Source: Mesorhizobium sp. ES1-1 (GTDB taxonomy: Bacteria; Pseudomonadota; Alphaproteobacteria; Rhizobiales; Rhizobiaceae). Taken from it: a stretch of 64,000 nt of DNA. Below, in pieces: positions 1 to 64,000 of this stretch (positions are counted from its first letter, which is position 1; the number at the start of each line of letters is the position of its first letter). The position numbers and the translations under genes are program-made. The stretch is from the NCBI RefSeq assembly GCF_020164785.1, contig NZ_JAIUGX010000012.1, forward strand, positions 62,001 to 126,000, in the 5' to 3' direction. Below the pieces are notes generated by a model. The model saw only the letters and a program-made list of their open reading frames with translations. It searched no databases and was not told where the DNA came from.

Positions 1-89
1 GTTGAAGCAGACCGACAGCGCCCGGGAATAAGGCTTCCGGTAAAATTGGATGCATTGGCGGAAACCCATTTTAAGGAGGTGTCCGCTAG

Positions 90-114
90 AAGGACCCCTA
101 CCCTTGGGGACCTT
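90..114 (+). promoter_or_regulatory. Stem-loop directly before the GGDEF/EAL gene
   Basis: Bases 90-98 pair with 106-114 (AAGGnCCCC against GGGGnCCTT, one central mismatch) around a 7-nt loop. The GGGGA at 106-110, the only ribosome-binding-like string at the right distance from ATG 118, sits in the 3' arm. A better Shine-Dalgarno string (AAGGAGG, 73-79) lies too far upstream to serve this start. Folding could therefore mask initiation. The rest of bases 1-117 shows no gene. Confidence 0.35.
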
Positions 115-117
115 TGA

Positions 118-1662
118 ATGGCAGCAGTCAGCAACCCGAAGCGCACGCCGGCGTTCAGGCTGCTCACCATCGCCAGTTCAGGCGTCGGCGGTTTCGTTCT
201 CGGACTGTGGGCCCTCAAGCTCCATATCGGCGAGGGGCTTGCCGGCATATCGATAAGCACGACCTTCGCGATCACGGCCGCGCTCTGCGCGCTGGCCGCC
301 TCCGGAGCGGCGATGTCTTTCTTTGCCGGCGTCGACGAATCGACCGAATTCGTCTTCAACGAAACCCGTTTCGACAAGCTGACCGGCCTGTTGGCGCGAC
401 CGGCGATGGTCGACACGATCGCCGAAGCGGCACGCACGACAATCCGGACCGGCGACCCAATGTTTCTGATCGACATCGACATCGACCGGTTCAAGCAGAT
501 CAACGATGCGATCGGCTACAGCCAGGGCGACGAATTGATCCGCGCTTTTGCCCAGCGGCTGAAGGCGTGCGTGCCCACGCGCGCGGTGATCGGGCGCATC
601 GGGGCGGGCGAATTCGCGGTGCTGCTGCCAGACAATCAGGTCAGCGGATCGTTGGAGAGTGCCGTCGAGACGCTGATCGAAGAGATGATGGAGCCCTATG
701 AACTCAGCACCCATCTGCAATCGGTCAATATGTCGGTGGGCATCGTCGCGATCCCGAAGGACGGCCTCGATCCGGTCCTGATCCTGCGTCGCTCCAATCT
801 GGCGCTGCAGGATGCCCGGGCCAGCGGAGTCGGCAACTGGTCATTCTTCCAAGCTGAAATGGGCAGGCGCGCCGACCATCGCCAGTGGGTCGAATCGGAG
901 TTGAAGACTGCGCTGGAGCGTGGCGACTTCGATCTGCACTACCAGCAGCAATTCGACCTTCGAACCGGGCGCGTGGTTGGGTATGAGGCGCTGATCCGCT
1001 GGCTGCACCCGGAACGCGGCATGATCGCGCCGGTTGAATTCATTCCGATGGCCGAGGAAACGGGGATGATCGGTCCGATCGGCGAATGGGTGCTTCGCAG
1101 GGCCTGCCACGATGCCCGGCATCTGCCAGATGAGTCGTTTGTCGCGATCAATATTTCCCCCATGCAGTTCATGACCAAGGACTTCGTCGGCATCGTGCGA
1201 GACACGATCATCGCCACCGGCATAAAGCCGTCGAGGCTGGAATTGGAGGTGACCGAGTCGGCGATGATGCAGGATCATGAGCGCGCCGCTTCCATCCTGC
1301 GGGAGCTTTCCGAGATGGGCATCTGCGTCGTCATCGACGATTTCGGCACCGGCTATTCCAACCTCAGTTACCTCATCGATTTCCCATTCGGCAAACTCAA
1401 GATCGACCGCTCCTTCGTCAACCGCCTGGATACCGATTCCAGCTGCAGCGCGGTAGTCTCGACCATCGTCGGGCTCTCACGCGCGCTCGGCGTCGGCATC
1501 ATTGCCGAGGGCGTAGAGACGGACAGCCAGGCAACGCTGCTTCGGGCAGCCGGCTGCGAAGTCGTTCAAGGCGATCTTTTCGGCCGGCCCGCGCCGCTCC
1601 GGATCCGGTCTGACGACCGGCATTCCGACGACAATATGCTGCGCCTCGCCGCTTCGCATTGA
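118..1662 (+). CDS. GGDEF/EAL domain protein, probable c-di-GMP phosphodiesterase
   Basis: A 514-residue membrane protein. Two hydrophobic segments fill residues about 13-65, followed by a GGDEF domain (about 80-230) and an EAL domain (about 255-505). The cyclase signature is degenerate (RIGAGEF instead of GGDEF), so cyclase activity is unlikely; such domains often bind GTP or act as regulators. The EAL half keeps its key motifs: EALIRW, the Asn of NISP, the Glu of EVTES, DDFGTGYS, KIDRSF and AEGVET. This predicts hydrolysis of c-di-GMP to pGpG at the inner membrane. No N-terminal sensor domain other than the membrane segments is seen. It is monocistronic and converges on the methyltransferase gene downstream. 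Confidence 0.88.
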   Translation: MAAVSNPKRTPAFRLLTIASSGVGGFVLGLWALKLHIGEGLAGISISTTFAITAALCALAASGAAMSFFAGVDESTEFVFNETRFDKLTGLLARPAMVDTIAEAARTTIRTGDPMFLIDIDIDRFKQINDAIGYSQGDELIRAFAQRLKACVPTRAVIGRIGAGEFAVLLPDNQVSGSLESAVETLIEEMMEPYELSTHLQSVNMSVGIVAIPKDGLDPVLILRRSNLALQDARASGVGNWSFFQAEMGRRADHRQWVESELKTALERGDFDLHYQQQFDLRTGRVVGYEALIRWLHPERGMIAPVEFIPMAEETGMIGPIGEWVLRRACHDARHLPDESFVAINISPMQFMTKDFVGIVRDTIIATGIKPSRLELEVTESAMMQDHERAASILRELSEMGICVVIDDFGTGYSNLSYLIDFPFGKLKIDRSFVNRLDTDSSCSAVVSTIVGLSRALGVGIIAEGVETDSQATLLRAAGCEVVQGDLFGRPAPLRIRSDDRHSDDNMLRLAASH

Positions 1663-1681
1663 GGGCCTACAATGGCCCTTT
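1662..1681 (+). terminator. Weak terminator-like hairpin after the GGDEF/EAL gene
   Basis: AGGGCC (1662-1667) pairs with GGCCCT (1674-1679), followed by only two or three T. A second small inverted repeat (TAGGG/CCCTA, 1681-1695) abuts it and contains the stop codon of the convergent gene. Together they could end transcription from both sides, but the U-tract is poor. Confidence 0.3.
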
Positions 1682-1692
1682 AGGGACATGCC

Positions 1693-2709
1693 CTACCGAC
1701 GCGCTGACAGGACCTTGAACATGCCGTCACGGGCGAGTTCGGCGAAGCTGGAGAAGGCAGCCGACAGGATCTTCTCATAGGGAAGTTGGCGGTTCGCCAC
1801 CATGAACAGCCGGCCGCCGGGCTTCAAGGCCTTGGCCGCGGCGCGGATCATGCCGGCGCCGATCTCCGGTTCGGCTGCACGACTGCGGTGGAATGGCGGG
1901 TTCATGACGATAGCGTCATAGCGGCGCTCGACGGCTTCGCTCAGCAGGTCGGTCCAGAAGAAACGCGGCTTCGCCGTGGTGGCGGCGCCGAGATTGGGCT
2001 TGGCCGCCTCAAGCGCGTCGAAATCCGCCTCATAAAGGTCGAGCCCCGACAGGCCGGGGAAGCGTTCTGCGACCTCAGCCGCCACATAACCCCAGCCGGC
2101 GCAGAAATCGGCGACGGAGCAGCGCAGGTCGCCCGGCAGATTGTCGACCAACAATTTCGAGCCCACATCGATACGGTCGAAAGAAAACATTCCCGGCGCG
2201 GTGTGGAAACGGCCTTCGACCAGCAAAGGGGGATTAGCGGTGCGCAGGGTTTCCGCAGCGGCCGTGTCGGACGGGCGACGGAACCAGAAGGCGACGCCAT
2301 GATATTTCGGCAGGTGACCGTCTAGCGGCAGAAGCTCCTCGATGCGCCTGCGCAGACTGGCAACGCCTTCATCCTTGCCGCCGGCGATGACGACCAATCC
2401 ACCCGGCGTCAAGCGATCGATGGCCTCGGCAATGCGCAGCTCGTTTTGCCCGCGATGGCGGCCGGCGAGCACAAGCGCGGCGTCGAAGCCTTCACCCTGG
2501 GCGCGTTGCGTGACGGTAAAGCCCCCCGACTGCAGCGCAAGGAAGTACGGCCGGAAGCCTTGCACCAGATGCAGCGTGGCTTCGAAGCCGTCCGGCAGAC
2601 GAAAGCCGGGCTCGGCGCCCAGAAACAGGATCCGCTCGCCCTGTCGCGGCAAGGCGACAGCCTCCGCCTCGAACGGATGAAAAAGCGTCTTCAGCGCCTC
2701 TGCGGACAT
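1693..2709 (-). CDS. Class I SAM-dependent methyltransferase, RsmC-like (16S rRNA guanine-N2)
   Basis: About 338 residues. The C-terminal half is a Rossmann methyltransferase: CAGWGYVAAEV supplies motif I and IVMNPPFH the catalytic NPPF motif typical of N2-guanine and N6-adenine methyltransferases. The N-terminal half resembles a decayed copy of the same fold, the two-domain plan of RsmC/RlmG. The likely substrate is 16S rRNA G1207. I chose the ATG at 2709 (MSAEALKT), which has AGGGA upstream; an in-frame ATG at 2766 would add 19 residues with no recognisable content. The gene is convergent with the GGDEF/EAL gene and lies downstream of pnp, separated from it by a terminator. Confidence 0.75.
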   Translation of the reverse strand: MSAEALKTLFHPFEAEAVALPRQGERILFLGAEPGFRLPDGFEATLHLVQGFRPYFLALQSGGFTVTQRAQGEGFDAALVLAGRHRGQNELRIAEAIDRLTPGGLVVIAGGKDEGVASLRRRIEELLPLDGHLPKYHGVAFWFRRPSDTAAAETLRTANPPLLVEGRFHTAPGMFSFDRIDVGSKLLVDNLPGDLRCSVADFCAGWGYVAAEVAERFPGLSGLDLYEADFDALEAAKPNLGAATTAKPRFFWTDLLSEAVERRYDAIVMNPPFHRSRAAEPEIGAGMIRAAAKALKPGGRLFMVANRQLPYEKILSAAFSSFAELARDGMFKVLSARR

Positions 2710-2772
2710 CGCTGGTATTCCCTGCTTCATGCATGCCGGTCTCCACGGAGCGAGAGTGACATGCATTAAACG

Positions 2773-2804
2773 AAAACGGGCGCGACATGCGCCGCGCCCG
2801 TTTT
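2773..2804 (-). terminator. Rho-independent terminator of the rpsO-pnp transcript
   Basis: A perfect 12-bp stem (2773-2784 with 2793-2804, AAAACGGGCGCG) and an 8-nt loop lie 21 bases after the pnp stop. Read on the minus strand the right arm ends in TTTT. This is one of the strongest intrinsic terminators in the window and closes the translation/RNA operon. Confidence 0.85.
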
Positions 2805-2824
2805 TAATTTCAGTGTCGGGCCGA

Positions 2825-4972
<2,148 letters not shown>

Positions 4973-4991
4973 ATCTTGTCCTTAATAAGCG

Positions 4992-5010
4992 GAAAGGGCC
5001 GCGCCCTTTC
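4992..5010 (-). promoter_or_regulatory. Stem-loop next to the pnp ribosome binding site
   Basis: GAAAGGGC (4992-4999) pairs with GCCCTTTC (5003-5010) around a 3-nt loop. It lies immediately 5' of the pnp Shine-Dalgarno on the minus-strand transcript. It is placed where an RNase or PNPase itself could affect translation, but the role is inferred only from position. Confidence 0.4.
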
Positions 5011-5143
5011 ACGGTGCGCGGATGCCCTTTCCCTGGCTTCCTTTCTCGGGCAGCCACGGGCAAGACAACGGGAAGCTCGGGTAATTTCGGCGCGGGATAA
5101 GCGCACGAGCGTCCTGCAATCCTGCCCCATGACCGTCCATGGG

Positions 5144-5177
5144 TGGTTTCGAGTGGCCCTGTGCACGCTCGAAACCA
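5144..5177 (-). promoter_or_regulatory. Long stem-loop in the rpsO-pnp leader
   Basis: TGGTTTCGAG (5144-5153) pairs perfectly with CTCGAAACCA (5168-5177) around a 14-nt loop whose outer bases can extend the stem. In E. coli an RNase III-cleaved stem in the same interval starts PNPase autocontrol; this hairpin is a candidate equivalent. Confidence 0.45.
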
Positions 5178-5210
5178 GGTCTGCCAATCGATGCGACTGG
5201 CGGAATGTGC

Positions 5211-5244
5211 GACCGGCGGGCTCTCCTTCGAAAGCCCGCCGGTC
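5211..5244 (-). terminator. Stem-loop directly after rpsO, possible partial terminator
   Basis: GACCGGCGGGCT (5211-5222) pairs perfectly with AGCCCGCCGGTC (5233-5244) around 10 bases, starting 7 bases beyond the rpsO stop on the minus strand. There is no U-tract, so it more likely protects the rpsO 3' end or reduces read-through than terminates fully. Confidence 0.5.
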
Positions 5245-5250
5245 AATTCG

Positions 5251-5520
5251 TCAACGGCGCAGACCGAGCTTCTCGATCAGCGTCTGGTAGCGCGCGTCAT
5301 CCTTGCGCTTGAGATAGTCAAGCAAGCTGCGGCGCTGAGAGACGAGAGCGAGCAGACCACGGCGGGAATGGTTATCCTTCTTGTGGTCCTTGAAGTGATC
5401 GGTCAGGTTCTTGATGCGCTCGGAAAGGATGGCCACCTGGACTTCCGGAGACCCGGTGTCGCCCTTGGCGGTTGCGAATTCGCCCATCAATTCCTTCTTG
5501 CGCTCGGCGGTAATCGACAT
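5251..5520 (-). CDS. rpsO: 30S ribosomal protein uS15
   Basis: 89 residues, the normal length of S15, which binds the central domain of 16S rRNA and helps bridge the subunits. The sequence is typical throughout (SITAERK start, [31 protein letters not shown]). An open frame continues 71 codons upstream, but ATG 5520 is fixed by the family. It sits between corA and pnp on the same strand; rpsO-pnp is a nearly universal pair. Confidence 0.97.
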
Positions 5521-5701
5521 CGTGTTTTTCCTTATCTGTTTGAGGAAACGGGTCGCCCTCAGCCGGGATGTCGTCCAGCAGGGGCCGGTGCAGGCAAAGC
5601 GTCTGGCGCTATGCTGCGGCGCGTATAGTGCAATTCGGACAAAAACACCAGCCCAATCTACAAGCCGGCTTGCCAAGGCGACCTCGCAAGTCTTGCCGTC
5701 G

Positions 5702-6796
5702 CTACAACCACTTCTTCCATTTGAAGAAAGCAATCAGTGCCAGTGCGACGAGCGCCATGAACAGCAACGACAGGGGATAGCCGTAATAGGCTTTCAGCTC
5801 CGGCATGTTCCAGGGAGAGGAGGCCGGGTCGAAATTCATGCCCCATACGCCAACCAGGAAGGTGAGCGGCATGAAGATCACGGAGACGATGGTGAGATAG
5901 CTGATGACGTCGTTGGTGCGCGCCTGGCTCAGCGAAAGGTGCATCTCAATCAGCCCGGTCAGCATGTCGCGCTGGGTCTCGACCAGTTCGATCAGCCGCA
6001 ACGCATGGTCGAGCGTGTCGTTGAGAAAGACCTTAGTTTCCGCCTTCACATAGGTCACATCGTTGCGGATCAACGTCGCCAGTGCATCACGCATCGGCCA
6101 GAGCACGCCCTTCAGCACATTGGCATCGCGGCGCAACCCATGCAGTTGGCGCATCTGATGCTTTTGAGGGGTGTTCAGCATCTGGTCCTCGATGCTGTCG
6201 ACCATGTCGCCCGCCGCCTCGACAGGCGGGAAATAGCTGTCGACGATGGCGTCTATCAGCGCGTAGGCGAGGTAATCGGAGCCGCGAGCGCGCAACCGGT
6301 TGGGCGCCGAGCTCTCGATGCGCTTGCGCACCGGGTCGAACGGATCGCCTTCCCGCTCCTGGAAGGTGACGACGAAGTTCTTGCCGAAGAAGACGCCGAT
6401 CTGCTCGTAGCGGTGGGAGGTGATGTCGTCGATCATTCTGACAACGACGAAGGCATGATCCTCGAAGAAGTCCACCTTTGGCCGCTGACCGGTGTTGACA
6501 ACGTCCTCCAGCGCCAGCGGATGCAAATTGAAGATCCGACCGATCTCCTCGATCAACTCGATATTGGCGAGGCCCGTGCAGTCGAGCCAGATCACCGGCC
6601 ATTTCTCGCAATTGGCGTGGACGTCATCGATGCTGGCGTTCTCGATCGTCTTGAACTTCTGGGGCGAGATCAGGGTCAGGCGCAATTCCGAGCGACGCGC
6701 CGTGGGATCGGCAATCAGCGTGCCTGGCGAAGCGCCGACCGGCGGCCGCCTTGTCCTGACCGGGGTGCGCTTGCCGTCGATATCAGCGTTTGCCAT
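5702..6796 (-). CDS. corA: Magnesium/cobalt transport protein CorA
   Basis: 364 residues. A large cytoplasmic alpha/beta domain is followed by the two C-terminal membrane helices of the CorA channel. The selectivity loop reads WGMNF, the GMN signature, and the protein ends in the basic KWKKW. ATG 6796 is preceded by a strong CGGAGGA; the frame stays open 42 codons further upstream without family similarity. It takes up Mg2+ (also Co2+ or Ni2+) across the inner membrane as a pentamer. It stands on the minus strand between truB and rpsO, which are usually direct neighbours. Confidence 0.92.
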
Positions 6797-6839
6797 GAGT
6801 CCTCCGACGCGACGTCTCGCCGACATTAATCGACCGCTG

Positions 6840-7814
6840 TCAGCCGGCAAACACCCGCTTGGGCTTGAACATGCCTTGTTCGATCGCTCCGATGGCCACC
6901 AGTTTGCCACGTGCCGTCGCACAGGCTTCTTCCGCTTCGACCGGCGCGTCGCGCCCGCGAATGATCACCGGGTTGCCGAGGCGGATCTTGGTCGCCGCGT
7001 CGTCGCTAATGGCGATCTGGGGCAGGCAGTCGAGAGCTGCGGCTGTATCGACAAGAAGCGCATCGATCGCATTGAAGTCGATCGGCGTCTCGATCGCATC
7101 GGGAGCATCTGCCTCCTCACCGCCTTCATCCAGCGCGCCGAAACGGGCGGCTTCCAGTTCGGCGATGGTGACGAAATCCTGCGGCGTGAACGGCTCGACC
7201 TCGATCCGGCGTAGTTCGCTCACATGGCCGAAACAGTCGAGGTCGCGCCCCATGTCGCGAGCCAGCGAGCGCACGTAAGTGCCCTTGCCGCATTCGACCT
7301 CGAAAATCGTATGGTCGGCATCGTGTTCGACAATGTCGAGACGGCCGATCTCGACCTCGCGCGCGGGAATGTCCACCGTCTCACCCTCACGAGCCAGATC
7401 ATAGGCCCGTTCGCCCGATATCTTGATGGCCGAAAATTGCGGTGGCGTCTGCATGATGACACCGGTGTATTTCGCCAGCAGCCCCTCGACCTCGGCCCGC
7501 GAGGGACGCCGGTCGGAAGTCTTGGTGACCGGGCCTTCCAGATCATCGGTCGAACGCTCCTGCCCCCAGGCAACGGTGAAGCGATAGATCTTGGCGCCGT
7601 CCTGGACATAGGGCACCGTCTTGGTGGCTTCGCCGAGCGCGATCGGCAACATGCCGGAGGCGAGTGGGTCCAGCGTACCGGCATGGCCGGCCTTTTCCGC
7701 CTGAAACAGCCATTTGATCTTGGAAACGGCTTCGGTCGAACCCATGCCCACCGGCTTGTCCAGCACCAACCAGCCGGAGATCGGCCGGCCCTTTTTCTTG
7801 CCGCGACGCGCCAC
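6840..7814 (-). CDS. truB: tRNA pseudouridine(55) synthase
   Basis: 324 residues. TruB makes the pseudouridine of the T-loop in tRNA. The catalytic aspartate is D49 in [12 protein letters not shown]; the [10 protein letters not shown] start and the [10 protein letters not shown] motif are also present. The start is GTG at 7814, and its G is also the last base of the rbfA stop TAG, so the two are translationally coupled. The rbfA-truB order is conserved in most bacteria. Confidence 0.96.
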
Positions 7815-8254
7815 TATTCCGTGTCCTTCTTGCCGTCGTTATCCTGCTCGACCGAAACCTCGTCATCGGGCCCGAGATCGCGCGCCACCTCGGGCGATTT
7901 CAAGAGATCGTTGATCCTGGCGAAATTGTCGAACGAAGTGTCGAGCTTGAAGCGGAACTCAGGCATGAACTTCATCTGCCGCAGGGCGCCGGAGACGCGC
8001 CCGCGCACGAATTTGGCATGCCTGTTCAGCGCCTCCACGACCGCATCGGTATCCTTGGCGCCGAGGGGCGAAACGAAGGCGGTGGCGACGCGAAGATCGG
8101 TCGACATGCGCACTTCCGAGACCGAAATCACGGCGTTCTCGATCAGCGGGTCGATGATCTCGCCGCGCTGCAAGGTTTCGGACAGGGCATGCCGTACCTG
8201 TTCGCCGACGCGCAGCATGCGCTGGGTTGGACCTTTTACGGATTGTGCGGCCAT
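7814..8254 (-). CDS. rbfA: Ribosome-binding factor A
   Basis: 146 residues. RbfA is a KH-fold factor that binds the 16S 5' helix during late 30S maturation and cold adaptation. The typical [13 protein letters not shown] start and the [12 protein letters not shown] strand are clear. A charged C-terminal tail of about 25 residues ([15 protein letters not shown]) extends beyond the fold, as in other rhizobial copies. It is coupled to truB by a one-base overlap. Confidence 0.96.
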
Positions 8255-8337
8255 ATCTGTATCTTACCGTCCTGATTTCATGATCCGTTACGCCCAATGT
8301 GGAACGACGGACAGCACTTCAACGTGTTTGCCGACGC

Positions 8338-8856
8338 TCATGGTTGAGCGTTGCTGCTTTCCTCGTCGAGCCAGCCGGCGAACAGCCGCATGTCCCGCTC
8401 GTCCTCGAATGCCGCGCGCGGAACGATGATCGGGTACCGCTCGGCGCAGACGAAAACATGGTTCGGCGTATCGATCACTCTGCCGATCGTCTCCATGGCG
8501 ACAAACCGGGCACGCCCATCGGCGAACTCGGCCAGGTGGTCGCCCCATTGCTCCAGGGTGACCTCGTCCTCTGGAATAGGATGCCTTGCCGCCCGCCGTG
8601 AGACGATCAGTTTCGACACGATCATGGCGACGCCAGGGGCGAACACGACCATTGCCACCAAACTGAGCCACCAGGCCCAGGCGCTCACCTCGCCGGCGAG
8701 GAAGCCGGAGACAGCGCCCGGCAAGGCTAGCCAGACAATCAAGGCGAACTTGGCCTGGGCCGAAAGCTCGCCCGGAAGCCGCTCATAGGCAAGGGCATCC
8801 GCCCTTGCCAGCCTATAGCGCCTCACCTTTAGAGGCTGGTGAGGATCGGACGCCAT
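8338..8856 (-). CDS. Small membrane protein, YcxB-like C-terminal domain
   Basis: 172 residues, function unknown. Two hydrophobic segments at about 37-58 and 61-83 form a hairpin, leaving a C-terminal cytoplasmic domain of about 85 residues. That domain ends in a string (NHVFVCAERYPIIVPRAAF) resembling the C-terminal part of YcxB-like proteins, which read FVFLPKRAF-like in other bacteria. It lies between infB and rbfA with gaps of 33 and 83 bases and is probably cotranscribed. No enzymatic motif is visible. Confidence 0.6.
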   Translation of the reverse strand: MASDPHQPLKVRRYRLARADALAYERLPGELSAQAKFALIVWLALPGAVSGFLAGEVSAWAWWLSLVAMVVFAPGVAMIVSKLIVSRRAARHPIPEDEVTLEQWGDHLAEFADGRARFVAMETIGRVIDTPNHVFVCAERYPIIVPRAAFEDERDMRLFAGWLDEESSNAQP

Positions 8857-8889
8857 GTATATCCCGACCGAACCCTGGCCGTCGGGAGA

Positions 8890-11468
<2,579 letters not shown>

Positions 11469-11472
<4 letters not shown>

Positions 11473-12119
11473 TCCATATCCTCTGCGGCATCATCTTCGT
11501 CAGCAACGGCCGCAAGCATTGCCAGATCGTCCGGGGTACCGCCCCGATATCGGTCGAGCGCAACCATGCGCTTCTGGACCGCCTTGCCCGCGTCTCCCGC
11601 GAGAACGGCAGCATGTATCACATTTGTACCCCCCAATGCCAAGCTCAACTCGGCCTCGGAGAAAAGTTTGTAGGCAAGGATGGCAGGCCCGCCGAGGTGG
11701 ACGGTCGCCCGTCGCGCCTGGCTGATCTTGCGCACACCATCGTCCGACGCCTCCGTGGCGTGAAGGACGAAAAGCGCCAGACCGCCGCGCACCGCGCTCT
11801 CGACCTTGGTGGCGCCCAGCGAGATCGCGCCCGCCTTGCGGGCAAGACCCAGCATGCCAAGTGCGGATCTGGAAAGCAGCCCATCGACCATGCCGCCAAG
11901 ATCGGGCGGCACGATCACCTGTGCCTTGAAGGCGCGGGCAAAGAGGTTCTTCGCCGCCGCCTTGTCGATATGTAGGCGGTCGGCGCTCACCCAGCAACCA
12001 CGGCCGGGCAGATTTCGCTTGATGTCGGGAACGACGGCCGTATCCGGGCCGACGACGAACCGGATCAGTTCATCTGGTTCGGCCTGCCTGCGGGTGACAA
12101 TGCAGGTGCGATCATTCAT
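11469..12119 (-). CDS. YlxR/DUF448 and L7Ae-type RNA-binding fusion protein
   Basis: 216 residues combining two small RNA-binding domains that are separate proteins (YlxR and YlxQ) in Firmicutes. The N-terminal YlxR domain (about 1-85) shows CIVTRRQ, ELIRFV and PGRGCWVS. The following L7Ae/L30e-like domain (about 90-190) shows [15 protein letters not shown]. An acidic tail ends the protein. The fusion is usual in Alphaproteobacteria. It lies between nusA and infB, overlapping infB by four bases, and is probably linked to transcription or ribosome biogenesis; its precise role is not established. Confidence 0.88.
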
Positions 12120-12157
12120 CTCGTCCAGGGGCGGGTTCGGTGCGATGCGGTTTCACC

Positions 12158-13753
12158 TCACGCACCAACGGCTTCGTCAGCCGATTCTTCTTCGGCCGCA
12201 AGCTCGTCTTCGGTGATCCAGCCAGCCTTGAGGCGGGCGGCGAGCACCATCTGCTCGGCGTCGGCGCGAGTGACGCCGTGATTGGCCAGCACGCCGGGGA
12301 ATATTTTGGTCTCGCCGTCCTTGCGTTCCTTCCAGCCGGTGAGGTCATCGGCGGCGTAGCCAGCGAAATCCTCTATCGTCTTCACGCCGTCCTCGCCCAG
12401 CGTGACCATCATGGCGGTGGTGATGCCGGGGATTTCGCGCAATGCGTCCGAGACGCCGAGCGCCTTGCGCTTGTCGTCCTGCTCGGCCTCTATCTTCTCG
12501 AGATATTCGCGGGCACGGGTCTGGATCTCCGAGGCGGTATCGTCATCGAAACCATCGATCGAGGCGATTTCGCCGGAATCGACATAGGCAACTTCCTCGA
12601 CGCTGGTGAACCCTTCGGAGGCCAGCACCTGGCCGACCATCTCGTCGACGTCGAGGGCTTCCATGAACAGCGACGAGCGCTCGACGAATTCCTTCTGCCG
12701 GCGTTCGGATTCCTCGGCCTCGGTCAGGATGTCGATATCCCAGCCGGTGAGCTGCGAGGCGAGACGCACATTCTGGCCGCGCCGGCCGATGGCCAGCGAC
12801 AGCTGGTCGTCGGGAACCACGACTTCAATGCGCTCGGCATCCTCGTCGAGCACCACCTTGGCGACTTCCGCGGGCTGCAGCGCGTTGACGATGAAGGACG
12901 CGGCCGATGGCGACCACGGAATGATGTCGATCTTCTCACCCTGCAATTCGCCGACGACGGCCTGCACGCGGCTGCCGCGCATACCGACGCAGGCGCCGAC
13001 CGGATCGATCGAGGAATCGCGCGAGATGACCGCGATCTTGGCGCGCGAGCCCGGGTCCCGAGCGACCGACTTGATCTCGATGATGCCGTCGTAGATTTCC
13101 GGTACTTCCATCGTGAACAGCTTGGCCATGAACTGCGGATGAGTGCGCGAAAGGAAGATCTGCGGGCCGCGCTGCTCGCGACGCACGTCATAGACATAGG
13201 CGCGCACGCGGTCGCCATATTTGTAGTTTTCGCGCGGGATCAGCTCGTCGCGGCGGATGACCGCCTCGCCGCGGCCGAGATCGACGATGACGTTGCCATA
13301 TTCGACGCGCTTGACGGTGCCGTTTACGATCTCGCCGATGCGGTCCTTGTATTCGTCATACTGGCGGTCGCGCTCGGCTTCGCGCACCTTCTGCACGATC
13401 ACCTGCTTGGCCGACTGCGCGGCGATGCGGCCGAAATCCATCGGCGGCAGCTGTTCGGCGATGAAGTCGCCAAGCTGAGCGTCGGGATTGCGCTCCCGGG
13501 CCGAGGAGATGGCGATCTGGGTGGCGTAGTCGTCAACCTTCTCGACCACTTCCATCAGCCGCTGCAGCTTCATCTCGCCGGTGTTGGGATTGATGTCGGC
13601 GCGGATATTGGTCTCCTGGCCGTAACGAGAGCGCGCAGCCTTTTGGATCGCATCGGCCATGGCGGCGATGACGATGGACTTGTCGATCGACTTTTCACGC
13701 GCGACCGCGTCGGCGATCTGCAGCAGTTCGAGTCTGTTGGCGCTTACAACCAT
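12158..13753 (-). CDS. nusA: Transcription termination/antitermination factor NusA
   Basis: 531 residues, a full-length alphaproteobacterial NusA. Order: RNA-polymerase-binding N-terminal domain (1-130, [14 protein letters not shown]), S1 domain (about 135-200), two KH domains (about 230-345, including [10 protein letters not shown] and [13 protein letters not shown]), then C-terminal helix-hairpin-helix repeats (about 365-510). NusA modulates pausing and intrinsic termination, which matters here because a terminator-like hairpin stands in the leader of its own operon. It is 47 bases after rimP and 38 bases before the YlxR-type gene. Confidence 0.97.
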
Positions 13754-13800
13754 GTTTTTTCTCCCGAGCCTGTTGGCCGGACCTTCGCCCGGCAGCTCAA

Positions 13801-14448
13801 TCAGCTTTCCTGTTCGGTTTCGTTTTCCGAGTCCGCTTCCGCGCCTTCGGATGTATCGTCATCCGGCTCGCCGCGGCGTTTCCTGGCTTCCTTGCGCGCC
13901 CTGTTGTCCTTCGACAGCGCGTCGCGAATAAGATCGTCGGTCAGGATCAGCCGCGTTTCGGAAATCGCGTCATAGGGGACACGCACCGTCGGCTCCTCGC
14001 CATAGGCGGCCTTGTCGCGTTCGATGAGCACATCGTTCTCGGCGGCTTCAACGATCTTTCCCTTGAAGCGCTTGCGGTCGGCAACGACGATCGACGTCTC
14101 CATCTTCACCAGATGGCCGGCCCACGTGACGAAATCCGATTTGCGGACTAGCGGACGGTCGATACCGGGCGACGAGACCTCGAGATGATATGCCTTTTCG
14201 ATCGGATCATCGACATCGAGCGCCGGCGACACAGCGCGGCTGACCTCTTCGCAATCCTCGACGGTCATGGTGCCGTCCTCGCGTTCGGCCATGATCTGCA
14301 GCGTCAAGCCATTCTGGCCCGACAAATGCACCCGCACCAGGCGAAAGCCGATGCCGCGCAAGACCGGCTGGACGATCTGCGCGATGCGCGCATCGATACC
14401 GCTTTCGCGGATGATGCGGTCGTCGCCCTCGCTTGCCGTTGCGGTCAT
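13801..14448 (-). CDS. rimP: Ribosome maturation factor RimP
   Basis: 215 residues. RimP assists 30S assembly, acting before S12 joins. The alpha-beta N-terminal domain carries the typical [15 protein letters not shown] and [13 protein letters not shown] strings; an SH3-like domain follows, and the last 40 residues form an acidic, charged tail ([15 protein letters not shown]) usual in rhizobia. It is the first gene of the long minus-strand operon, which starts from the promoter at about 14,550-14,578. Confidence 0.95.
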
Positions 14449-14490
14449 TCTGTTCCTGTCGCTCGATTCGAAATCCTGCCGGCGGGTAAT

Positions 14491-14522
14491 AAAAAAGAGC
14501 GGGACCGGGTGGACCCACTCTT
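14491..14522 (-). terminator. Terminator-like hairpin in the rimP leader, possible attenuator
   Basis: On the minus strand, AAGAGtGGGtCC pairs with GGtCCCgCTCTT (mismatches at three positions) around a 4-nt loop and runs straight into TTTTTT. It ends 43 bases before the rimP ATG and starts about 20 bases after the predicted transcription start. Either it ends read-through from upstream or it attenuates the rimP-nusA operon. Confidence 0.65.
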
Positions 14523-14549
14523 CGTCATACCGACCAAGAATTTGAGGCT

Positions 14550-14578
14550 TATATAGACGAACACGGCCGGCGTTTCAA
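14550..14578 (-). promoter_or_regulatory. Sigma-70-type promoter of the rimP-nusA-infB operon
   Basis: On the minus strand TTGAAA (14578-14573) and TATATA (14555-14550) are separated by exactly 17 bases, close to the housekeeping consensus. Transcription would start near 14,543, giving a leader of about 95 bases before rimP. Confidence 0.7.
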
Positions 14579-14740
14579 GCCCGCCGTGGCGCGCCGCCGA
14601 AAGCCCTGACGGCGTCAGCCCTGCCGCTGGCGCATGGCCGCCATGCGGCAATCCCCCTGTGAGACCAGGCGGCGCACTCTTACTTGTTAGCCACGACAAG
14701 AACAGGACTGGCACGCGGTGGCGTGCGAAAGGGCAAGATC

Positions 14741-14905
14741 ATGAGCAATCGCAGATTATTTTCCGCCTTGGGCGAACTCTTCACCACATTTGGCAGCGCG
14801 GTTGCCGCCTCGCGCGCCGTGGAAACCGGCCGCAGGCCTCGCGCCGACGATCTGCGCAATCTCGGCATGGATCCAGCCGTCTTCAACCGAATCGGTCGTT
14901 TCTGA
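14741..14905 (+). CDS. Small basic protein of unknown function, 54 residues
   Basis: MSNRRLFSALGELFTTFGS... has an N-terminal amphipathic stretch, then the motif SRAVETGRRPRADDLRNLGM and the end DPAVFNRIGRF. I recognise it only as the kind of short DUF1127-like rhizobial protein whose tail reads DLRNLGID. ATG 14741 is preceded by AAAGGGCAAG; an upstream in-frame ATG at 14684 lacks comparable signals. It is the only plus-strand gene between two minus-strand operons and faces trmB convergently. Function unknown. Confidence 0.6.
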   Translation: MSNRRLFSALGELFTTFGSAVAASRAVETGRRPRADDLRNLGMDPAVFNRIGRF

Positions 14906-14934
14906 AACTCCGCAACGAGGGCAGCCTTAGCTCT

Positions 14935-15636
14935 CTATGCCCTGACAAAGGTCAGGTAGGCAGGCCGACGGCCCTCGCGAACGGCCTTTGCCTCATAGCG
15001 CGTGCCTGGCCACCCGTCATACGGCCGATGCCAATCCGCCGCTTCCGAAGCCTGCCATCGGAACGCTGCGTGCGCCCGGCAGTGTTGGAGAGTCCAGTTG
15101 ACATAGGTATCGATGTCGGAGGCAAAGCGGAAGCTTGCCCCCGGCTTCAGCACGCGTGCGAAGCGATCGAGATTGACCGGACTGACGAAACGCCGCTTCC
15201 AATGCTTCTTCTTCGGCCAAGGATCCGGATAGAGAAGATCGATGCCGTCCAGCGATGCACGCGGCAGCCAGTCGAGCAGGCGGGTAGCGTCATCGTCGTG
15301 GACCCGCAGATTGGCGAGCGGCCTGTTGCTGACCGCCATCATCATCTTGGCCATGCCGTTGACGAAGGGCTCGACGCCGATGAAGCCGGTCGAGGGCTGC
15401 TCGGTCGCGCGATGCAGGAGGTGTTCGCCACCGCCGAAGCCGATCTCGAGACGAACCGCCGAAACTTCCGCTTCAAACAGACTGCGCAAGTCGAGCGGCG
15501 GTTCAGCATTCAGATCAAGCCGGTATAGTCCGAAGCCGCTCTCCAGGGCAGCCGCCTGCAGCGGACGCATGGTCTTGCCGCGCCGGCGACCGAAGAAGGC
15601 TTCGGTGGCGCGGCTTGGTCTGTCATGCTGGTCCAT
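14935..15636 (-). CDS. trmB: tRNA (guanine-N7-)-methyltransferase
   Basis: 233 residues. TrmB methylates G46 in the tRNA variable loop with SAM. The nucleotide-binding motif EIGFGGGEH and the signature [18 protein letters not shown] are both intact. It starts 20 bases after the metK stop, so the SAM synthase and a SAM-using enzyme form a pair at the end of the minus-strand run. Confidence 0.95.
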
Positions 15637-15656
15637 GGTGGGGTCCGGCGCCGCCG

Positions 15657-16922
15657 TCAGGCGGCGACCGCGTCCCTGAGCGCCTTGGCGAGATCCGTCT
15701 TCTCCCAGGAAAACGACCCGTCGCGGCCCGCCTTGCGGCCGAAATGGCCGTAGGACGACGTCTTGGCGTAGATCGGCTTGTTGAGATCGAGATGACGGCG
15801 GATGCCGGAGGGCGACAGGTCCATCACCGTGCGCAGCACCTCTTCCAGCTTTGCCTCGTCAACCGTGCCGGTGCCATGCAGGTCGACATAGACCGACAGG
15901 GGCTGGGCGACGCCGATGGCGTAGGACAGCTGGATCGTGCAACGCTCTGCGAGCTTTGCCGCCACAACATTCTTGGCAAGATAGCGCGCCGCATAGGCGG
16001 CCGAACGATCGACCTTGGTGGTGTCCTTGCCGGAGAAAGCGCCGCCGCCATGCGGCGCGGCACCGCCATAGGTGTCGACGATGATCTTGCGGCCGGTCAG
16101 CCCGGCATCGCCATCTGGACCACCGATAACGAACTTGCCGGTCGGGTTGATGTACCACATGCAGTTGTCAGCGATCTTGAGGTCGCCCAGCGCCTGGCGA
16201 ATATAGGGCTCGACGACCTGGCGGACCTTCTTGGAGTCCCAGCTCGCATCGAGATGCTGGGTCGACAGCACGATCTGCGTTGCCTCGGCGGCCTTGCCGT
16301 CGACATAGCGCACGGTGACCTGGCTCTTGGCGTCCGGACCGAGCTTGCCAGCCTCGCCGTTTCCTGCATGGCGCGCGGCAGCAAGAAGTTCGAGAATCTT
16401 GTGGCTGTAATAGATCGGCGCCGGCATCAGATCCGGCGTCTCGCGGCAGGCATAACCGAACATGATGCCCTGGTCGCCCGCACCCTCCTCGCCCTGGCGG
16501 TCCGAGGCGTTATCTACGCCCTGGCCGATGTCCGGCGACTGGCCATGCAGCAGGACTTCGATCTTGGCGGTCTTCCAGTGGAACCCGGCCTGTTCGTAGC
16601 CGATCTCGCGGATCGCCTTGCGGGCGACCGACTTGAACTTGGCCGGATTGACGACTGGATGCCCGGCGGCATCCTTGATGATGTTGCCGGCCTTGTCCTT
16701 CTTCAGCAGCGTCTCGGGGACACGCACCTCACCGGCGATGACGACGCGGTTGGTGGTTGCCAACGTCTCGCAGGCGACGCGGACCTTCCAAGGGTCCATG
16801 CCGGTCTTCTTGGCTTCGCGGTAGACCAGATCGACGATCTCGTCGGAGATCCGGTCACAGACTTTGTCGGGATGGCCCTCGGCAACGGATTCCGAGGTAA
16901 ACAAGTAGTTCTGCCGCGTCAC
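15657..16922 (-). CDS. metK: S-adenosylmethionine synthase
   Basis: 421 residues. MetK makes SAM from methionine and ATP in the cytoplasm. The hexapeptides GAGDQG and GGGAFSGKD are present, as are SVAEGHPDK at the N-terminus and the Mg/K-binding residues around them. It is longer than the about 384-residue E. coli enzyme because of insertions typical of Alphaproteobacteria. The start is GTG 16922 (VTRQNYLF) with GAGGGG upstream. A terminator-like hairpin stands about 22 bases before this start. Confidence 0.97.
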
Positions 16923-16944
16923 GGGTGTCCCCTCTTGAAAAACG

Positions 16945-16961
16945 ATCGGCAGGCTGCCGAT
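16945..16961 (-). terminator. Terminator-like hairpin before metK
   Basis: ATCGGCA (16945-16951) pairs with TGCCGAT (16955-16961) around GGC; on the minus strand it is followed by CGTTTTT and then by the metK ribosome binding site. It could end the praR transcript or act on metK expression. No known SAM riboswitch consensus was recognised around it. Confidence 0.5.
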
Positions 16962-17049
16962 TTTGGCGCGCCACGTGTTAGCGGTGCGGGACGCCGCTCG
17001 TCAAGCGGCGCTGCGGCCATGGCAGGAATATCGGCGAACTTATCTTGTA

Positions 17050-17076
17050 CCACCGGCGGCACGTAGCCGCCGGTGG
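17050..17076 (-). terminator. Strong stem-loop after the praR-type gene
   Basis: CCACCGGCGGC (17050-17060) pairs perfectly with GCCGCCGGTGG (17066-17076) around ACGTA, 16 bases past the regulator's stop codon. There is no U-run on either strand, so it may stabilise the 3' end and not terminate by itself. Confidence 0.45.
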
Positions 17077-17091
17077 GAATAGGATCACGGA

Positions 17092-17511
17092 TCAGTCGGA
17101 ATCGTCGGCGGAAAGGGCCTTGACGAGTTCGATGATCTTGCGGCGCACCTTGGCGTCGCCAATCTTGACGAAGGCACGGTTGAGCTGAAGGCCCTCCGCG
17201 CTGCCGCAGAATTCGACGGCGAAAGCCATCGACGCATCTTCCGCGAAGCCACGGCCGGCTACGGCCTCCTGGCCAGGCGCGTCCTCGAAGAAAAAGGCGA
17301 CAGGCACGCCGAGTATGGAAGCAATCGCCTGCAGGCGGCTGGCTCCGACGCGGTTGGTGCCCTTTTCATATTTCTGAATTTGCTGAAAGGTGATCCCCAA
17401 ATTCTCGCCCAGTTTCTCCTGGCTCATTCCCAGCATGTTGCGGCGAAGCCGGACACGGCTGCCGACATGGATGTCGATCGGATTCGGTTTCTTCTTGTTT
17501 TCTTCTGTCAT
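17092..17511 (-). CDS. praR: XRE-family transcriptional regulator, PraR/PhrR type
   Basis: 139 residues. A helix-turn-helix of the Cro/CI type fills residues about 15-75 (VRLRRNMLGMSQEKLGENLGITFQQIQKYEKG); the rest is a short alpha-helical regulatory region. The position between lnt and metK is, as I recall, the one held by praR of Rhizobium/Azorhizobium and phrR of Sinorhizobium, where lnt is known as actA and phrR responds to low pH. PraR represses quorum-sensing and attachment genes in Rhizobium leguminosarum. The symbol rests on this synteny and sequence type, and orthology was not tested. Confidence 0.75.
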   Translation of the reverse strand: MTEENKKKPNPIDIHVGSRVRLRRNMLGMSQEKLGENLGITFQQIQKYEKGTNRVGASRLQAIASILGVPVAFFFEDAPGQEAVAGRGFAEDASMAFAVEFCGSAEGLQLNRAFVKIGDAKVRRKIIELVKALSADDSD

Positions 17512-17649
17512 TTTTTCCTCGCCGAATTTTTTCGGCTTTCAGAATTTTTTATTGCCCAAAAATAGCCGGAGGCAACTGCCCCAACAGAATGGTCCACCGG
17601 CTTCGCGAAATTTCAGGCGTTACAGTATGAATTTCTAATGTGCGGGCTG

Positions 17650-19239
17650 TCAATTCGCGCGTAGCCTTTGCCTTACGCTCAGCATCAGCGCAGCCATGCC
17701 AAACAGCAACATGATCAGCATTCCGTTAATGCGTCGCTGGCCGGACGACAGGACGGCCTGCGCGGAAATGGGCAAATGAACATCGATGGCGCCGCGCGCG
17801 TCGATCGCCAGCGCGTCGACGATACGGCCGCGTGGATCGACGACGGCGGAAATGCCGTTGTTGGCCGCGCGCAACAGGGGCAATCCATTCTCAACGGCGC
17901 GGATCTGAGCCTGCCTGAAATGCTGATACGGGCCCGGCGTGTCGCCGAACCAGGCGTCGTTCGTGACATTCACTATAAGCTCTGCCGATTTGGCACCCTT
18001 CTCGACCAGATCGGGAAAGATCACCTCGTAGCAGATGAAGGGGAGCGCGCGGAGACCGTCGGGTAGCATGATGGCGTGCCGTTCGTTACCGGCGGCAAAA
18101 TTCATTGGTCCGGCAACCAGTTGCTCGAGGCCGAAGCGGCTGAGCAGGTCGGCGAAAGGCAGGTATTCGCCGAACGGAACCAGATGAACCTTGTCGACGG
18201 CATCCGCTATTTCGCCCTTGTCGTTGATAGCCACCACGGAATTGTAGTAGCGGCTGTCGGTAGTCGCGCCCGAACCCTCTTCGCGCACGACCCCGGCCAT
18301 CAGCATCTGGCCGGGCGCCAGCATGTCACCCAACGCGGTCAATGCGTCCGGGCGCTCGGTGAACAGAAACGGCACCGAGGTTTCCGGCCACAGGATCAGC
18401 TGGGGCTTTTGACGACCAGGCCCGGGGGCCTCGGCCGAGAGCCCCATCAAGGTGGCGAAGATCCGGTCGCGGACCGAGGCGTCCCACTTTTCCGACAAGT
18501 CGACAGCCGGCTGGACGATGCGGACATCCAGGCTGCGCGCCGCCGGAGTTTCGGGAGCGGACAGACTGATGAAGCCGAAACCGACGTGAGCGGCAATCAG
18601 CAGGACAAACAGCGCCGCGCCAAGCCGCAGGTGCCGTCGAGCCGCCAGCAGCGCCGGCAGCGCGAAGACGAACACCGCGAGCGCATTCATGCCGACCATG
18701 CCGGTGATCGATATACTTTGCATCAACAGAGGCACCGGCATGGCCGCGTAGCCGATCGCATTCCATGGAAAACCGGTGAACAGGAAGCCGCGCAGCCATT
18801 CCGTCAGGGCAAAGCCGAAGGCAAGGGCAGCGATGCGGCCGATGTCATTGGTCCACATGGTGCGGGCGATCATCGCCGCAAAGCCATAGAAAAAGGCTAG
18901 CGCGAAGGGAATGCCGATCAAGGCGAAGGGAAGCGCCCAGGCGAAGCTGTCGGCCTCGACCAGGAGGGCAGAGCCGATCCACCAGAGCCCGGCAAGAAAA
19001 TAACCGAAGCCGAACCACCAGCCGACGGCGAAGGCCGGCCGTAGGCGTCGCAACAGGCTATCCGAGGCATCGCCGGTCGCGCCGTCGATCAGCCAGACCA
19101 GCACCGGAAACGAGATGAAACAGGCGGCGAAGAAATCATAGGGCGCCTGGCCAAGAACCGCCAAGGCGCCCGCCAAAAACGCCACGAGCGCACGCCGCCA
19201 ACCCCAAAGCAGAATTATCCGGCCGGCAAGGCGCTGCAT
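17650..19239 (-). CDS. lnt: Apolipoprotein N-acyltransferase
   Basis: 529 residues. Lnt adds the third acyl chain to the N-terminal cysteine of lipoproteins at the periplasmic face of the inner membrane. Six or more hydrophobic helices precede a nitrilase-like domain (about 230-490) holding the triad: Glu in WPETSVPF, Lys in [13 protein letters not shown] and Cys in [11 protein letters not shown] last membrane helix ends the protein. In Sinorhizobium the equivalent gene (actA) is needed for acid tolerance. Several predicted lipoproteins in this window would be substrates. Confidence 0.94.
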
Positions 19240-19349
19240 GCATACTTCTCAGTCGCGAATCAGGACGCAAGATTTAGCAGGCCGCGGTCCGCGCTCCAAA
19301 CGGGGCATGGGATGCCGGACACCGAATTGCCGGCAGCCCTGCCCAGAGC

Positions 19350-20417
19350 CTAGGCCTGCTCGGTGCGCGCGGCGCGACGACGACGCTCTGCCTTCTGGCT
19401 GTGCACGATACGGACACGCTTGACGCGGCGCGGATCGGCATCGAGCACATGGAACTCGAACCCTGGTATGGCCTGCACGACCTCGCCCCGGGCCGGGACG
19501 CGGCCGAGCGTGTTGAAGATCATGCCGCCGATCGTGTCGACATATTCGCCATGCTCGCCCGCAGCGAAATCCTCGCCGATCATCTTGGCAACGTCGTCGA
19601 TCTCGGCCTTGCCGTCGACAATGTACACGCCGTCACCGCTCTGGGTGATCATCGGCTCGTCGTCGTCATGCTCGTCCTCGATGTCGCCCACCACCATCTC
19701 GACGATGTCCTCGAGCGACACGAGGCCGTCCGTGCCGCCATACTCGTCGATCACCAGCGCCATCTGCGTGCGCGTTGTCTGCATGCGACCCATCAGATCC
19801 GAGGCAAGCATCGACGGTGGCACGAACAGAACCGGACGGATCAGGTTCAGGTCACCGATGGTGCGCGCGAGGTCGACCTGGGCGAGGTCCAATTGAGTAG
19901 CGACCGGAATCTTCCTCGACGTCCGGCCCTTCCTGACGCGCGCGATCTTGGTGATATGGGCCAGCACGTCCCTGATATGGACCATGCCGCGCGGGTCGTC
20001 GAGCGTCTCGGAATAAACCGGCATGCGGGAATGGCCGGACTGCTCGAAAGTGCCCAGCAGATCGCCCAGCGTGGTCGTGATCTCGACCGCCTCGATGTCG
20101 GCGCGCGGTACCATGACGTCCTCGACACGCACCTCGCGCAAGCGCAGGATATTGTTGAGCATGGCGCGTTCGCCGGGCGAGAATGATTCCGCATCGCTCG
20201 TCGTTTCCGCAAGCGCGCCGGCGATTTCCTCGCGCAGGCTGGTTCCGTTGCGGTGACGGAACAGGCCAATCACGCGGTCGAACAGGGAAGGCCCGGCAGG
20301 CGATGGCTCGCTGGCTACGCTGACGGTACTGGGACTTGATCCCTCTTCCGATGTCTCGGAAGCCTTGGTCGCACTGCCGGCTTCGGGGCGGGCGGCAGTC
20401 TCTGGTTTGTCGTTCAT
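19350..20417 (-). CDS. CBS-domain protein of the CorC/TlyC (hemolysin-like) family
   Basis: 355 residues. An acidic, low-complexity N-terminus (about 1-50) is followed by two CBS domains (about 95-225, opening with RVEDVMVPRADIEAV) and the CorC/HlyC transporter-associated domain (about 245-330). There is no DUF21 membrane region, so it is the soluble form associated with Mg2+/Co2+ efflux or, in rhizobia, stress tolerance. It follows ybeY by 27 bases in the phoH-ybeY-corC-lnt order seen in many Proteobacteria. Confidence 0.88.
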   Translation of the reverse strand: MNDKPETAARPEAGSATKASETSEEGSSPSTVSVASEPSPAGPSLFDRVIGLFRHRNGTSLREEIAGALAETTSDAESFSPGERAMLNNILRLREVRVEDVMVPRADIEAVEITTTLGDLLGTFEQSGHSRMPVYSETLDDPRGMVHIRDVLAHITKIARVRKGRTSRKIPVATQLDLAQVDLARTIGDLNLIRPVLFVPPSMLASDLMGRMQTTRTQMALVIDEYGGTDGLVSLEDIVEMVVGDIEDEHDDDEPMITQSGDGVYIVDGKAEIDDVAKMIGEDFAAGEHGEYVDTIGGMIFNTLGRVPARGEVVQAIPGFEFHVLDADPRRVKRVRIVHSQKAERRRRAARTEQA

Positions 20418-20444
20418 CGTCGTCCGGTCAATTGTCAGATGTAG

Positions 20445-20945
20445 TTACGCGTAGGGATCGGGGATGGCAAGCCTCGCAAGCGCTGCGCGCTCGATGGCCT
20501 CCATCTCTTCAGCCTCGGCATCGGTCTCGTGATCATGGCCGAGCAGGTGCAGCAGGCCATGGATGACGAGATGGGTGATATGGTTCTCGACGGGCTTGTC
20601 TTCCAGCGCGGCTTCGCGTGAAACCGTCTCGGCGGCCAGCACTATATCCCCCAGCATCGGCGGAAGCGGCTTGCCCTGCACATAGGGAAAAGCTGGGAAA
20701 GACAAGACGTTGGTTGGTTTGTCCTTGCCGCGCCAGCCGGCATTGAGGGTCTGGATATGGGCGTCGTCGGAAAACACGATGCTGAGTTCGGAATGCCCCG
20801 TCACGCCGGTCTCGGCGAAAGCGGCATCGACCGCCCGATCGACCAGCCGCGTCAGGCTGACCTCATTGGGCCAGGCGCCCGCCTCGATCGATATGTCGAT
20901 GTCGACGGGGGAATGCCCGTCGACGGATAGTTTGTCCTCAGGCAT
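20445..20945 (-). CDS. ybeY: Endoribonuclease YbeY (16S rRNA maturation)
   Basis: 166 residues. YbeY is a single-strand-specific, Zn-dependent RNase in 16S 3'-end processing and ribosome quality control. The metal site [12 protein letters not shown] gives the three histidines of the H-x3-H-x5-H motif. It starts 18 bases after the PhoH-type gene and is on the same strand. Confidence 0.95.
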
Positions 20946-20963
20946 GAAGTCGCATCGCCGGGA

Positions 20964-22013
20964 TCAGTTCTCGGCACCGAGGCCGCGCGCGAGCTTGGCG
21001 TCACGGTCGTAGGCCCTGACGATTTCAGCGACGAGCGGGTGGCGGACGACGTCGACATCGTTGAAGCGCACGGTCACCGCGCCCGCCACGCCGTCGAGCA
21101 CTCGCAGGGCTTCGACAAGGCCGGATTTGGTGCTCGGGGGCAGGTCGATCTGGGTCGGGTCGCCGGTGACGATCATCCGCGAATTCTCGCCCAGGCGCGT
21201 CAGGAACATCTTCATCTGCATTGGTGTGGTGTTCTGCGCCTCGTCGAGGATGACGGCCGCGTGCGCCAGCGTGCGGCCGCGCATGAAGGCGAGCGGCGCG
21301 ATCTCGATGACTTCGGCGGCAATGGCGCGCTCGACCTTGTCCGCCGGCATCATGTCGTAAAGCGCGTCATAGAGCGGACGCAGATAGGGATCGACCTTTT
21401 CCTTCATATCGCCCGGCAGAAAGCCAAGCCGCTCGCCGGCCTCGACCGCAGGACGCGACAGGATGATGCGTTCGACCATGCCGCGTTCCAGCAGCATCGC
21501 CGCATGCGCCACAGCCAGATAGGTCTTGCCCGTGCCGGCCGGACCGATCCCGAACACCAGTTCCGACCGTTCCAGCGCCCGCATATAGGCGTCCTGGTTC
21601 AACGACCGGGCATAGATGGTCTTCTTGCGGGTGGATATCTGCGCGGCAGAGACCTTGCCCTTGCGCTCCAGCGTCGGCAACGTCAGCTGGTCATCGGCGG
21701 CCATCGCCATGCGAACCGCGCCGTCGACGTCCGACTGGCCGATATCGACGCCTTTCTGCAGAATGCCGTACAGATTGTCCAAGGCCCTGCGCGCCTGCTC
21801 GGCTGCCGGAGCGGAGCCCTTGATGGTCAACTGGTTGCCGCGCGAACGAATGTCGACGCCGAGCTTCTGCTCAAGCCGGGCCAGATTCTCATCGAACTGG
21901 CCGTAAAGTGCGCTGGCAAGCTTGTTGTTGTCGAAAGTCAGAACGATGTGCGCCATGTCAGAAGCGCCAGACGCCGGTACCGGGGGCAGGTTCTTCAGCT
22001 CTGCTGCGCTCAA
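20964..22013 (-). CDS. PhoH-like ATPase
   Basis: 349 residues. A P-loop NTPase with Walker A GPAGTGKT and Walker [11 protein letters not shown], plus a small KH-like N-terminal region. Its role is unproven, but it nearly always accompanies ybeY and is thought to act on RNA. The start is TTG 22013 (MSAAELKN): GAGGAG precedes it at good distance and the N-terminus resembles rhizobial homologues. ATG at 21956 (MAHIVLTF) is the alternative. Confidence 0.88.
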
Positions 22014-22039
22014 CCGTCTCTCCTCATCTGCCGAGACCC

Positions 22040-23449
22040 TCAGGCCAATTCGGCGAACAGGCTATTGTAGCCCGTCTTCGTGATTCGTACCTTGATAATG
22101 TCGCCGATTTCGCCGGCCTTTTCATCAACAATAACCGGCTGCAGCCAAGGCGAGCGTCCAACCTTCTGGCCAGCCTGGCGGCCAGGCTTCTCGATCAGCG
22201 TGTCGATGACACCGCCGACCAGGCTCGACCCAAAATCCTGCTGCTGCTTGAGGAGCAGGGCCTGCAGCCTTTGCAGTCGCTCGTCCTTGACGGCTTCCGA
22301 CACATGATCGGCCATCTCGGCGCCCGGCGTGCCAGGGCGCGGCGAGTATTTGAATGAGAACGCCGAAGCGTAGTTCACCTGGCGCACCAGATCCATGGTC
22401 GCCTCGAAATCGGCTTCCGTCTCGCCGGGGAAACCGACGATGAAATCGCCCGAAAGCGCAATATCGGGCCGAGCGGCACGGATGCGGTCGAGCAGCGCCA
22501 GATAATCCTTCGCCGTATGCCGCCGGTTCATTGCCTTGAGGATGCGGTCGGACCCCGATTGCACCGGCAGATGGAGATAAGGCATCAGCGCCGCCAGGTC
22601 GCGGTGAGCCGCGATCAATTCGTCATCCATGTCGCGCGGATGGCTGGTGGTGTAACGCAACCGCGCAAGTCCGGGAATTTCGGCCAGCCTGGACAGCAGC
22701 CGGCCAAGACCCCACTCCTTGCCATCCGGCCCCTGCCCATGCCAGGCATTGACGTTCTGGCCAAGTAGGGTCACCTCGCGCACGCCGGCCTCGGCTAGGC
22801 GCTCTGCCTCGGCAACGATCCGCGCCGCCGGCCGCGATACTTCGGAGCCCCTGGTATAGGGCACCACGCAGAAGGTGCAGAATTTGTCGCATCCCTCCTG
22901 CACCGTAAGGAAAGCCGTGACACCGCGCTTGATGATTTCGGCGCGCTCGGGCCGCGGCAGGTGGTCGAACTTGTCTTCGATTGCGTAGTCGGTCTCGACG
23001 ATCTTCTCGCCGCCGCGCACACGCGCCAGCACGCTGGGCAGGCGGTGATAGGTCTGAGGGCCGATGACCAGATCGACGGCCGGCGAGCGGCGGATGATCT
23101 CGGCGCCTTCGGCCTGCGCCACGCAGCCTGCGACGCCGATCACCATCTCACGGCCCGTCGAGGCGCGTTCGGCCTTCATGTCGCGGATGCGGCCGAGTTC
23201 GGAATAGACCTTTTCGGCCGCTTTTTCCCTGATGTGGCAGGTGTTGAGCAGCACGAGATCGGCCTCGCCAATGGCATCGGTGGCGGTGTAGCCGTCGGCG
23301 GCCAACGCATCGCCCATGCGCTGTGAATCATAGACGTTCATCTGGCAGCCATAGGTCTTGATGAAGACCTTTTTCGCCGTCGTCGGGAGCATCGCGGGCT
23401 CCCCGGCTGCGCCGCCGATGCCGTCGCTTTTAATCGTGTTCAAGTCCAT
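22040..23449 (-). CDS. miaB: tRNA-2-methylthio-N6-isopentenyladenosine synthase
   Basis: About 469 residues. MiaB is a radical-SAM enzyme that adds the methylthio group to i6A37 of tRNAs reading UNN codons. The N-terminal domain ([22 protein letters not shown]) holds one Fe-S cluster, the radical-SAM CDKFCTFC the other, and a TRAM domain ends the protein. I chose ATG 23449; a TTG at 23479 would add ten residues. It lies 26 bases upstream of the PhoH-type gene. Confidence 0.95.
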
Positions 23450-23525
23450 CCGCCGGCTTCTAACGCCTTTTGATGACAAAAAACAGACGGATTCTCGGGA
23501 TGCGCTCTGCAGGCGCCAGGCTCCG

Positions 23526-24326
23526 CTATCGGCTCGGGAGCGGATCGGTGAGCGCAGCCTGCACCATGGCGCTCACCTGTCTTTCCATCAGTTTGGCTAT
23601 TTCCTTGCGGTTCGAGCCCTTGGAAAAGGTGATCGCCTCGCCGAAATGGACCTCTACGTCGAGAGCGCCCTCGGCCATCAGCACCTTGAGATGCGGCATC
23701 AGGTCCTCGTCCCCGATCCAGGCGGCAATCGTGCGGTGCCTGCGGCCGAGCGGCACGCCATGCAGGCGTGTATAGACGATCGCCACCGGCTGGATGAAGA
23801 CCTGCTGGGCGGCACCTTCCGTAATCGCCATCGAAGCGGCGCCGAACAGCGTGCTCTTGAACGGCAGGATCATGTTGCCATCGCCCGTCGAGCCCTCGGC
23901 GAACAAAACCATGGCATCGCCCTTGGCCATGCGGCTGCCGATTTCGCTGGCCTGATCGCCTGAGGAGCGCTTGCGCTCGCGCTCGATAAAGACGGTGCGC
24001 TGCAATTTCGAGAGCATGCCGATCAGCGGCCAGCCTGCCATATCGGCCCTGGCGATAAACTTCACATCGGCAAAGGAGCCGAGAACCATGATGTCGGTCC
24101 AGGAAATATGGTTCGCTGCCACGAGCAGAGGACGGTGCTCCGACAGTGCTCCCCTGACATGGATGCGCATGCCGAGCGCCCGGATGATCATCCTGTGCCA
24201 GATCTTGAGGATCACGGTTTCCGGCCACCAGCCGGTCTTCATCGACAGGATCTGCAGAGGGACCAGCACAGCTGAGCCGGCGGCGACAAATCCCAGCGCC
24301 AGGATAATCCTGATTTTCTTGATCAT
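23526..24326 (-). CDS. plsC: 1-acyl-sn-glycerol-3-phosphate acyltransferase
   Basis: 266 residues. This family makes phosphatidic acid by acylating lysophosphatidate at the inner membrane. The catalytic HX4D motif is in [13 protein letters not shown]; the substrate motif reads FAEGST in place of the usual FPEGT. One hydrophobic segment covers residues 7-27. It stands between rimI and miaB. Rhizobial OlsA/PlsC paralogues cannot be told apart by eye, so the ornithine-lipid acyltransferase remains possible. Confidence 0.82.
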
Positions 24327-24346
24327 CGCCCTACCCCGGCCTCTGG

Positions 24347-24841
24347 CTAGCGAAGATCGCGGCGCATGACAAGCGCGCCGGTCGGTCCGTGCTCGGGCGA
24401 TCTGTAGTAATTCGGCCGCTTGCCCACCTCACGAAAGCCAAGCCGCCTGTAAAGCGCGATCGCAGCGGCGTTGGTCTCGTCAACCTCGAGGAACAGCGCC
24501 TCGGCGCGTTGCGCGTGCAGTTCGCGCAGCACCGCGTCCATCAGTTGCCAGCCCAGCCCCTGCCGGCGATGCGACCGCGCGACCGCGACGGTGAGGATTT
24601 CGCCCTCGCCGGCCGCGAGCCTTGCCAGCACGAAGCCGACAGGCGGCTTGGCGCCCTGCCCGGTTTCACGCGCTGCATAGCCGAACACGGTGCCCTGTTC
24701 GAGCAAGGCGGCGAATTCTCCGTCGCTCCAGGGGCGGACGAAATCCTCACTATGCAGCAGCGAGACCGCCTCGCTGTCGGCGATCTTCAACGGCTGCAGC
24801 GCGTAGTCCCGGCGGCGACCATGGAGGAAAGGAATGCGCAT
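24347..24841 (-). CDS. rimI: Ribosomal-protein-alanine N-acetyltransferase RimI
   Basis: 164 residues. A GNAT acetyltransferase; the acetyl-CoA loop reads RSHRRQGLGWQLM and the C-terminal strand LFLEVDETNAAAIALYRRLGFREVGKRPNYY matches RimI closely. It acetylates the N-terminal alanine of S18. Its ATG shares one base with the tsaB stop (TAATG), the usual tsaB-rimI coupling. Confidence 0.9.
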   Translation of the reverse strand: MRIPFLHGRRRDYALQPLKIADSEAVSLLHSEDFVRPWSDGEFAALLEQGTVFGYAARETGQGAKPPVGFVLARLAAGEGEILTVAVARSHRRQGLGWQLMDAVLRELHAQRAEALFLEVDETNAAAIALYRRLGFREVGKRPNYYRSPEHGPTGALVMRRDLR

Positions 24842-25518
24842 TAACTCCGTTGCCTCGACAAAATGAATCCGGCCTGGGGCTTTGCGTCGGCGCCGCGCAG
24901 ATAGAGCGGCTTCGGCCTCTCGCCGGCGCCTTTGGCGGCGGCGCGACGGGCGTAGGTCGCGATATCAGCGGTCGGTGTCCGAGGACCGACATCAAAACCA
25001 ACTCCGGTCGATGCAGCGATTTGCGCGGCGGCGGTGCCGGCCAGCACCACGGAATGCTTCGTCGCCATGGCGACCGCCTCAGGCAGTGCGATCACTGATG
25101 GACCGCAAGTCAGGTCTGACTTTTCGTTGTACAGAGCGGCGTGGATTTCCTCTCGTCCGGCATCGAGCGCGACGAGCACGGCGCGGCCCGGAAATGCCGA
25201 TGCCGCATCCGCGGCCAGCGCCTCGAGCGTCGTCACGCCGATGGCCGGGATGTTCAGAGCCAGCGCCAGCCCGCGCGCCGTCGAGACCCCGACGCGCAGG
25301 CCGGTAAACGACCCAGGGCCGACGGAGACGGCGATGGCGTCGAGACCGGCATAGTCCATTGCCGCCTCCTTCAGCGCTTCGGCAATGACAGCCATCAGGT
25401 GTTCGGCATGGCCCTTGCCGAGATCGAGCACCGAGCGGCCGAGCTCCCGATTCGCCGCTGCGTCATAGACGCAGGCGGCGCATAGATTGGCGGCACAGTC
25501 TATGGCAAGCAATTTCAT
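24841..25518 (-). CDS. tsaB: tRNA threonylcarbamoyladenosine biosynthesis protein TsaB
   Basis: 225 residues. TsaB is the non-catalytic ASKHA-fold partner of TsaD in making t6A37. The family marks MKLLAIDCA, GKGHAEHLM and VSVGPGSFTGLRVGVSTARGLA are all present. It is the first gene of the minus-strand run that ends at trmB; 109 bases without a gene separate it from the DUF1513 gene upstream. Confidence 0.93.
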   Translation of the reverse strand: MKLLAIDCAANLCAACVYDAAANRELGRSVLDLGKGHAEHLMAVIAEALKEAAMDYAGLDAIAVSVGPGSFTGLRVGVSTARGLALALNIPAIGVTTLEALAADAASAFPGRAVLVALDAGREEIHAALYNEKSDLTCGPSVIALPEAVAMATKHSVVLAGTAAAQIAASTGVGFDVGPRTPTADIATYARRAAAKGAGERPKPLYLRGADAKPQAGFILSRQRS

Positions 25519-25627
25519 GAAGTGCCCAGTTCAAGAACCACGCTTCCTCTGCCCGCCATGGCGTGCCATCGCAAGAGGATAGTGCACAATTGTTAAGCGG
25601 CTTGGTTTCAGCCGGGCGGACAGCGGC

Positions 25628-26740
25628 CTAGGCGGCCGGCTCGATGCGCAGCATGTGGTTGTCCCACACATAGTCCGGTTCGGATCGCGTCATACCGCTT
25701 CTCTCGACGATCTCGCCGGCGCCGGTAGTGGCCATGAAGCCGGTTCTGTCTGGCGCAAGGCCGCAGACTTCGACCAGCGCGCGGTTTGAAACGGCGCGTC
25801 CGCTCGCCGCATCGAAGACAACGAGCGAATTGCCTTCCGGCGAGGAGACCGCCACGGTGCCGGCGGCAGGATTGGCGGAGACCGAGCCGATATAGTTGCG
25901 CAGGGCGGAAAGAATTTCCGACGGCATGTCCAGCAGTTGTAATTCCTTGCCGCGCGCGGCGCGGCCGACCAGCAACGGGCTGTCGGTTCCCGGTCCCCGG
26001 TACTGGCAACCGAACCAGACGGTGCCGGACCGGTCGGTATCCATGTGGCGGATGGACAATTGGTGCAGGGCCGACGGCAGTTCGTGCTTCTCGATCAGGT
26101 CGCCGGTGACTCGGTCGATCAGCACGTAAGACGGCTTCATGGTAGCGATGTTCAGTTCGGCGCGACCATAGTCCGGATGGGTCTCGATGCCGCCATTGGC
26201 AACGGCGATTGTCCTGCCGTCACCAAGCAGAAGCAATTCATGCGGCCCCATGCCGTAGGTCGGGAATTCGCCGACGCGGCTGAACTTCGCCCGCGCATCA
26301 TAGATTCCGACTACGCCGGCCGCGTTGTCGAAATCATTTTCGGTGGCGTAGAGCAAGGCGCCATCGGGGGAGAAAACGCCATGGCCGAAGAAATGGCGAC
26401 CGCTGATGCTGGCGATGGTGAGCGGCGCGGCGCGGCCGGTGTGATCGAAAACCACGGCGAAAGTGCCAGGCTGGCGGGCAAACACAACAGACCGCTTCGA
26501 TATGGGATCGAAGGTGACGTCGTGGCCCCGATCTGGCAGGTCGATCGCATGCAAGACCTTGCCGGCCTCGGACAGGACCGCGGCGCCGAAACTGCCGTCG
26601 CGCTTGACGAAAGCGGTGGCGAAGATGGCATCCGCCGCGAGCGTGGCTGCCCACGCCGTCGGTGTCATGGCCGAAGCGAGCCCGATGCCCGCCGCCTTGA
26701 GGAAATCGCGGCGATCTATCAGGGACGTTTTCAAGATCAA
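25628..26740 (-). CDS. DUF1513 protein, Tat-exported, iron-cluster associated
   Basis: About 370 residues. The N-terminus DRRDFLKAAGIGLA is a twin-arginine signal, so the protein is exported folded, to the periplasm. The rest consists of repeated WD-like strands (GHDVTFDP, GHGVFSPDG, HQLSIRHMD) suggesting a beta-propeller. DUF1513 proteins accompany imelysin and di-heme oxidoreductase genes in many Proteobacteria, hence a role in periplasmic iron handling; the activity is unknown. The start is probably TTG 26740, overlapping the TGA of the upstream imelysin gene by three bases (TTGA). It is the last gene of the cluster. Confidence 0.78.
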   Translation of the reverse strand: MILKTSLIDRRDFLKAAGIGLASAMTPTAWAATLAADAIFATAFVKRDGSFGAAVLSEAGKVLHAIDLPDRGHDVTFDPISKRSVVFARQPGTFAVVFDHTGRAAPLTIASISGRHFFGHGVFSPDGALLYATENDFDNAAGVVGIYDARAKFSRVGEFPTYGMGPHELLLLGDGRTIAVANGGIETHPDYGRAELNIATMKPSYVLIDRVTGDLIEKHELPSALHQLSIRHMDTDRSGTVWFGCQYRGPGTDSPLLVGRAARGKELQLLDMPSEILSALRNYIGSVSANPAAGTVAVSSPEGNSLVVFDAASGRAVSNRALVEVCGLAPDRTGFMATTGAGEIVERSGMTRSEPDYVWDNHMLRIEPAA

Positions 26741-27816
26741 TCCCCGTCCAGCGACGAGAAGCCGGCGGTCAGGCCGAATTCGGCGGTCAGCCTGGTGCCG
26801 ATCAGGGTCGACAGGCTAGAGGTGATCAGCGCGAAATGGTCGAGCGTGTCGCGCAGTCTCGGGTCGCTGAGCGTCTTGTCGATCGGACCCTGAACAGACT
26901 TCGCGGTTGTGACGCCGTTGACCAGCTGGATATGGATCGATTCCGCCATCCAGCGTGCGTCGGAGGGCAGCGCATCGCCAAGCTTCGAGGCCTGGAAGAG
27001 GTCGTCCATTCCCGACAGATTTCCGGCCAGCGACCTGGTGGTGTTGCGCGAGCGCCAGTAAATCGCCTGTTTCGGCCTGTCGGCATCCGGCCTGCCGCCG
27101 AAGAACGCTTTCAGGCGCACGTCGCGAACCATTTCGAGCTCATTGATGAAGACGCCGACCAGTTCGGTCACCGCTTCATTGCCGTCGCGGTAGAGCGCGT
27201 TTTGCGGCCCCGGATTGGCCCACAGAGCGGCAAACCCGTCCGGCTTGTTCCAGGCGTCGCTCACCTCGTCGGCCATGGTTTCGATGTTGCCTGCGATCGC
27301 GGCGCCGTAGGCGCAGCGGTAGGGATCGTCCCTTCCCGCCAATGTATCGGCGCCGTCGCCGTAAAGCACGAACTCGAGCGCGCCGAGCCCCTGCATGCCG
27401 ACACTCTTGCCGGCGAGCCGCTGCGGATCGGTGGCGGTCGGGTCCTTGTCCGCCATGGCCGCCTGCACCTGTCTCAGGCCGATGCTCTTGCGGTCGGGCC
27501 AGAAGAGCATGCGTTCCAGCCGGTTGTTCTCCTTGATCGGCCCGAAGGTGATGATTTCGGCCGATGACCAGGCATAGACAGTGGCGTCGAACGCCTTGCG
27601 TGCCACGTCGAGCTCCGCTTGTGAAGGCGAGGCGCAGAGCTTGCGCATCGAACCGGTCAAATTCCGGGCGTGATCATGCAGGCTGGCATAGGCCGGGCGG
27701 ACAAAGCCATCGATCGACCGCTGGATGATTTCGGAAGCCTTCACCGCTGCACTGGCCGGGAAGACGCCCAGCAAGGCCAAGGGAAAAACCAGGAGCAGCA
27801 CGAAACGCTTGAGCAT
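26737..27816 (-). CDS. Imelysin-family protein (second of two), periplasmic
   Basis: About 359 residues. A Sec signal peptide (MLKRFVLLLVFPLALLGVFPASA) exports it. The body is the all-helical imelysin fold also found in EfeO, IrpA and algal p7-type iron-binding proteins. The family motif GxHxxE reads GLGALEF here, so the histidine is missing. ATG 27816 shares one base with the stop of the di-heme gene (TGATG). Its task is inferred from the cluster: iron binding or delivery in the periplasm. Confidence 0.85.
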   Translation of the reverse strand: MLKRFVLLLVFPLALLGVFPASAAVKASEIIQRSIDGFVRPAYASLHDHARNLTGSMRKLCASPSQAELDVARKAFDATVYAWSSAEIITFGPIKENNRLERMLFWPDRKSIGLRQVQAAMADKDPTATDPQRLAGKSVGMQGLGALEFVLYGDGADTLAGRDDPYRCAYGAAIAGNIETMADEVSDAWNKPDGFAALWANPGPQNALYRDGNEAVTELVGVFINELEMVRDVRLKAFFGGRPDADRPKQAIYWRSRNTTRSLAGNLSGMDDLFQASKLGDALPSDARWMAESIHIQLVNGVTTAKSVQGPIDKTLSDPRLRDTLDHFALITSSLSTLIGTRLTAEFGLTAGFSSLDGD

Positions 27817-29417
27817 CAAAGGGACTCCAGGAATTTGATCAGCGCATCGCGATCAGCCGCGTCGGCGCCTGCGAAACCATCGCGTGCCTTGCGTGCCTCG
27901 CCATCATGCCACAGGATGGCCTCGGTCAAGCTGCGGGCGCGGCCGTCATGCAGGAAAAATTCATTGCCGTTGACAGTCGCGGTGAGACCTACGCCCCAGA
28001 GCGGCGGGGTGCGCCACTCACTGCCCGTCCCGTCGCCGACGGCCTGACCGTCCGCCAGACCGGGTCCCATGTCGTGCAGCAGGAAGTCGGAATAGGGCCA
28101 GATTAATTGGAAGGCCTGCGCCTTGTCGGGCGTATCGCGCCTGGTGACGAATTTGGGCGTGTGGCAGGACACGCAGCCGATCTCGTAGAAGATCTTCTTG
28201 CCGGCGAGAACCTGCCGTGCGTCGATATCGCGACGCGCCGGTACGGCCAGGTTTCGTGAGTAGAAAGTGACGAGATCCATCACCGGCGCCGGAGCCTCGG
28301 CAGGGCCGAGGCGCTCCTGAGCGCCGTTCGGCATTGCGAGGCACTTCACTTCCGCGGCTGTGCAATCGCCCCAGTGTTTCGGCTCTTCCGGCGTCGAGAT
28401 GCCGATGTCGCCGGCAAAGGCATCCGCCGCCTGCTGGCGAATCGACGCGGTCTGCGCCTTCCAGCCGAAACGGCCAATCGTCAACTCGCCGCCCGCGCCA
28501 TTACGAACGATGTTCGGCCTTCCGGAAATGCCATCACGGTTCCGGTCATCGGGATCGGCAAGGGCGAGAATATCCGCCGGCGCAATCTGCTCGATCAGGC
28601 CAAGGCCGATCATCGGCGGTGTCAGGCGTGGCGACAGCGTGGTGCGCGGATCAAGCGGCCCATAGGCGAGATCGATGGCCGAGTAGGTAGGTTTGCGCAG
28701 CTCGACCACTGCGCCGTCCGCCAGCGTCACCTTCCGTTCCTGGTAATCGACATGCATCCTGCCCTCGCCTCGCAGGCCGGGCACGGCCAGTTCCTGCAAT
28801 TGCGTGCCGTAGACCGGGTCGGGGAAGTTTAGCGCGCGCTTGTCGGCGATCTCCGCACGTTCTTCATCGTCGCTGGCCTCGCGCGCCAGTCGCAAGAACA
28901 TGGAGGTGGTGCCGGCGTCGCCCTGTGGAGGACGCCCGCGGCCATCCTTAAGGTGACAGTTCTGGCAGGCGCGCTCATTGAACAGCGGTCCGAGCCCGTC
29001 GGAGGCCTGCGTCGAAGACGGCGAGGACACCCAGTTCTTGCGGAAGAGCGCATTGCCGAGCTTGAAGGTGCTCTCCTCCTCGAAGCCGATATTGGCCGAG
29101 GATTGCGAGAAGGAGTCACGGCTGACGTCCTTTCGCGACGTGCCGGCGCCGCCCTGCATCAGCTCGAACTGTTCGGGCTTTGCAAAATCCGATGTCGGCC
29201 TGGTGATGGCGTTGACGCGCGCCTGGTCTTTCGCAGACAGGTCGGTGCGCGCGGTCGCAAGGACGGAGGGCTGGAGATCACCCGCGATAGCGGATGACGT
29301 GAGCGCCAACAAGAGGAAGACACCGCGCGGGCGTACCGATCCGGCGAGCGTTTTGCGAAGGGGCGGCAAGCCATCGGCTCGCCGCGTGCGGCGCATGAAT
29401 TCTAGCAGGCGCCGCAT
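27816..29417 (-). CDS. Di-heme oxidoreductase family protein, periplasmic c-type
   Basis: 533 residues. A signal or membrane segment at about 31-45 (GVFLLLALTSSAIAG) follows a basic stretch. Two CxxCH heme c sites are visible: CQNCH in NERACQNCHLKDGRG and CVSCH in GCVSCHTPKF. The family (sometimes called thiol oxidoreductase-like) is related to MauG/cytochrome c peroxidases and typically sits with imelysin genes; in this setting it may oxidise ferrous iron. The start is uncertain: ATG 29417 or ATG 29396, neither with a good Shine-Dalgarno. It begins 12 bases after bfr. Confidence 0.85.
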   Translation of the reverse strand: MRRLLEFMRRTRRADGLPPLRKTLAGSVRPRGVFLLLALTSSAIAGDLQPSVLATARTDLSAKDQARVNAITRPTSDFAKPEQFELMQGGAGTSRKDVSRDSFSQSSANIGFEEESTFKLGNALFRKNWVSSPSSTQASDGLGPLFNERACQNCHLKDGRGRPPQGDAGTTSMFLRLAREASDDEERAEIADKRALNFPDPVYGTQLQELAVPGLRGEGRMHVDYQERKVTLADGAVVELRKPTYSAIDLAYGPLDPRTTLSPRLTPPMIGLGLIEQIAPADILALADPDDRNRDGISGRPNIVRNGAGGELTIGRFGWKAQTASIRQQAADAFAGDIGISTPEEPKHWGDCTAAEVKCLAMPNGAQERLGPAEAPAPVMDLVTFYSRNLAVPARRDIDARQVLAGKKIFYEIGCVSCHTPKFVTRRDTPDKAQAFQLIWPYSDFLLHDMGPGLADGQAVGDGTGSEWRTPPLWGVGLTATVNGNEFFLHDGRARSLTEAILWHDGEARKARDGFAGADAADRDALIKFLESL

Positions 29418-29429
29418 TCCCGCATGCCC

Positions 29430-29915
29430 TTACTCCGCTTCGTCCGCCGATGCGGCGTTGAGCAGGCCGTATTTTTCCTCGCCGATCGAGGCAAGCAGGT
29501 CGAGCTGCGTCTCCAAGAAGTCGATGTGCCCTTCCTCGTCGGCCAGCAATTCCTCGAACAGCTTCATCGTCACGTAGTCGCCGGCCTCGTTGCAGATCTC
29601 GCGCGAACGCTTGTAGGCGGTACGCGCGTCATATTCCCCGGCCAGATCGGATTCGAGAACTTCCTTGACGTTCTGGCCGATGCGCAGCGGCGCCAGGGAT
29701 TGCAGGTTCGGATGGCCTTCCAGGAAGATGATGCGAGCCACGAGCCGGTCGGCATGGTGCATCTCCTCGATCGATTCAGCCCGCTCCTTCTTTGCCAGCT
29801 TGGCGTATCCCCAGTCCTCAAGCAGGCGGAAATGCACCCAATACTGATTGACCGCACCGAGCTCCAGAAAAAGAGCCTCATTAAGCCGCTCTATGATCCG
29901 CGCATCGCCCTTCAT
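29430..29915 (-). CDS. bfr: Bacterioferritin
   Basis: 161 residues, the standard length. Bfr forms a 24-mer shell storing ferric iron in the cytoplasm. Ferroxidase ligands E18, E51 and H54 are present, as is M52, the axial heme ligand, in [10 protein letters not shown]; later E94/E127/H130 equivalents lie in ESDLAGEY and [14 protein letters not shown] 29915 with GGGAG upstream is clear. Its first 35 bases overlap bfd, and it continues into the di-heme gene after 12 bases. Confidence 0.96.
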
Positions 29916-30192
29916 GATGTTTGCTCCCGTATTGGCCGCGCAGGCTCCTGACACGATCCAGGTGTGAAACGATATCCACGCCGCTGGTCTGCGAGCGGGC
30001 GTGATAATTTTCGGTGACCCGAATGATCGTTTCGACCACATTTGGGAAGCAGCCGCAACAGCGGCCCCGCTTTTGCATCGTGTGGTAGACTTTTGCCGGC
30101 ACGATGAGTTGCCAGGGGTCCTTGTCCAGCAGATCTATGATGGTCTGCTCGACCTCCTTCTCGGTTATGATGTTGCAATGGCAGATCAGCAT
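29881..30192 (-). CDS. bfd: Bacterioferritin-associated ferredoxin (BFD-like [2Fe-2S])
   Basis: About 103 residues. Bfd reduces the ferric core of Bfr to mobilise iron. The cluster ligands appear as C4, C6 (LICHCN) and C45/C48 (RCCGCFPN). The fold is complete by about residue 70; the remaining 30 residues ([19 protein letters not shown]...) extend across the bfr start in another frame, giving a 35-base overlap and probable translational coupling. I took ATG 30192 (MLICHC), since family members begin here. Confidence 0.88.
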
Positions 30193-30319
30193 CTTGGTGC
30201 CCGGCTGGCTGACGGCGCCTCTCACGCCGTGTGGCTTGTTCCTTCCTGGAGCCCATTTGAAACCGAGTCATACGGCTCCAGATCGGGCTCCAGCGTTATG
30301 ACTTACCGAAGCCTATGAT

Positions 30320-30337
30320 TTTCAGTTTTCACTGAAA
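30320..30337 (-). terminator. GAAA-tetraloop hairpin over the first imelysin stop codon
   Basis: On the minus strand TTTCAGT and ACTGAAA (7 bp) enclose a GAAA loop, an unusually stable tetraloop class; the TGA stop of the imelysin gene begins at the end of the 5' arm and runs into the loop. There is no U-tract after it. It may mark a processing or stability element between this gene and bfd-bfr. Confidence 0.35.
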
Positions 30338-31618
30338 GACCTTGTCCGGCGCGTCGAGGCTGTCGGACCCCTCGAAGGCGATGGCGTTGAGCTTCAGGGA
30401 GCCGACGGCACGTTCGATCGATTTGGTCTGGTCTATCAGCGCGTCGATCGCTGCCTGCACGGTAGCGTTGCCCTCGGCATTGCCTTCCGCGATCTGCTGG
30501 TCGTAGGCCTCGCCGGCCTCGGCCCGGGCCTTGATGGCCTCCATCTTGGCGACGGTGACGTCGAGCTTGTCCGACAGTTCCTTGTCGATGGCCGGATCGG
30601 CCGCCTTCACCATATCGGCGACCGAGGGGCCGGAGACGACGGTGCCGTCGAGCCTTGTATAGCTGGCATGGTAGGCGGCGCGGATACCGACAGCGTCGTT
30701 GAGATGAGAATTGTAGGTGTTGTCGGAAAAGCAGTCATGCTCCTCTTCCGGGTCGTGCAGTAGCAGACCGAGCTTCATGCGCTCGCCGGCCAGTTCGCCG
30801 TAGGAGAGCGAGCCCATTCCGGTGAAGATCGTCGCGACGGCGGTGTTCGGCTCGCCCTCGAGGAGGGCCTTGCGCGCGGCGCCATCCTGCTTCCAATCGC
30901 CGACCATCTCCTGAAGGTCGGAGACCAGGAGATCGGTGGCCGACTTCAGATACTGAGCGCGGCGATCGCAATTCCCGCCGGTGCAGTTCTTAAAATCATA
31001 GTCCGTGTAGGGACGCTCGCCGGCACCGGGTCCGGTGCCATGCAGGTCCTGGCCCCAAAGCAGGAATTCGATGGCGTGATAGCCAGTGGCGACATTGGCC
31101 TCAATGCCGCCGGCCCCCTGCAGCGTGCCGGACAGGAAATCCGGCGTGAGGTTCGTCGCATCGACCTTCTTGCCGTTGATCTCGATCTCCTTGTTGGCGA
31201 TCACATTGGCCGTATAGAGCGCGTTGGCGTCCGATTCGGCGCCGTAGCTCTTGGCGACATAATCGATCAGGCCTTCATCGAGCGGCCAGGAGTTCACTTT
31301 CCCTTCCCAGTCGTCGACGATTTTGTTGCCGAACCGGTAGACCTCGGTCTGCTGGTAGGGAACGCGCGAGGCCTTCCAAGCGTCGCGGGCGGCAGCGAGC
31401 GTCTCGGCCGACGGGCTTGCCAGCAGGGCGTCGACAGCCTTGTCGAGCGCCTGAGCGGTGGTCAGCGAATCCTCGTATTTTGCCAGCGCGATATCGGAGT
31501 AGGTCGTGATGACCGCCTTGACATCGGTTTGCGCCTTTGCCGGCAGCACAAATATCGCTGCCGTCAGCAGCGCCGTGGCGCCGATCGCCGCAAGCCTGCC
31601 GCCATATCGTGCCGTCAT
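30329..31618 (-). CDS. Imelysin-family iron-regulated periplasmic protein, IrpA-like
   Basis: About 429 residues. The signal peptide (LAAIGATALLTAAIFVLPAKA) is followed by the imelysin fold with an intact GxHxxE motif in GYHAIEFLLWGQD. Cys residues occur in NCTGGNCDRRAQY and in HDCF, a possible disulfide or metal site. Proteins of this type are iron-repressed and linked to iron uptake. ATG 31618 has GGAG upstream; an upstream in-frame ATG at 31741 adds 41 residues without a signal-peptide look. The Irr box at 31873-31889 lies 255 bases upstream. Confidence 0.88.
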   Translation of the reverse strand: MTARYGGRLAAIGATALLTAAIFVLPAKAQTDVKAVITTYSDIALAKYEDSLTTAQALDKAVDALLASPSAETLAAARDAWKASRVPYQQTEVYRFGNKIVDDWEGKVNSWPLDEGLIDYVAKSYGAESDANALYTANVIANKEIEINGKKVDATNLTPDFLSGTLQGAGGIEANVATGYHAIEFLLWGQDLHGTGPGAGERPYTDYDFKNCTGGNCDRRAQYLKSATDLLVSDLQEMVGDWKQDGAARKALLEGEPNTAVATIFTGMGSLSYGELAGERMKLGLLLHDPEEEHDCFSDNTYNSHLNDAVGIRAAYHASYTRLDGTVVSGPSVADMVKAADPAIDKELSDKLDVTVAKMEAIKARAEAGEAYDQQIAEGNAEGNATVQAAIDALIDQTKSIERAVGSLKLNAIAFEGSDSLDAPDKVFQ

Positions 31619-31872
31619 TATCGCTCTCCAGTTCCTGGGAAATTCCATAAATGGCGCGCGCGCAAAACCGCGCCGGGCCGTGGGGGTGCCGTGAGGCGCA
31701 AGACGTGACGCGCTGTTGCGCGGTCCGCGGAAGAAAGACATCCAAATGCCTCCAATCGAAAGGGTTCAAGGCCCAACCATTAAAGGGATGCGCCGGGGCG
31801 CGAGCCCTCATAAAGCGGCGCGGCTTCACGAAGTCAACGAAAATCGGCAGGAAAAGCCAATTGAAACAATAG

Positions 31873-31889
31873 TTTAGAATTATTCTAAA
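31873..31889. promoter_or_regulatory. Irr box (iron control element, ICE) between divergent genes
   Basis: TTTAGAATTATTCTAAA is a perfect palindrome and matches every position of the ICE consensus TTTRGAAYNRTTCYAAA for the heme-dependent regulator Irr of Rhizobiales; with flanks the symmetry covers 21 bp (31871-31891). It fills the 18-base spacer of a candidate minus-strand promoter (TTACAG 31895-31890, TATTGT 31871-31866) and overlaps the -10 of a candidate plus-strand promoter (TTGAAA 31861-31866, TCTAAA 31884-31889). It could thus control both the imelysin gene and the FAD reductase. The rest of the 432-base gap (31619-32050) shows nothing else. Confidence 0.82.
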
Positions 31890-32050
31890 CTGTAACTATC
31901 AACTTTATGCATGCTTTGGCCAGCTGCGCTGCGGAACTGTGCAGTTGACAGGCGCCATTCCGGGTGCGACCCGCAAACGCATCGTGGCGGCGGCGTCAGA
32001 CAATCGCGGCGTGGCGAGCGCAGCTACGATCGAATCGGGATTTGAATGCG

Positions 32051-33304
32051 ATGAAGAACGGGGTTGTCATTGTCGGTGCGGGTCATGCTGGCGTGCAGGC
32101 GGCCGCCAGTCTGCGCGAGGACGGCTATGACGGACCGGTGGTCCTCGTCAGCGACGAGAACGAACTGCCATACCACAAGCCGCCGCTCTCGAAGACTTTC
32201 ATCAAGGACGGGGATGCCAGGCCACAGCCCTTGCGTGGGGAAACCTTCTACACGAGCAGCGCCATCGACTTCCGCCCCGGCATCAGGATCGAGCGGATCG
32301 ATGCGGGGCGGCGGCTCCTGGACATTGCCGGTGGCGGGACGCTTGCCTTCGACCATCTGGTAATGGCGACAGGATCGCGCCCTCGCGTCCTGCCGCTGCC
32401 GGGTTCTGACCTGTCGGGCGTGGTGTCGCTTCGCTCGCTGAACGATGCACGGCAAATCCGCGAGCTCAGCGCGCGAAGTGACGAGGTCGTCATCCTCGGT
32501 GGAGGCTTCATCGGGCTTGAGATCGCAGCGACGTTGAAAGCCGCCGGCCGTGCGGTGACAGTGGTCGAAGCGGCTGATCGTCTGCTCGGCCGCGCCGTGG
32601 CGCCGGTGGTGGCGGGCCATGTCCGCCTGCGGCTGGAAGCAACCGGGGTGCGCATTCTCACCGGCACCACGATTGCAAGGCTGGAAGGGGAGAACGGCCA
32701 TGTCGCGGCCGCGATAACATCGACCGGAGAAAGACTGCCGGCGCACATGGTCATCGTCGGCGTCGGGGCCGTGCCCAATGTCGAACTGGCGCAGGAAGCC
32801 GGCCTCGCCATCGCCAATGGCATCCGCGTCGATCACCAGATGCGCAGTTCGGCGCCGCAGATCCTCGCCATAGGCGACGCGGCCTCCTACCGGCACTGGT
32901 TCACCGGGGGTGACGTGCGACTGGAATCGGTACAGAACGCCACCGATCAGGCGCGGCTCGCCGCGCGCACCATATCAGGCCATGTGGATGCATACTCGGC
33001 CGTGCCGTGGTTCTGGTCCGACATCGGCGACATGAAGCTGCAGATGGTTGGGCTGACCGCCGGCGGCGACAGCCATGTCGTGCTGGGCGACCTGCCAGAG
33101 AACAAGTTCTCGATCTATCACTTCGCGGGAGACCGCCTGCTCGGCATCGAATCGGTCAATCGTCCCGGCGACCACATGCTCGGCCGCAAGATGCTTGGCG
33201 CGGGCTTCTCGCCCAGGCCCGAGACAGTGGCCCTCGGCCCAGAAGGGCTGAAAGCGGCCTTGGCCACGTTTCAGCAGAATGGGGCGGCTAGGGCTGCGGG
33301 CTAG
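32051..33304 (+). CDS. FAD-dependent ferredoxin/rubredoxin reductase-type oxidoreductase
   Basis: 417 residues of the putidaredoxin reductase/rhodocoxin reductase family, which passes electrons from NAD(P)H via FAD to a small iron-sulfur protein. The FAD-binding GVVIVGAGHAGVQAA is at residues 4-18, the NAD-binding VVILGGGFIGLEIAA at about 148-163, and the second FAD motif ILAIGDAA at about 270. A C-terminal reductase dimer domain follows. ATG 32051 begins right before the Rossmann motif. No ferredoxin or P450 gene is next to it, so the partner is unknown; BFD-type ferredoxin across the gap is one candidate. Confidence 0.88.
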   Translation: MKNGVVIVGAGHAGVQAAASLREDGYDGPVVLVSDENELPYHKPPLSKTFIKDGDARPQPLRGETFYTSSAIDFRPGIRIERIDAGRRLLDIAGGGTLAFDHLVMATGSRPRVLPLPGSDLSGVVSLRSLNDARQIRELSARSDEVVILGGGFIGLEIAATLKAAGRAVTVVEAADRLLGRAVAPVVAGHVRLRLEATGVRILTGTTIARLEGENGHVAAAITSTGERLPAHMVIVGVGAVPNVELAQEAGLAIANGIRVDHQMRSSAPQILAIGDAASYRHWFTGGDVRLESVQNATDQARLAARTISGHVDAYSAVPWFWSDIGDMKLQMVGLTAGGDSHVVLGDLPENKFSIYHFAGDRLLGIESVNRPGDHMLGRKMLGAGFSPRPETVALGPEGLKAALATFQQNGAARAAG

Positions 33305-33396
33305 GCGCCCTTCCCTCCCCTTGTCATGGCCGTCGCGAAGCATTGGGGTGCGCCGGGCGCCGCCCCAAAGCGGCCCCCACGGGGGTCCGTATAAGG

Positions 33397-34674
33397 CTAG
33401 GCGGCGCAGACTTCGCGGATCGCGCTTTCCAGGATGTCGAGCGCCTCGTTCATGACCTCGTCCTGGATGGTGATCGGCGCCAGGAAGCGAATAACGTTGC
33501 CGTAGACGCCGCAGGTCAGCAGGATCAGCCCCTTGTCCAACGCCTTCAGCCGGATCGCGTTGGCGATCTCGGCCGACGGCAGGCCCTTCTTGACGTCGTT
33601 GAACTCGACCGCGTTCATGAAGCCGAGACCCCTTATGTCGACGATCTCCGGCACGTCGTCACGGATCGACTGCAGCCGCTGCTTCAGCCGGGCGCCCAGC
33701 GTGTTGGCCCGGTCGCATAGTTTCTCGTCCTCGATCACGTCGAGCACGGCGTGGGCCGCCGCCACGCCGATCGGGCTGCCGCCATAGGTGCCGCCGAGGC
33801 CACCCGGACCTGGAGCGTCCATGAGGTCGGCGCGGCCGGTGACTGCAGCCAGCGGGAAGCCGCCAGCCAGGCTCTTGGCCAAGGTGGTGATGTCGGCCGC
33901 CACCTCATGATGGTCCATCGCGAACATCTTGCCGGTTCGGGCAAAGCCTGTCTGCACCTCGTCGGCGATCAGCAGCATGCCATGCTGGTCGCAGAGCTTG
34001 CGCAAGGCGGTCAGGAACTCACGCGGCGCGTCGTAGAAGCCGCCCTCGCCCTGAACCGGCTCGATGATGATGGCGGCGACGCGGGCGGGATCGACATCGG
34101 CCTTGAACAACCGGTCGAGCGCGGCCAACGAATCGGCCACCGTCACGCCGTGCAGCGGCACCGGGAACGGCGCGTGGTAGACGTCACTCGGCATGGCGCC
34201 GAAACCGACCTTGTAGGGCACGACCTTGCCGGTTAGCGCCATGCCCATGAAGGTGCGGCCGTGGAAGCCGCCGCCGAAAGCGATGACCGCCGGCCGCCCG
34301 GTGGCGTTGCGGGCGATCTTGACGGCGTTCTCGACCGCCTCGGCCCCGGTGGTGACGAAGATCGTCTTCTTCTCGAAATTGCCGGGCAGCATGGCGTTCA
34401 GCCGTTCGGCCAGCCGCACATAGCTCTCATAGGGCACCACCTGGTGGCAGGTGTGGGTGAAGCGGTCGAGCTGCGCCTTGACCGCCTCGATCACCCTGGG
34501 ATGGCGATGGCCCGTGTTGACGACAGCGATGCCCGACGAGAAATCGATATAGCGACGGCCCTCGACGTCCCAGATCTCCGAGTTCTCTGCCCGGTCGGCA
34601 TAGATCTGCGTGGTCATGCCGACGCCGCGCGAGATCGACTGGTTCTTGCGTTCGGAAATGGCTGCGTTGTTCAT
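33397..34674 (-). CDS. gabT: 4-aminobutyrate aminotransferase-type class III transaminase
   Basis: 425 residues. A PLP enzyme converting GABA and 2-oxoglutarate to succinate semialdehyde and glutamate. The PLP lysine is K267 in TLAKSLAGG, with D238 in IADEVQTG and the TTGAEAVENAVKIAR phosphate-binding region. ATG 34674 is preceded by GAGGG. It converges on the FAD reductase and lies downstream of the peptide-type ABC genes. Related omega-amino acid transaminases cannot be excluded by eye. Confidence 0.85.
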   Translation of the reverse strand: MNNAAISERKNQSISRGVGMTTQIYADRAENSEIWDVEGRRYIDFSSGIAVVNTGHRHPRVIEAVKAQLDRFTHTCHQVVPYESYVRLAERLNAMLPGNFEKKTIFVTTGAEAVENAVKIARNATGRPAVIAFGGGFHGRTFMGMALTGKVVPYKVGFGAMPSDVYHAPFPVPLHGVTVADSLAALDRLFKADVDPARVAAIIIEPVQGEGGFYDAPREFLTALRKLCDQHGMLLIADEVQTGFARTGKMFAMDHHEVAADITTLAKSLAGGFPLAAVTGRADLMDAPGPGGLGGTYGGSPIGVAAAHAVLDVIEDEKLCDRANTLGARLKQRLQSIRDDVPEIVDIRGLGFMNAVEFNDVKKGLPSAEIANAIRLKALDKGLILLTCGVYGNVIRFLAPITIQDEVMNEALDILESAIREVCAA

Positions 34675-34810
34675 GATATCCCTCATCGGGCCCGCGCCCG
34701 TTCTCATTCGGTGACCGCCTTCTGATCTTATTTCACATTTTGCTCAAGCCGGCACCAGCGGCAGGCGATTGGGCCTGAGCCCGGCACGGGCTGCCGCCTC
34801 GACCATCCAC

Positions 34811-34865
34811 ATCATCCATTGGGGACCAGCATACGCCCCGGATTTGCCGCTTCCCTATGGATGAT
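34811..34865. promoter_or_regulatory. Spaced inverted repeat upstream of gabT
   Basis: ATCATCCAT (34811-34819) and ATGGATGAT (34857-34865) are exact inverted copies 37 bases apart, in the 252-base gap before gabT. This might be a paired operator; no promoter hexamers were convincing. Nothing else was seen in 34675-34926. Confidence 0.25.
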
Positions 34866-34926
34866 GGTTGAGGACCAAGGAGCCGAAGATCGAGGACGCA
34901 CCGCCTGCCCTTGGGAGTGCGAGCTT

Positions 34927-35291
34927 TTACAAGGTCGAGTCTAAGCCCTGTCGATCATTCGTTGTCGTTGGAGGGGGCAGGTAGCGACTTGGCCCGCTGC
35001 CGGGGGACGAGGCGGAGCTGCGCCAGGCGTGCCAGCCTTTCGGCAAATCCACCAACGCCGGATGCTCTCGTCAAGCCTAACCACCGTTTGCAGGGCGACG
35101 ACCATTATCTCACGTTCGTCCTTGTTGCGGGCGTCGCTGCCGTGGAATTGCCAGCTGCCGCCTTCATCGTTGAAGCTGTCATCGTCGTCGGCTTCATGCA
35201 CAACATAAGCGATCCAATCGCCACTTCTGAAAATGCCTTCGTCCGACAGCACGGCGACATTGGGCGGATCCGCAAACGTCCATTCCTCCAT
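34927..35291 (-). pseudogene. Frameshifted conserved hypothetical protein
   Basis: From ATG 35291 (AGGGA upstream) the frame reads MEEWTFADPPNVAVL...GSWQFHGSD...VVALQTVVRLDESIR, then at about 35,058 turns into a Pro/Arg-rich tail. In the next frame the sequence at that point reads ALVDLPKGWHAWRSS, the kind of ending expected for this family of short proteins (dDgsWQFh ... L..iv.lDpsi..L.DLP.Gw.AwR), and runs to TAA 34927-34929. One missing base near 35,058 explains both halves. It is either a decayed gene or a sequencing error. The family resembles DUF2185-type proteins; function unknown. It follows the ABC ATPase gene by 41 bases. Confidence 0.65.
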
Positions 35292-35332
35292 TGGAATTCC
35301 CTAAAGACGATTGGTTCGCACAGGAAGACGGG

Positions 35333-36082
35333 TCAACCGGTTCTCACAAACCCCTCGGACGCCCGCAACAGGTTGCGCGTATAATCTTCGGTGACACGGT
35401 GTCCGACAAGCTGGGCCGCACTGAGACTCTCCACTGCCTTGCCGCTCTGCATGACCATCAGCCGTTCGCACATATGGGTGATGATGGCGAGGTCGTGGCT
35501 GACCATCAGGAAGGTCAGCTTACGCCGACGGCGGACCTCTTCCAAAAGGTTGAGCACTTCCGCCTGCACCGAAGCATCCAGCGCCGAGGTCGGCTCGTCG
35601 AGCAGCAGGATCGAGGGTTCGAGGATAAGAGCGCGCGCGATCGCCACGCGCTGGCGTTGGCCGCCCGACAGCTGATGCGAATATCGGAAACGGAAACCAT
35701 TGCCGAGCCCGACCTCGTCGAGCGCCCGCTGGATGCGCTTTTCGCCGTCGGCGAAACCATGGATGGCCAGCGGCTCCTGCAACAGGCGGTCGACGGTCTG
35801 GCGGGGGTGAAGCGACCCATAGGGATCCTGGAAGACCATCTGCACTTCGCGGTAGAACGCCTTGTCGCGGCGCGCGCCGAGCTTCTTGCCATTGACCGTG
35901 ATGCTGCCCGAAGCGACCGGCGCCAGGCCGGCGATGGCCCTGAGCAGCGTCGATTTGCCCGAACCGGATTCGCCGACAAGACCGAAGGACTCGCCCGAAT
36001 TGACTTCGAGGCTGACGCCCTTCAGCGCGCGGAAACGGTCGAAGATCACTTCGAGCCCGTCGACGGTGATCGCGGCCGTCAT
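35333..36082 (-). CDS. Peptide-type ABC transporter ATP-binding protein (DppF-like)
   Basis: 249 residues. Walker A GESGSGKST, Q-loop MVFQDPYGSLHP, signature LSGGQRQR, Walker B ILLLDEPTSALD and the switch His in MVSHDL are all intact. It powers import together with the neighbouring ATPase. ATG 36082 overlaps the upstream stop by four bases (ATGA); a GTG at 36091 is the alternative. It is the last transporter gene of the operon. It lacks most of the C-terminal oligopeptide extension of canonical DppF. Confidence 0.9.
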   Translation of the reverse strand: MTAAITVDGLEVIFDRFRALKGVSLEVNSGESFGLVGESGSGKSTLLRAIAGLAPVASGSITVNGKKLGARRDKAFYREVQMVFQDPYGSLHPRQTVDRLLQEPLAIHGFADGEKRIQRALDEVGLGNGFRFRYSHQLSGGQRQRVAIARALILEPSILLLDEPTSALDASVQAEVLNLLEEVRRRRKLTFLMVSHDLAIITHMCERLMVMQSGKAVESLSAAQLVGHRVTEDYTRNLLRASEGFVRTG

Positions 36083-36918
36083 GCCGCCCACTCCGCCTTG
36101 CGGTCGAGCACGGGCAGCGGATGCCGTTCGAAGCCGATCCTGGGCATGCAGTTGAGCAGGCCGCGCGTATAGGGATGCTGCGCCTGGCTCAATTCAGACG
36201 CCTTGAGTTGCTCGACCACCTTGCCGGCAAACATGACGATGACGCGGTCGCAAAAGGACGAAACCAGCCGCAGATCATGCGAGATGAAGATCAGCCCCAT
36301 GCCGCGCTCGCTGACCAGCCTGTCGAGGATGCCGAGCACGTCGAGCTGCACGGTGACGTCGAGCGCCGAGGTCGGCTCGTCGGCGATCATCATTTCAGGA
36401 CCGGCGATCAGCATCATGGCGATCATGGCGCGCTGGCCCATGCCGCCCGACACTTCATGCGGATGTAGGTCGAAGACCCGGGCCGGATCACGGATCTGCA
36501 CGGCTTCGAGCATGGCAAGAGCCCGGTCGCGCGCCTCCGCCTTGCCGACCTTCTCATGGGTGCGAAGCGTCTCGACGATCTGGCGGCCGATGCTCATCAC
36601 TGGATCGAGCGAATATTTCGGATCCTGCAGGATCATGGCGATGCGTTTGCCGCGCAAAGCCCGGCGCTCGCGCGGCGAGGCGGCGAGCAGATCGACGCCG
36701 TCGAAGGCGAGCTTGCTCGCCGATATCCTGGCCTGCGGCGGTGTCAGGCCCATGATGGCGCGGCCGGTCTGCGATTTGCCCGAGCCAGACTCGCCGACAA
36801 TCCCCAGTCGTTCGCGCCCCAGCGAGAACGAAACGCCGCGCACTGCCTCGATCAGCCCGGTGCGAGTCGGAAAGGTCACGCGCAGATCATCGACGTCAAG
36901 CAGTGTCCTGCCGCTCAT
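36079..36918 (-). CDS. Peptide-type ABC transporter ATP-binding protein (DppD-like)
   Basis: 279 residues. Walker A GESGSGKS, Q-loop MILQDPKYSLDPVMSI, signature VSGGMGQR (a slightly unusual variant of LSGGQ), Walker B MMIADEPTSALD and SHDL. The C-terminus ends in HPYTRGLLNCMPRIG, the dipeptide/oligopeptide extension that in this family often carries a Fe-S cluster; only one cysteine is present here. Its ATG overlaps the permease stop by four bases. Confidence 0.9.
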   Translation of the reverse strand: MSGRTLLDVDDLRVTFPTRTGLIEAVRGVSFSLGRERLGIVGESGSGKSQTGRAIMGLTPPQARISASKLAFDGVDLLAASPRERRALRGKRIAMILQDPKYSLDPVMSIGRQIVETLRTHEKVGKAEARDRALAMLEAVQIRDPARVFDLHPHEVSGGMGQRAMIAMMLIAGPEMMIADEPTSALDVTVQLDVLGILDRLVSERGMGLIFISHDLRLVSSFCDRVIVMFAGKVVEQLKASELSQAQHPYTRGLLNCMPRIGFERHPLPVLDRKAEWAA

Positions 36919-37835
36919 TGGTCGCCGCTCCGGGGATCGAGCGCGTCGCGCAGGCCGTCGCCGAGCAGGTTGAAGCCGAGGCTGACGATCAGGATGGCAA
37001 AGCCCGGCGCGCCGGCCACCCACCACTGGTCGAGCACGAAGCGTCGGCCCGACGCGATCATCGTGCCCCATTCGGGCAGCGGCGGTTGCGCGCCGAGGCC
37101 GAGGAAGCCGAGACCGGCGGCGGTCAGGATGATGCCGGCCATGTCGAGCGTCACGCGCACGATCAGCGAGGAGATGCAAAGCGGCATGATGTGGCGCAGC
37201 ACAATGCGGAAGGGCGATGCTCCCATCAATTGTACCGCCTTGATGTAATCGGAATTGCGCACGGTCAGCGTTTCCGCGCGGGCAATGCGGGCATAGGGCG
37301 GCCAGGATGTGATGGCGATGGCCAGCACCGCATTCTCGATGCCCGGGCCAAGTGCTGCTACAAATGCCAGCGCCAGGATCAGCTTGGGAAAGGCAAGGAA
37401 TATGTCGGTGACGCGCATCAGCACGGCATCGATCCAGCCGCCGGCATAACCGGCGACGGTGCCGACCAACAGGCCGACGGGTGCCGCGATCACCGCCACA
37501 AGGATGACCACATAGAGCGTCCAGCGCGAGCCATAGAGGATGCGCGAGAGGATATCGCGGCCGAGATCGTCGGTGCCGAACCAATGCTCGGCGCATGGCG
37601 CCAGCAGGCGCGAACCCTTGAGGTCGCCGAAGGTCGGCGAATAGGGCGCCAGCACGCCGGCAAGGGCGGCGATGACCAGCAGGGAGATGATGATGAGCAG
37701 CCCGAGAAACGCTAGCCGGTTGGCGGAAAAGCGGCGCCACGCCACATAGGCGCGCCCAAGCCGGGCCTGCATGCGCGATGCCGGCCGTTCGCTGAGCAGC
37801 CAGGCGCGACGGCTCTCGATCGTGTCCGCGCTCAT
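36915..37835 (-). CDS. Peptide-type ABC transporter permease (DppC-like)
   Basis: 306 residues with six predicted membrane helices. The N-terminal cytoplasmic stretch with RRFSANRLAFLGLLI is typical of the C-type permeases, and the coupling-loop EAA motif appears in YIKAVQLMGASPFRIVLRHIMP. HWFGTDDLGRDILSRILYG is the standard periplasmic loop string. Overlaps of four bases join it to both neighbours. Confidence 0.92.
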   Translation of the reverse strand: MSADTIESRRAWLLSERPASRMQARLGRAYVAWRRFSANRLAFLGLLIIISLLVIAALAGVLAPYSPTFGDLKGSRLLAPCAEHWFGTDDLGRDILSRILYGSRWTLYVVILVAVIAAPVGLLVGTVAGYAGGWIDAVLMRVTDIFLAFPKLILALAFVAALGPGIENAVLAIAITSWPPYARIARAETLTVRNSDYIKAVQLMGASPFRIVLRHIMPLCISSLIVRVTLDMAGIILTAAGLGFLGLGAQPPLPEWGTMIASGRRFVLDQWWVAGAPGFAILIVSLGFNLLGDGLRDALDPRSGDQ

Positions 37836-38893
37836 CGAACCTTCGTCCTCGGGTCGAGCACGCGGTAGAGCAGGTCGGACAGGAGATTGATGCCGATGAA
37901 GACCGAGCCGATGACGATCGTGCCGCCGAGCACCGCATTCATGTCGGCGTTCTGAAGGGAGTTGGTGATGTAGAGGCCGATGCCCGGCCAGGAGAACACG
38001 GTCTCGGTCAGAACCGAGCCTTCGAGCAGGCCGGCATAGGACAGGGCGATCACCGTGACCATCGGAACCGCCGCGTTGCGCAGCGCATGGCCCCAGATGA
38101 TGCGGGTTTCGGAGAGCCCTTTGGCACGCGCGGCGACAATGTATTCCTGGGTGAGTTCGTTGAGCATGAACGAGCGGGTCATGCGGCTGATGTAGGCGAG
38201 CGAGAAATAGCCGAGCAGCGCGGCCGGCAGGATGATGTGGCGGAAGGCGTCATGGAAGACGTCCCACTGCCCCTGCATCGCGGAATCGAGGAGGTAGAAG
38301 CCGGTGATCGGCGTGAAGGTGTATTCGTAGACGACGTCGAGCCGCGCCGGGAAGGCAACCCATTGCAGCTTGGCGTAGAACAGCACCAGCGCCAGCAGCC
38401 CGAGCCAGAAGATCGGCACGGAATAGCCGACCAGCCCGATGACGCGTACGATCTGGTCGATGACGCTGCCGCGTTTGACCGCCGCAAGCACGCCCAAGGG
38501 CACACCGAACAGCGCGCCGATCAGCGTGCCTAGCGTCGCCAGCTCGGTCGTCGCCGGAAGGGCGCGCCTGATATCGGTCATCACCGGATTGGTGGTCAGC
38601 ACCGAGGTGCCGAAATCGCCGTGCAAGGCGCTTGTCACATAGATGTAGAATTGCTGGATCAGAGGCAGGTCGAGACCCATTTCGCGGCGCGTGCGCTCGA
38701 CGACATTGGCCGGCGCCCGGTCGCCCAGAACCGCCAAAACCGGGTCGATAGGAATGACCCGGCCGATGAAGAAGGTCACCGCGAGCAGACCGAGATAGGT
38801 CGTGATCGCGATGACCAGGAAGCGGCCGAGCGATGATGCAAAGGCGGCGGCACGGGCGCTGCCGCGCCCGGCCCCGTTTTCAACCGCGCTCAT
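37832..38893 (-). CDS. Peptide-type ABC transporter permease (DppB-like)
   Basis: 353 residues, six membrane helices. The first helix is followed by a periplasmic loop with RREMGLDLPLIQQF, as in DppB/OppB; the EAA loop is [24 protein letters not shown]. It begins 18 bases after the binding-protein gene and overlaps the next permease by four bases. Confidence 0.92.
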   Translation of the reverse strand: MSAVENGAGRGSARAAAFASSLGRFLVIAITTYLGLLAVTFFIGRVIPIDPVLAVLGDRAPANVVERTRREMGLDLPLIQQFYIYVTSALHGDFGTSVLTTNPVMTDIRRALPATTELATLGTLIGALFGVPLGVLAAVKRGSVIDQIVRVIGLVGYSVPIFWLGLLALVLFYAKLQWVAFPARLDVVYEYTFTPITGFYLLDSAMQGQWDVFHDAFRHIILPAALLGYFSLAYISRMTRSFMLNELTQEYIVAARAKGLSETRIIWGHALRNAAVPMVTVIALSYAGLLEGSVLTETVFSWPGIGLYITNSLQNADMNAVLGGTIVIGSVFIGINLLSDLLYRVLDPRTKVR

Positions 38894-38911
38894 GCGGCGC
38901 GTCCGCGGGCG

Positions 38912-40555
38912 CTACTCTTTCGAGACCGGGCCGACGAAGTTGCTGTCGAAGCTCGGGCCGAGTGCGAAGCCCTTGAGGTTCTTGCGCAGGCCGGCCACTT
39001 CAAGCTGCTGATGGATGACGACGAAGGGGCTGGTGTCCAGGATCTTCTTTTCGAGATCCTGATACATGGCGGCGCGCTTGCCGGCATCCTTCTCCAACAG
39101 AGCCGCTTCCGTCTGCTTGGTCAGGTCCGGAATGTCCCAGGCGTTGCGCCAGGCAAGCGTCTTGGTCTTGCCCGCATCAGAATTGTCCGGGTTCGAGGCA
39201 AAGGTCTGCGCATTGGAGTTCGGATCGAAATAATCCTGGCCCCACTGGCCGATATAGATGTCGTGGTTTCGGGCGCGGTATTTGGTCAGCGTCTGCTTGC
39301 CATCGCCGGGGATGATCTCGAGCTTGATGCCGGCCTGGCCGAGCGTCTGCTGGATCGATTCGGCCATCCCTGTCGTCGGCTGGCCGTTGCGGACGTCCAT
39401 GGTGACGCTGAAACCATCGGCGAGACCGGCCTTGGACAGCAGTTCCTTGGCCTTGGCCACATCGAGCTTGAATGGGTTTTCGTCAAGTTCACCCAGAACG
39501 CCCTTGGGCAGGAAGGTCTGGTGGATCTCGCCGATGCCCTTGAGGATGGTCGTGCTCAGCGCGTCATAGTCGACCAGATATTTGAAGGCCTGCCGCACTT
39601 CGGGCTTGGCGAGGTTCGGGTTCTTCTGGTTGAGGCTGATGTAGTAGACCGTGCCCTTGGGCGCGCTGGTGGTGGTCAGGTCGGCGTTCTTTGCGATGGC
39701 GTCCAGGTCGTTCGGCTCAAGATTGCGGGCGACGTCGATGTCACCGGCCTCGAGCGCCAGGCGCTGACCCGAGCTTTCCTTCATGTTGCGATAGATGACG
39801 CGGGCAAGCTTGGCCTTCTCGCCGTAGTAATTGTCGTTGCGCTCAAGCACAACAGCCTCGTTGGCACGCCATTCGCGCAGCTTGTAGACGCCGGAGCCCG
39901 CGTAGCCGGTCTTCAACCAGGCATTGCCGAAATCGTTGTCGTATTTGTAGTCGGCGGTGGGTGCCGCGGTGACGACATGTTCCTTCACCACCTTGCTGTC
40001 GACAACCGAAGCGACGGTGGCCGAAAGGCAGTTCAGGACGAAGCTCGGCGCATAGGCCTTGTCGACAGTGAACTGGAAGGTCGCGTCATCGATGGCCTTG
40101 GCTTTCTCGGTGACGTTGTCGCCGCTGATGCCGAACTGGCCGATGATGAAGGCTGGGCTCTTGTCGAGCTTGATGACGCGCTCGAACGAGTAGGCGACGT
40201 CAGCCGCGGTGATCGGGTTGCCCGAGGCGAATTTCAGACCAGGCCTGAGCTTGAAGGTGTAGGTCAGGCCGTCGTCGGATACGGTCCAGCTTTCGGCGAG
40301 GTCGCCCTTGACCTTGGACGTGTCGGCGAGGTCGAGGCGGACAAGCAGGTCGTAGGTGTTGCCGGTGACCTCGGCCGTCGACAGTTCGAACGCCTCGCCC
40401 GGATCCATGGAGATGATGTCGTCGATCGCGAAGCCTTCGACCAGCGTGTCGGCGGGCGTAACGGCACCGGCCGGCGCGCCGGCCAGCAGGAGCGCCGACA
40501 TGGCCGCACCGGCGAGCAGGATACGAGAGCGTAGAGCAAGCTTTTCCATCATCAT
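38912..40555 (-). CDS. Peptide-type ABC transporter substrate-binding protein (family 5)
   Basis: About 547 residues. After the signal peptide (LLAGAAMSALLLAGAPAGA) comes a complete SBP family 5 protein: LAESWTVSDDGLTYTFKLRPGLKFASGNPITAADVAYSFERV is the family signature region. It binds the substrate in the periplasm and sets the specificity of the importer; dipeptides, oligopeptides, opines or sugars are all possible. Three ATGs stand in a row (40547-40555); the first was taken. First gene of the operon. Confidence 0.9.
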   Translation of the reverse strand: MMMEKLALRSRILLAGAAMSALLLAGAPAGAVTPADTLVEGFAIDDIISMDPGEAFELSTAEVTGNTYDLLVRLDLADTSKVKGDLAESWTVSDDGLTYTFKLRPGLKFASGNPITAADVAYSFERVIKLDKSPAFIIGQFGISGDNVTEKAKAIDDATFQFTVDKAYAPSFVLNCLSATVASVVDSKVVKEHVVTAAPTADYKYDNDFGNAWLKTGYAGSGVYKLREWRANEAVVLERNDNYYGEKAKLARVIYRNMKESSGQRLALEAGDIDVARNLEPNDLDAIAKNADLTTTSAPKGTVYYISLNQKNPNLAKPEVRQAFKYLVDYDALSTTILKGIGEIHQTFLPKGVLGELDENPFKLDVAKAKELLSKAGLADGFSVTMDVRNGQPTTGMAESIQQTLGQAGIKLEIIPGDGKQTLTKYRARNHDIYIGQWGQDYFDPNSNAQTFASNPDNSDAGKTKTLAWRNAWDIPDLTKQTEAALLEKDAGKRAAMYQDLEKKILDTSPFVVIHQQLEVAGLRKNLKGFALGPSFDSNFVGPVSKE

Positions 40556-40811
40556 GGTGATCGTTCCCTGTTTTGTTGTTGACCTGAGTTCCCGGCTCAA
40601 GGTTCGGAATTGATTGCAGAACCCAGCAATACAGCCCTGCGACCCCTTACCGTCGCGGTTTTTGTCCAGTTGGTCAACACCAATCCGGCGGCTCCCAAAC
40701 TGGTACGGAGCATTCGCGCGACACCGTATTGGAGCAGAGTGTACGGGGTCGCGTCGACGCATGCGCCGGTCAATTGAGCCAGCCGATCGGAAAAAATCTG
40801 CTAGTTCGGGG
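40556..40811. other. Intergenic region upstream of the peptide ABC operon
   Basis: 256 bases without a gene, between the mltB-type stop and the binding-protein start. It should hold the operon's promoter on the minus strand, but no convincing hexamer pair was found. The string CCAAACTGGTAC (about 40,687-40,698) recurs exactly before the SleB-like gene at about 43,997-44,008. Confidence 0.4.
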
Positions 40812-42047
40812 CTATTTGAGTGCAGCGACCAAGGCAGCATCCGGGAAGCAGGTGGCGGGGCGTCCGTTTTTTTCTTGCCATTCGCCGATCGAGCGACGGG
40901 TCTTGAAACCGGGCAGTCCGTCGGCACTACCCACGTCATATCCCTTGGCCTCCAATGCGCGCTGGAGGGCCGCGATGTCGGAGCGGTAGAGCCCGCCGAC
41001 GGCACCCCATTCGCCGGCAAAATTGGTGTCGCCGTGAGCGATGCGGTCGGCGCCATGACCGATGAACAGCGCGTAGAGGTCGCTGGTGTTGTATTCCTTC
41101 AGCACGTAGAAATTGGGGGTCGCGATGAATGCCGGGCCGCTTCGGCCGGCCGGCATCAGCAGGAAACCTTCGGCCTTCAGCTCGCTGGCGGGAAACGGCT
41201 TTCCGCCGACGCGCTTGATGCCCAAGGCTGCCCACTGAGAAATCCTCTTGCCGCGGTCGGGACCTTCGAGCGAACAGGAGACCGTGTCCGGTACGGTGAC
41301 CTCGAAGCCCCAGCCGCGGCCCTTCACCCAGCCATAGTGGACGAGATAGTTGGCGATCGAGGCCAGCACGTCCGGCGTCGAGTTCCAGATGTCGACACGA
41401 CCGTCGCCGTCGAAATCCACCGCATGCTTCAGGAACGAGGTCGGCATGAATTGCGGCTGGCCGAGCGCGCCGGCCCAGGACGATTTCATCGCGCCGACCG
41501 GAGCCAGTCCCCGTTCGACGATCTCTAGCGCCGCCAGCAGTTCGGTGCGGAAGAAGTCCTTCTTGGTCGACATGAACGCCTTGGTGCCAAGAACCTCGAA
41601 GGCGTCATAAGGCATCCTGGCCGCACCGAAGCCGGTCTCGCGGCCCCAGATGGCCAGGAGGATCTCGCCCGGCACGCCATAACGCTTTTCAACGGCCGCC
41701 AGCGTCCTGGCATTGGCGGCTTCGCGCGCGCGTCCGCCCGATGAGACCGCGCTGATCGTCTTCTCCGCGAAATAGGCGCCTGGCGAGCCGAACTCAGCCT
41801 GATGCTGCTTTTTCGGAGTCGTCGCCTTCTCACCGGGCTTCACCAGGTCGGGCAGCTTGAGATTGGGCTTGATGCCGTCGAAAGCGGCATCGAAGGTTTT
41901 TTTGGAAACGCCCTTGGTCTTGGCTTCGGGCCAGAGGTCGTTCTGCAACCAGGCACGGAACTGGTCGTCGATTTTCGCGGCTGAAGCGGGAGTGGCGAGA
42001 AGGACTGCCAGCAAGATAAACAGAACCAGTCCGAGAGGCTTGTGCAA
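40812..42047 (-). CDS. MltB-family lytic murein transglycosylase
   Basis: About 411 residues. A signal peptide (GLVLFILLAVLLATPASA) leads to an MltB/SltB-type domain with the catalytic Glu in IWGRETGFGA and the supporting GALGQPQFMPTSF. A C-terminal peptidoglycan-binding domain (DIAALQRALEAKGYDVGSADGLPG) follows. It cleaves glycan strands to 1,6-anhydroMurNAc ends in the periplasm. The open frame extends 200 codons upstream through a repeat, but TTG 42047 gives the signal peptide at the very start and has GAGGGGGG before it. ATG 42074 within the repeat is the alternative. Confidence 0.85.
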   Translation of the reverse strand: MHKPLGLVLFILLAVLLATPASAAKIDDQFRAWLQNDLWPEAKTKGVSKKTFDAAFDGIKPNLKLPDLVKPGEKATTPKKQHQAEFGSPGAYFAEKTISAVSSGGRAREAANARTLAAVEKRYGVPGEILLAIWGRETGFGAARMPYDAFEVLGTKAFMSTKKDFFRTELLAALEIVERGLAPVGAMKSSWAGALGQPQFMPTSFLKHAVDFDGDGRVDIWNSTPDVLASIANYLVHYGWVKGRGWGFEVTVPDTVSCSLEGPDRGKRISQWAALGIKRVGGKPFPASELKAEGFLLMPAGRSGPAFIATPNFYVLKEYNTSDLYALFIGHGADRIAHGDTNFAGEWGAVGGLYRSDIAALQRALEAKGYDVGSADGLPGFKTRRSIGEWQEKNGRPATCFPDAALVAALK

Positions 42048-42049
42048 GG

Positions 42050-42207
42050 CACCCCCCTCTGTCCTGCCGGCCATCTCCCCCGCATGGGGGGAGATCAGCA
42101 GCTTTGGGCTTGCCGTGCATCCTGCAACGTCGGCAATTAGCGAAAGCAGAGATTGCAGCCAATCTCCCCCCTTGCGGGGGAGATGGCCGGCAGGCCAGAG
42201 GGGGGTG
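42050..42207. repeat. Mosaic intergenic repeat with terminal inverted repeats (RIME-like)
   Basis: 158 bases bounded by 32-bp inverted repeats (42050-42081 and 42176-42207) with one mismatch. Each end also holds its own hairpin, ATCTCCCCC-GGGGGAGAT, with a short loop. Such paired palindromes with CCGGCCATCTCCCC-type ends are a hallmark of intergenic mosaic elements in rhizobial genomes. It separates recR from the mltB-type gene and could act as a terminator or RNase-resistant stem. No coding capacity is credible. Confidence 0.85.
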
Positions 42208-42268
42208 TTTGGCACCGACCTCAAAGGGCGCGCAACAATCATAATCCGCACCTTCCCCGCCAATCTTG

Positions 42269-42874
42269 TCAAAACGCCGTCCGCGAGCGCAAGGCAGCGG
42301 ACAGCGTACCTTCGTCCAGATAGTCGAGCTCGCCGCCGACGGGGACGCCATGCGCCAGCCGCGTCACCTTGATATCGAAACCGCTCAGTTGGTCGGTGAG
42401 ATAGTGCGCGGTAGTCTGGCCTTCGACAGTCGCGTTGACGGCGAGGATAACCTCCGTGACCTCGCCGCCGGCGACGCGGTCGACGAGCGAACGGATGTTG
42501 AGCTGCTCGGGGCCGATGCCGTCCAGCGGCGAGAGTGTCCCGCCAAGCACGTGGTAGCGGACATTCATCGCGGCCGCCCGCTCCAGCGCCCACAAATCGG
42601 ATACGTCCTCCACGACGATGATGGTGCCGGCATCGCGGCGCGGATCGGTGCAGATCATGCAAGGGTCCGATGTATCGACATTGCCGCAGGTCGAGCAGAT
42701 GCGCACCTTGTCGGCCGCCTCGGCCATGGCGCCTGCCAATGGCGAAAGCAGTTGCTCCTTCTTCTTGATCAGGTGCAGGGCGGCGCGTCTGGCCGAGCGT
42801 GGACCAAGCCCCGGCACCTTGGCCAGGAGCTGGATCAGGCGTTCGATCTCGGGACCGGCGATTCGCTTCGACAT
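42269..42874 (-). CDS. recR: Recombination protein RecR
   Basis: 201 residues. RecR clamps DNA and works with RecF/RecO in loading RecA at gaps. Helix-hairpin-helix at about 10-30 ([19 protein letters not shown]), Cys4 zinc finger [16 protein letters not shown] at about 59-74, and a Toprim domain ([27 protein letters not shown]). In many bacteria it directly follows dnaX-ybaB; here two other genes intervene. Confidence 0.96.
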
Positions 42875-42966
42875 CGCCCTGATCTAGGATTTTTCAAAGT
42901 GCTTTGAAACATCCCGCGCCGGAATGTTGCGCCACCGGTCTTTGGCGAACCAGCGCGCGCATGAGG

Positions 42967-43899
42967 TCAGTTGGCTTCGAGCGGCCGGCCCTGGCTCACA
43001 ATCATCGCGCCGATATCGTCGGTGTTTTCAGGCGTCGACTGGAATCCCATCGCCGCCTCCTGGGGCGCTTCCTGGATCGAACTGATCATCACTCTCTTGT
43101 TCGAGCCACCGCCGAAACGAGCGGCATCCGGCTCTTCCATCGGCTCCTGCATCGCAACGATTGTCTGCCTGGCCGGAACACGGGCGGATTTCGCGGCCGG
43201 CGCAACCGAGGCGGTCATAAAGGCCTGCTCGGACGGAGCGGAGCGCGCGGTGGCCGTCCTCGCCGGCAACGCCGGCTCGGCGGAAGCGACAAGCGTCACG
43301 GGCGCGGCGGGCATGGGAGCGGGCGGCGCCATGGCTACGGCGACCTGGTTCTCATCGGGCAGCGGCTGCCAGTTGCGGCCGCGCTTTTCGTAGAAGGCGT
43401 TGCCACCGGCGACCATGGTGTAATGCATGTTCTTGTAGGGGAAGCGCAGACCGGCGGTGTGGAAGTACATTGTGTTCTTTAGCTTGGCCTTGCGCTCGCC
43501 GCGAAGAACGGCGGCAGCGGCTTCCTCCACATCTGGCATGGCGCGCGAGTTCATCGGCCTGGTCATGACACCCGGCGCGAACTGCCCAGGTTCGCCGACA
43601 ACGTCGCAGATGGTGTTGCCGTGTTTGCCGGAGCGCAGCCGGTTCATCACCACCGTGCCGACGGCGATCATCCCGTCACGGCTCGAGCGGTTGGACTCGA
43701 AGAACATCGCCCGCTCCAGGCACTCCTTGTCCTTGGGGGTATGGCCAAACGGGCGCGAACTCATGAAACTCGGCGTGATGGCATCTGTGAGGCTGGCGAC
43801 TGACATGCCGTGGGAAGTCGTCTGGCTGCAGCCGGCTAGGAACAGGGGGGAAGTGACGATGCCGAGCAACAGCGGCATCTTCCATCGCGTGACGATCAA
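42967..43899 (-). CDS. SleB-type cell wall hydrolase, predicted lipoprotein
   Basis: About 310 residues. The N-terminus ends in the lipobox LFLAGC, so Lnt-type acylation is expected. A Hydrolase_2/SleB domain follows (about 65-185): ECLERAMFFESNRSSRDGMIAVGTVVMNR and a late GGNAFY. The last 110 residues are Ala/Pro-rich and unordered. It probably cleaves or binds peptidoglycan. TTG 43899 has GAGGG at good distance; ATG 43878 is possible too but would shorten the signal peptide. It lies between recR and a small unknown gene. Confidence 0.78.
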   Translation of the reverse strand: MIVTRWKMPLLLGIVTSPLFLAGCSQTTSHGMSVASLTDAITPSFMSSRPFGHTPKDKECLERAMFFESNRSSRDGMIAVGTVVMNRLRSGKHGNTICDVVGEPGQFAPGVMTRPMNSRAMPDVEEAAAAVLRGERKAKLKNTMYFHTAGLRFPYKNMHYTMVAGGNAFYEKRGRNWQPLPDENQVAVAMAPPAPMPAAPVTLVASAEPALPARTATARSAPSEQAFMTASVAPAAKSARVPARQTIVAMQEPMEEPDAARFGGGSNKRVMISSIQEAPQEAAMGFQSTPENTDDIGAMIVSQGRPLEAN

Positions 43900-43993
43900 C
43901 AGGTTACCCTCATTTCGGCCCGCCCCCAGGCTGCGGCAAGAATGAGACACTTTCAGGCGAAATGATGGCCAAAGCGTTATTATTGAGGCTCTG

Positions 43994-44021
43994 TTGCCAA
44001 ACTGGTACAGTTGCGTGGCAA
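43994..44021. promoter_or_regulatory. Nested palindrome upstream of the SleB-like gene
   Basis: AACTG-GTA-CAGTT (44000-44012) is flanked by TTGCCA (43994-43999) and TGGCAA (44016-44021), giving two nested inverted repeats. The inner one overlaps a 12-base string also found upstream of the peptide ABC operon. This looks like an operator, but the regulator is unknown. Confidence 0.35.
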
Positions 44022-44029
44022 AACTTCGG

Positions 44030-44437
44030 TCATGGCTCCTGCGGATTTTCCGCCAGATGTCCGGGCTCCGCCTGCTCGAACGTCTCGGAAAACAGGCCGC
44101 GCCGAAGAAACATCGCCCTCGCCTCCCTCGCCTTGGGGCCGATCAGCGCCGGCCAGCCGTTTTCGATGAACTCCACCCTGGTGAAGTCCGCGCTCGACTC
44201 GCCGGCCGCCTCCAGCAAATCCCCCATCTCCAGGACGATCACGCGCTCGTCCTTCGACAGAACCGACTTTCCGGACTCGATCGAGGGGCGGTGGACGAAA
44301 TCCTCGAACAGGCCGAAGTACCCCCGGATGCCGACGAGGTCAGCCCCGGCGTCGCAATCCGCCAGGATTTCGAGGATCTCGAAGATCCTGTTGCGTAGGC
44401 GCTGCTCGATCAGTCTTTCGGAAGGCTCCTCGGTCAT
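44030..44437 (-). CDS. Conserved hypothetical acidic protein, 135 residues
   Basis: I do not recognise the family. The protein is acidic and mixed alpha/beta by eye, with no signal peptide or membrane segment; notable strings are RIFEILEILADCDAGADLVG and EFIENGWPALIGPKAREARAMFLRRG. Good rhizobial codon usage and absence of a competing frame support it as a real gene. It lies 71 bases downstream of ybaB on the same strand. Confidence 0.6.
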   Translation of the reverse strand: MTEEPSERLIEQRLRNRIFEILEILADCDAGADLVGIRGYFGLFEDFVHRPSIESGKSVLSKDERVIVLEMGDLLEAAGESSADFTRVEFIENGWPALIGPKAREARAMFLRRGLFSETFEQAEPGHLAENPQEP

Positions 44438-44508
44438 CGCATACCGCCGCCCTATTCAGCGTTCGAGCGTGTTTTGGCGAGAAGACACGCATGTCGGAAT
44501 GACCTGGA

Positions 44509-44832
44509 TCAAAATGGCAGTTTCATTCCCGGCGGGATCGGCAGCCCGGCGGTCAAATTCTTGGTCTTTTCCTGCATGATCTGCTCGACCTTGGCCTTGG
44601 CGTCGTTGTGGGCGGCGAGAACCAGATCCTCGAGAATCTCGACATCGTCCTCCTTGAAAAGGGACGGGTCGATCTTCAATGACTTCATCTCGAATTTTCC
44701 GGTCAGCACCACATTGACCAGGCCGCCGCCGGCTTGGCCGGAGGCCTCCAGCGTCGCAATTTCATCCTGCATAGCCTGAAACTTGGCCTGCATTTCCTTC
44801 GCTTTGCCCATCAGGCCGAGAAGATCTTTCAT
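44509..44832 (-). CDS. YbaB/EbfC family nucleoid-associated protein
   Basis: 107 residues. A small dimeric DNA-binding protein; [29 protein letters not shown] forms the long N-terminal helix, and the beta-rich middle ([25 protein letters not shown]) is conserved. It follows dnaX by 18 bases, the usual dnaX-ybaB pair. Confidence 0.95.
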
Positions 44833-44850
44833 GGTCGGGTCCTTTGCGGA

Positions 44851-46701
44851 TTATGGCTGGTCAGTTTCGTCGTCGTCCGCCGGCGGTTCGACCGGCACCT
44901 CGGCCTCGCCCGCGTCGGCCTCCGGCGCGTCGGGAATGCGCACGTCGATGATCTTGGCGCCGGGAAAACGCGACAGGATGGCGGCCACGGTCGGATCACT
45001 CTTGGCATCGAGGAACGCGCTCTCGCGCTTGGTGGTTTCCAACTCGGCCAGCGTCGGGCCACCCTGCTCCTTCGACAACGAGACCAGCCAGCTTCGCCCA
45101 GTCCAGGCACGCAGCTTGGTCGTCAGGTCGTTGAGCAGCATTTTGGGCGCATCGTCGGTCAGGCTGACGTCGATGCGGCCGGGCTCGATGCGCACAAGGC
45201 GGATGCAGCGCTTGACGAGCACCTTGAAGGCCATGTCACGCTGGGCGTCGGCGAGCGTAACGATGTCGGCAAGCGATTTCACCGGCGGCGATGGCGCCTC
45301 CACGACCGGTTCCGGCGGAGCGACATAGGCGGCAGGCGCTGGCGGGGCCTCAGCCATTGGCGACGCCTCTACCAGCCGCATGGTCTGCGCCCCGCCCGAA
45401 CCGCCCGGCATGCGGGTCTGCGCGACCGCGCTCGTGCCGCCGCCATTACCGTTGCCCGAACCCGCCGGAGTCCCATTCGGGCGCGGCGCGGCGTTCTGCG
45501 CAGCTCCAGCGCCATCCAGCGATCGCAAGGCTTCGTCAAGCGTCGGCAGGTCGGCGGCGTGCGCCAGCCGGATCAGCACCATTTCGGCAGCGCTGACCGG
45601 CCGGTTGGAGGACTGGACCTCGGGAATGCCCTTGAGCAGCATCTGCCAGGTTCGCGACAGCACCTTGACCGACAGCGTCCTGGCGAAATCGGCGCCGCGG
45701 TCCCGCTCATCCTGCGACAGCGAGGCATCTTCTACAGCCGTCGGCACGAAACGCAGCCGGGTGACGAGGTGGTTGAACTCGGCAAGGTCGGTCAACACCG
45801 CCGCCGGGTCGGCGCCGGTATCGTATTGCGTGCGGAATTCGGCTAGTGCGGCGGCAACATCGCCCTTCATGACATGATCGAACAGGTCGACGATGCGGGC
45901 GCGGTCGGCGAGCCCCAGCATCGCTCGCACCGCATCGGCGCCGACGGCGCCGGCGCCGTGCGCGATCGCCTGGTCGAGGATTGAAAGCGAATCGCGAGCC
46001 GAGCCTTCGGCGGCGCGCGCGATCATCGCCAAGGCTTCGTCGTCGACGGAGATGCCTTCCTTGGCCGCGATGGCGGAGAGATGCGCCACCAGCGCGCCGG
46101 CATCGATGCGCCTCAGGTCGAACCGCTGGCAGCGCGACAGGACGGTGATCGGGACCTTGCGGATCTCGGTGGTGGCGAAGATGAACTTGACGTGCGGCGG
46201 CGGCTCTTCCAGCGTCTTCAAGAGGCCATTGAAGGCCTGCGTGGAGAGCATGTGCACTTCGTCGATGATGTAGACTTTGTAACGGGCCGATACCGGCGCG
46301 TACCGCACACGCTCGATGATGTCCCTGATGTCGTCGATGCCGGTGTGGGAGGCGGCATCCATCTCGATGACATCGACATGGCGGCCTTCCATGATCGCCT
46401 GGCAATGCTCGCCGAGCAGGGCAAGGTCGACCGAAGGCTGGTCCATATCGGCGGTCTTGTAGTTCAGCGCGCGCGCCAATATGCGAGCGGTCGTGGTCTT
46501 GCCGACACCACGCACTCCGGTCAGCATCCAGGCCTGGGCGATGCGGCCGGTGGCGAAGGCGTTGGTGAGCGTTCGCACCATCGGCTCCTGGCCGACCAGT
46601 TCAGAGAAATTCGAGGGCCGGTATTTGCGCGCCAGGACACGATAGGCAGCGGCTTTGCCTGTCTCCGGGGCCGCGGCCCCCGAATTTCCGGCTTCGCTCA
46701 T
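44851..46701 (-). CDS. dnaX: DNA polymerase III subunits gamma and tau
   Basis: About 616 residues. The clamp-loader ATPase: Walker A GVRGVGKT at 62-69, Walker B IIDEVHML, the SRC motif LSRCQRF. The Cys4 zinc site of classical DnaX is mostly lost (LALLGEHCQAIMEGRH keeps one Cys). Domain III and a Pro/Gly/Ala-rich linker (about 395-450) lead to a tau-type C-terminal domain. MSEAGNSG at 46701 is the start; the open frame beyond it runs through the SRP RNA gene and is not coding. Confidence 0.95.
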   Translation of the reverse strand: MSEAGNSGAAAPETGKAAAYRVLARKYRPSNFSELVGQEPMVRTLTNAFATGRIAQAWMLTGVRGVGKTTTARILARALNYKTADMDQPSVDLALLGEHCQAIMEGRHVDVIEMDAASHTGIDDIRDIIERVRYAPVSARYKVYIIDEVHMLSTQAFNGLLKTLEEPPPHVKFIFATTEIRKVPITVLSRCQRFDLRRIDAGALVAHLSAIAAKEGISVDDEALAMIARAAEGSARDSLSILDQAIAHGAGAVGADAVRAMLGLADRARIVDLFDHVMKGDVAAALAEFRTQYDTGADPAAVLTDLAEFNHLVTRLRFVPTAVEDASLSQDERDRGADFARTLSVKVLSRTWQMLLKGIPEVQSSNRPVSAAEMVLIRLAHAADLPTLDEALRSLDGAGAAQNAAPRPNGTPAGSGNGNGGGTSAVAQTRMPGGSGGAQTMRLVEASPMAEAPPAPAAYVAPPEPVVEAPSPPVKSLADIVTLADAQRDMAFKVLVKRCIRLVRIEPGRIDVSLTDDAPKMLLNDLTTKLRAWTGRSWLVSLSKEQGGPTLAELETTKRESAFLDAKSDPTVAAILSRFPGAKIIDVRIPDAPEADAGEAEVPVEPPADDDETDQP

Positions 46702-46808
46702 TCGCCCGTAAAGCTCCAAAAGGCAGTGCCCGAAGGCCTTCGATTCCTGCGCATAGTCTCGCCCGCGCTGCAATGCGTCGTCAATGTCGCGAGAGGGGCC
46801 GTTGAGGT

Positions 46809-46904
46809 GGGAGGCTGGAACAATGACCCGTTCCGGGCTCGTTAGGGCTGCTTCCTTCCGGACCTGACCCGGTTGGCGAGTGGATCGTCCACCACCAACC
46901 TCCC
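46809..46904 (-). ncRNA. ffs: Signal recognition particle RNA (4.5S RNA)
   Basis: On the minus strand the 96-nt RNA contains the nearly invariant apical region GGTCAGGTCCGGAAGGAAGC, which binds Ffh. The ends GGGAGGTTGG and CCAGCCTCCC pair, so the molecule is a single long hairpin of the small bacterial type. It lies 107 bases upstream of dnaX, its usual place in Alphaproteobacteria. It guides inner-membrane protein targeting with Ffh and FtsY. Confidence 0.96.
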
Positions 46905-46910
46905 GCTTTC

Positions 46911-46939
46911 CATATCGGCAATTGCGCGATGAAATGCAA
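46911..46939 (-). promoter_or_regulatory. Promoter of the SRP RNA gene
   Basis: TTGCAT (46939-46934) and GATATG (46916-46911) on the minus strand are 17 bases apart, and the -10 ends six bases before the first base of the mature RNA. The spacing fits a start exactly at the RNA's 5' end. Confidence 0.6.
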
Positions 46940-47036
46940 GTGCGCAGCATCGCGTGCAATGATTCACTTGCAGCCCTATCGCCTCCGCTCTAGCGTCGTC
47001 GGTTCGAGGAAACCAAGAAACACCGAGGAAACGCCG

Positions 47037-47456
47037 ATGATGCCGGGCCTGAAGGCCGGATTCACGCTGGATGCCCGGCTGGAAGCCGACAGCGAGCAGT
47101 TGATGTGGCTTGGGCTCTGCGAATTGCGGGTGATGAACGACCGCCGCTGGCCGTGGCTGCTGCTGGTGCCGCAGCGGCCGGGCGCGGAGGAAATTCACGA
47201 CATGACGCCGCTCGACCAGGCGATGCTGACCTTCGAGACCAACATGGTCGCACAGGCGCTGAAGAAGGCGACCGGTTGCACCAAGATCAATTCCGGGGCG
47301 CTCGGCAACATCGTACGGCAGTTGCACATCCACGTCGTCGCGCGGTCGGAAGGCGATGCCGGCTGGCCTGGCCCGGTCTGGGGGCATGGCCTGCGAGAAC
47401 CCTATCAAGGTTCCGATCTTCGCCGGTTTGCGGAAACCATAAGGGCGGCGCTATAA
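47037..47456 (+). CDS. HIT-family (histidine triad) protein
   Basis: 139 residues. The triad appears as QLHIHVVAR, the HxHxx core of HIT nucleotide hydrolases; the third His position is occupied differently (RSEGDAGWPGPVWG follows), as in the rhizobial subgroup. Substrates are probably nucleotide conjugates. ATG 47037 has CGAGGAAA upstream. It precedes nudC by 50 bases on the same strand, so two nucleotide hydrolases form a small operon. Confidence 0.85.
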   Translation: MMPGLKAGFTLDARLEADSEQLMWLGLCELRVMNDRRWPWLLLVPQRPGAEEIHDMTPLDQAMLTFETNMVAQALKKATGCTKINSGALGNIVRQLHIHVVARSEGDAGWPGPVWGHGLREPYQGSDLRRFAETIRAAL

Positions 47457-47506
47457 GCGTGACCCTGTAACCATCCCAAAGTGTCCGTCCCAATTTCAGA
47501 GTTCCC

Positions 47507-48451
47507 ATGAGCTTTCGCCTGTTTGACGCGCCGTTGCGCGAACCGAGCCAGTTTGTCGGCTTTGCCGGCAACACGATCGATCGGCAATCTGAGAACCGTG
47601 CCGACGATTCGGTCGACAAGGCACTCGCCGATCCCGCAGCGCGGCTGTTGTTGATGAATGCAGGCCGCCTCCATCTGAAGCTCGACGATGGTGGCGGGCT
47701 CGATCCATGGTTCGGCTTAGCCGAGAGCGAGCCGGTCGTTCCCTCGCTCGCCGAGGGCGTCCTGCTTGGCTTTTCCAACCAGGGACCGGTGCTGGCGGTG
47801 CCGGTCGGGATCGAGGCGGAGCAGTTGCCGGAGACCGTCAAGGCGATCGACTACCGCTCCGTCTACATGCAAGGGCTGATCGACGAGGCGGCCGCCGGCG
47901 CGATGGCGCAGGGCGCTGCTCTGCTCGCCTGGCATGCGAGCCATCGCTTCTGCAGCAAATGCGGCACCCAATCGCAGATGCGGGCCGGCGGCTACAAGCG
48001 TCATTGCCCCAATTGCGGCACCGAGCATTTTCCCCGCACCGACCCCGTGGCCATCATGCTGACGGCGACACGGGAGAAATGCCTGCTAGGTCGCGGACGA
48101 CATTTTGCGCCCGGCATGTATTCGGCGCTGGCCGGCTTCATCGAGCCCGGCGAGACGATCGAGTCGGCGGTGCGCCGCGAGACGCTGGAGGAAGCCGGCA
48201 TCAGGTTGGGCCGTGTCGTTTATCACGCCAGCCAGCCCTGGCCGTTTCCCTATTCGCTGATGATCGGCTGCTTCGGCGAACCGCTCAACGAGGATATCCA
48301 GGCCGACCTCAATGAGTTGGAGGATTGCCGCTGGTTCCATCGCGACGAGGTCAAGTTGATGCTGGACAGGCAGCATCCAGACAATCTGGTCACGCCGCCG
48401 AAAGGCGCGATCGCGCATCACCTTATTCGTGCCTGGGTCGACAGCGAATGA
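47507..48451 (+). CDS. nudC: NADH pyrophosphatase / NAD-RNA decapping hydrolase NudC
   Basis: 314 residues. Zn site C149, C152, C167, C170 (CSKC and CPNC), Nudix box from about G210 (GFIEPGETIESAVRRETLEEAGI), and the NADH-specific SQPWPFPYS. It hydrolyses NADH and removes NAD caps from RNA. The N-terminal domain is the larger rhizobial form. Confidence 0.95.
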   Translation: MSFRLFDAPLREPSQFVGFAGNTIDRQSENRADDSVDKALADPAARLLLMNAGRLHLKLDDGGGLDPWFGLAESEPVVPSLAEGVLLGFSNQGPVLAVPVGIEAEQLPETVKAIDYRSVYMQGLIDEAAAGAMAQGAALLAWHASHRFCSKCGTQSQMRAGGYKRHCPNCGTEHFPRTDPVAIMLTATREKCLLGRGRHFAPGMYSALAGFIEPGETIESAVRRETLEEAGIRLGRVVYHASQPWPFPYSLMIGCFGEPLNEDIQADLNELEDCRWFHRDEVKLMLDRQHPDNLVTPPKGAIAHHLIRAWVDSE

Positions 48452-48485
48452 TCAAGGCGACCGTAAAAAATCCTAGGAGCAGGAC

Positions 48486-48791
48486 ATGATCCGTCACACC
48501 GTCATCTTCACGCTGAAGCATGCGCCGCACTCGCTGGAGGAAAAGCGGTTCCTCGTCGATGCAAAGAAAGCCCTTTCGGCAATAAGGGGCGTTACCCATT
48601 TCGAGCAGTTGCGGCAGGTTAGCCCCAAGAACGACTATCAGTTCGGCTTCTCGATGGAGTTCGCCGACCAGGCCGCCTACACCAGGTACAACGATCATCC
48701 GGACCACGTCGCCTTCGTGCGTGATCGTTGGGTGCCGGAGGTCGAGAAATTTCTCGAGATCGACTACGTGCCGCTTGGCGCGGTGATCTGA
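48486..48791 (+). CDS. Dabb-domain (stress-responsive alpha/beta barrel) protein
   Basis: 101 residues, the usual size. IRHTVIFTLK at the N-terminus, the central QLRQVSPKNDYQFGFSMEF and the HPDHVAFVRDRWVP end define the dimeric ferredoxin-like Dabb fold. Function is generally unknown; plant relatives are stress-induced, some bacterial ones are cyclases. AGGAGCAGG precedes ATG 48486. It follows nudC by 34 bases. Confidence 0.85.
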   Translation: MIRHTVIFTLKHAPHSLEEKRFLVDAKKALSAIRGVTHFEQLRQVSPKNDYQFGFSMEFADQAAYTRYNDHPDHVAFVRDRWVPEVEKFLEIDYVPLGAVI

Positions 48792-48904
48792 GCGCGAGCG
48801 GTCGCGGAAATCCGCGAGCGCATGCCCCGGCAAGACGCGCAACCTAATTGCGACGGGTCGCATTCCTGCGCTTAAAGTTGCAATTTCTGCTCGAACAGAT
48901 TAAA

Positions 48905-48922
48905 TGCGGTTACGTAACCACA
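48905..48922. promoter_or_regulatory. Operator palindrome of the toxin-antitoxin operon
   Basis: TGCGGTTACGTAACCACA is an 18-bp palindrome with a perfect 12-bp core (GGTTACGTAACC, 48908-48919), 14 bases before the antitoxin start. Phd-type antitoxins bind such sites to repress their own operon. Confidence 0.7.
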
Positions 48923-48936
48923 TTGGGCGAGCCAGT

Positions 48937-49188
48937 ATGATCACCACGCTTTCGGGTCGCGAGCTCAACCAGGATCTTGGCCGCGCGAAACGGGCTGCCA
49001 AGGACGGCCCCGTTATCATCACCGACAGAGGACGGCCAGCGCACGTCCTCTTGTCGTTCGACGAATATAAACGGCTCACCGGTAAAGCGCGGTCGCTCGG
49101 TGACATGCTGGCTACGCTGGGAGCGGGTGATCTTGACTTGCCGCTCCCGCCCCGCACGGAACGTGCCGGGCCGGCAGACCTGTCCTGA
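48937..49188 (+). CDS. Antitoxin of the Phd/YefM (prevent-host-death) family
   Basis: 83 residues. The N-terminal DNA-binding part MITTLSGRELNQDLGRAKRAAKDGPVIITDRGRPAHVLLSFDEYKRL is characteristic. The C-terminal tail, from about residue 55, should wrap the toxin. ATG 48937 follows the operator; a frame opening at 48904 overlaps the palindrome and is not used. The TGA stop shares its last base with the toxin ATG (TGATG). Confidence 0.88.
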   Translation: MITTLSGRELNQDLGRAKRAAKDGPVIITDRGRPAHVLLSFDEYKRLTGKARSLGDMLATLGAGDLDLPLPPRTERAGPADLS

Positions 49189-49613
49189 TGTTGTTGCTCG
49201 ATACCAATGTCGTGGCTGAACTGCGAAAGCTATCGAGCCGCAAGGCGCATCCCAATGTCGTGCTCTGGAACGAAACCGTCGATCCTGCCGAAACCTTCAT
49301 TTCGTCCGTAGTCCTGCACGAATTGGAGGTTGGCGTGAGACTGGTGGAAAATCACGACGCCATTGCCGGCAAAGTGCTGCGCAATTGGCTGGTGAACGCG
49401 GTTCTGACAACATTTTCCGGCCGAATCTTGCCGCTGGACGAAGCAGCGGCCATTCAGGCGGCACAATTTCATGTGCCCAATCCCAAGCCGATCAACGACG
49501 CCTATATCGCGGCCACGGCCTTCACCCGCCGGATGACGCTGGTGACGCGCAACATTGCCGATTTCGAGGGAACAGGAGTAGCCCTGGTAAATCCGTGGGA
49601 CATCCAGGCGTAG
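49188..49613 (+). CDS. PIN-domain toxin, VapC/FitB type ribonuclease
   Basis: 141 residues. The acidic site of a PIN RNase is complete: D5 (LLLDTNVVAEL), E45 (HELEVG), D104 (PINDAYIAA) and D125 (RNIADF). It should cleave tRNA or other RNA when the antitoxin is degraded. It is translationally coupled to the antitoxin. In Sinorhizobium a related pair (NtrPR) modulates symbiotic metabolism. Confidence 0.9.
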   Translation: MLLLDTNVVAELRKLSSRKAHPNVVLWNETVDPAETFISSVVLHELEVGVRLVENHDAIAGKVLRNWLVNAVLTTFSGRILPLDEAAAIQAAQFHVPNPKPINDAYIAATAFTRRMTLVTRNIADFEGTGVALVNPWDIQA

Positions 49614-49656
49614 GCGTAGGCTTCATGCATACCTTGTCGCCAACGGGCGACACACA

Positions 49657-50520
49657 CTAATCCGCCACCTTCCACTGCTCGCGCGACTCGCTTGCGGGAT
49701 AGACGCCGAGGATACGCACCTCGCGCGAGAAGAAGCGCAGTTCTTCCAGCGCCAGCTTGACCAGCGGATCGTCCGGATGGCCCTCGATGTCGGCGTAGAA
49801 CAGCGTCGCGGTGAACGCGCCCAGCTGGTAGCTTTCCAGCTTGGTCATGTTGATGCCGTTGGTGGCGAAGCCGCCCATCGCCTTGTAGAGCGCGGCCGGC
49901 ACGTTGCGGACGCGGAAGATGAAGGTCGTCATCATCTTGACCCCGGGTGCCGGCCGTTCCGCCCATTGCTTGTTCTTGGTCAGGACGACAAAGCGGGTGA
50001 CGTTGCTGTCGGTGTCCTCGACATTCTCCTCGATGATGTCGAGCCCGTAGAGCGTCGCGGCCAGCGCCGGCGCAAGCGCGGCCATGCTGCGGTCCTTGAC
50101 CTCGGAAACCATCTTGGCGGCGCCCGCCGTGTCGCCGGCGACGATCGCCTTCCAGCCATTCTTGCGGATGTATTTGCGGCACTGGCCAAGCGCGTGAATA
50201 TGGCTGTGGACGGTCGTGATCTCGTCGCGTTTGACGCCGGGCAGGACCATCAGCTGGAAATGGATCGGCAGGAAATATTCGCCGACAATGTGCAGCTTCG
50301 ATTCCGGCAGCAGATGGTGGATGTCTGCGACGCGCCCGGCGATGGTGTTCTCGATCGGGATCATGGCGAGGTCGGCCTTGCCGGTCTCGACCGCATTGAA
50401 CGCATCCTCGAAGGTCGGACAGGGCAACGGCTCCATCGAGGGATAGACGTTGCGCGAAGCGGTGTCGGAGTTTGCTCCCGGCTCGCCTTGGAAGGATATT
50501 CTGTTGGTCTTTTCAGGCAT
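49657..50520 (-). CDS. pheA: Prephenate dehydratase
   Basis: 287 residues. It converts prephenate to phenylpyruvate in phenylalanine synthesis. The PDT domain (1-190) has ISFQGEPGANS, IPIENTIAGRV and the catalytic VTRFVVL; a C-terminal ACT domain (about 198-275, NVPAALYKAMGGFATNGINMTKLESY) gives phenylalanine feedback control. There is no chorismate mutase domain, so this is the monofunctional form. It is nine bases downstream of kdsB. Confidence 0.94.
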   Translation of the reverse strand: MPEKTNRISFQGEPGANSDTASRNVYPSMEPLPCPTFEDAFNAVETGKADLAMIPIENTIAGRVADIHHLLPESKLHIVGEYFLPIHFQLMVLPGVKRDEITTVHSHIHALGQCRKYIRKNGWKAIVAGDTAGAAKMVSEVKDRSMAALAPALAATLYGLDIIEENVEDTDSNVTRFVVLTKNKQWAERPAPGVKMMTTFIFRVRNVPAALYKAMGGFATNGINMTKLESYQLGAFTATLFYADIEGHPDDPLVKLALEELRFFSREVRILGVYPASESREQWKVAD

Positions 50521-50529
50521 GCTGGTGTC

Positions 50530-51258
50530 TCAGTTGGAAAGAATGTGTCTGGCGCGCTCAAGGTCTTGCGGCGTGTCGACACCGAGCGGCAGCGAATGCA
50601 CGATCTCCGCATCGATGCGCATCCCCCCCTCCAGCGCTCGAAGCTGCTCCAATCGCTCGCGGCGTTCCAGCGCCGACGGCTTCAGCGCGACGAAGCGTTC
50701 CAGGGCGGCGCGCCGGTAGGCATAGAGGCCGACATGGTGATAGAGCGGCCCCTCGCCCCACGGCGCGGTCGCGCGGGTGAAATAAAGCGCACGCAGCCGG
50801 CTGGCGGAGAGCGGCGAACCGACGATCTTGACGACGTTCGGATTGGTCTTTTCCTCGTCGCGGACGATCTCGACGCCCAGTGTGGCGATATCCACGGCGC
50901 CGTTCTCGAAGGGCTTAAGCGATGCGGCGATGATATCCGGATCGATGGTGGGGAGGTCGCCTTGCACATTGACGATGGTCTCGACCTCGCGGCCCGGGTC
51001 GAGCGCGAGCAGGGCCTCGTGAATGCGATCCGAACCGGATTCGTGATCCATGCGCGTCATCACCGCCTCGAAACCATGCGCGCGCACAGCATCGGACACG
51101 CTTTGCGTATCGGTCGCCACCACGACTCGGCCGAGGCCGGCCTCGGTGGCGCGGCGGGCGACATGGACGATCATCGGCGCGCCGGCGATGTCGGCCAGAG
51201 GCTTGCCCGGCAGGCGGGTCGAGGCCATTCGGGCCGGTATCAGGATCAGCGTGGACAT
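50530..51258 (-). CDS. kdsB: 3-deoxy-manno-octulosonate cytidylyltransferase
   Basis: 242 residues. KdsB activates Kdo as CMP-Kdo for the LPS inner core. [21 protein letters not shown] is the nucleotide-binding start and VNVQGDLP the metal-binding region. ATG 51258 begins at the fold; TTG 51300 would add 14 residues. Neither has a good ribosome binding site. It is followed by pheA on the same strand and is divergent from cycM. Confidence 0.94.
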
Positions 51259-51449
51259 ATGATGTGAGGGGCGCTCAAAGAGGACAGGGAAAAGTGGCAA
51301 AAGGTCTCACTGGAGGGGCCCTTATAGGTGTTGCAACGCCGCAGCAAAAGACCTAGTTTCCGCCCGATTTGGCGGCTTTCGACAGCTGGTCACGATACCG
51401 ACGGACGGAGTGGACGGATCTGTCCGCCGGAAAAGGGAGCAAGGGGCGT

Positions 51450-52172
51450 ATGGATTCCAACGAAGTCAACAAGCTGCTCGCCGGATTGCTCGGAACTGTT
51501 TTCGTCGTGTTCTCTGTCGGGCTGGTGTCCAACGCGCTATTTGCCTCGCCTTCCCCGGAAAAGCCGGGCTTCGCGATCGAGGCTGCAGAGCCGGCCGAAG
51601 GCGGTGCGGCTGCCCCCGCCGCCGAAGCCAAGCCGATCGCCGAGTTGCTGGCGGCTGCCAATGTCGAAGCGGGCGCTGCCGTGTTCAAGAAATGCCAGGC
51701 CTGTCATTCCGGCGAAAAGGGCGGCCCTAACAAGGTCGGTCCCGATCTGTGGGACGTCGTCGACCGTCCCGTGGCCGAACATGAAGGCTTCGCCTACTCG
51801 GCCGGCATGAAGGAATTCTCCAAAGGCGGCGCCGAGAAGTGGACTTACGACAATCTGAACCACTTCATCACCTCGCCGAAGAAGTTCGTCAAAGGCACCG
51901 CCATGGGCTTCGCCGGGCTGCCCAAGGACGAGGAGCGCGCCAACGTCATCGCCTATCTGCGCACCCTGTCCGACAACCCCAAGCCGCTGCCGGCGCCAGG
52001 AGCTGCCGCTGACGCCAGCGCACCCGCCAAGCCGGCCGAGGCAGCCCCGGCGAAGCCGGCAGAGGGCGCCGCACCGGCCAAGCCTGCCGAGCCTGCTCCG
52101 GCTGCGCCTGCGGCACCGGCTGCGCCAGCCGCTCCGGCGCCGGCCGCTCCGGCTCCGGCTCCGGCTCAATAA
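51450..52172 (+). CDS. cycM: Membrane-anchored cytochrome c (CycM type)
   Basis: 240 residues. An uncleaved N-terminal helix (about 8-32) anchors a class I cytochrome c with heme site C82-x-x-C85-H86 (KCQACH) and axial Met in GTAMGFAG. It carries electrons to aa3-type oxidases in the periplasm. The last 50 residues are almost only Ala, Pro, Lys and Glu, built from degenerate AKPAE and PAAPA repeats. ATG 51450 has AAGGGGCG upstream. A strong terminator follows. Confidence 0.92.
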
Positions 52173-52198
52173 AACAAATCGTTGCCGCGATGATCTTG

Positions 52199-52225
52199 AA
52201 AAAGCCGGGTTCAGCCCGGCTTTTT
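52199..52225 (+). terminator. Rho-independent terminator of cycM
   Basis: AAAAAGCCGGG (52199-52209) pairs perfectly with CCCGGCTTTTT (52215-52225) around TTCAG, 26 bases after the cycM stop; the T-run forms part of the stem. Confidence 0.9.
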
Positions 52226-52269
52226 CGTCAGGAGAATTGCGTGGACGGCGACAAAGCCATGCATGGCGG

Positions 52270-52297
52270 TTTTCAGCCGCGCCAAATCATCTAGAAT
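52270..52297 (+). promoter_or_regulatory. Possible promoter of the yej operon
   Basis: TTTTCA (52270-52275) and TAGAAT (52292-52297) are 16 bases apart, 44 bases before the first yejA ATG. The -10 is good, the -35 weak. Confidence 0.35.
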
Positions 52298-52341
52298 GCG
52301 GTTCTGGATTGAACTGGCGCGCATCGCGAAGAGGATAGTGC

Positions 52342-54219
52342 ATGAAGGTTGGCCGAACGCTTCGCAAGTCGATCCTGGCGGCTGCCCTTCTGGCCGCAGG
52401 ATTGCAAGCTACCCAGGCGGACGAATGGCGCACCACCTCATCGCTGATTGGCGAATCCAAATACGGCGACAATTTCCAGCGCTACGACTACGTCAATCCC
52501 GATGCGCCCAAGGGCGGCACACTGAATGCGGTGGTATTAGGCACATTCGACAGTTTCAACCCCTATGTCGTGCAAGGGTCTCCGGCGGCCGGTCTGGTGG
52601 GGTTCGGTGGCGGACTGCTCTACGACACGCTGATGGAGCAGGCGACCGATGAAGGCAGTGTCAGCCATCCCCTGATTGCCGACGCTTACAAATATCCGGC
52701 CGATTATTCCTCGGCCACCTACCGGCTCGACCCCCGCGCAATATGGCATGATGGCCAGCCGATCACCGTTGACGACGTGATCTGGTCGTTCAAGGTGCTG
52801 AAGGCCAACAGCCCTCAATACAGTCGTTACTTCGAAAACGTGACGGATGCGGTGGCGACCTCCGATCGCGAGGTCGAGTTTCATTTCAGCCAGAAAGGCA
52901 ACCGGGAATTGCCGAAGATCATCGGCGATCTGGCCGTGCTGCCTAAACACTGGTGGGAAGGCGTGGATGCCAAAGGCAACAAGCGTGACATCACAAGGCC
53001 CACGCTGGAAATTCCGCTCGGCTCGGCCGCCTACAAGATAGCCAGCTTCAAGCCGGGCTCCGAAATCGTTTGGCAGCGCGTGCCGGACTATTGGGCGGCA
53101 AAGCTACCGGTAAAGGTCGGACGCGAGAATTTCGACACGCGCCGATACACCTACATCCTTGACGACAACGCGGCCTGGCTGGCCTTCACCAAGGGCGGGC
53201 TGGAAGACGTCAATCGAGAATACAGCTCACGCAAATGGGCAACCGCTTATAATTTTCCGGCTTTCGAGGCCGGCGACGTCATCAAGAAGGATTTCCAGAG
53301 CCAAGCGCCACAGCCGATGCAAGGCTTTGTCCTCAACCAGCGAAAGCCGCTCTTCCAAGATCGATTGGTTCGCGAGGCACTGACCTTACCATTCGATTTC
53401 GAGAGCATGAATCGCACCTTGTTCTTCGGCTTCAACACACGCACATCAAGCTATTTCCAAGGTACCGAAATGGCTTCGAGCGGACTGCCGCAGGGCAAGG
53501 AGCTGGAGATCCTTGAAAAATACCGCGACACGCTGCCTCCAGAACTGTTCACGCAGGAGTTCAAGCTGCCGGTCTACGATTCGCAGCAATCCGAGCGAAA
53601 GTACCTGAAGCAGGCTGTCGATCTGTTCGCCAGGGCGGGATGGGTCATCAAGGGCGGCAGAATGGTCAACGCCAAGACCGGCACGCCGTTCAAGTTCGAG
53701 ATCCTCGGCTGGAATGACACCGACCAGGTCATCGCCAGCCCCTATATAGCCAATCTGCGCAAGATCGGTGTCGACGCTTCGCTACGCAACATCGACCAGA
53801 CCCAGTACGTCAATCGCGTCAGCAATTTCGATTTCGATGTCGTCACCGGCTTGTTCGGGCAGTCGGATTCGCCCGGCAACGAGCAGCGCGATTTCTGGAG
53901 TTCGAAGGCAGCAGACGCGCCTGGTTCGCGCAATCTGATGGGCATCAAGAATCCGACCGTCGATGCGCTGGTCGACCGCATCATCTTTGCAACGGGTCGC
54001 GAGGACCTCATCGCCGCCACCCATGCGCTAGACCGGGTGCTGCTGTGGAACTTTTACGTTGTGCCTCAATATCATCGCTCCGCAGTGTGGCTGGCCTATT
54101 GGGACAAGTTCAAATTGCCCGACAGGCAGCCTGGCTATGTCGGCGCGGACCTCGATTCCTGGTGGATCGACCCTGACAAGGAAAAGGCGCTCGCCGCCAA
54201 GTACAAGAGCAGCAATTGA
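52342..54219 (+). CDS. yejA: YejA-type extracellular solute-binding protein, first copy
   Basis: 625 residues. A Sec signal peptide (LRKSILAAALLAAGLQATQA) precedes an SBP family 5 protein of the YejA branch: KYGDNFQRYDYVNPDAPKGGTLN is the family's opening motif and REYSSRKWATAYNFPA is typical too. It collects peptides in the periplasm for the YejBEF importer. In Brucella and Sinorhizobium this system affects sensitivity to host and microbial antimicrobial peptides. GAGGA stands 8 bases before the ATG. It is the first of six genes on the strand. Confidence 0.9.
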   Translation: MKVGRTLRKSILAAALLAAGLQATQADEWRTTSSLIGESKYGDNFQRYDYVNPDAPKGGTLNAVVLGTFDSFNPYVVQGSPAAGLVGFGGGLLYDTLMEQATDEGSVSHPLIADAYKYPADYSSATYRLDPRAIWHDGQPITVDDVIWSFKVLKANSPQYSRYFENVTDAVATSDREVEFHFSQKGNRELPKIIGDLAVLPKHWWEGVDAKGNKRDITRPTLEIPLGSAAYKIASFKPGSEIVWQRVPDYWAAKLPVKVGRENFDTRRYTYILDDNAAWLAFTKGGLEDVNREYSSRKWATAYNFPAFEAGDVIKKDFQSQAPQPMQGFVLNQRKPLFQDRLVREALTLPFDFESMNRTLFFGFNTRTSSYFQGTEMASSGLPQGKELEILEKYRDTLPPELFTQEFKLPVYDSQQSERKYLKQAVDLFARAGWVIKGGRMVNAKTGTPFKFEILGWNDTDQVIASPYIANLRKIGVDASLRNIDQTQYVNRVSNFDFDVVTGLFGQSDSPGNEQRDFWSSKAADAPGSRNLMGIKNPTVDALVDRIIFATGREDLIAATHALDRVLLWNFYVVPQYHRSAVWLAYWDKFKLPDRQPGYVGADLDSWWIDPDKEKALAAKYKSSN

Positions 54220-56087
54220 TGGCGCTCCTGCCTCGCCGCAGCTTTCTGGCATTGAGCGGCTCAGCGGCACTCATTGCCCTGCTTCCGGGCCGGGCCTTTG
54301 CCGATCTTGCCACCGGCACCAAGCTGCACGGCCTGTCGGCGTTTGGCGACCTTAAGTACAAACCCGACTTTGCCCGCTTCGACTATGCAGACGTAAACGC
54401 TCCGGCCGGCGGCATCTTCAACTTCTCGCCGCCGAACTGGGGCTACAACCAGGATACGCAGACTTTCAACACGTTGAATTCTTTCGCCGACAAGGGCGAC
54501 GCACCACCGCGCATGGAGATGTGCTTCGATGCCCTGATGGTGAGGGCCCTCGACGAACCCGACACGGTCTACGGCCAGCTTGCCGACGGCGTGACGCTTT
54601 CCGACGATCGCAACAGCTTCACCTTTTCGCTGCGCCCGCAAGCGCGTTTCCATGATGGTTCGCCGCTAACTGCACAAGATGCAGCCTTCACCTTCAACCT
54701 TTACAAGGACAAGGGTCATCCTCAGCTGTCGCTGCCGCTGACACATATGGCGGACGCGGCTGCGTTGGACGACCATACGCTTCGGCTCACCTTCTCCGGG
54801 AAGCAATCGGCTCGAACGGTCCTCAACATCGTGGAGTTTCCGATCCTGTCGAAGGCCTTTTACACGGCCAATCCATTCGATTCCTCGCAGTTGAATCCGC
54901 CGCTCGGCTCCGGGGCCTATAAGGTCGGCCGCTTCTCGGCCGGCGCATGGATCGAATACCACCGCGTGCCGGATTATTGGGCGCGCGACCTTGCGGTCAA
55001 TCGGGGCCAGAACAATTTTGACGTCATCCGCATAGAGTTCTATCAGAATCGTGCCGCCGCCTTCGAAGCCTTCAAGAAGGGCGAGATTACCTACCGCGAG
55101 GAGTTTACCTCACGCGTCTGGGCGACTGCTTACGACTTCCCCGCATTGACCGCCGGCAAGGTAGTCAAGCACGAGTTTCCTGCCGAGAGGCGTCCGACAA
55201 TGCAGGGAACCGCGGTCAACCAGCGCCGCGAACAGTTTCGTGACGCGCGGGTGCGGCAGGCGATCGCTCTCTGCTTCGACTTCGAGTGGACACGACGCAA
55301 TTTTTTCTACGGCTCGTATGAGCGCTCGCAATCCTGCTTCGAGAAATCGGACTTTCGCGCCGAAGGACAGCCATCGTTGCAGGAACTGGCTCTGCTAGAA
55401 CCCCTCCGTGCCCAGCTTCCACCCGAGGTCTTCGGTCAAGCTGTCAGCCTGCCGACCTCCGATGGATCCGGTCGCGACCGCAAACTGCTTGGGCAAGCTG
55501 TCAAGCTTCTGGCAGCAGCCGGCTGGAAACGGTCGGGCGATTTCGTCGTCAACGGGAAAGGGGCGAGGCTGTCGGCCGAATTCATGGTCGATGACGAGAC
55601 CTTCGTGCAGGTCTATTCGCCGTGGGTGGCAAACATGAGGGCGATCGGCATCGATGCATCGATCCGGCTGGTGGATTCCGCGCAATACCAGGCCAGGCAA
55701 GCGACGTTCGACTTCGATCTTCTGTCGGCTGCCTTCTCGTTCAGCGCCACCCCGACGCGCGACGATCTGGAAGTCTTCTTCCATTCCAATACCGCCGACG
55801 TCTCCGGTTCGCGCAATTTGCCGGGTATCGCGAGCCCTGCAGTCGACGCACTGATCGACGCCGTGGGCAAGGCAACGGATCGAGAATCGCTGACGGTCGC
55901 GATGCGGGCGCTGGACCGGGTCTTGCGCGCGCGGTTCGATTGGATTCCTAGTTGGTTCCTGGCGAATCACCGAAGCGCCTATTGGGACATGTTCGGCTTT
56001 CCCGAACAGAAGCCTGATTTCGGCTTTCCGGTCGAGACGCTGTGGTGGTTCGATAAGGGCAAGGCGGCAAGAATTGGCAAAGGCTGA
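54219..56087 (+). CDS. YejA-type extracellular solute-binding protein, second copy
   Basis: About 622 residues, a homologue of the preceding protein with low identity by eye but the same landmarks (FDYADVNAPAGGIFN, TSRVWATAYDFPA, LGSGAYKVGRF). Its N-terminus PRRSFLALSG is a twin-arginine signal, whereas the first copy has a Sec signal. The ATG shares one base with the upstream stop (TGATG), so both are made together. A different peptide range is likely. Confidence 0.88.
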   Translation: MALLPRRSFLALSGSAALIALLPGRAFADLATGTKLHGLSAFGDLKYKPDFARFDYADVNAPAGGIFNFSPPNWGYNQDTQTFNTLNSFADKGDAPPRMEMCFDALMVRALDEPDTVYGQLADGVTLSDDRNSFTFSLRPQARFHDGSPLTAQDAAFTFNLYKDKGHPQLSLPLTHMADAAALDDHTLRLTFSGKQSARTVLNIVEFPILSKAFYTANPFDSSQLNPPLGSGAYKVGRFSAGAWIEYHRVPDYWARDLAVNRGQNNFDVIRIEFYQNRAAAFEAFKKGEITYREEFTSRVWATAYDFPALTAGKVVKHEFPAERRPTMQGTAVNQRREQFRDARVRQAIALCFDFEWTRRNFFYGSYERSQSCFEKSDFRAEGQPSLQELALLEPLRAQLPPEVFGQAVSLPTSDGSGRDRKLLGQAVKLLAAAGWKRSGDFVVNGKGARLSAEFMVDDETFVQVYSPWVANMRAIGIDASIRLVDSAQYQARQATFDFDLLSAAFSFSATPTRDDLEVFFHSNTADVSGSRNLPGIASPAVDALIDAVGKATDRESLTVAMRALDRVLRARFDWIPSWFLANHRSAYWDMFGFPEQKPDFGFPVETLWWFDKGKAARIGKG

Positions 56088-56117
56088 GATGTACGCTCGA
56101 CGGGGGCAGAAGGCCTG

Positions 56118-57215
56118 ATGGGCGCCTATATTCTGCGCCGCATTCTTTTGATGATCCCGACCCTGTTCGGCATCATGGCGATCTCCTTCGCCGTCATTCA
56201 ATTCGCCCCGGGCGGCCCGGTCGAACAGGTCATCGCCCGACTGACCAACCAGGGCGGCAGCGATCGCCTCGGCGGCGGCGGCGGTGATGCAGGCAGCGGC
56301 GCCAATTTTGACGTGTCTGGCGATGTAAGTTCGAAATACCGTGGGGCGCAGGGGCTCGACCCCGAATTCATCAAGAAGCTGGAAAAGCAATTCGGCTTCG
56401 ACAAGCCGCCGCTTGAGCGTTTCGGCATGATGCTGTGGAATTATGCCCGCTTCGACTTCGGCGACAGCTACTTCCGCGACATTTCGGTGCTCGACCTGAT
56501 CCTGGAAAAGATGCCGGTGTCGATCTCGATCGGGCTGTGGATCACGCTTTTGTCTTATCTGATCTCGATCCCGCTCGGCATCCGCAAGGCGGTCAAGGAC
56601 GGCACGCCGTTCGATGTCTGGACAAGCGGCGTCGTCATCGTCGGCTACGCCATTCCGGGTTTCCTGTTCGGCATCATGCTGATGGTGCTGTTTGCGGGCG
56701 GATCGTTCTGGGACTGGTTCCCGTTGCGGGGTCTCACCTCGGACAATTGGGATCAGCTGTCCTGGTGGGGGAAGATCGTAGATTATTTCTGGCACATGAC
56801 CTTGCCGCTGACAGCGCTGGTGCTGTCGGCTTTCGCGACGACCACGCTGCTGACCAAGAACTCGTTCCTCGAAGAAATCCGCAAGCAGTATGTGGTGACG
56901 GCCCGCGCCAAGGGACTGTCCGAACGGCAGGTCCTCTATGGCCACGTCTTCCGCAACGCCATGCTGATCGTCATCGCCGGCTTCCCCGGCGCCTTCATCT
57001 CGGCTTTCTTCACCGGCTCGCTGCTGATCGAGAACATCTTCTCCCTGGACGGCCTCGGCCTGCTTGGTTTCCGGTCCGTAGTTGAGCGTGACTATCCCGT
57101 GGTGTTCGCCAATCTCTACATCTTCTCGCTGCTTGGGCTGTTCGTCGGATTGCTGTCCGACCTTCTCTACACCTGGGTCGATCCGCGCATCGATTTCGAG
57201 CGGAGAGACATTTGA
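56118..57215 (+). CDS. yejB: Peptide ABC transporter permease YejB
   Basis: 365 residues, six membrane helices. The start [24 protein letters not shown] is typical of B-type permeases. The long periplasmic loop after helix 1 contains a Gly/Ser-rich stretch (about 35-60, [14 protein letters not shown]). The EAA loop reads [28 protein letters not shown] precedes the ATG. The stop shares a base with yejE. Confidence 0.93.
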
Positions 57216-58360
57216 TGTCGGAGGCCACCGTCACCGGCGACACTGCGCCCGCCCGGATCAAGCGGCCTTTCCTGTCGCCGCTCAACCAGCGCCGCCTGCA
57301 GAATTTCAAGGCCAATCGTAGAGGCTTCTGGTCGCTGTGGATCTTCCTCTTCTTGTTCGTGCTGTCGGTGTTCTCCGAATTCATCGCCAACGACAAGCCC
57401 ATCATCGCCTCCTACAAGGGTGAAATCCTGTTTCCGGTCCTGGTCGCCTACCCCGAGGAAAAATTCGGCGGTTTCTATGCCGTCACCGATTATCGCGACC
57501 CGGTCATCCAGGACGAGATCAACGCCAATGGCTGGATGATCTGGCCGCCGGTGCGCTACTCCTACCAGACCGTCAACAACGCAATTCCGGAAGCGGCACC
57601 CGCCAAGCCGTCCTGGGAATACGACGCCAAGACGCGCTGCAACCAGTATCCGCAAGGGGCTGCCGATCCGGCCTGCATCGTCGGCAACTGGAATTGGCTC
57701 GGCACGGATGATCAGGCGCGCGACGTGCTGGCGCGCGTCATCTACGGTTTCCGCATCTCGGTGCTGTTTGGCCTGATCCTGACCGCAGGCTCGGCTGCTA
57801 TCGGCGTCGCGGCCGGCGCCCTTCAAGGCTATTTCGGTGGCTGGACGGATCTCTTGTTCCAGCGTTTCATCGAAATTTGGTCCGCCATCCCGGTGCTCTA
57901 CCTTCTGCTCATCGTTGCCGCCATCCTGCCGCCGGGCTTCTTCATCCTGCTCGGCCTGATGCTGCTGTTTTCCTGGGTGGCGCTGGTCGGCGTGGTGCGG
58001 GCGGAGTTCCTGCGCGCCCGAAATTTCGAATATGTCAACGCGGCCAGGGCGCTTGGCGTGCCCAACCGCACCATCATGTTTCGGCACCTGCTGCCCAACG
58101 CCATGGTGGCGACACTGACCTTCATGCCCTTCCTGCTGTCAGGTTCGATCTCGACGCTAACCTCGCTCGACTATCTCGGCTTCGGCCTACCGCCCGGCTC
58201 GGCCTCGCTCGGCGAATTGCTGAAGCAGGCGCAGCGCAACCTCAACGCGCCATGGCTGGGTATTTCCGGCTTCGTGGTGATTTCGCTGATGCTGTCGCTG
58301 CTGGTGTTCGTCGGCGAAGCGACGCGCGACGCGTTCGATCCGCGCAAGGCGTTCAGATGA
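57215..58360 (+). CDS. yejE: Peptide ABC transporter permease YejE
   Basis: About 381 residues. C-type permease with a long, YejE-specific periplasmic insertion (about 55-165, including KFGGFYAVTDYRDP and TRCNQYPQGAADPACIVG with two cysteines that may form a disulfide). The EAA loop is YVNAARALGVPNRTIMFRHLLP. Starts by TGATG overlap with yejB, ends by a four-base overlap with yejF. Confidence 0.93.
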   Translation: MSEATVTGDTAPARIKRPFLSPLNQRRLQNFKANRRGFWSLWIFLFLFVLSVFSEFIANDKPIIASYKGEILFPVLVAYPEEKFGGFYAVTDYRDPVIQDEINANGWMIWPPVRYSYQTVNNAIPEAAPAKPSWEYDAKTRCNQYPQGAADPACIVGNWNWLGTDDQARDVLARVIYGFRISVLFGLILTAGSAAIGVAAGALQGYFGGWTDLLFQRFIEIWSAIPVLYLLLIVAAILPPGFFILLGLMLLFSWVALVGVVRAEFLRARNFEYVNAARALGVPNRTIMFRHLLPNAMVATLTFMPFLLSGSISTLTSLDYLGFGLPPGSASLGELLKQAQRNLNAPWLGISGFVVISLMLSLLVFVGEATRDAFDPRKAFR

Positions 58361-59985
58361 GCGAAGTCCTCCTTTCTGTGCGTGATCTCAGCGTCGCCTT
58401 CACCCAAGGCGGCAACCAATCGATAGCCGTCGACCACATTTCATTCGACATCGCCAAGGGCGAGACCGTGGCGCTGGTCGGCGAGTCCGGCTCCGGCAAA
58501 TCCGTCTCGGCGCTTTCGGTGCTGAAGCTGCTGCCCTATCCAAGCGCCAGCCACCCCTCGGGCAAGATCCTGTTCCAGGGCGAAGACCTGCTCGCGATGA
58601 GCGAAAAGCAGTTGCGGCAAGTGCGCGGCAACAAGATCACCATGATCTTCCAGGAGCCGATGACATCGCTCAATCCGCTGCACACGATCGAGCATCAGAT
58701 TGTCGAGATCCTGAAACTGCATCAGGGCATGGCCGACCGCCCGGCCAGGCAACGCACACTGGCCTTGCTCAACGAAGTGGGCATCCGCGAGCCGGAAAAA
58801 CGCCTCGATGCCTATCCGCATCAGCTCTCCGGCGGCCAACGCCAGCGCGTCATGGTCGCCATGGCGCTGGCGAACGAACCTGAACTTTTGATCGCCGACG
58901 AGCCGACGACGGCGCTCGACGTCACCGTGCAGGCGCAGATCCTGGAATTGCTGGCCGGATTGAAGAGCCGCAAGGGCATGTCGATGCTGTTCATCACCCA
59001 TGATCTCGGCATCGTGCGCAAGATTGCCGACCGCGTCTGCGTGATGACCAAGGGCAAGATCGTCGAGACCGGACCGACCAAGGAGATCTTCGCCAATCCG
59101 CAGCATGCTTATACCAAGCACTTGCTGGCGGCCGAACCGAAGGGCAAGCCGCCGGCCTCCAATGCCGATGCCAAGCCTGTCATGACCGGCAAGGACATCA
59201 AGGTCTGGTTCCCGATCAAGAAGGGATTTTTCCGGACCACCGTCGACAATGTGAAGGCGGTCGACGGCATCGACGTCACCGTGCGCGCCGGCCAGACGCT
59301 CGGCGTGGTTGGCGAGTCCGGTTCGGGCAAGACGACGCTGGGCCTGGCGCTGGCGCGCATGATCTCGTCGACCGGAACGATCCGGTTCAATGGGCACGAC
59401 ATCGACAAGCTCTCCTTCGACGCCATGCGGCCACTCAGGCGCGAATTGCAGATCGTCTTCCAGGACCCTTTCGGGTCGCTGAGCCCGCGCATGTCGATCG
59501 CCGAGATCATCGAGGAAGGTCTGAAAATCCACGAGCCGAAGCTGTCGGCCGACGAACGCGACGACAAGGTGGCCGCCGTGCTGAAGGAGGTCGGCCTCGA
59601 CCCGGCCACCCGCAACCGTTACCCGCACGAGTTCTCCGGCGGGCAGCGCCAGCGCGTCGCCATCGCGCGCGCCATGGTGCTGAAGCCGCGCTTCGTGATG
59701 CTGGACGAACCGACCTCGGCACTCGACATGAGCGTGCAGGCGCAGGTCGTCGACCTCCTGCGCAATCTGCAGGCCAAGCACGACCTCGCCTATCTCTTCA
59801 TCAGCCATGACCTCAGGGTTATCCGGGCGCTCGCCAATGACGTCATCGTCATGCGCAACGGCAAGATCGTCGAAGCAGGCCCCTCCCGGCAGATTTTTGA
59901 AGATCCGCAAACCGACTATACTCGGGCGCTGATCTCGGCAGCGTTCAAGATCGAGACGGCGCCGGTCGGCATCGTCAGCCAGTGA
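58357..59985 (+). CDS. yejF: Peptide ABC transporter ATP-binding protein YejF, dual ATPase
   Basis: 542 residues with two complete ABC cassettes in one chain. Cassette 1: GESGSGKS, QEPMTSLNPLH, LSGGQRQR, LIADEPTTALD. Cassette 2 (from about 270): GESGSGKTT, QDPFGSLSPR, FSGGQRQR, VMLDEPTSALD. It powers YejBE. ATG 58357 overlaps the yejE stop; the open frame extends 160 codons upstream inside yejE without meaning. Confidence 0.94.
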   Translation: MSEVLLSVRDLSVAFTQGGNQSIAVDHISFDIAKGETVALVGESGSGKSVSALSVLKLLPYPSASHPSGKILFQGEDLLAMSEKQLRQVRGNKITMIFQEPMTSLNPLHTIEHQIVEILKLHQGMADRPARQRTLALLNEVGIREPEKRLDAYPHQLSGGQRQRVMVAMALANEPELLIADEPTTALDVTVQAQILELLAGLKSRKGMSMLFITHDLGIVRKIADRVCVMTKGKIVETGPTKEIFANPQHAYTKHLLAAEPKGKPPASNADAKPVMTGKDIKVWFPIKKGFFRTTVDNVKAVDGIDVTVRAGQTLGVVGESGSGKTTLGLALARMISSTGTIRFNGHDIDKLSFDAMRPLRRELQIVFQDPFGSLSPRMSIAEIIEEGLKIHEPKLSADERDDKVAAVLKEVGLDPATRNRYPHEFSGGQRQRVAIARAMVLKPRFVMLDEPTSALDMSVQAQVVDLLRNLQAKHDLAYLFISHDLRVIRALANDVIVMRNGKIVEAGPSRQIFEDPQTDYTRALISAAFKIETAPVGIVSQ

Positions 59986-60012
59986 TTGCATAAGAGGGAC
60001 TACAAGACTGCC

Positions 60013-60954
60013 ATGGAAAAAGGCCGCATCCTGCTTGCCGTCACCGGCTTCCATCCGCAGCGCTGGCGCGACCTGTTGTCGGCCGAGCGCGACGTCGTGC
60101 TGGAGCCGAATGGCGCCGGCGACCCGTCGATAACCTATGCGGTGGTGTGGAAACAGAAGCCGAACCTGTTGTCGTCCCTGCCCAACCTGCGCGCCATCTT
60201 CTCGATCGGCGCCGGCGTCGACCATATTTTCGCCGATCCCGGCCTGCCGGACGTGCCGATCGTCAGGGTTGTCGCCGATAATCTGACCCAGTACATGACC
60301 GAATATGTCGTCTGGCGCGTTCTGGACCACCACCGGCAAGGACTGCTCTACCGGTCGCAGCAATCGAAAAAGATCTGGCACGAGCCGCCGCAAAGACCGG
60401 CCGGCGACATTTCCGTAGGCATTATGGGGCTCGGCAATCTGGGGCGCGCGGCGGCTTCGGTGCTGCTGTCGCTTGGCTTCGCCGTCAACGGCTGGTCTCG
60501 CGGCGATCGGCCGATGCAAGGCGTTTCCACCTATGCCGGCGAGGCAGGACTTATCCCGTTCCTCAACGCCACCGACATACTGGTCGTGCTGCTGCCGCTG
60601 ACCCCCGACACACAAGGCATCATCGATTACGGCGTGCTGAAGGAATTGCGCAAGCGCAACGGGCTGGGCGGCTCCGTGCTGATCAACGCAGGGCGCGGTC
60701 GCCTGCAGAAGGACGCTGATATCGTGCGGGCGCTGGATGACGGCACGCTGAAAGAGGCGAGCCTCGACGTGTTCGAGGTCGAGCCGTTGCCGAAGACCAG
60801 CCCGCTTTGGAGCCATTCCAAGGTGTTCGTGACGCCGCATGCAGCGGCGACCTCGGATCCGGTCCACCTGGCGCCGATCATGCTGCGCCAGATGGATGCT
60901 TTCGAACGGGGCGAGACGCTGGAGAACCTGGTCGATCGCAAAGCGGGTTACTAA
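60013..60954 (+). CDS. D-2-hydroxyacid dehydrogenase, GhrA-like (glyoxylate/hydroxypyruvate reductase)
   Basis: 313 residues, the length of GhrA. The NAD(P)-binding motif is GIMGLGNLGRAAAS; catalytic Arg in NAGRGRLQ, Glu in VFEVEPLP and His in TPHAAATSDP are all found. It reduces glyoxylate and hydroxypyruvate. ATG 60013 was taken; a TTG at 59986 directly after the yejF stop is possible. It follows yejF by 27 bases and may be cotranscribed. Confidence 0.9.
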   Translation: MEKGRILLAVTGFHPQRWRDLLSAERDVVLEPNGAGDPSITYAVVWKQKPNLLSSLPNLRAIFSIGAGVDHIFADPGLPDVPIVRVVADNLTQYMTEYVVWRVLDHHRQGLLYRSQQSKKIWHEPPQRPAGDISVGIMGLGNLGRAAASVLLSLGFAVNGWSRGDRPMQGVSTYAGEAGLIPFLNATDILVVLLPLTPDTQGIIDYGVLKELRKRNGLGGSVLINAGRGRLQKDADIVRALDDGTLKEASLDVFEVEPLPKTSPLWSHSKVFVTPHAAATSDPVHLAPIMLRQMDAFERGETLENLVDRKAGY

Positions 60955-60994
60955 CCCAACTCCGGGGGCGTGAGCGAGGCCTCAGCTTGAGGGG

Positions 60995-61354
60995 TCAGCC
61001 GGGCAGGACGAACTTCTTCTGCTCGTCAGGCTTGTCGCAGTCGCGGCGATTGATCGACCGGTTCATGGCGTCGATTTCGCCGGTCGCCCTGTCGATGTCG
61101 CGCTGGCGCTGCGAGCGCATGTCCGGCGTGAATGGGCCGAACCCCATCGCCGGATTGGAAAATGTCGGCTTGACCTGTGTCGAAAGGTTGTATTGCTGCG
61201 CCAGCCCGTCGCGCTGGGCCAACAGTTCATCGCAGGGAACGGCGTCGTAGCGGAGCGACGACTGTACATTGTCGTCCTGCCGCTCGGACGTCGAATTGCC
61301 GACGCAGCCCGCGGTGGCCAGACAGGATGCCAAGACAATCAGGTTCCAGCGCAT
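60995..61354 (-). CDS. Small predicted lipoprotein of unknown function
   Basis: 119 residues. The signal peptide ends in the lipobox LATAGC; the mature part is polar, with a predicted helix (MRSQRQRDIDRATGEIDAMNRSINRRDC) and two further cysteines. No family is recognised. It is convergent with the GhrA-like gene; 103 bases without a gene separate it from the methyltransferase upstream. Confidence 0.72.
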   Translation of the reverse strand: MRWNLIVLASCLATAGCVGNSTSERQDDNVQSSLRYDAVPCDELLAQRDGLAQQYNLSTQVKPTFSNPAMGFGPFTPDMRSQRQRDIDRATGEIDAMNRSINRRDCDKPDEQKKFVLPG

Positions 61355-61457
61355 CGTATGTCTCCCTTTCCCGATATCCCGCGGCCTACATCACCCCGCC
61401 TGCGACTGGGGCTTTTTCGAACCACCGACCCTGCGTGCCGGATGGTAACACGCGGGC

Positions 61458-62375
61458 TCAAGCATGCGGCGACCTGACCGCCAGAATGACCAGCCCACTG
61501 ACAGGTTCCCTGCGGTCCTGACGGATGACAGTGGTTTCCAGCGACAGGACCAAGAACCCGTTGGCAGCCAGGACCTCCCTGACATAGCGTTCCGAATGCG
61601 CATAGCGACGCGACGGCTGCAATACGAAATCGCCATCGCCGTCCAGCTTCTCGACCGAAAAGGCGAACAGGCCATCGTCGACCAGCAGGCCGGCGATCCT
61701 GTTCACCGCGCCGCCGAGCGCGCCGATATAGATGAAAACATCGGTGACGGTGACCAGATCGGCTTTCGGGCCGGCACGGGCAAAGTCGCGCAGGTCCGCC
61801 TTTGCGACTTCGTCATAGATCCCCTTGGCCCGCGCCCGCCTGAGCATGCCGGCCGAAATGTCATATCCTTCGAGCCTATCGGCGATCGGCCGCAGCCTTT
61901 GCCCCATCAAGCCGGTGCCACAGCCGAGATCAAGCACGAGGGCAAAGCGGCCGGGCCTCGCTGTTCGTATGGCCCGCTCAAGCAGTTCAGGCACCCGATA
62001 GCCGAGTTTGTCGACCAGCGATTCATCGAAGCTGTCGGCGTAGTGGTCGAACAGCGCCTCTACGAAGGCGCCGGGCGGCCCGCTTGTCGGCGGCGCCTTG
62101 CCGATCAGTTGCAGCTTGAGCGCAGCACCCAGGCGATCCGCCGGTTCGAGCTTCAGCGCCATTGTCCAGGCCTGCGCGGCCAGCTCCAACGCGCCGGCCG
62201 ATTCCTGAAACTCGCCGAGGCGAAACCAGCCGGCCGTCCATTGCGGAACCAGTTCCAGCGCGCCAAGCAGAAGTTCGGCCGCCTGGGCATGATCGCCGTC
62301 CGCGTGGAGCATCTCGGCATAGTCGGCGCGGCGGTCGGCGTTCAGGTCGCCGGACGACGTCTGAAACGGTTTCAT
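61458..62375 (-). CDS. SAM-dependent methyltransferase with TPR-like N-terminus
   Basis: 305 residues. Residues 1-90 form two or three TPR-like helical pairs (AEMLHADGDHAQAAELLLGALELVPQWTAGWFRLG). The class I methyltransferase domain follows: LVLDLGCGTGLMGQRL is motif I, and the region VTVTDVFIYIG the catalytic neighbourhood. The substrate is unknown; proteins with this plan are annotated as trans-aconitate- or UbiE-like methyltransferases without proof. Confidence 0.8.
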   Translation of the reverse strand: MKPFQTSSGDLNADRRADYAEMLHADGDHAQAAELLLGALELVPQWTAGWFRLGEFQESAGALELAAQAWTMALKLEPADRLGAALKLQLIGKAPPTSGPPGAFVEALFDHYADSFDESLVDKLGYRVPELLERAIRTARPGRFALVLDLGCGTGLMGQRLRPIADRLEGYDISAGMLRRARAKGIYDEVAKADLRDFARAGPKADLVTVTDVFIYIGALGGAVNRIAGLLVDDGLFAFSVEKLDGDGDFVLQPSRRYAHSERYVREVLAANGFLVLSLETTVIRQDRREPVSGLVILAVRSPHA

Positions 62376-62479
62376 CGTGTCGGGCCCTATCGGAGGATCG
62401 AGACGACCATGCTATGCGGTAGTCAGCAGGCACTGACAACAGCCTTTCCGCGCCGGAATTGTATCCTATCTCTAGGGGC

Positions 62480-63487
62480 ATGCGCGCCAGCGATCTGCTT
62501 CATCCCCGGCCCCAGGGCCTCTACTGCCCGCCGGGCGATTTCTTCATCGATCCGGTGCGCCCGGTTAATCGCGCGCTCATCACGCATGGCCATTCCGACC
62601 ACGCGCGTTCGGGGCATGGCTCGGTGCTGGCGACGAAGCAGACGCTGGACATCATGGGCCTGCGCTACGGCGAGGATTTCGCGGCGGCCACACAGACGGC
62701 ACGGCTGGGCGAGATCATCGACCTCAACGGGGTCAAGGTCAGTTTCCACCCGGCAGGCCATGTACTGGGTTCCGCCCAGATTGCCGTGGAGCACCAGGGC
62801 GTCCGCATCGTCGCCTCCGGGGACTACAAGCGGCGCCGGGATGCGACCTGCGCTCCGTTCGAGCCGGTGGCCTGCGATGTGTTCATCACCGAGGCCACAT
62901 TCGGCCTGCCGGTTTTCCGTCATCCTCCGGACACGGAGGAGATCGCGCGCCTGCTCAAATCGGTCGACCAGTTTCCCGAACGCTCGCATCTGGTCGGCGC
63001 CTATGCGCTCGGCAAGGCGCAGCGGGTAATGCGGCTGTTGCGCGATGCGGGTTACGACCGGCCGCTCTACATCCATGGCGCACTGGCCAAGCTCAGCGAA
63101 TATTACCAAGGCCAAGGTATCGATCTGGGGACCCTGCAGCCGGCAACCGTTGAGGGCGGCAAGGGTAGTTTCGCCGGCGCCATTGTCGTCGGTCCTCCAT
63201 CGGCTTTCGCCGATCGCTGGGCGCGGCGCTTTCCCGATCCGATTTCATGCTTCGCCTCCGGCTGGATGCGCATCCGCCAGCGCGCCAAGCAAGGCGGTGT
63301 CGAACTGCCGCTGATCATTTCGGACCACGCCGACTGGGACGAGCTGACCACCACCATCCACGAGACGGGAGCCGAGGAGATATGGGTGACGCATGGCCGC
63401 GAAGAGGCGCTGGTCCGCTGGTGCGAGCTCGAAGGCATCACCGCGCGGCCATTGCATCTGGTCGGCTACGAGGACGAAGGCGACTGA
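62480..63487 (+). CDS. Ligase-associated DNA damage response exonuclease
   Basis: 335 residues. A metallo-beta-lactamase/beta-CASP nuclease: H36-x-H38-x-D40-H41 (THGHSDHA), HPAGHVLGSAQI, and a late SDHADWDEL. It resembles mRNA 3'-end processing factors but its place directly before an ATP-dependent ligase identifies the DNA-repair subgroup. ATG 62480 was chosen; TTG 62459 gives seven more residues, and neither has a proper ribosome binding site. Four bases separate its stop from the ligase ATG. Confidence 0.9.
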   Translation: MRASDLLHPRPQGLYCPPGDFFIDPVRPVNRALITHGHSDHARSGHGSVLATKQTLDIMGLRYGEDFAAATQTARLGEIIDLNGVKVSFHPAGHVLGSAQIAVEHQGVRIVASGDYKRRRDATCAPFEPVACDVFITEATFGLPVFRHPPDTEEIARLLKSVDQFPERSHLVGAYALGKAQRVMRLLRDAGYDRPLYIHGALAKLSEYYQGQGIDLGTLQPATVEGGKGSFAGAIVVGPPSAFADRWARRFPDPISCFASGWMRIRQRAKQGGVELPLIISDHADWDELTTTIHETGAEEIWVTHGREEALVRWCELEGITARPLHLVGYEDEGD

Positions 63488-63491
63488 TGGC

Positions 63492-64000
63492 ATGAACCGC
63501 TTCGCCGAACTTCTCGACCGGCTGGTGCTGACGCCGTCGCGCAACGGCAAGCTGACCTTGCTGACCGATTATTTCCGCACCGTCGAAGATCCGGACAGGG
63601 GCCTGGCGCTGGCCGCCATCACCGGCGATCTCACCATTGCCGCGGTCAAGCCGGCGATGCTGCGCAGCCTGGTCACCGAACGCATGGACCCGGTCCTGTT
63701 CGGCTATTCCTACGATTATGTCGGCGATCTTGCGGAGACGGTTTCGCTGGTCTGGCCGCCCTCGCCGGGACATATCCCCAACCGCGATCCGACGCTTGGC
63801 GAGGTCGTGGCGAAACTTCAATCGGCCAGCCGTTCCGATGGGCCGAAGGTGCTGGCGGGGCTGCTCGACAGTTCCGGCAGCTCGGCGCGCTTTGCCATCA
63901 TCAAGCTTGTCACCGGCGGACTGCGCATCGGCGTCTCGGCACGGCTGGCCAAACAGGCGCTGGCGGATTTCGGCAATGTCGACGTCGCCGAGATCGAGGA
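63492..64000 (+). CDS. ATP-dependent DNA ligase, 5' part (cut by window edge)
   Basis: 169 codons are visible. MNRFAELLDRLVLTPSRNGKLTLLTDYFR and the helical N-terminal domain (FAIIKLVTGGLRIGVSARLAKQALADFG) are characteristic of the LigB-type bacterial ATP-dependent ligases found with the preceding exonuclease. The catalytic KxDG lies beyond the window. A DEXH helicase and a PdeM-type phosphoesterase gene are expected to follow. Confidence 0.88.
   Translation, partial: MNRFAELLDRLVLTPSRNGKLTLLTDYFRTVEDPDRGLALAAITGDLTIAAVKPAMLRSLVTERMDPVLFGYSYDYVGDLAETVSLVWPPSPGHIPNRDPTLGEVVAKLQSASRSDGPKVLAGLLDSSGSSARFAIIKLVTGGLRIGVSARLAKQALADFGNVDVAEIE

Follow-up and report, generated by a model that had tools for sequence, protein, structure and literature searches.

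A conserved six-gene iron-handling cluster

The locus studied here lies in Mesorhizobium sp. ES1-1, within a window of 64,000 nucleotides that was analyzed as a whole, and comprises the following protein-coding genes:

25628-26740, minus strand: DUF1513 protein (PF07433, E 8.9e-110)
26737-27819, minus strand: imelysin 2 (PF09375, E 6.6e-48)
27816-29417, minus strand: di-haem oxidoreductase, DHOR (PF06537, E 1.9e-96)
29430-29915, minus strand: bfr, bacterioferritin (TIGR00754, above the curated cut-off)
29881-30192, minus strand: bfd-like [2Fe-2S] ferredoxin (position and cysteines; weak match to Fer2_BFD)
30329-31618, minus strand: imelysin 1 (M75; PF09375, E 2.5e-89), its frame open to 31741
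31964-33304, plus strand: divergent ferredoxin-reductase-like flavoprotein (Pyr_redox_2 and Reductase_C)

As the earlier note had read them, the six open frames on the minus strand follow the order imelysin 1, bfd, bfr, DHOR, imelysin 2 and DUF1513, with bfd and bfr packed against the di-haem gene: the ends of bfd and bfr share 35 nt, bfr is spaced by 12 nt from the DHOR gene, and the DHOR/imelysin 2 and imelysin 2/DUF1513 junctions overlap by 4 nt each, while 136 nt (30193-30328) separate imelysin 1 from bfd. Secretion of imelysin 1 is predicted by eye. The bfr product scores 181.7 bits against TIGR00754 (cut-off 125.55), has bacterioferritins as its nearest solved structures (best E 1.2e-83) and carries at residue 52 a Met, which we take to be the haem ligand. 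The product of the preceding gene misses the Pfam Fer2_BFD cut-off (13.5 versus 26 bits), as does that of a relative, L309, which fares better at 20.4 bits; the CxC...CxxC cysteines are kept, and the gene is Bfd-like, a label taken from its position and cysteines alone. The divergent flavoprotein, whose gene is present in 79/80 named Mesorhizobium-type loci and 13/94 loci of the wider family, is a possible electron donor for Bfd.

When gene orders were compared, the six-gene arrangement was found in 78 of the 80 named Mesorhizobium-type loci, and because it is so widely kept it is conserved rather than a product of chance; the order itself is ordinary for Mesorhizobium. Among 94 clusters fetched from the wider family, 31 contain bfd and/or bfr and 63 contain neither, which supports the view that bfd-bfr sits within an imelysin/DHOR/imelysin/DUF1513 set that most of the family has without it. 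The arrangement with bfd/bfr is more than the quirk of one genome.

The ICE box, a promoter-like pair and a probable transcription unit

Between imelysin 1 and the divergent flavoprotein gene lie two elements that bear on transcription:

31809-31837, minus strand: TTGACT-N17-TTTATG, promoter-like, with the ICE box 35 nt upstream
31873-31889, no strand assigned: ICE box (putative Irr operator), TTTAGAATTATTCTAAA, a perfect palindrome with 0 mismatches to TTTAGAANNNTTCTAAA

We take the consensus TTTAGAANNNTTCTAAA (TTTAGAA-N3-TTCTAAA) to be the operator of Irr. The box is the sole match in the 64-kb window at up to 3 mismatches, lies near the promoter as in the Irr/ICE regulon, and recurs upstream of imelysin 1 with 0 mismatches in 79/79 named loci tested. 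Other ICE boxes of the same genome have neighbors that look like mbfA, a suf operon and an nfuA/fssA-like gene, as named by resemblance. The promoter-like pair is seen in 77/79 named leaders and in 19 of the 46 leaders from the family that have an ICE-like box, its spacer being 17 nt in 92 of the 97 pairs found. Since some 80 nt separate the box from the predicted transcript start downstream of it, either sign of Irr control is conceivable.

The ICE box and the leader described below are both located upstream of the first gene, imelysin 1. A survey of 109 imelysin 1-bfd gaps found no ICE (up to 3 mismatches) and no leader loop, and a terminator-like stem in 4; a promoter or terminator within the gap was set aside as unlikely, the promoter/terminator scan of the Mesorhizobium sp. 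ES1-1 gap having listed nothing and the survey being nearly as empty. Cotranscription, which the earlier note had posed as a condition, thus gains ground to the extent that the six genes likely form one Irr-controlled transcription unit. An ordinary reading would instead have a conserved Mesorhizobium cluster in which bfd-bfr has its own internal promoter and the ICE acts on the first genes alone or on the divergent reductase. The 136-nt gap offers room for such a promoter, and the ICE does lie between divergent genes, the reductase accompanying nearly all named loci; we consider this reading unlikely, however, given the 109 gaps lacking an ICE or leader loop, with their 4 terminator-like stems, and given that an ICE with 0-1 mismatch persists in loci that yielded no reductase (L188, L198 and L207).

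A hairpin at ribosome-binding sites of iron and Fe-S genes

The stretch between the promoter and imelysin 1 holds a structured leader:

31619-31741, minus strand: short leader ORF (MSFFRGPR...), in frame with imelysin 1 here; placed by a crude rule, its function presumed
31749-31786, minus strand: RNA leader element with outer stem CCUUUAAU/AUUGGAGG and an inner hairpin with loop CCUUGAA (covariance model, CM, 34.6 bits, E 2.5e-9)
31762-31774, minus strand: core hairpin GGG-CCUUGAA-CCC, with an identical core before sufB and an identical loop before sufA
31790-31801, minus strand: optional variable hairpin GCGCC..GGCGC, recognized by eye in an alignment of 40 leaders and missing from some relatives

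The leader hairpin is placed at the ribosome-binding site, where the outer stem CCUUUAAU/AUUGGAGG would cover the Shine-Dalgarno GGAGG; this covering stem occurs in operon leaders and was not seen in the suf leaders. Under a crude start rule (first ATG/GTG/TTG 3-12 nt past GGAG), the leader ORF ends at most 60 nt from the imelysin 1 start in 53/102 leaders and runs on in frame in 36/102. A reading of the leader itself as a micro-ORF was set aside: its frame, WALNPFDWR followed by an early stop, is not kept in relatives whereas changes in the stem are compensated, and for these reasons we treat the leader as an RNA element. In Rfam 15 neither the operon leader nor the sufB leader reached the gathering score of any family; the former gave three sub-threshold matches, the best of them to the KDPG-aldolase RNA (22.3 versus 54.6 bits) at 31625-31674, outside the hairpin, and the latter gave none. 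The literature searched, part of it in excerpt, yielded no earlier description of the hairpin.

The 7-nt loop is nearly invariant, mostly CCUU(G/U)A(A/C), although both the model R1 and the search pattern were built on GGGCCTTNAACCC, such that constancy of the core in pattern-chosen sets arises by construction. The only set free of GGGCCTTNAACCC selection was chosen by protein, as the leaders of the 30 closest SufB proteins: of these, 24 have the loop [CU]CUUGA[AC] or CCUUUAA and 26 have a stem of at least 6 pairs ending 16-17 nt before the start, the individual stems not being significant singly (equal-length stems in 1-16% of shuffles). In the sufB leader of L396 the loop is retained and the stem is compensated to GCCGAA/UUCGGC. 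Across 64 leaders, double-change cells number 51 against 27.9 in shuffles and the covariation score is 0.241 against 0.106, with 0/500 shuffles equally high on either count; the score is 0.182 when the structure is shifted by 3 columns, and the number of pairs having a double change shows no excess over shuffles (409/500). A putative pseudoknot of the loop CCUU with the Shine-Dalgarno would be compatible with some sufA leaders, as judged by eye.

A CM search of the same genome returned three strong matches, namely the sufB leader (38.0 bits), the imelysin operon (34.6) and the sufA leader (33.1), the SufA protein itself being above its curated cut-off. The next match scored 17.1 bits, and the 16 matches at or below that value were dropped, the 11 that could be placed all lying inside open frames of 181-612 codons; one-mismatch core matches were likewise discarded, at 21 against 15 for a reversed control. 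Across the family the targets are sufB, sufA/erpA, some bfd-bfr units and an iron-transporter-like gene: the pattern GGGCCTTNAACCCN{4,14}GGAG occurs in 82/151 genomes, its reversed control giving 2 matches, and 42/151 genomes have no CM match at 1e-5. Classified by N-terminal resemblance of the downstream gene, 95 of the 102 distinct pattern matches in fetched loci precede A-type carriers (43), sufB (21), gene X (8), iron-SBP-like genes (7), bfd (7) or the same type of leader (9), and 7 precede others; the distance from core to start codon is 14-24 nt in all classified matches. An ICE stands 106-119 nt upstream of the hairpin in 6/7 pattern-chosen bfd genes and 7/7 SBP-like genes.

Across the class, the pattern matched 6/289 genomes against 8 control matches, and the CM matched 5/279: the genome studied here, G215 (a match left unplaced), G339 (same order as the host, before an SBP-like gene), G333 (before mnmA) and G237 (within a long open frame). 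Within the family of G333, which belongs to another order, the ribosome-binding site of mnmA has the hairpin in all of the 30 best-scoring loci, with a CM match at 1e-3 in 80/101 genomes; both of the two downstream proteins checked are MnmA above the cut-off, and these matches are confined to one family of close relatives.

Within the imelysin clusters, the ICE occurs in 23/28 of those with bfd/bfr versus 4/60 of those without, and the hairpin in 21/28 versus 3/60. This association is largely the contribution of one clade, and a contrast test on independent pairs found no significant link of bfr with either ICE or hairpin; the distribution would fit imelysin genes having been placed under bfr-type control. 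The suggestion that the arrangement breaks the usual opposition of uptake and storage regulation is less well supported, as the ICE-hairpin leader is present in most clusters with bfd/bfr and in few of the others, and as some stand-alone bfd-bfr units chosen by their Bfr protein also have the hairpin (4/15) or an ICE (6/15, up to 2 mismatches within 500 nt).

A two-layer proposal, possible readers of the hairpin and known systems

The reading that we favor, and hold to be reasonably probable, is that the six genes form one iron-responsive unit under two layers of control, Irr/ICE and the RNA hairpin at the ribosome-binding site; it is held less firmly because just 4 of the 15 protein-chosen stand-alone units have the hairpin. 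In the first layer, as the box suggests, Irr would bind the ICE upstream of the conserved promoter. In the second, the mRNA leader ends in the hairpin, recognized as an RNA element by comparison, and a trans-acting factor would read its CCUUGAA loop; the outer stem over the Shine-Dalgarno may gate the leader ORF, and thereby imelysin 1 via coupling. As the same hairpin stands at ribosome-binding sites of sufB, sufA, the operon and iron genes of the family, such a factor might adjust the translation of Fe-S assembly genes in step with that of genes for iron storage and periplasmic iron handling. The shared hairpin points to a translation-level control common to iron storage and iron-sulphur assembly. 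For Irr itself, DAP-seq in Brucella reported seven targets, including a 2Fe-2S binding protein and an iron transporter, with neither imelysin nor bfr named in the excerpted text (PMC10374146).

A simpler account would make the hairpin a passive aid to translation that keeps the Shine-Dalgarno open or stabilizes the mRNA with no specific factor, in line with its position directly ahead of the Shine-Dalgarno, 14-24 nt from the start codon. We regard this as improbable, as the loop is retained despite the replaced stem of L396 and 95/102 matches fall at iron, Fe-S or same-leader sites.

Alternatively, the loop CCUUGAA might pair with an Hfq-dependent small RNA, which would be the missing rhizobial counterpart of RyhB. 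The constant loop on variable stems agrees with this, as does the accumulation of Bfr and FbpA in an hfq mutant of S. meliloti 2011, in an excerpted 2012 paper whose authors regarded finding a RyhB homologue as work still to be done (PMC3484140); yet the same source cites an opposite change of Bfr in strain 1021, a 7-nt loop offers scant pairing, no such RNA came up when three ICE loci were searched for TTCAAGG, and the hairpin before mnmA in another order would go unexplained. We therefore entertain this reading only as a doubtful possibility.

No better placed in our judgment, and equally tentative, is a tRNA-mimic operator, in which a protein that binds anticodon arms would read the hairpin; the likeliest candidate is MnmA (the tRNA U34 thiolase), with TtcA or a tRNA synthetase as alternatives. 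A stem of at least 5 pairs with a 7-nt loop Y-C-U-U-N-A-(A/C) agrees with tRNA anticodon arms in geometry and at positions 34, 35 and 37, but position 33 is C where tRNAs have U. The loop is near those of the E. coli tRNAs for Lys (CUUUUAA), Glu (CUUUCAC) and Gln (UUUUGAU), read from the K-12 genome, which served as yardstick because none of the 9 tRNA genes in the fetched loci is for Gln, Lys or Glu. The hairpin at mnmA itself speaks for this reader, whereas the restriction of those matches to close relatives and the absence of mnmA from the three strong matches of the genome studied here speak against it. MnmA draws its sulphur from a cysteine desulphurase and can be loaded with a [4Fe-4S] cluster, whose role is disputed (PMC11784392, in excerpt). 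Free MnmA would block translation and unthiolated tRNA would titrate it off. Somewhat more speculative still is the full version, in which a tRNA anticodon-arm mimic of Rhizobiaceae would be a bacterial counterpart of the iron-responsive element (IRE). MnmA would bind the CCUUGAA hairpins found at ribosome-binding sites, namely those of sufB, sufA, bfd-bfr and the imelysin-bfr operon, so that genes for iron storage and Fe-S assembly would be translated according to how much tRNA is unthiolated; in another order the hairpin would autoregulate mnmA. If MnmA does read the hairpin, tRNA thiolation would sense the status of Fe-S and sulphur and would link decoding with iron storage.

We know of no established post-transcriptional iron circuit of the RyhB or IRE type in alphaproteobacteria. 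In Pelagibacter, cold-shock proteins have been proposed instead (PMC2864753, in excerpt). On the two-layer reading, the hairpin found in many genera at sufB, sufA/erpA, some bfd-bfr units, an iron-transporter-like gene and the operon would give a short RNA handle on such a circuit, and the imelysin-bfd-bfr gene order would be one target within a larger regulon.

The placement recalls the animal IRE/IRP1 system, in which genes of iron storage or use carry, close to where translation starts, a small hairpin that a trans factor reads; here the system is bacterial, the factor is postulated and the loop is CCUUGAA rather than CAGUGN. The thrS operator of E. coli, a mimic of the tRNA anticodon arm, is similar in having an anticodon-arm-like hairpin beside the ribosome-binding site, with a tRNA-enzyme gene downstream in one order, but the present loop resembles MnmA substrates and the Rhizobiaceae targets are iron and Fe-S genes. 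The gene content resembles the iron-regulated P. aeruginosa PA4370-PA4373 type of operon, with two imelysins beside an EfeB-like (DUF1111-type) di-haem peroxidase-like gene; unlike that Fur-regulated type, the locus here has bfd-bfr, an ICE (Irr) box in front and an RNA leader (PMC3143127, in excerpt). It shares its ICE box with the Irr-repressed rhizobial bfr and mbfA genes, from which it differs in the distance of the box from the predicted start, about 80 nt upstream, and in that one box would serve six genes (PMC4902296 and PMC7762939, in excerpt). Finally, the alphaproteobacterial serC, speF, suhB, ybhL and metA motifs are likewise structured mRNA leaders from the same class, some of them at ribosome-binding sites, which serve other targets (PMC1273637, in excerpt).

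Gene order of the operon and its distribution

The six minus-strand genes and their spacing, as named in the earlier note, were confirmed in the window by gene calls and profile matches: imelysin 1, bfd, bfr, the di-haem oxidoreductase (DHOR) gene, imelysin 2 and DUF1513. The identity of bfr is secure (curated model and solved-structure matches), and the putative assignment of bfd rests on position and cysteines. The window is part of a 5.25-Mb genome; by DHOR, its closest named relatives are Mesorhizobium, and the comparison across that genus proposed in the note recovered the same order in 78 of 80 "named" loci, i.e., the best 80 of 224 from a protein search with DHOR, nearly all labelled Mesorhizobium. 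The exceptions are L058, which retains bfd without bfr, and L112, a short contig without imelysin 1.

Across the wider family, DHOR is matched in 104 of 151 genomes, of which 94 were fetched (omitted were the genome under study and nine with a short C-terminal match only). Either or both of bfd and bfr are present in 31 of these 94 clusters (28 with both genes and all neighbours, one with bfd only, two with bfr only) and absent from 63. In a quickly built DHOR tree with 100 rows, 7 changes are needed to explain the bfd/bfr label, at least 3 of them on starred branches; 33 of the 40 bearing rows fall within a single 34-row clade (unstarred; support 89), and hence the insertion is old in this main clade, with further gains or losses possible outside it. 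In L058 and L152 (Mesorhizobium sp. B2-4-15; the same-genus genome G073), the interval from bfd to DHOR is down to about 110 nt and holds no bfr, and none was found in G073 at 1e-20; these loci represent a natural bfr loss with Bfd retained.

The conserved six-gene order is by itself ordinary for the genus. What the leader of the operon, the mRNA 5′ end upstream of imelysin 1, reveals is a predicted hairpin common to iron-storage and Fe–S assembly genes, for which no prior description was found in the literature searched on the subject; the RNA element and its target set are what is new here. That this hairpin regulates, through what factor, and with which sign Irr acts on the operon, we infer.

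A leader hairpin and its targets

The aligned leaders yield the consensus CCUUUGAU-GUCU-GGG-CCUUGAA-CCC-NUUCG-AUUGGAGG, for which RNAalifold predicts an outer stem over the Shine-Dalgarno (SD) and an inner hairpin. The exact core has two occurrences in the genome under study, one in the operon leader and one 20 nt ahead of the sufB start. A covariance model built from 64 leaders (R1) detects three strong sites there (sufB 38.0, operon 34.6 and sufA 33.1 bits; next 17.1); the sufA leader bears a variant stem, GCAGG/CCUGC, with the loop unchanged, and the protein behind it is SufA above the curated cut-off. An Rfam scan of the operon and sufB leaders returned no family at gathering score. Just before imelysin 1 (31625-31674, minus strand) lies a sub-threshold match to the KDPG-aldolase RNA (22.3 bits vs a gathering score of 54.6; E 0.067), which is probably due to chance. 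Downstream of the operon are a miaB-like gene, named by resemblance (22040-23479, minus strand), and tsaB, above cut-off (24841-25518, minus strand), both concerned with tRNA position 37; their placement beside an anticodon-arm-like element is probably a coincidence.

The hairpin pattern with SD is found in 82 of the 151 family genomes (reversed control: 2 matches), and R1 at 1e-5 has matches in 109 of the 151 and in 5 of 279 genomes of the class. The targets of the 102 distinct pattern matches in fetched loci, sorted by N-terminal resemblance, comprise 43 A-type carriers, 21 sufB, 8 gene X, 7 similar to iron-transporter binding proteins, 7 bfd, 9 of the same leader type and 7 others. Single members tested scored above curated cut-offs as SufB, SufA and ErpA, and the one transporter-like member tested is an SBP_bac_6 protein. 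Gene X encodes 165-200 aa with CxxCP, CxxxC and more cysteines, is first in its unit in several genera, and separates the hairpin from the next gene in loci L120, L124, L127, L142, L135, L195, L304 and L311; two members tested matched no Pfam family, and it is absent from the corresponding place in the window.

Across the 64 leaders, paired cells, double-change cells and covariation score are higher than in any of 500 shuffles, and pair types are more numerous than in all but 2 of them; pairs showing a double change are no more numerous than in shuffles (409/500), and the structure slid by 3 columns still scores 0.182 vs 0.241 in place. For a check free of pattern choice, loci were chosen by the SufB protein (found in 118 of 121 genomes), and the 30 best, a sample leaning to near kin, were read. 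The loop [CU]CUUGA[AC] or CCUUUAA is present in 24 of these leaders, and 26 carry a stem of at least 6 pairs, G-U included, that encloses a 7-nt loop and ends 16-17 nt ahead of the start. Since shuffled leaders give an equally long stem in 1-16% of cases, what counts as evidence here is the recurrence of position and loop. One of these leaders, L396, has the stem GCCGAA/UUCGGC, the GGG/CCC core being replaced and the loop CCUUGAA kept; in the four exceptions (L378, L392, L395, L398), stems or loops are altered.

The ICE box and its association with bfd-bfr

Upstream of imelysin 1 in the window is a predicted operator of Irr:

31873-31889: ICE box, a perfect palindrome, by sequence match

It is matched without mismatch in all 79 named loci examined, where four permuted control palindromes came no closer than 4 mismatches. 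Elsewhere in the genome there are one more perfect and three imperfect matches, one of these four likely being a chance site; by resemblance we take the neighbours to be mbfA, an nfuA/fssA-like gene and a suf operon, presumably with a cysteine desulphurase as its first gene. About 35 nt downstream of the box stands a promoter-like TTGAC-N17-TTTAT(G) (77/79 named leaders, 19/46 family leaders), so that the box would lie some 80 nt ahead of the predicted start. According to the review PMC7762939, box position decides whether Irr represses or activates, so the predicted control could go either way; Irr represses both bfr and mbfA in B. japonicum (PMC4902296).

Divergent from imelysin 1 across the box is a gene for a ferredoxin-reductase-like flavoprotein (31964-33304, plus strand), seen in 79 of 80 named vs 13 of 94 family loci, whose product is a possible reductant for Bfd. 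In bfr-less clusters (L141, L169, L171, L182 and similar), a motif common to the promoters of imelysin 1 consists of TTCTAAACTA(T/G)A and then TTTGACAC, with half an ICE box; it is perhaps the site of another regulator. Upstream of bfd in L246 and L265, tandem ICE-like boxes 26 nt apart precede the same hairpin leader.

Between imelysin 1 and bfd, neither an ICE box (up to 3 mismatches) nor the leader loop motif was found in any of 109 gaps, and a terminator-like stem occurs in 4; the bfr-DHOR gap has a median of 12 nt in the named loci. Of the 94 family clusters, 88 extend at least 1 kb upstream; among these, an ICE box with up to 1 mismatch accompanies 23 of 28 with bfd/bfr vs 4 of 60 without, and the hairpin 21 of 28 vs 3 of 60, tree-independent pairs being too few to confirm this tie. 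Stand-alone bfd loci picked by the hairpin pattern have an ICE box in 6 of 7 cases. Thirty loci chosen by the Bfr protein divide into 15 stand-alone, with the hairpin in only 4 (regular expression and covariance model) and an ICE box (up to 2 mismatches, within 500 nt) in 6, and 15 clustered, with neither within 500 nt before bfd (0/15). Tentatively, the ICE-hairpin module may serve bfd-bfr units, the imelysin genes sharing it in the main clade.

Candidate readers of the hairpin

Outside the organism's own order, R1 matches before mnmA in genome G333, and at 1e-3 it has matches in 80 of 101 genomes of that family; the 30 loci with the best scores were fetched, and in these the loop starts about 24 nt before an mnmA start, and both proteins tested are MnmA above cut-off. 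As the main rival to MnmA as reader, an Hfq-dependent sRNA may read the hairpin: according to PMC3484140, Bfr and FbpA, whose types are among the targets seen here, are up in an hfq mutant of S. meliloti 2011, though strain 1021 is cited there with the reverse Bfr change.

The candidate reader MnmA thiolates U34 of tRNA-Lys, -Glu and -Gln, and its binding of Fe–S is disputed (both from PMC11784392). In the E. coli genome sequence, the anticodon loops of these tRNAs read CUUUUAA for Lys, CUUUCAC for Glu and UUUUGAU for Gln. Compared with these, the hairpin loop, CCUU(G/U/A)A(A/C), fits at positions 32, 34, 35 and 37, is variable at 36 and 38 like the tRNAs, and has C at position 33 vs U in the tRNAs. 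This partial fit to the MnmA substrates, together with the hairpin preceding mnmA in the best-scoring loci of the family of G333, suggests a candidate tRNA-mimic operator.
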